Assembly: GCA_903813345.2 (NCBI GenBank)
Contig: CAIIXF020000011.1
Span: forward strand, 31,676,166 to 31,740,165
DNA: 64,000 nucleotides
DNA from: Owenia fusiformis
Lineage: Eukaryota; Annelida; Polychaeta; Sabellida; Oweniidae
Direction: 5' to 3'
Shown in pieces: positions 1 to 64,000 of the stretch (positions are counted from its first letter, which is position 1; every line of letters starts with the position of its first letter). Position numbers and translations under genes: made by a program. Below the pieces are notes generated by a model that ran no database searches, was not told the origin of the DNA, and saw only the letters and a list, made by a program, of their open reading frames with translations.

Positions 1-599
1 TACTTTGACTACAATTCATCTAAGGTCATACCTGCATTTTATGATTTCTGGACAATATCTTCTTCACTTTGAGAAAACGTCACTCTTTGTAGAAAATAAG
101 GAAAATAACCCAAAATTATAAGAATATGGAAATTAAAAGGAAAAGCTAATTTTGCGTCAAGCCCTGACACCCAAACTCCTCACATCTACAAAATGAAGAA
201 GATATTGTCCAGATCTGAGATTAATGTTTTAGTCTAAGGAAAATCATTGAATGGATATGACCTGAGATAAATACTAGATACTGTAATTAGACCGAACCGA
301 TAAACCAGTGTATTCTTTCTGTCATATAGTATGTAATGTATGTATGTAATACCTTAATGGATCAAGATGTAATTAGACAACAAGCTTTGAAATGTTAGAC
401 TTAAGCTTCAGTGCATTATGTCTTGCTTTGTAACCCAAACAAATAAGCGGTCTAAAGCTAATAATTTAATCTTACTTATTGAATTATCTAATTATCCATA
501 TTCCAAGGACAACATATGAGTTAAGCTTTTACTGGTCTGCCAAAGAATCCCACTATTTTGAAGCAAATTGGCATTTTACCTTCCTTGTTGAAATTACCT

Positions 600-790
600 T
601 AAACCCAGTTGGACTTAATTTTGCACCCAGTCAAAATTTACCTTATACCCAGTTGAAGCTTACCCTTTACCCTGTTTATTTAGATGTCCTTATATCTTGA
701 TGATATTTACTTTGCACCCAGTTAAAATGTCCTTGTACCCTGTTGAGATTTACCTTTCTAGTCATTATTTACCTTGCACCCACCAGAAAA
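600..790. repeat. Degenerate tandem repeat with ACCCAGTTGA core
   Basis: About seven diverged copies of a roughly 27-bp unit built on TTTACCTT-GCACCCAGTTGAAAT follow one another. It is non-coding and spacing is irregular. Confidence 0.5.
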
Positions 791-1843
791 TCTATCTGGT
801 CATAATTGAGAATTGACAAAATCTTGATAAATTCTTCTACATACTGAGTTGAGATGCCAACAGATGCAGCCTACGTTGTGCACTTTTATGAAATTACATG
901 TATTCACTGATTATGAAAAGGAACGTAATCAGCCTAGAAAATTGACATAAATAAAATATGTAATCGATGCTTCCACACCAAATATTTGCAATTCCTGTTG
1001 GTAATATTTATCCAGAATTTACAAGATTTTAATATTGACATATTGTAGTTGGAATGCTAATCTACCAATAATAATTATAATGATATAAGATTATCTTCAA
1101 CCAATTCTCAGGAAGATCATACACAGTCACTCTACTATACCTAACTAGAAATGCATACGATACTCTGTTTGTCTAATTGTATTGTTTAGTATATTTTTGA
1201 AAGTACCTTATTAACATCTATCACTCATCCGATAAACCATTCATAAGGAACAGACACATAAAAGCAAATAACATAATCATTACTGATAAGCCAAATGGGT
1301 TGCCACTGAACACCAAATGCAAGGTATAGTAGAGTGACAGTATATAAATGGGAAATGCAGGGACTAATGGGAATCAATTGAACAAGAAATATTCTGGGTA
1401 AAAAAAATCCCTGCGCCATCTCTCGATTGATTTGCATAATTGCTATAACATGTATTGTAAAATCATTGCCGAGGAGCCACTATATTAAACACCTTTCGTA
1501 AATCATAAGCACCTTGTACAATTGTAAATGTCCTTTGTGAATTTCAATGTTCACTGTGTCTTATTGGATATCCTGTTTGATTATCTATACTGCCAACTGT
1601 AGCTGTGTGGAGCTGTTTTCTGTTTTTGTTGTATCATTTATACTACATGGGCTTATCTTGATACATATCCAAGTATAGGATAAACTTTTTTCCTGATTCC
1701 ATTCAGATTTTTTTATATTTAAAAAGGGCAGGTACATGTATAGTTAGTGCATGTAATGAGTGTGTATATAGAATGGGCATGTAATTATTAGGACATTTAA
1801 TGAGAGTTTATAGAATTATGGCATGTAGTGTGTGCATATATAG

Positions 1844-2017
1844 CAGGCCCATAGCCAGAATTTTCCAAGGGGGGTTCACTTTTTCCAAAAATTTCTAGGG
1901 GGGTTCACTTAGGCAAATTTGGCCAAAAATCCCTCAAAAAATAGTCAGAATGATGAAAAACTGCATGATTTTGAAAGAAATTGTGGCCAGGGGGGGGGGG
2001 TTCTTTATAGGGGCCTG
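1844..2017 (+). mobile_element. CAGGCCC-ended MITE, copy 1
   Basis: This 174-bp element begins CAGGCCCATAGCCAG and ends GGGGCCTG. It shares its interior (AACTGCATGATTTTGAAAGAA, then a long G run) with copies at 9480 and 62133. The flanks are TATAG and TATAC, a 5-bp target duplication with one mismatch. It is the most diverged of the three copies. Open frames crossing it are not genes. Confidence 0.75.
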
Positions 2018-5000
2018 TATACAGTATAGTAAAGGAATTTAGTGAGAGAAATCTGGGTCTTCAAATACCCAGTTGTAACTAATATGGAATTAAATCTAAA
2101 TTGACTGAGAGCCATTAAACCCTCTAATCGGTGTAAAATAGAATGAGATATTGGGGAAATTGATTCTAAAGCCATGGAGATTCTTTACAACTTTAAGTAG
2201 AAATAAAACTGACAATTTCTACATATCCTGAAAATAACTCACCACGACAACCACATTTTTATTGGACACAACATGTTTGAAAGAGAAATTTGCAAAAAGT
2301 AACTTGAATAAGAGAGATGTTAAATCTCAAAATTGTACATACTTAACAAAAAAGAGTCACTTTAAGAGTTACTCTTTAGAGATAAAATGATTATATTAAG
2401 CAAGAAAAGAGAATTTAGAAATAGGGAAAAGTAATCTAGCTTTAACTATAAACCCTTATTTACAATTCCCATTTGTCAAGGGTTTTTGATACAACTTGTG
2501 AGCTTAATGTACAATTGTTTGAAACAAATTCAAGATTTTTCTCGCAATCTTTCTTATCCCAAGTGACATTTATCAGGGCCGTATATATTGTTCCTTAATT
2601 GAAAGGTTGTGTTTCAGAAAAATGTACATGTCAGGAATATTAATCACATTGGAAAGAAAGGACATCTTTGGACAAATTATCTAAATGCCGAGGGGATCCC
2701 TTGGGGTTTAAATGAGACTACTTAGTTATAAAGGTGTGTCGTATCAAGAAAAAATAACATTAACATCATGTAATTTTTCAGTTTTTATTAGAGATTAGGC
2801 TATACCCCCAAGCAGGCAGAATTGAATAAGTGTGGTGATATTTTCAAGGAATATGAATACTGATAGGATGTTATAGAATTATCAGTGATATTGAAGAAAT
2901 ATGAGTGATATCAAAGAACTATCAGTGATAACCAAAGAATATTTGAGCCATAAGAACATATTTTTGAAAAAGGTGTATAAATGAAATTACTTACAGGAAG
3001 ATTTATTTTCGTTCTTACTGATGTTCTGCGAACATATTGACATATTTTTCAAAATGATATAAATAATATAAATGTTCCAATATAGGTTAAATTTATTTTG
3101 TTTTCTAGTGGAATTCGACTATTAATCTTAGTACTTGGTTCCCCTGAGTAAATTAATATGGCGATTTGTCATCATAAAACAATCAAATGTTGACGCATTA
3201 CATTGGGAATTATAATCACATTCCAGTTATAGATGATTTTCTCAGCGCAATATTCTGATTATATATCCTCCATTGATTCATAGGTGGCGACACTGTCTGT
3301 GAAATAGTTTTTGATTGGTGAATAATTTTGTATTACTTGTATCTCTTGTTATTTTTTACCTATAACCTTGGCTTAGAACCTTGCATTTTATTGACTTGTC
3401 ATGTGGACTTGACCTCAATAGCTTGACCCAGTCTTGACATTGTCTTTTGACCATATTAATCTTATCCATATGCCAGCTCGGTCAAGTTTAACCTATAGGC
3501 TTGACCACAATAGCTTGACCAAATACTTGACCACAGTAACTTAATATTTAGTCTTGGCTGTGGCAATCTGGCCCATCTTATACACGAAAGCATAGTCTAC
3601 TTGCCTTGATGTCAGTAATTTGACCTACATGCACTTTTAAGGCTCAACCCATCCTAAGAACAGGAAGTAAGACGCGATTCAGATGAAGCTTTGTTAATTG
3701 CCATTACATTGTTACATTTGTATTGCTTCAAAAGCAGCTATACAATCATCTTCAAATGTCTATGATCGATCTCAATTATACTTATTGTCATTTCCTTGTT
3801 CCCCACTTAGTGTTAAGTGTACCTATAGATGTTGGTGACATGTAGAGGCATTATCTTGTGAATAATCTTTATGCTATTGTTTACTTCTTCCAATTATTTT
3901 TTCCAATGATGCAGTAGCCCCGGGCTAGATCCCCAGTTCAGGCAGTTTGGTTGTTGTGTTAAATGATTCAGGGTGTTTGACTGAGTGATGTACAACTCGT
4001 GCAAAAGGCTGCGGTGTGTTATTGCATTTCTGGGTATCAGTGCACATAAAAGTCACAGGAATCCTCTTAAGGAGGGGTTTCTGGGATATTTGGAATCATT
4101 TCTTTTATATTACTGTATGTAATAATATAAACTGTCTTATTAGAGAACACCAAATTAAGAAAAATCAGACATTTCATTCACTGGTTTATAGAGAAAACAA
4201 TCAAGGAATAAGAATAAAATGAGAGAGAAATTTTGGTGGCACGGAGGCATCCATATCGTTCCAAAGTCACGTCTTGAGAGATGTCTGGCTGTTAAGAAAG
4301 CTAAAGCCTATGATATTATATCTTGAATACAGAGAATTTTAATGATGACACACAGCAAATTAATCAGTCAAAAATCTAACCCGACATAACTTCCAATATT
4401 TCTTAATGAAAAATATGACATTTAATCAAAAATATTAAAAGCATAGACGAGTAGATCATATTACAATGACATTCATTTAAACTGAGTTTACTCTCTGGCA
4501 CTTTGCATCATTAATAGATTCTCATCTCTATGCCTAAATGTAAATGTCCCTGTAGTTATGTTTTAGAATACATAATAGAGAGAAATTGTGTAAATATTCC
4601 AAGAAATGAAATACATATATTTATAGCTAATACTCTAAATTGTATACAAATGCAAAAAAATTGTATACTTCTTTCAAATTTAAGAGAGAAATGGCATGAA
4701 ATTCATTTTTAGCAGACGGAGATTTCATCAGGGTAAATACATCTCTCTGACTTGACATAGCCATTAATCTGCTTCTCACATCTGACATACCATTCATCTG
4801 TCAAGTTTCTTGATCATTCTGAAGTATTCAGAGTTTTGTTCTGATCAAGAAAGAGTTTTTTCAGAAGATTATCTGTAAATTATAAATGAGTGAATGACAA
4901 AATCTAACCTTATCATCTGACTCATATCACGAGATAATATTTTTCATTAAGAGGGTATTGAGAATAAATCATGGTATGAGATTCTGTTTATATTTTAGGT

Positions 5001-5070
5001 AATTTTCTTTCTAAATGTAATGTCATGAGGTACCCTCACATTGGATCAATTAATTTAATATGATAAATAC

Positions 5071-5477
5071 ATGTTTATCCCATACTTGGATGTGTTACAG
5101 GTACATAAAGCAAGTTTGTGAAAACTTATATTTTCATCAGCGGGCAGATATAGCTTTACGTCCCGCTCCGAGCGGGCAGATATAGTATATCTGACCGCTA
5201 CGTCATAACCGTCACTCGCATATTTGTTCATAATTTGTAACGTTCGCGTAATGACTGTAAACGACAATGGAGAAAACACAGACAATCGGGATCTGTTTGA
5301 TAGCAAGGAGCATCCACTTAATCAATCAAAAATTCGAGAAAATAAATATGGGAATATTTGAGAGAACAGGAAAATCCACCCACGGCCAAGAAAACAAAAC
5401 TGGACATGAATATTCTAAAATATGTCCACGATTGAACAATGTGAACCAGATGACCAAGATTGGTATGGGATAAACAT
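5071..5477 (+). mobile_element. TIR-bounded block of composite palindromic repeat, copy 1
   Basis: The ends are a perfect 15-bp inverted repeat: ATGTTTATCCCATAC at 5071-5085 and its complement at 5463-5477. The interior holds a small GC-rich hairpin (5172-5205, AGCGGGCAGATATA paired with TATATCTGACCGCT). A related block lies at 53060-53357. The block is followed after one base by the 140-bp hairpin at 5479. No protein is encoded, so if mobile it is non-autonomous. Confidence 0.7.
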
Positions 5478-5478
5478 A

Positions 5479-5618
5479 TTATCCTATAGTCGGTTCAGGA
5501 TATTGGGATTATCCCTTGGCCAATATAACATATTTTCCCTCGGGACCTGCGGCCCTCGGGCAAATATATTATATTGGCCTCGGGATAATCCCAATATCCT
5601 GAACCTCATATAGGATAA
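5479..5618. repeat. 140-bp hairpin with CCCTCGGG apex (copy A)
   Basis: Two 70-nt arms are self-complementary at about 58 of 70 positions around a centre at 5548/5549. The apex reads CCCTCGGGACCTGCGGCCC. It has the same length and register as the hairpin at 53360-53499, but the stems have different sequence. Open frames translated through it are not genes. Confidence 0.8.
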
Positions 5619-6002
5619 TCTCTATATACTGTACATGTATATGTAATATATTGTATATCAAAATAAAAGGTTTCATCCATTAACTTTTCAACATATCTGA
5701 AATTCACTATGGGAGGAACATATTGATGTGGGTGGGAGACAAGACTATGGCAACTACTGCCATCTGACCAAAGTACAATCAATTATTTATTACAGAGATT
5801 AGACAAATCTTTGGGGGTTATTTCAATTATCTCTATTTGATGAATCTTGATAACCTGTAGTTGTATTCTTAGAAATCAACCTCTGTTGCTCTATCTATTA
5901 TAAGAATATGTCAGAGAAATGTTTTGCTTTTCGTTTTGACACTTTCTACATGGGATGTGTTTTGGGTGTTTGATGGTGCCTTTGATGGTACCTTAAAACA
6001 AG

Positions 6003-6838
6003 GCAAAAGGGGCTCTATGCATGATACAAAGGGTCTCTCTGCCTGATTTAAGGGATTCTCTTCCTGATGTAAATGGGCTCTCTGCCTGATAAAAAGGGTC
6101 TCCCTTCTAGATACAAATAGGCTCTTTAACTGATACAAATAGGCTCTCTGCCTGATACTAATAGGCTCTCTGCCTGATACAAATAGGCTCTCTGCCTGAT
6201 ACTAATAGGCTCTCTGCCTGATACTAATAGGCTCTCTGCCTTATACAAATAGGCTCTCTGCCTGATACCAAGGGGCTCTCTGCCTTATACAAATAGGCTC
6301 TCTGCCTGATACCAAGGGGCTCTCTGCCTGATACTAATAGGCTCTCTGCCTGATACTAATAGGCTCTCTGCCTTATACAAATAGGCTCTCTACCTGATAC
6401 TAATAGACTCTTTACCTGATATAAAGAGGCTCTCTGCCTGATACAAATAGGCTCTCTGCCTGATAAAAGGGGCTCTCTTCCTGATACAAATAGGCTCTCT
6501 GCCTGATACAAATAGACTCTTTACCTGATATAAAGAGGCTCTCTGCCTGATACCAAGGGGCTCTCTTCCTGATACAAATAGGCTCTCTGCCTGATAAAAG
6601 GGGCTCTCTTCCTGATACAAATAGGCTCTCTGCCTGATACAAATAGACTCTTTACCTGATATAAAGAGGCTCTCTGCCTGATACCAAGGGGCTCTCTTCC
6701 TGATACAAATAGGCTCTCTGCCTGATACCAAGGGGCTCTTTGCCTGATACTAATAGGCTCTCTGCCTGATACAAATGGAGGCTCTCTTCCTGATACAAAA
6801 GCCTCTGTGCCTGGAACAAAGGGTCTCTCTGTGACTTT
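6003..6838. repeat. Minisatellite, 21-22-bp unit, about 38 copies
   Basis: The unit is AGGCTCTCTGCCTGATACAA plus AT, with variants TACTAAT, TACCAAGG and TAAAAGG. Some units are grouped into a higher-order block: the variant AGACTCTTTACCTGATATAA recurs near 6405, 6514 and 6645. All minus-strand frames stay open for long stretches only because the unit lacks stops. A stray unit lies near 6890. Confidence 0.95.
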
Positions 6839-9479
6839 AATGCTACAGTATGCAAGTTTCTGAATGTGTTGTATGAAAGATGAGATTTAAGGGGCTCATT
6901 GCCTGAAATAAGGAAACTGCTCCTTTAGGAGACAAAATGACCCAAGTTGAAGCCATTACAGTGCTATTACTTTGAGAAAAATCTCCAAATGTGTACGAGT
7001 TTTTCAAGGAATTAACAAATGAGATTAAAGAAAGTATTATGGTAATTGGACCAATCTATTGTCGAATCCTATGATGTAGGAGTGTTTATTAGAAGTGGCA
7101 AGGCTATATGGAAATCCAATACAAGAGAACCGTCCCTATGTCTGAAATATACGTCTGCTCATGTCTTTTTCCTTACTTTCCTCTTTTAAATTTGAATGAA
7201 AGATCAGACTTTTTTAGGTTTTGATATTTAATGGAGTGTTCTCTTTATGGATGTTCAATTTATTTTGTGGAAAATTGACTGCTTTTGTCCATTTTTTAAT
7301 TTTAAAAGATGATGACTTATATGGTTTATATATGAGTGCTCTTAGCAATTGTGTTTTTCTGTATTGGAATTCTGCATAAATGCTGTTCCAGTCCCATCAT
7401 TTGCTCACAGTGTTACTGTATCTGATTGGTCTGTTCTGATCACATAATCCCACAAAGGGATTCTGGGATTGTACATGCTCTGTGCTGTATTGGCTTTATT
7501 GTCTTAGATTCAGAGTAAGAATGAAATGCAGGGATAATTTGATATTGGTTAATTCCCATTTTGGCCTAGTGATTTCTCCATATATTGCATGTATTTTATA
7601 AAAGTATATTGCATGAGGAAAGCAATTTGATCATTGGTCCATGGACTACAAAACAGTAAAAATCAAAATGATTCTCAGTGCAGAGAATCTAGAACAATTT
7701 ATAAATCAATCTAGTTATGAAAGATCATCGTATATTAACCAAAGAGGATCAGTATTGAGCAGAAAGTGAAATTGGGAAGAAGACTAGGCAGCAAATATGT
7801 ATTTCCATAGTACTACTTATACAAGGACTTTTATGAAGACGCTTTACACTTCACAGTCTTTGATAGAAACTTGTTTTTCTGAAATCGTTGATAGCAGAAT
7901 TATCACAAAGGTTTATATAAAATGTTTTCTGAACACTGGTAATTTTCCGTGAATTTCACAATTTACGAGTATCATACCGAATTACAAGGATAGATACCGA
8001 ATAAGAAGTAATTTTGCTGTTAGAAGAAATATTACCTTTTGCCTATAACTGACAGGTGGTAAAATGTCATTTCAGTAAAATTAGTATTTCTGGATTAAAG
8101 GATAAACCCAGTTCAGATTTATGTAAAACTGGTTCTGTGAAAAAATCGGAATTTCCATATCTAGGCGAAATAGCAGCTCATATGATAATTGTTTTTATGT
8201 CTTATGAAAATGAATTGATCGCCTGATGAGCCAGATTAACTCAAAAATATTGACATAAAGGAGGAAAAAAGAATTGTTTGGGATTAGGAGGATAGACAGG
8301 TTAAAATGACAGACATGGCTGAAGTTGGTGCTGAAATGTTGCAAAGGTTCCGTATGATTGCAGAGACTATTGTTGAAACTGGGCGTGAAACAGGTAAAGT
8401 TAAAACATGAAAAGTAGATGGCATGGGAAGACTTAGTTTTGAATATGGGATTCCCAGCCTTGCTCTCTGCTCGGTGATGTTTCAATCACATTTGGTCGGA
8501 ATAGGCAACAAAAAAACTTGAGAACATTATGTTCAATTGAGAACAAAATATTGGGTAGACCACTGTAAGTCACAGAATTGTGAAGAGATCACTGTTAGTT
8601 ATTATGTGGAGTTAAATTAAAGGCAGAATCAGATCTATAGGGGTGACAAAATTACAAGTAACATGTACAACTGACCCACCAATCTATTTTTTACAATCTC
8701 AAATACATAATCTCAAAAAAGATTCACAATATGTTATAAAGTTCTTATAGAAAAATAATATACTATTGTAAAAATCTTTAGTTTTCCTGAAATGAAATGT
8801 GCACTTTGTTTTTTTTAGAAAATAGACATGACATGAACCAGAAATATTCTAAAATTGATACAATTTTTTGTTTGCCTGCTCTCTCTTTAAGTTAGATAAA
8901 TATGCAAGAAAAAAGTATGAAATTTGAGAGAAAAGTGACAGAGTAAAAATGAATAGAAAAATTGCACTCTTTTTTATAAAAGAAAATATCCGTATTCTAT
9001 ATTATCAGTGATGATTAGATGCAAATTTTAATTGATATGAATAGAGTACAAAGAAAGTTGTTTGTTTTGCATTAGATAACTTGACATATGTTTGATAGAT
9101 GACCAAAAATCATTCTTTGCAAGAATATTCAGATTCTTAATAATATTAATGAAAGTATAACACAGATATTAATTAATGTGTATTGAAACTAGGTTCCAAT
9201 AATATTTGTTTGGCGTTTGTCGAGTTTGGCGTGTAAATATTTAAGTCATTCAAAAATAACACTAAAACAATTACTTCTTGATTTTTACACCATAGGTATT
9301 GATCGTGTAAATAGCTTGGAGTATCTGTCTTTGTACAACTCAAGTCAAATCAAAATATCAAGTGGTTGTAAAATATCATTAAATGGTATCTCATTGTTCC
9401 TCTCATTGTTTTACTACCCATTTGCAGAACTCAGTTTCATCTGGACTCTTTAAATTAGAATTAATTCTGTCATCTAGCC

Positions 9480-9652
9480 CAGGCCCGTAGCCAGGATTTG
9501 CCAAGGGGGGTTCATATTTCAAAAAATTCCAGGGGGGGTTCACAAAAGTGCTCAAAATGGTGAAAACTGCATGATTTTGAAAGAATTTTGGCCAGGGGGG
9601 GGGGGGGTTCGCCCGAACCCTGCGAACCCCCCCCCCCCTGGCTACGGGCCTG
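9480..9652 (+). mobile_element. CAGGCCC-ended MITE, copy 2
   Basis: The 173-bp element has terminal inverted repeats CAGGCCCGTAGCCAGG and CCTGGCTACGGGCCTG. It is flanked by an exact 5-bp duplication TAGCC (9475-9479 and 9653-9657). A run of G faces a run of C near the right end, so part of it could fold into a very stable hairpin. Terminal CAG suits a hAT-like origin, but the 5-bp duplication is shorter than the usual 8 bp, so the superfamily is left open. Confidence 0.9.
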
Positions 9653-9866
9653 TAGCCTATATCCATCAGAATATATGTTCAGAAAGTCATGACATTGCAT
9701 TTTTTGCCTGTATAATTAGGTAAGGTTACAGTTTTGCTTGATGATAGAGATTCTGAAATGTGACTCTATTAAATGGTTCATTACTCAAAAAATTAGAGAA
9801 GCGTAACTATTATATAACTACAGTTATTCTGAAATATTTGTAAAATTCATAGAAAATACTTAGAGG

Positions 9867-10176
9867 TTATGTCACTATGACGTGAAATATGCCTGAGTTC
9901 TCCCAATATAGGCCGACCTTGGGAGGCTCTATATTTGGGCAAGAACGAAGGCATATTTCACGTCATAGTGACATAACTGATGTATTACATGCCTTTGTTC
10001 CCATGGTTACTTTGTATCAATGACGTGACGTCATGATATTATCATGGTTATTAAAGAAATCTAATATCAAAACGAGGTAAGCGGGCTATATCGGGGTAAT
10101 CGGGCAATATCGGTGGATATAGCTCGCTAACTTTCCCATTGACTTCCATACAAATGCTTCGCTAGGTATGTAATAC
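9867..10176 (-). mobile_element. Composite palindromic repeat, reversed relative (hairpin plus TIR block)
   Basis: A 110-bp hairpin (9867-9976; arms GTTATGTCACTATGACGTGA and complement) is followed within about five bases by a block bounded by GTATTACAT (9982-9990) and ATGTAATAC (10168-10176). That block contains a GC-rich hairpin, AGCGGGCTATATC with GATATAGCTCGCT, at 10080-10130. The order is that of the repeats at 5071-5618 and 53060-53499 read in reverse, though the end sequences differ. Confidence 0.6.
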
Positions 10177-12153
10177 AGTACAATATAGTTGAATTAAAAT
10201 GTGTCTCTGAAAGTAACCTTTGATAGAATACTAATTCCTTAATCGGAAGACATTAACAGAAAATAGATGTTATCAAGAATAACACTTTTTCAAGTGTTCA
10301 ATTCAATTTAAGATAAAAGAACTACTAGTACGTGTCAAATAGATTATCTTTGGATCTATATTTTACACAATGTAGGCGTTTAATGGCAGTTTCCTAATGA
10401 CGACATCGAGCCTAAAAGATTCATCACATAATAATGATATCAACAGAGATTTTGTGTTAAAAATAGTCCAATAGTGCTCTCTTGTGTATTGAAGCAATTC
10501 AACTGGTTGCTTCTCTTACGAGAGAATTTCAAATTACTTCAAATTTAATCGAAATGTTTGTGCTTTCTCAACTGAGATTTTAGAATATACATGTATGTTA
10601 AAACAATTTTAGGCAATTTTAATTGGAATTTCACCTTTTGTTCAGAAAAGATATGATGTTTGAGATGAGAAAAAATGCTTATTATATTTTCATTTCAAAT
10701 ATTATTAATTTCAATTCAATCATTATCAAAAAAAAGCTTTTTCAGTGAAGTCACAGAATTGATATGTAATATATTTGAAATTACTAAACTTGCCTTGAAC
10801 TGTCTTGTTTCAAACAAATTTAAGGTCATTTGTGCTACTAACATGATTTTCAAAACATACTGTCTCATAATTCAATGGAAGTATCTCACTGTTAAACTCC
10901 TTTTGATTATAGGGTGTAGGGACTTTGCAATCTCATCCAAACTAATCAATACTGCCTGGTGAGATTTTAACAGTTTGGGACGGTTAATAATGTAAGAAGG
11001 GGGAAGTGTTGCATGTCTCCACATTCTTGTCTAATTGGTACAAAGATCAATGTATGTTATATATTAATAGGAAATTTGTTGATTTAATTGAGATTTATTT
11101 GACATTTTTGCCTATCAATTTGCTTACCCGGCAAGATTCTGATTAATTCTCTCGCTATTTTCGTAGTTTTTGCCAAAGGTTAATGAATCAAATTGGATTA
11201 AGTGGTGATTTATCAAATGGATATCATGTGCTAATTATGGGCCCTGAATATTATGTGAAGGTGTCTGGTATATAATGGTGTCATTGATCAACTTATATAT
11301 GAGCTTGGAATTAGACAGAAAAAGGGGCCACAAAGTAAAGATATGTAGTTGATTAAGCAGTCCATTATAAATTGACAAGAAATTCACCAGTGACCTTATC
11401 ACCTCATTTTTGAAAAATAAAAATATTTGGGTAACATTCCAAAAAATTAATTTACACGAATACAAGGATGTTAAAGGATTCATAAATAAATATTCTGAGT
11501 TGCTCTTTCAGAAAATGAATTCTCTGATGCTAGTCTGTTTTGTATATTTCCCTTCAAGTCCTAATGCCCTAATGGTATTATTACACCATATGTAACATAA
11601 AGTTCAATAATCTAATATAATACAGGGACTTTACCACTATTGTTCAATTAATTATATCATCTTGACAATTTCATTGGATTTAGCATGTAAGTTTAGAACA
11701 CTTCATTACCAGGGTTCAAACCTACCTGTCATGTCTCAGATTTGTTTCCTGAAATTCTGAATGAAACAGCTGCCATTGATATAAGAAATTACAGTGCTGA
11801 AATAAAATATAAATATGTTATGAACTGGTTCTACTTATTTCTACTATTGTTCATTTTTTGAATCGTCATCTCTGATCCAACATGACATTTCTTCATGGGT
11901 AATGCTTCTCTTGGTCAATGTTATAATTGCATAAGACAATGTCTGTAGAGTCAGACAGTGGTAAATGATGAATTTAATCATAAGTTGATTATCAGTGGAT
12001 TTGTAAGGCTGACATGATCATATAATTAAATCTACTGTACATTTTGAAGCAAGGGCCAAGGTCAGTTAGTCTGGCTCCAAACCCCTGTCCCCCCACAACT
12101 TGGCTGCATTCCTTCTCACACAGATCGTGAGGTTTGAAGTGGGGGGTCACAAG

Positions 12154-13153
12154 CACGGGGTACCATCGAATAATTTTGGCAACGTACCAGAGAACGACAT
12201 TTTACTAAGAAATGGCAATAATTTAGCACAATATATTTTTTAACTAGAGTTCTATTTTGATTTTGACAAAAGTAAGTATTCCATGCAATAACTATTTCAT
12301 TCATGAGTTTGTAGGAATTCTGTTGGAACCCAGTTCTGATCAAGTACGAAGTTATTGAAATCGGCGCAGACAGACTTTACTCCGAAAGATGGTTTTTCGA
12401 TTATAACTTTTCACAACATTTAAGTATAGACTTTTGAAAAAAGTACAGAATAGTCCTTATACTTTTGAATAATTCTGTTATTTCTGATTCACACGACTCT
12501 GATTTGTTTAATTAAAAAAAAGTTTTAAAAATATTACTTAGGAACGTAACCGGAGCTGGGAACGTAACCGGAGCAGATCAGTTGAATTATTTAATCAAAA
12601 AAATTAAAATATATGATTTAAAGCACATATACTAATTTAAAAACATACGGGAGTGTTCGAATGCGTATTTATTAATACGTATGCTTTAAATCATATATTT
12701 TATTTTTTTAAATTATATAATTCAACTGATCTGCTCCGGTTACGTTCCCAGCTCCGGTTACGTTCCTAAGTAATATTTTTAAAACTTTTTTTTAATTAAA
12801 CAAATCAGAGTCGTGTGAATCAGAAATAACATAATTATTCAAAAGTATAAGGACTATTCTGTACTTTTTTCAAAAGTCTATACTTAAATGTTGTGAAAAG
12901 TTATAATCGAAAAACCATCTTTCGGAGTAAAGTCCGACTGCGCCGATTTCAATAACTTCGTACTTGATCAGAACTGGGTTCCAACAGAATTCCTACAAAC
13001 TCATGAATGAAATAGCCATTGCATGGAATACTTACTTTTGTCAAAATCAAAGTAGAACTCTAGTTAAAAAATATATTGTGCTAAATTATTGCCATTTCTT
13101 AGTAAAATGTCGTTCTCCGGTACGTTGCCAAAATTATTCGATGGTACCCCGTG
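12154..13153. mobile_element. 1000-bp foldback transposon with 472-bp inverted arms
   Basis: Left arm 12154-12625 and right arm 12682-13153 are near-perfect inverted copies separated by a 56-bp spacer. The ends read CACGGGGTACCATCG and its complement. An exact 5-bp duplication ACAAG flanks the element (12149-12153, 13154-13158). Each arm carries two copies of GGAACGTAACCGGAGC (12541 and 12559; complements at 12733 and 12751). Mirror-image 60-70-codon open frames in the arms are a consequence of the symmetry. No transposase is encoded. CAC ends plus a 5-bp duplication resemble the Transib/RAG type, which is inference only. Confidence 0.9.
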
Positions 13154-14028
13154 ACAAGGGCTTGTAGACAGATGAGACATTTTTGACCACATCAAAATAT
13201 TGACCTGGTTCCTAGCACCATAAAAGACGATGCTATGAGGTTAAATAGGTATAAGATATGTTTTCAGGATAATGTTACCAGCCATGTTTGCAATGTATTT
13301 CTATTATTCATTTCTCAAGCGTTTCTGATAACTTTAATATCTGATGTTTGAAAATCTGTAGAATGAACCTTGTATAAATTATTCTATTATCTTAAAATAA
13401 TCATGGTTATTCTTTTACTCAATCTTTGTATTAATACATGAGCCTTTGATTTTTAATAGTAATCTAATCCTTCTCAGTGATCTATCTATCTATCATTGAT
13501 GTAACAAGGCAATTCACCAAGCTGAAAATTACCGTTGATATTTTATGACAATTACATTGAAAATCTGTTAGCACCCAATTGAGAGTTTATAGAATCATGA
13601 AAATTAAAATTTTTGATCAGTTCGTTACATTTGAGGCAAAATTTTGTTCTTAGTATAAAAATGATCCTTGAGGAAACCCTACTTTATTGGCCATTCTGAG
13701 GATATGGCCTTAATAAGTGTCACAAGCCTCTCCTTTTGATTCCCAAATGTTTGGAGACTAAGACACTCAAGGTCCTCCTCTATATCAATTACCAGTCCCA
13801 TGTTGCATTGTGGGATGCTTGAACCTGTTGTGTTTTATCTGAAATATGAAAAAGGAAAATTGACTCTCATTGTGATAAATGAAAATACAATATAATCTAA
13901 CAGTTTTTATATTCATTTTGATTATGAACAAAATTAAAAGCTTAGCTCCATCTTGGGTACTTCTGGGTGCTTGACCATAATTGGTTGACCCTTGTTGCTT
14001 GACCCCCCCATTGCTTTATGCATTCTAG

Positions 14029-46257
<32,229 letters not shown>

Positions 46258-47210
46258 ACCTTATAAGGAGCCATGAGCCATATAAGGAGTTTAAATATCA
46301 TTTACCTTATATGGAATTTATATATGACAATGTAACAATCATATCATCATGAATATTTTGTGTCTTACATGCTAACATTGTGAAGTACTTTAACACCTTG
46401 ATTTGATCTTCATTCAAATATTATAAAACCCAATGACTTAATTTTAAGATCAGGAAACTAATATATGAATCATATATCATATGAGAATCAGTGGTCTTCA
46501 TGAAAAATATAAAATGAACTAAGTGTGATACTATAGTACAACTGAACCCTTCAGTCTACATCAATATTTTTAAATATAAAACCCACCACAAGGTAGCCTT
46601 TATTGAAGACAAACTAGGTCTCGATTGAATAATATATGTGTGAAATAATATAGTTATAAATGAATTATTGAAATCATAAGGTAGAGAATAGATACTAGAA
46701 CCGCTTATTAACTTTTTATTAAGCTTTCAAACAGATCTGATAGACAGACCACTTATCCATTTCCTTGCCAATTTTTGAAATCTCACACAGACACATTCAA
46801 TGCTACATGGAAATTTTTTTGACTTAAAAGGCAGCTCAACATACGATATGTGGTCATTTTGTTTTCTACCATGCATAAGATAATAGAAAGTATGTAGAAA
46901 TAAGTATTTCAACTTAGTGACATTTTATTTTGCTATTGTGCATTTTGTATTGTGATGCCCACCTTTTTCATCATATGTTGTGAATATAAGTATCAGTCCA
47001 CGAGTAATGCTAAAATGAGTAAAAACTAATACAAGAATTGTTGTTTGTTTTATGCATACATTTATTTATTTATAGTCCCATGTATTTTACAATATAGTCC
47101 CACTTTAACACATCAGTCAACTGTTAATACAGTTGAGGGTTCATTGAACAAATGAGAACTAAAGAAGCAAGTCAAATTTTGTATTTGATATCTTCAGTTA
47201 GGAAGACATA

Positions 47211-47386
47211 CAGTAAACCTGTCTAATCCAAATGCCTCTGGGACTTGTGAAAGTGTTCAGATTAGCAGGTGCTCACATTCAAAGTTTCATAAACATGTAA
47301 GTCAATAAATAATTGGGACTAAGGAAAAGTGTTCACGTTGAGAGGTGTTAGGATTAGGGAGGTGTTTGGATGTAAAGGTTTCACTG
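47211..47386. mobile_element. TA-flanked MITE (Tc1/mariner- or pogo-like), copy 1
   Basis: The ends are CAGTAAACCTGTCTAAT and AGGTTTCACTG, with TA on both sides (47209-47210, 47387-47388). The interior has repeated GTGTTCGGATTAG-like segments. Copy 2 is at 59384. A TA duplication is typical of Tc1/mariner-class elements. Confidence 0.8.
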
Positions 47387-48151
47387 TATCTCTAAATGAG
47401 TATGTGTTAAAATTACAATGTGAGATTGAGCTCTCAACTATTTGTATCCGCATAACAGGATTGTGTGCTTAGCCTCTGTCATCAGCTAGTACATATTTGT
47501 ATAGATTTATGAGATTAAAATATTTTGAAAATTTCAACATGAAATTTTGTGTATATTTTCTAAATTGATTGATGAGTTTAAGCCATACACATTTTGTAAT
47601 ATAATTGTAACTCTGAGGCATTTCCATGACAGAGATTTTCAAGAAATCCTAGACATAATATTTGTTTTGTGCATAGTATTGCATCGTACATGATATGCAC
47701 TGTGGTATATTGTAATGTGCATATTGTATTGCATTAACCATTGTATATTGCATCGCACAACTATTGCATTTGCACTGGTATGTTGCATAATACACTTTTA
47801 TGATATATTATATAGTCTTTATATTGTATGTGATATTGTATTGTGTGTGGTAAATTGTATGAGGCAAAGTAAATGTATATTGTGCTATTTTGTAAGAAAA
47901 TGTTGAAAACAAAATATGAAAATATTGTGAATATTCAAATGACATCATTAAGCAGATGTTAATCATGACTACAATTTATACAGGCTTTACATGTTTCAAA
48001 TTATTTTGTTTTAATATCCAGTTATGGCTTTGGCCTTTATGGTGTATGAAGTTATATAATATTTATTATGTACATGAGCATTCCTTTATAATTATTAGCA
48101 GGTCATTATGACCTTGGATTTAATATATGAAGCAATTTGATATAAAAATGC

Positions 48152-48157
48152 AATAAA
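48152..48157 (+). terminator. Poly(A) signal for the Slp gene
   Basis: AATAAA followed about 10 nt later by a GT-rich stretch. It lies 1.9 kb after the stop codon. Confidence 0.5.
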
Positions 48158-48211
48158 GAGTTGTGATGTTGGTTAAATGTTTGAAAGCAAGCATCGAGTT
48201 TGTCTACTTAA

Positions 48212-48407
48212 AGGAGTATTCCACATCAAGATTTCCTAGTGAAATTGCTAATGTTACACATTGCTTAATGTTTTAATCCAGTATGTTGTTGTAAGGATAT
48301 AAATATATTCATATGGTTTAAAATCAACAGGTAGAAATGTAGCATTTGCAACTCAGTTCAAAATGGTTGCCTTAACTGCCATATTTACTTTGGTGTGGAA
48401 TGTTCCT
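48212..48407. mobile_element. TTAA-flanked MITE, 196 bp
   Basis: The ends AGGAGTATTCCACA and TGTGGAATGTTCCT are inverted copies with two mismatches. TTAA lies directly outside both ends (48208-48211 and 48408-48411). The TTAA duplication is typical of piggyBac and Kolobok elements; no transposase is present. Confidence 0.8.
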
Positions 48408-48411
48408 TTAA

Positions 48412-51032
48412 TGATAACTTTAACATGAAAAAGTTCAGGAATAAAATGCAATTCAGAACTTCTTAAGGATGTCATACGTGTCAAGGATTTTTTTGAAATT
48501 GTGGGTTGTTTGAAAAAATTCAGGGTGAAAATCGGGATTCTTTTTTTGTAAAATCAGGAGAAAATCTGGATTTCTATTCAACAATTGGGAGAAAATAAGG
48601 GTTTCTAAAAAATCAGGAGAAAAATTGGACTAAATCTACAATTTTAAAAATTGGGAGAAAATCTGGATTTTTTCAATTTGGGACTTGACAGGTGAGGGAT
48701 ATGTTCAAAAACAATTAATACATACATATAAGACCTATGTACAATTTTACTTTTGGAGATCATGAAATTCATGTATCTTTTCAGATATCTGTGATTACCA
48801 TTACATATGTTAGAGACCAAAATATTGAAGAGATGTAACTGGTTAACTCAAGTGCATAGATAAGGTGCATGGTTTTGACACTTGTATGTATAAGCTTATG
48901 CAGGTGACTTATATTTATAATTTGTATATTACATTTATTTTGTTATGCGGTTGAGGATTGTAAATATTTATTCCAAAGTAATTTTATGTTATGTAAAATA
49001 TTAAAGCTAACATTATTTTTTCATCCTGTTTAAAGAAATATTATTTATATATATGCATTGATCTTGAATCAAAGTACATGTCCACCAAAAATAGCCTCAG
49101 AATAAAAACTTGTTGTTCAAATATCTGGAATTTAAATCTCAAAAATAGATTGAGCTTTGCCTCATTGAATTAAACTGAAATGAATGAGACCATAACCACT
49201 GCAATAATTTAGTCAGGAATTTGATTTTTTTAAATTCCAGAAATCTGAACAGAAGTGTATTATATTATTTTAATGGTTGGGTTAATTGATTATATTGTAC
49301 CGTATTCCGTTGTTCATCAAAATTCGCAAAAAATAATTGATAGTTATGATTTCTAGTATAAATTTATATTGCTTTGATTTTAAAAGAACAAACATCTGTT
49401 GTATGGTCCCAAGAAATGTCTCATTTAAGGTGGCTCTTTACCTAGAGTAATGCTTCAACTATGTTATCTTGAGGCTTAACATTGAACTGAATGTACAGAT
49501 ATAAATCACACATTTTGATAAGTATAGAATTGCAAAGAAAGTAAAGGGGAAATTGAATAATCCACTTTCAGGTTTGAAAATATTAGACATTTCATTTACT
49601 GACACAGTCTCAGGAAACTGAAATTGACATGTAAAGTGAATAGAAAATGGCCTCAGATTCAGGGACTTTCTGGTGCTGTGCATGAGACTGTGAAAATATT
49701 AGAGAAATTATCTGAAATCACATAAACCAATGATCAATTTTATTACTACAGTAGGATGGACCAAAGATGTTAGTAGGAGATCACGAAAATTAGTTACATA
49801 TTTCTTTGATAACAACAGGTTTTGATGTTTATGAAAATGGCAATAGAGTCTTGCCATATAATGCATTACAGGTAGAACAGTAATATAGTGAATGTACTTT
49901 GTACAGACTAACATTATATACAAGTGAAATAAACAGAATTTTCTACACAAAATTATCTTCTGTTTTTGAAAAGAAAAATTGATCACATAAACAAGATCCA
50001 TAGCTAGTAACTTTGGTTGTCATATTTACATGTAATGATGGTGGGAATAAACCTTCATTTTTCTGGAAAATGGATTCAACAAAATTTCCAAATGTCAAAG
50101 GCTTTACGCTGGGTTTGACAACAGAATCTATACTCATTGAGTTTAACACCAAGCTCTAAATGGGTATATACAACAGGGTCCACATTCTCATGTTAAGACA
50201 CCGTAGATTTGACTCATTAGCCCTGAAGCCAATTTTAAATATAAGTTACTCTAGAAAAACTAAAGATTTTTACAATCATGTATTCATTTTTTATTTACTA
50301 TTTATTATTTAGGGATTTTGTGCATTGTGCACACATTTTTTGCATTGAATTCTCAATTATTTCACCATTTGATAAAATTCTGGGGATCCTCTGGGAGATG
50401 TTATATTTGTTAGTGTACATTCACTTTTAATTTTTGTCTCCTCCACAGCTCTGACTATGCCTTTAACATGTTTGATGCAATAAAAAAATGGTACATTATC
50501 TACTCTGGTTTTAGCAATTTACGGATACTAAAAACGCTCAGATTGCACCAAAAACCATCAAAAAAGTTCTAGGCGACAATGCCCCAACCTCCCTTTATTG
50601 CCTCCCCTGAGTGGGCATACCATCTTTATAAAACATATTGTTGCAAAGTATTGTAAATCCTGTGTTTAACTGAGAGAAGATTTTTGAGAAAATACTCTTG
50701 AATTACCTGTACAAAAGGAGGACTTTATTTTGAAATAGCATAATTTAAAAACAAACAAAAATGTTAAACCAAATCAACCTTGAAATGAACCTTGAAATTC
50801 ACCCATTTATCTTTTGTTTACAGTCATGTCACAAACCCTTGTACATTCCTGCAAAAAATGGACCAAAATTGGAATTTTGTAATTCAAGTTGTAATGTTGT
50901 TGAGAGGGTTACACTGCATCAAGCTTAATAAACACATGTTACTGGCCTGTAGAACTAGCTTGACATTTCATTTTCAGCAGCTTTTTTCCCCACTACTTAC
51001 ATCAATACACATTGTTCTGTGTTAACTGAAAG
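48412..51032. other. Intergenic spacer between Slp and the intronless gene
   Basis: AT-rich. A degenerate repeat of GGGAGAAAATC-GGATTT type lies at 48520-48690. Open frames here (49459, 49708, 49943, 50792) are short and show no coding character. I see no clear promoter motif for the downstream gene. Confidence 0.65.
48520..48690. repeat. Degenerate tandem repeat, AATCAGGAGAAAATCTGGAT type
   Basis: About five imperfect units of 25-35 bp with the core (T)GGGAGAAAAT or CAGGAGAAAA. Confidence 0.6.
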
Positions 51033-52109
51033 ATGAGGGCAAATCAATTGAAGTGTATACATGGATGTATTCTTTTCATATCTTTGACATTCTTCGGATT
51101 TGGGCTCAACTGGTTAGTGAACTCATATGAAGGAAAAGAACCAGTGAACTCATATGAAAGAAAAAACCCAAGCACTATCGACAACGTTGATGCTGGCTGT
51201 TGGAACAAAGATTTTCGAAAAATTGTAGGTAAAGGGTTTTACCGATGTCGTAAAGGTGTGATGAAATGGTCTAGAGCTGATGTCATTAAGGAGCTTATGA
51301 AATTTAAAGATGTTTATGACAATCGTCCTTCAGCAACAAACAAATGGGGCACAAGAATAATGCACCAATTTGGACTGTGGATAATAATTCGACAACTTGA
51401 CCCTCTATATATAATCGAAAGTGGAATAAACAGTGGTCTAGGGACATGGATGTTGAGACAGGCTGCCCCTACTGCAAAACTTATAATGCTCGAACCTAGT
51501 AAGACAAATCTAATATACAAAGATACAATGAACGACAGTGTCTATCTTCAAGGTGTTAACTTCAAAGATTTCTCTGAAGTAAAGTGGGAAAAATACATTA
51601 GTAACATGGATAGGTCACTCGTGTTTTTTGATGACCATCAGTCTCATTATAAACGTGTGAAACAATCAAAAGACTTGGGGTTCAAACATCTAGTATTTGA
51701 TGACAATGGCCACCCTACTAAAGGAGATGTATACTCCATAAGTCAAGCATGTGATGCAGGACGTTGTATCACAGATATGGTAAACGAAGGGGTTAAAATA
51801 GTTATGAAGGATAATTTTGGAAAAGTGAAGAAAGTCATATCTGATGAGGAATCAATCAAAATGGCTCAGTACATATATGACTCGATTGATACATACTACC
51901 AAGTACACCCACTGTGGAACATAACTAAGGCAAGAAGAAAAAAAATAGGTTTTTATTTATTACCACATGACATATCATACAAAATCAACCCACTTCCTTT
52001 GCTGACAAAGCAGCAAGCAGAAATATATCAGAAGAATTTTACGCACCAGCCACTACAAATGGACGATTTGAATCAATATGCAAATATGTGCTATATTAGA
52101 TTGAAGTAG
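51033..52109 (+). CDS. Intronless gene: uncharacterised type II membrane protein, 358 aa
   Basis: A single open frame with no sign of splicing. Residues 9-29 form a hydrophobic signal anchor after a short basic start, so the rest would lie in the Golgi lumen or outside the cell. A 9-residue segment VNSYE(G/R)K(E/N)P is tandemly duplicated at 29-46. Residues 126-139 (YIIESGINSGLGTW) resemble the glycine-rich loop of class I methyltransferases, followed by LIMLEP. FFDDHQ (198-203) and VFDDN (221-225) look like further active-site acids. N-glycosylation sequons occur at NDS (167), NIT and NFT. I do not recognise a named family; a Rossmann-fold methyltransferase-like or related enzyme is an inference. 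The intronless form may mean a retrocopy origin. AATAAA lies 92 nt after the stop. Confidence 0.85.
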   Translation: MRANQLKCIHGCILFISLTFFGFGLNWLVNSYEGKEPVNSYERKNPSTIDNVDAGCWNKDFRKIVGKGFYRCRKGVMKWSRADVIKELMKFKDVYDNRPSATNKWGTRIMHQFGLWIIIRQLDPLYIIESGINSGLGTWMLRQAAPTAKLIMLEPSKTNLIYKDTMNDSVYLQGVNFKDFSEVKWEKYISNMDRSLVFFDDHQSHYKRVKQSKDLGFKHLVFDDNGHPTKGDVYSISQACDAGRCITDMVNEGVKIVMKDNFGKVKKVISDEESIKMAQYIYDSIDTYYQVHPLWNITKARRKKIGFYLLPHDISYKINPLPLLTKQQAEIYQKNFTHQPLQMDDLNQYANMCYIRLK

Positions 52110-52200
52110 ATCTTGTTAACTGGAAGCACATATTAGATTATCACTATATTAATATATAGTTTCAAATTGTAGCAATGCATCACTGATATTGATTTGAAAA

Positions 52201-52206
52201 AATAAA
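52201..52206 (+). terminator. Poly(A) signal of the intronless gene
   Basis: AATAAA 92 nt after the TAG stop. Confidence 0.6.
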
Positions 52207-52771
52207 GATAAATAGGGATCCCCGATCAAAATTTAATCGATGATTTTTCATATTTCATTATTGAAAAAAATACAAATGGGTTATTCTATTTATCATATAG
52301 CTTTCGATTATTCTCATGGAAGAGAATATTACACGAATGTGGTAGAATGGGTCATTCTATTTATCATATTATACTTTCTTTATCATTTGGAATTTGGATT
52401 GAAGAGAATATTATACAAATAAGGTAGAAAGGGCTATTTTCTTCTTTAACATTATCATTCTTCATTCAGTCACATGATTTTATACATGTATTTAAAGATT
52501 TTCCCCTACCATGGCAATCCCGGTCCATTAGTATACACTTCATCACATGTGATGGAGACATTAATAACAACCAATTCTTAAATATTTTACATTGCATAAA
52601 TGACTGTTGATATAATAAACAAATGTGCTCTCATTATAGACTATTTTCTTTTATTGTTGTATGCTTCTGTTTACATGGAAAAAGCAAATACATTTTCCTT
52701 CTAAGATACAAAGTCCATATCTCTGATGTAAAGTTTATATATCAAGTATCTTAATAAGCATAGTCCATATA
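52207..52771. other. Convergent 3' region between the intronless gene and PRMT3
   Basis: About 440 bp separate the two facing poly(A) signals. It holds a diverged direct duplication (52275-52345 and 52346-52430) sharing AATGGGTTATTCTATTTATC and AAGAGAATATTA. The 60-codon open frame at 52240 is an effect of this repeat. Confidence 0.7.
52650..52655 (-). terminator. Poly(A) signal of PRMT3
   Basis: AATAAA on the minus strand, 117 nt after the PRMT3 stop codon. Confidence 0.55.
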
Positions 52772-61838
<9,067 letters not shown>

Positions 61839-62132
61839 TGTCTCATGGTTATGTTATTGAATATAGGGGGGGGGGGGCTGTGAGATGAGCTTCATGCTAA
61901 TATGTTGGGGGTTGGAAGGAGATTGATGTTTGAGAAACAATCTTACAAAGGTCCAGTGGAAAAACTTAAAGATGCCATTTCTTTGTTCTGGGCTATACTG
62001 ATCAAAAACCATTAATAAATAATAAAATATTGTCTTAACTTTTTATATACAATTCTCATCCATTTACAATGCTTCAAGTTTTATACGATCCTTGGATTGT
62101 GAACTCCCCATGAAACGTATTTTGATACATGA

Positions 62133-62294
62133 CAGGCCCGTAGCCAGGATTTGCCAAGGGGGGGTTCAGTTTTCAAAAATTTCCAGAGGGCCCAAATATG
62201 GCTAAAATGACTTGAGAAGTGCTCAAAATGGTGAAAAACTGCATGATTTTGAAAGAATTTTTGGCCCTGCAAACCCCCCCTGGCTACGGGCCTG
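62133..62294 (+). mobile_element. CAGGCCC-ended MITE, copy 3
   Basis: 162 bp, ends CAGGCCCGTAGCCAGG and CCTGGCTACGGGCCTG, flanked by an exact 5-bp duplication CATGA (62128-62132 and 62295-62299). Interior as in copy 2 but with shorter G and C runs. Confidence 0.9.
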
Positions 62295-62855
62295 CATGAC
62301 AACTATAAATTGGATATTTCAATATCATTTTCCCATCTATCTCCCCTGTATTCTTTCCCCAAACTTGGCTTGTACCTTAAACAGGCCAATTAGAAGTGAA
62401 TAAATCCTAATTATCATAGATATGAATTATAATCCATGGATTTGAATGGCAAGGATTATAAATGGATCTTCAAAACAGAATTGTGATTGATTATAAAATA
62501 ACCTGCATTTAGGTTTTGGATTTGGTTAAGAACTAATTCTAGAATCCGTTAACTTCCTTGAAATATTTGAACAGCATGCATTATTTCTGCAAAAATTCAT
62601 CATTTTCATGTAAAACAAAAATCACAAACTGAGGTGCATGTTGAGTTTATTACAGTGAATACAATATAACAGTTTACACTTTACATGACATAATAAATAA
62701 AATATTGTTTATATCCACACAATCCAGAGTAGCCTGGTGAAGGTAAATCTATACAATAAAGGCTACCTCTGAAGAACTTCTCATAACAGATGAGGTCTCA
62801 TACCCCCATTAGGGTCAAAATGATGATGATATGACAGATATCCTTAGGGGAAAAC

Positions 62856-62993
62856 AAGGCATTAACATGCAAAATGTCACAACCTACCATTTGTTACACA
62901 TGCCATTATTTATGACGAATCCTGAACACAGTCCACAAAAAAGTTGAAGACAATCATTCATTATGTCACTACTTGTGGTTGTGACATAATAAA
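62856..62993 (-). repeat. 150-bp interspersed family, copy 4 (reversed)
   Basis: Read on the minus strand it starts TTATTATGTCACAACCACAA, with TATGTCAC facing GTGACATA as a small hairpin, and ends GTAACAAATGGTAGGTTGTG then ACATTTTGCATGTTAATGCC. Confidence 0.75.
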
Positions 62994-64000
62994 GACTGGG
63001 AGAAGAAGCTGTTAATGGAAAGTTAATTATTCCACCTCTTTGTTGACTATTTCTCTTTTGCTTCTTCAAAAATATAGACAATATTCCAAACAGTTTTCCA
63101 AGTTAAATTTGAGGAAACATAACATTTTTTGTATAGATTCGATATAATTTGAACACAATACAAATATTGTTATACCTATGTCTAAATGTAATTTTAATCT
63201 TATTCAAGTGTCTACTTTACATTCTGGTTACCCTGTATTTTCTTAAGTCTTTATTTTCTTAAGGCCTATAAATATTCTGATATTGAAGTCTTGGCCCAAG
63301 TCTTTGGACTCCCCCCACAACTACTATTTAGTGGCGTAAGGTTTTTCTTCTTTAGTTCAGATTAATGCATTAAAACTGCCAAAGTTAAAGATTGGTGACA
63401 GTTTTTTACACAAAATATACAATGAAAAATATGATAAACAAAAAGTGAGTCACACTGGAGCTAAAAGCAATAATACTCACACCGCTGTTTTTTGCAATTT
63501 TCTCAGTGAGCAGGTATTTTGATAAAATACTCAAAAATGAAATAAAAAAAGTTTGAGTTTTAACCCCGCCCCCTACCGATGGGACCAATGTTTGAATTTG
63601 CTAATTTATGATATTGCACTTAAAGGCTTTATCCAGGAGAAGAGGAAATAATGAAATAAACTGTTTAGAGAGACAAGACTGTGGGATTTTTGACAAAAAG
63701 CATTTAACAGACAAAATGATTGGTAATGGATTAGAAGTAGAAACAGTTGTAAAATTCCTCATAATAGGAACTTTTGGTAAAAAAAGAAGTTACTCACTAA
63801 TTTGCCTTTTCCTAATAAAACAGCGCTTATTCTATTACAGTTTATGAAGGAGTGAGAAACTGCAGTCAATATAATTTGTTTGTAAGGATTGTTTTTATAC
63901 CCTTATTGTCACTATATCTTTACAACTTTATCAATATCTGTACCACTTTTTCTGAACTTCTATTATATCTTGACTGGCATTGTATCTTAGAACTGCCATT

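Follow-up and report, generated by a model that had tools for sequence, protein, structure and literature searches.

The window analysed here, a 64-kb stretch of DNA, contains several copies of a small element that is probably a non-autonomous rolling-circle transposon of the Helitron2/Helentron (HINE-like) kind, ~320–570 bp long, in which a long hairpin would act as a terminator at the level of DNA. Four copies (c1–c4) were recovered, and statements about the family rest on five places within the 64-kb window, the fifth being a lone left end. We read the plan of the element as a short left inverted repeat, a non-coding body that contains an AGCGGG hairpin (the inner hairpin), a subterminal right inverted repeat, the long hairpin, and a short conserved 3′ tail; the order of these parts is identical in all three near-complete copies (c1, c2, and c4). 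Between copies, the two arms of the hairpin stem have changed together.

The first copy (c1; 5071–5636, forward strand) begins with the left repeat ATGTTTATCCCATACTT (5071–5087) and ends, after its inner hairpin and its 142-nt hairpin, in the conserved tail. Its 13-bp inverted repeat can be followed over 15 positions, as 5071–5085 is complementary to 5463–5477 at 15/15, the latter being the subterminal right repeat GTATGGGATAAACAT (inverted-repeat listing). The inner hairpin (5139–5200) consists of two nested AGCGGG units by both repeat listing and folding. The 142-nt hairpin (5478–5619) has 59/59 Watson-Crick pairs in its own fold and is followed by the tail ATAATCTCTATATACT (5615–5636), common to the copies, whose first bases are paired within the hairpin base. 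The second copy (c2; 53063–53516, forward strand) has this plan in common with c1, i.e., a left repeat TTATCCCATACTT (53063–53075; direct reading and motif listing), an inner AGCGGG hairpin (53125–53152; inverted-repeat listing and folding), a right repeat AAGTATAGGATAA (53342–53354) matching the left one at 12/13 positions, a 142-nt hairpin (53359–53500; folding), and the common tail ATAATCTCTATATATT (53496–53516; alignment). Aligned over their whole length, c1 and c2 score 151 (maximum of 200 shuffles, 73), and the stretch ATAATCTCTATATA just past the hairpin is common to both in the alignment and belongs to the unit. A preliminary description of this DNA had proposed a shared plan with inverted ends for these two loci, and reading, inverted-repeat listing, folding, and alignment all bear it out; the tail did not figure in that description. 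Two of its details need correction: a hairpin of exactly 140 bp is not a constant of the family (142, 142, 112, and 116 nt were taken for folding in c1, c2, c4, and c3, respectively), and the gap between the right repeat and the hairpin, given there as 1–3 bases, is 0 bp in c1, ~4–5 bp in c2, and 3 bp in c4.

Further members were found within the window. An nhmmer profile built from the c1 and c2 hairpins detected c3 (40675–40811, minus strand; E = 3.8e-13, window), which was then read and folded. It is a decayed fragment comprising a degenerate hairpin with a shortened apex and the tail ATAACCCCTTTGTATT; the right-arm motif AACCTC and the tail are common to it and c1/c2, and no end repeats were found in its surroundings. 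A covariance model of c1, c2, and c3, of which c3 is thus a part by construction, yielded one new place (c4; 9845–9977, minus strand) at E = 6.2e-11, a flattering value, since high scores under such a model go to any well-paired hairpin. In the nhmmer profile search c4 reached only E = 1.8, and its whole-length alignments to c1 and c2 scored 58 and 60, below the respective shuffle maxima of 64 and 71. The membership of c4 therefore rests on its plan, repeat, tail, and AGCGGG motif.

These parts are arranged in c4 (9855–10178, minus strand) as they are in c1 and c2, with other stem letters. The left repeat CTGTATTACATACC (10165–10178) includes TGTATTACATACC, which matches the right repeat at 12/13 positions, and an AGCGGG-type hairpin (10079–10127; folding) lies between the two repeats. 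The subterminal right repeat GGCATGTAATACAT (9980–9993) is 3 bp from the long hairpin, so that the hairpin is preceded at this distance by GGCATGTAATACA, with TGTATTACATACC as its inverted partner, and the block measures ~200 bp. The hairpin itself (112 nt; 9866–9977) folds with 49 pairs, none of them G-T, and its arms of 36 nt are 94% complementary. The tail ATAACCTCTAAGTATT (9855–9870) agrees with that of c2 at 13/16 positions; on both strands of the window this score occurs at five places, and a higher one only at two, c1 and c2. A scan of the whole window for compact hairpins returned four with a score of at least 50, c3 being too decayed to be among them. In the eight hairpin-orientation tests, an inverted partner beside the hairpin, on the side opposite the tail, was found at 13/13 for c1, 12/13 for c2, and 12/13 for c4; the remaining five tests gave just 10–11 of 13.

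A lone left end (1663–1685, minus strand) is identical to that of c1 at 21/23 positions. Similarity among the four left ends starts at about TTTATCC / TTATCC / TGTATT, and the exact ends given here are putative. The motif AGCGGG occurs five times in the window with both strands counted (three in c1, one each in c2 and c4), and the inner hairpin that bears it sits ~40–50 nt inside the left end.

The co-variation of the arms was assessed on the 58 stem pairs with letters in both c1 and c2, using the c1 fold as the structure and a fixed alignment (A3). The apex sequence is common to c1 and c2 and their stems differ, as the preliminary description had it; 19 left-arm and 16 right-arm letters are different. 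In 14 pairs both partners changed (hypergeometric p = 1.1e-7), and all but one of these, 13 pairs, are Watson-Crick in c1 and in c2. Ten of these 13 fall in columns 6, 8, 11, 19–21, 26, 27, 31, and 32, i.e., all ten columns first picked out by hand, shifted by one; three further ones are in the inner stem. The excess also held against a shuffled null: the three-copy alignment contains 13 double-changed pairs (shuffle mean 5.0), a number reached in 0/500 shuffles. Sliding the partner column by 1–3 reduced the double changes in this alignment to 0–3, a control which, like the mismatch counts, is favourable to c1 because the structure was derived from it. Against co-variation, no excess of double changes was seen between c2 and c3 (3/45 pairs, p = 0.64), and between c1 and the degenerate c3 the p-value was only 0.013.

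The hairpins of c1, c2, and c4 are 13.6, 10.8, and 14.2 SD, respectively, below dinucleotide shuffles in folding energy (DNA parameters), whereas that of c3 is a mere 3.4 SD below, and 15 of its 45 lettered pairs are mismatched on the c1 structure. Independent decay of the arms, which the preliminary description had named as evidence against its reading, is thus seen in part, in c3, while the other three copies remain strongly folded. Within the stem, the unpaired columns 12–14 and 39–40 are mismatched at 5/5 positions in c1 (by construction), 5/5 in c2, and 4/5 in c3; three of the four inner interruptions pair in c2, one of them as G-T. The right-arm AACCTC is constant in 3/3 copies (c1, c2, and c3) and its left partner varies.

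Pairs of the G-T type are rare, with 0/59 in c1, 1/58 in c2, and 0/49 in c4, compared with 3/45 in the decayed c3. Transversions account for 7 of the 13 double changes, a mix similar to that of unpaired columns (12/19), and for 6/13 double changes G-U could be an intermediate or take part. By comparison, the same holds in rRNA hairpins for 61.0% of the instantaneous and 78.5% of the two-step compensatory changes, according to the available part of one study (PMC8794818). With just 13 changes, this comparison tilts only slightly against evolution as RNA. That the copies are transcribed as a structured RNA, or as a hairpin of microRNA type, and selected as RNA is extremely improbable. The strong fold would suit this account, and sub-threshold Rfam microRNA matches exist, e.g., MIR2630 at 58.8 bits in a scan of the c1 region; however, MIR2630 requires 144 bits, the two strands score alike (58.8 and 58.3), which is expected of a palindrome, and the stem sequence differs among copies in addition to the scarcity of G-U pairs. 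At the gathering score, Rfam had 0 matches in the whole window, and an RNA gene was rejected on these grounds.

The preliminary description had left two causes for the matched arms, selection on a folded form or copying from arm to arm. We favour selection, acting on a DNA hairpin located at a mobile element's end, because the parts come in the order known from Helitron2/HINE ends, c4 combines the shared plan with a stem of its own, and much of the pairing in c3 is gone. It seems to us unlikely that the arms of the same element owe their match mainly to copying, whether by template switching or by hairpin-primed repair, in a single-stranded or replicating state, though this account has points in its favour. 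Stems can be both made and mended by template switching, which can also produce compensatory changes several bases long (PMC8794818, in the part available), and the double changes have a share of transversions like that of the unpaired columns and show few G-T intermediates. Yet few G-T pairs are also predicted by selection at the DNA level, and the scarcity of G-T pairs and the 7/13 transversions fit a DNA-level hairpin under selection or arm copying alike. Wholesale copying would, moreover, erase the unpaired interruptions, which persist in register, and AACCTC on the right arm, too, is constant with a variable left partner. The interruptions that stay mismatched at columns 12–14 and 39–40, together with the decay of c3, make us lean to selection, and the loss of pairing in c3 makes steady correction in place unlikely. 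Distinctly unlikely, to our mind, is a scenario in which the rolling-circle lineage itself renews its terminator by copying one arm onto the other in the single-stranded state; each new long stem would then be the outcome of one event, with apex, base, and tail kept fixed, and c1, c2, and c4 would be three products of this turnover.

A different assembly, in which a cut-and-paste MITE (the block and its terminal inverted repeats) was joined by chance to a separate palindrome, is very improbable. The block does have inverted ends of 13–15 bp, and TACATGT was noted by eye on both sides of c1, the only copy so flanked. But the hairpin and tail lie within 0–5 bp of the right repeat, and outside it, in 3/3 near-complete copies, so the inverted repeats are not outermost, and no consistent target duplication was seen at the repeats. 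The flanks of c2 showed no duplication like the TACATGT of c1, and TACATGT was dropped as a target duplication on this account; the MITE itself was rejected.

Under the rolling-circle reading, the element would work like a Helitron2 and is a candidate long-hairpin variant of that group. In Helitron2 elements, inverted repeats of 8–15 bp are asymmetric, the 3′ one being subterminal and immediately upstream of a 3′ hairpin (Bao and Jurka 2013, PMC3627910, in the part available). Both features recur here, as short inverted repeats (15/15, 12/13, and 12/13 in c1, c2, and c4) and as a right repeat lying 0–5 bp upstream of the hairpin in these three copies. The same source, which defined the group, as far as available, places the 3′ repeat ~20–30 bp from the end, and it describes compensatory changes keeping the inverted repeats and the 5′ hairpin in two related Helitron2 elements. 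A Helitron2 is further expected to have a 5′ end starting in T and to insert next to a T tract with no duplication of the target. Here, by contrast, the right repeat is more than 112–142 nt from the 3′ end, owing to the hairpin, which alone measures 142, 142, and 112 nt in c1, c2, and c4. A clear 5′ hairpin involving the left repeat, as expected of Helitron2, was likewise not seen in these copies, which have the inner AGCGGG hairpin instead; the folds of the four left ends are weak (−1.3 to −2.1 kcal/mol). Both points count against the Helitron2-like reading, and we speak of a variant and not of a filed member because the distance of the right repeat falls outside the published range (20–30 bp for Helitron2, 38–60 bp for HINEs).

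In mites, flies, and oyster, the non-autonomous Helentron derivatives known as HINEs carry short repeats in subterminal position, the right one being followed by a palindrome (PMC4067079 and PMC7492417, both in part). The likeness to Helentron-derived HINE/DINE-1 elements, judged from the available text of PMC4067079, lies in the subterminal inverted repeats of 12–15 bp, the non-coding body, and a palindrome that follows the right repeat close to the 3′ end. In mite HINEs, however, that text gives palindromes of 5–10 bp (112–142 nt here) and a right repeat 38–60 bp from the end; it also reports a T-rich target shown by empty sites. Cg_HINE of the Pacific oyster resembles the present copies in its short inverted repeats, the palindrome after the right one, and its invertebrate genome, and differs in having a 60-bp right flank module and central tandem repeats (available part of PMC7492417). 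No central tandem array was seen in c1, c2, or c4; the repeats listed there are confined to the nested AGCGGG units in c1 and a row of 2 copies in c4. Some fungal Helitron2-like elements bear hairpins at both ends (PMC5148889, in part).

For Helraiser, an experimentally active Helitron, the accessible text of PMC4778049 describes the 3′ hairpin as a terminator that is not absolutely required: swapping the stem while keeping the loop left ~90% activity, and changing the loop was like deleting the hairpin. The conserved apex with free, paired stems seen here is what this rule predicts, and copies of this kind offer natural evidence for a rule drawn from one Helitron experiment (stem exchangeable, loop not). 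Helraiser/Helibat is otherwise different, being of the Helitron1 type without inverted repeats and having a 19-bp palindrome and TC...CTAG ends (PMC4778049, same text). The kind of terminus is already known, and the unusually long hairpin, several times longer than the terminators described for the Helitron2/HINE group in the available parts of the cited literature, sets the present copies apart as a variant. No 3′ hairpin of 112–142 nt in this group was found in the literature searched, which included the available parts of PMC3627910, PMC4067079, PMC5148889, PMC7492417, PMC5139131, and PMC4778049; one may well be described in Repbase or the subscription literature, the former wholly and the latter mostly outside this search. 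Papers found through sequence words of the element were judged unrelated by title and abstract. Nor were compensatory changes in a long 3′ hairpin found described in these sources, as far as their available text extends. Terminators of this length provide enough paired columns to tell selection and arm copying apart in the evolution of terminal hairpins.

Movement would most likely be by a rolling circle. Acting in trans, an enzyme of the RepHel type would recognise the short repeats and displace one strand, and the long hairpin, forming in the single strand, would most likely mark the stopping point. What would be read is the apex, the base, and the pairing of the hairpin and not the letters of its stem, so that active lineages would accept changes that are restored on the opposite arm. 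A copy, once inserted, would be freed of this constraint, and its arms may decay apart. The partner expected of a Helitron2 is an autonomous element with the same ends and a RepHel transposase, and that of a Helentron-derived HINE is an autonomous Helentron with RepHel plus an endonuclease. No partner enzyme was found among the ORFs scanned against Pfam (5 of the 10 in the window with at least 130 aa).

Relatives were sought in collections that hold prokaryotes, viruses, and plasmids, where absence says little. The apex pattern matched 3 stretches in viral_contigs and 93 in genome_contigs, and these 96 loci were set aside as chance or bacterial hairpins, the best having 26/58 outer positions complementary (ungapped stem scoring) in GC-rich bacterial DNA. 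Among the stretches matched by this pattern are recurrent GC-rich palindromes, such as CCCTCGGCACTTRCGTGCCTCGGG, on contigs of the Caldimicrobium MAG EvPrim.Bin5 (L022, L039, L080, and others), to all appearance a bacterial repeat unrelated to the element described here. The tail, long left-end, and right-arm patterns each had 0 matches in viral_contigs, and the c1 hairpin had no match in phage records. The left-repeat pattern TTATCCCATACTTRG occurred at 115 loci; among the 116 sites tested in 114 of them (1 site at an end was skipped), none had an inverted partner of at least 12/13 and none was followed by a strong hairpin in the next 1.5 kb.

The window contains other repeats as well. A tandem array with a period of 22 and ~37 copies (6011–6831) lies a few hundred bases from c1. 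An interspersed repeat with G runs (AAGGGGGGTTC) is present at 1836–1988, 9480–9655, and 62125–62266, the copy at 9480–9655 having inverted ends CAGGCCCGTAGCCAGG. The G+C content of 34% and a C2-domain exon (45138–45644), whose best match among solved structures is synaptotagmin-7, make the window look like animal DNA. Upstream of this exon lie long ORFs (13989–32457), the longest of which spans 18186–26840; three of the others, scanned against Pfam, had no match. A near-perfect palindrome of 1 kb (12154–13153), with 496-nt arms that are 96% complementary and an 8-nt spacer, has the direct repeat ACAAG immediately on either side (12149–12153 and 13154–13158, by eye), and its ends start with CACGGGGTACC. 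It has the look of a foldback transposon that duplicated 5 bp of its target, and CAC ends with 5-bp duplications are reminiscent of Transib/RAG-like elements.
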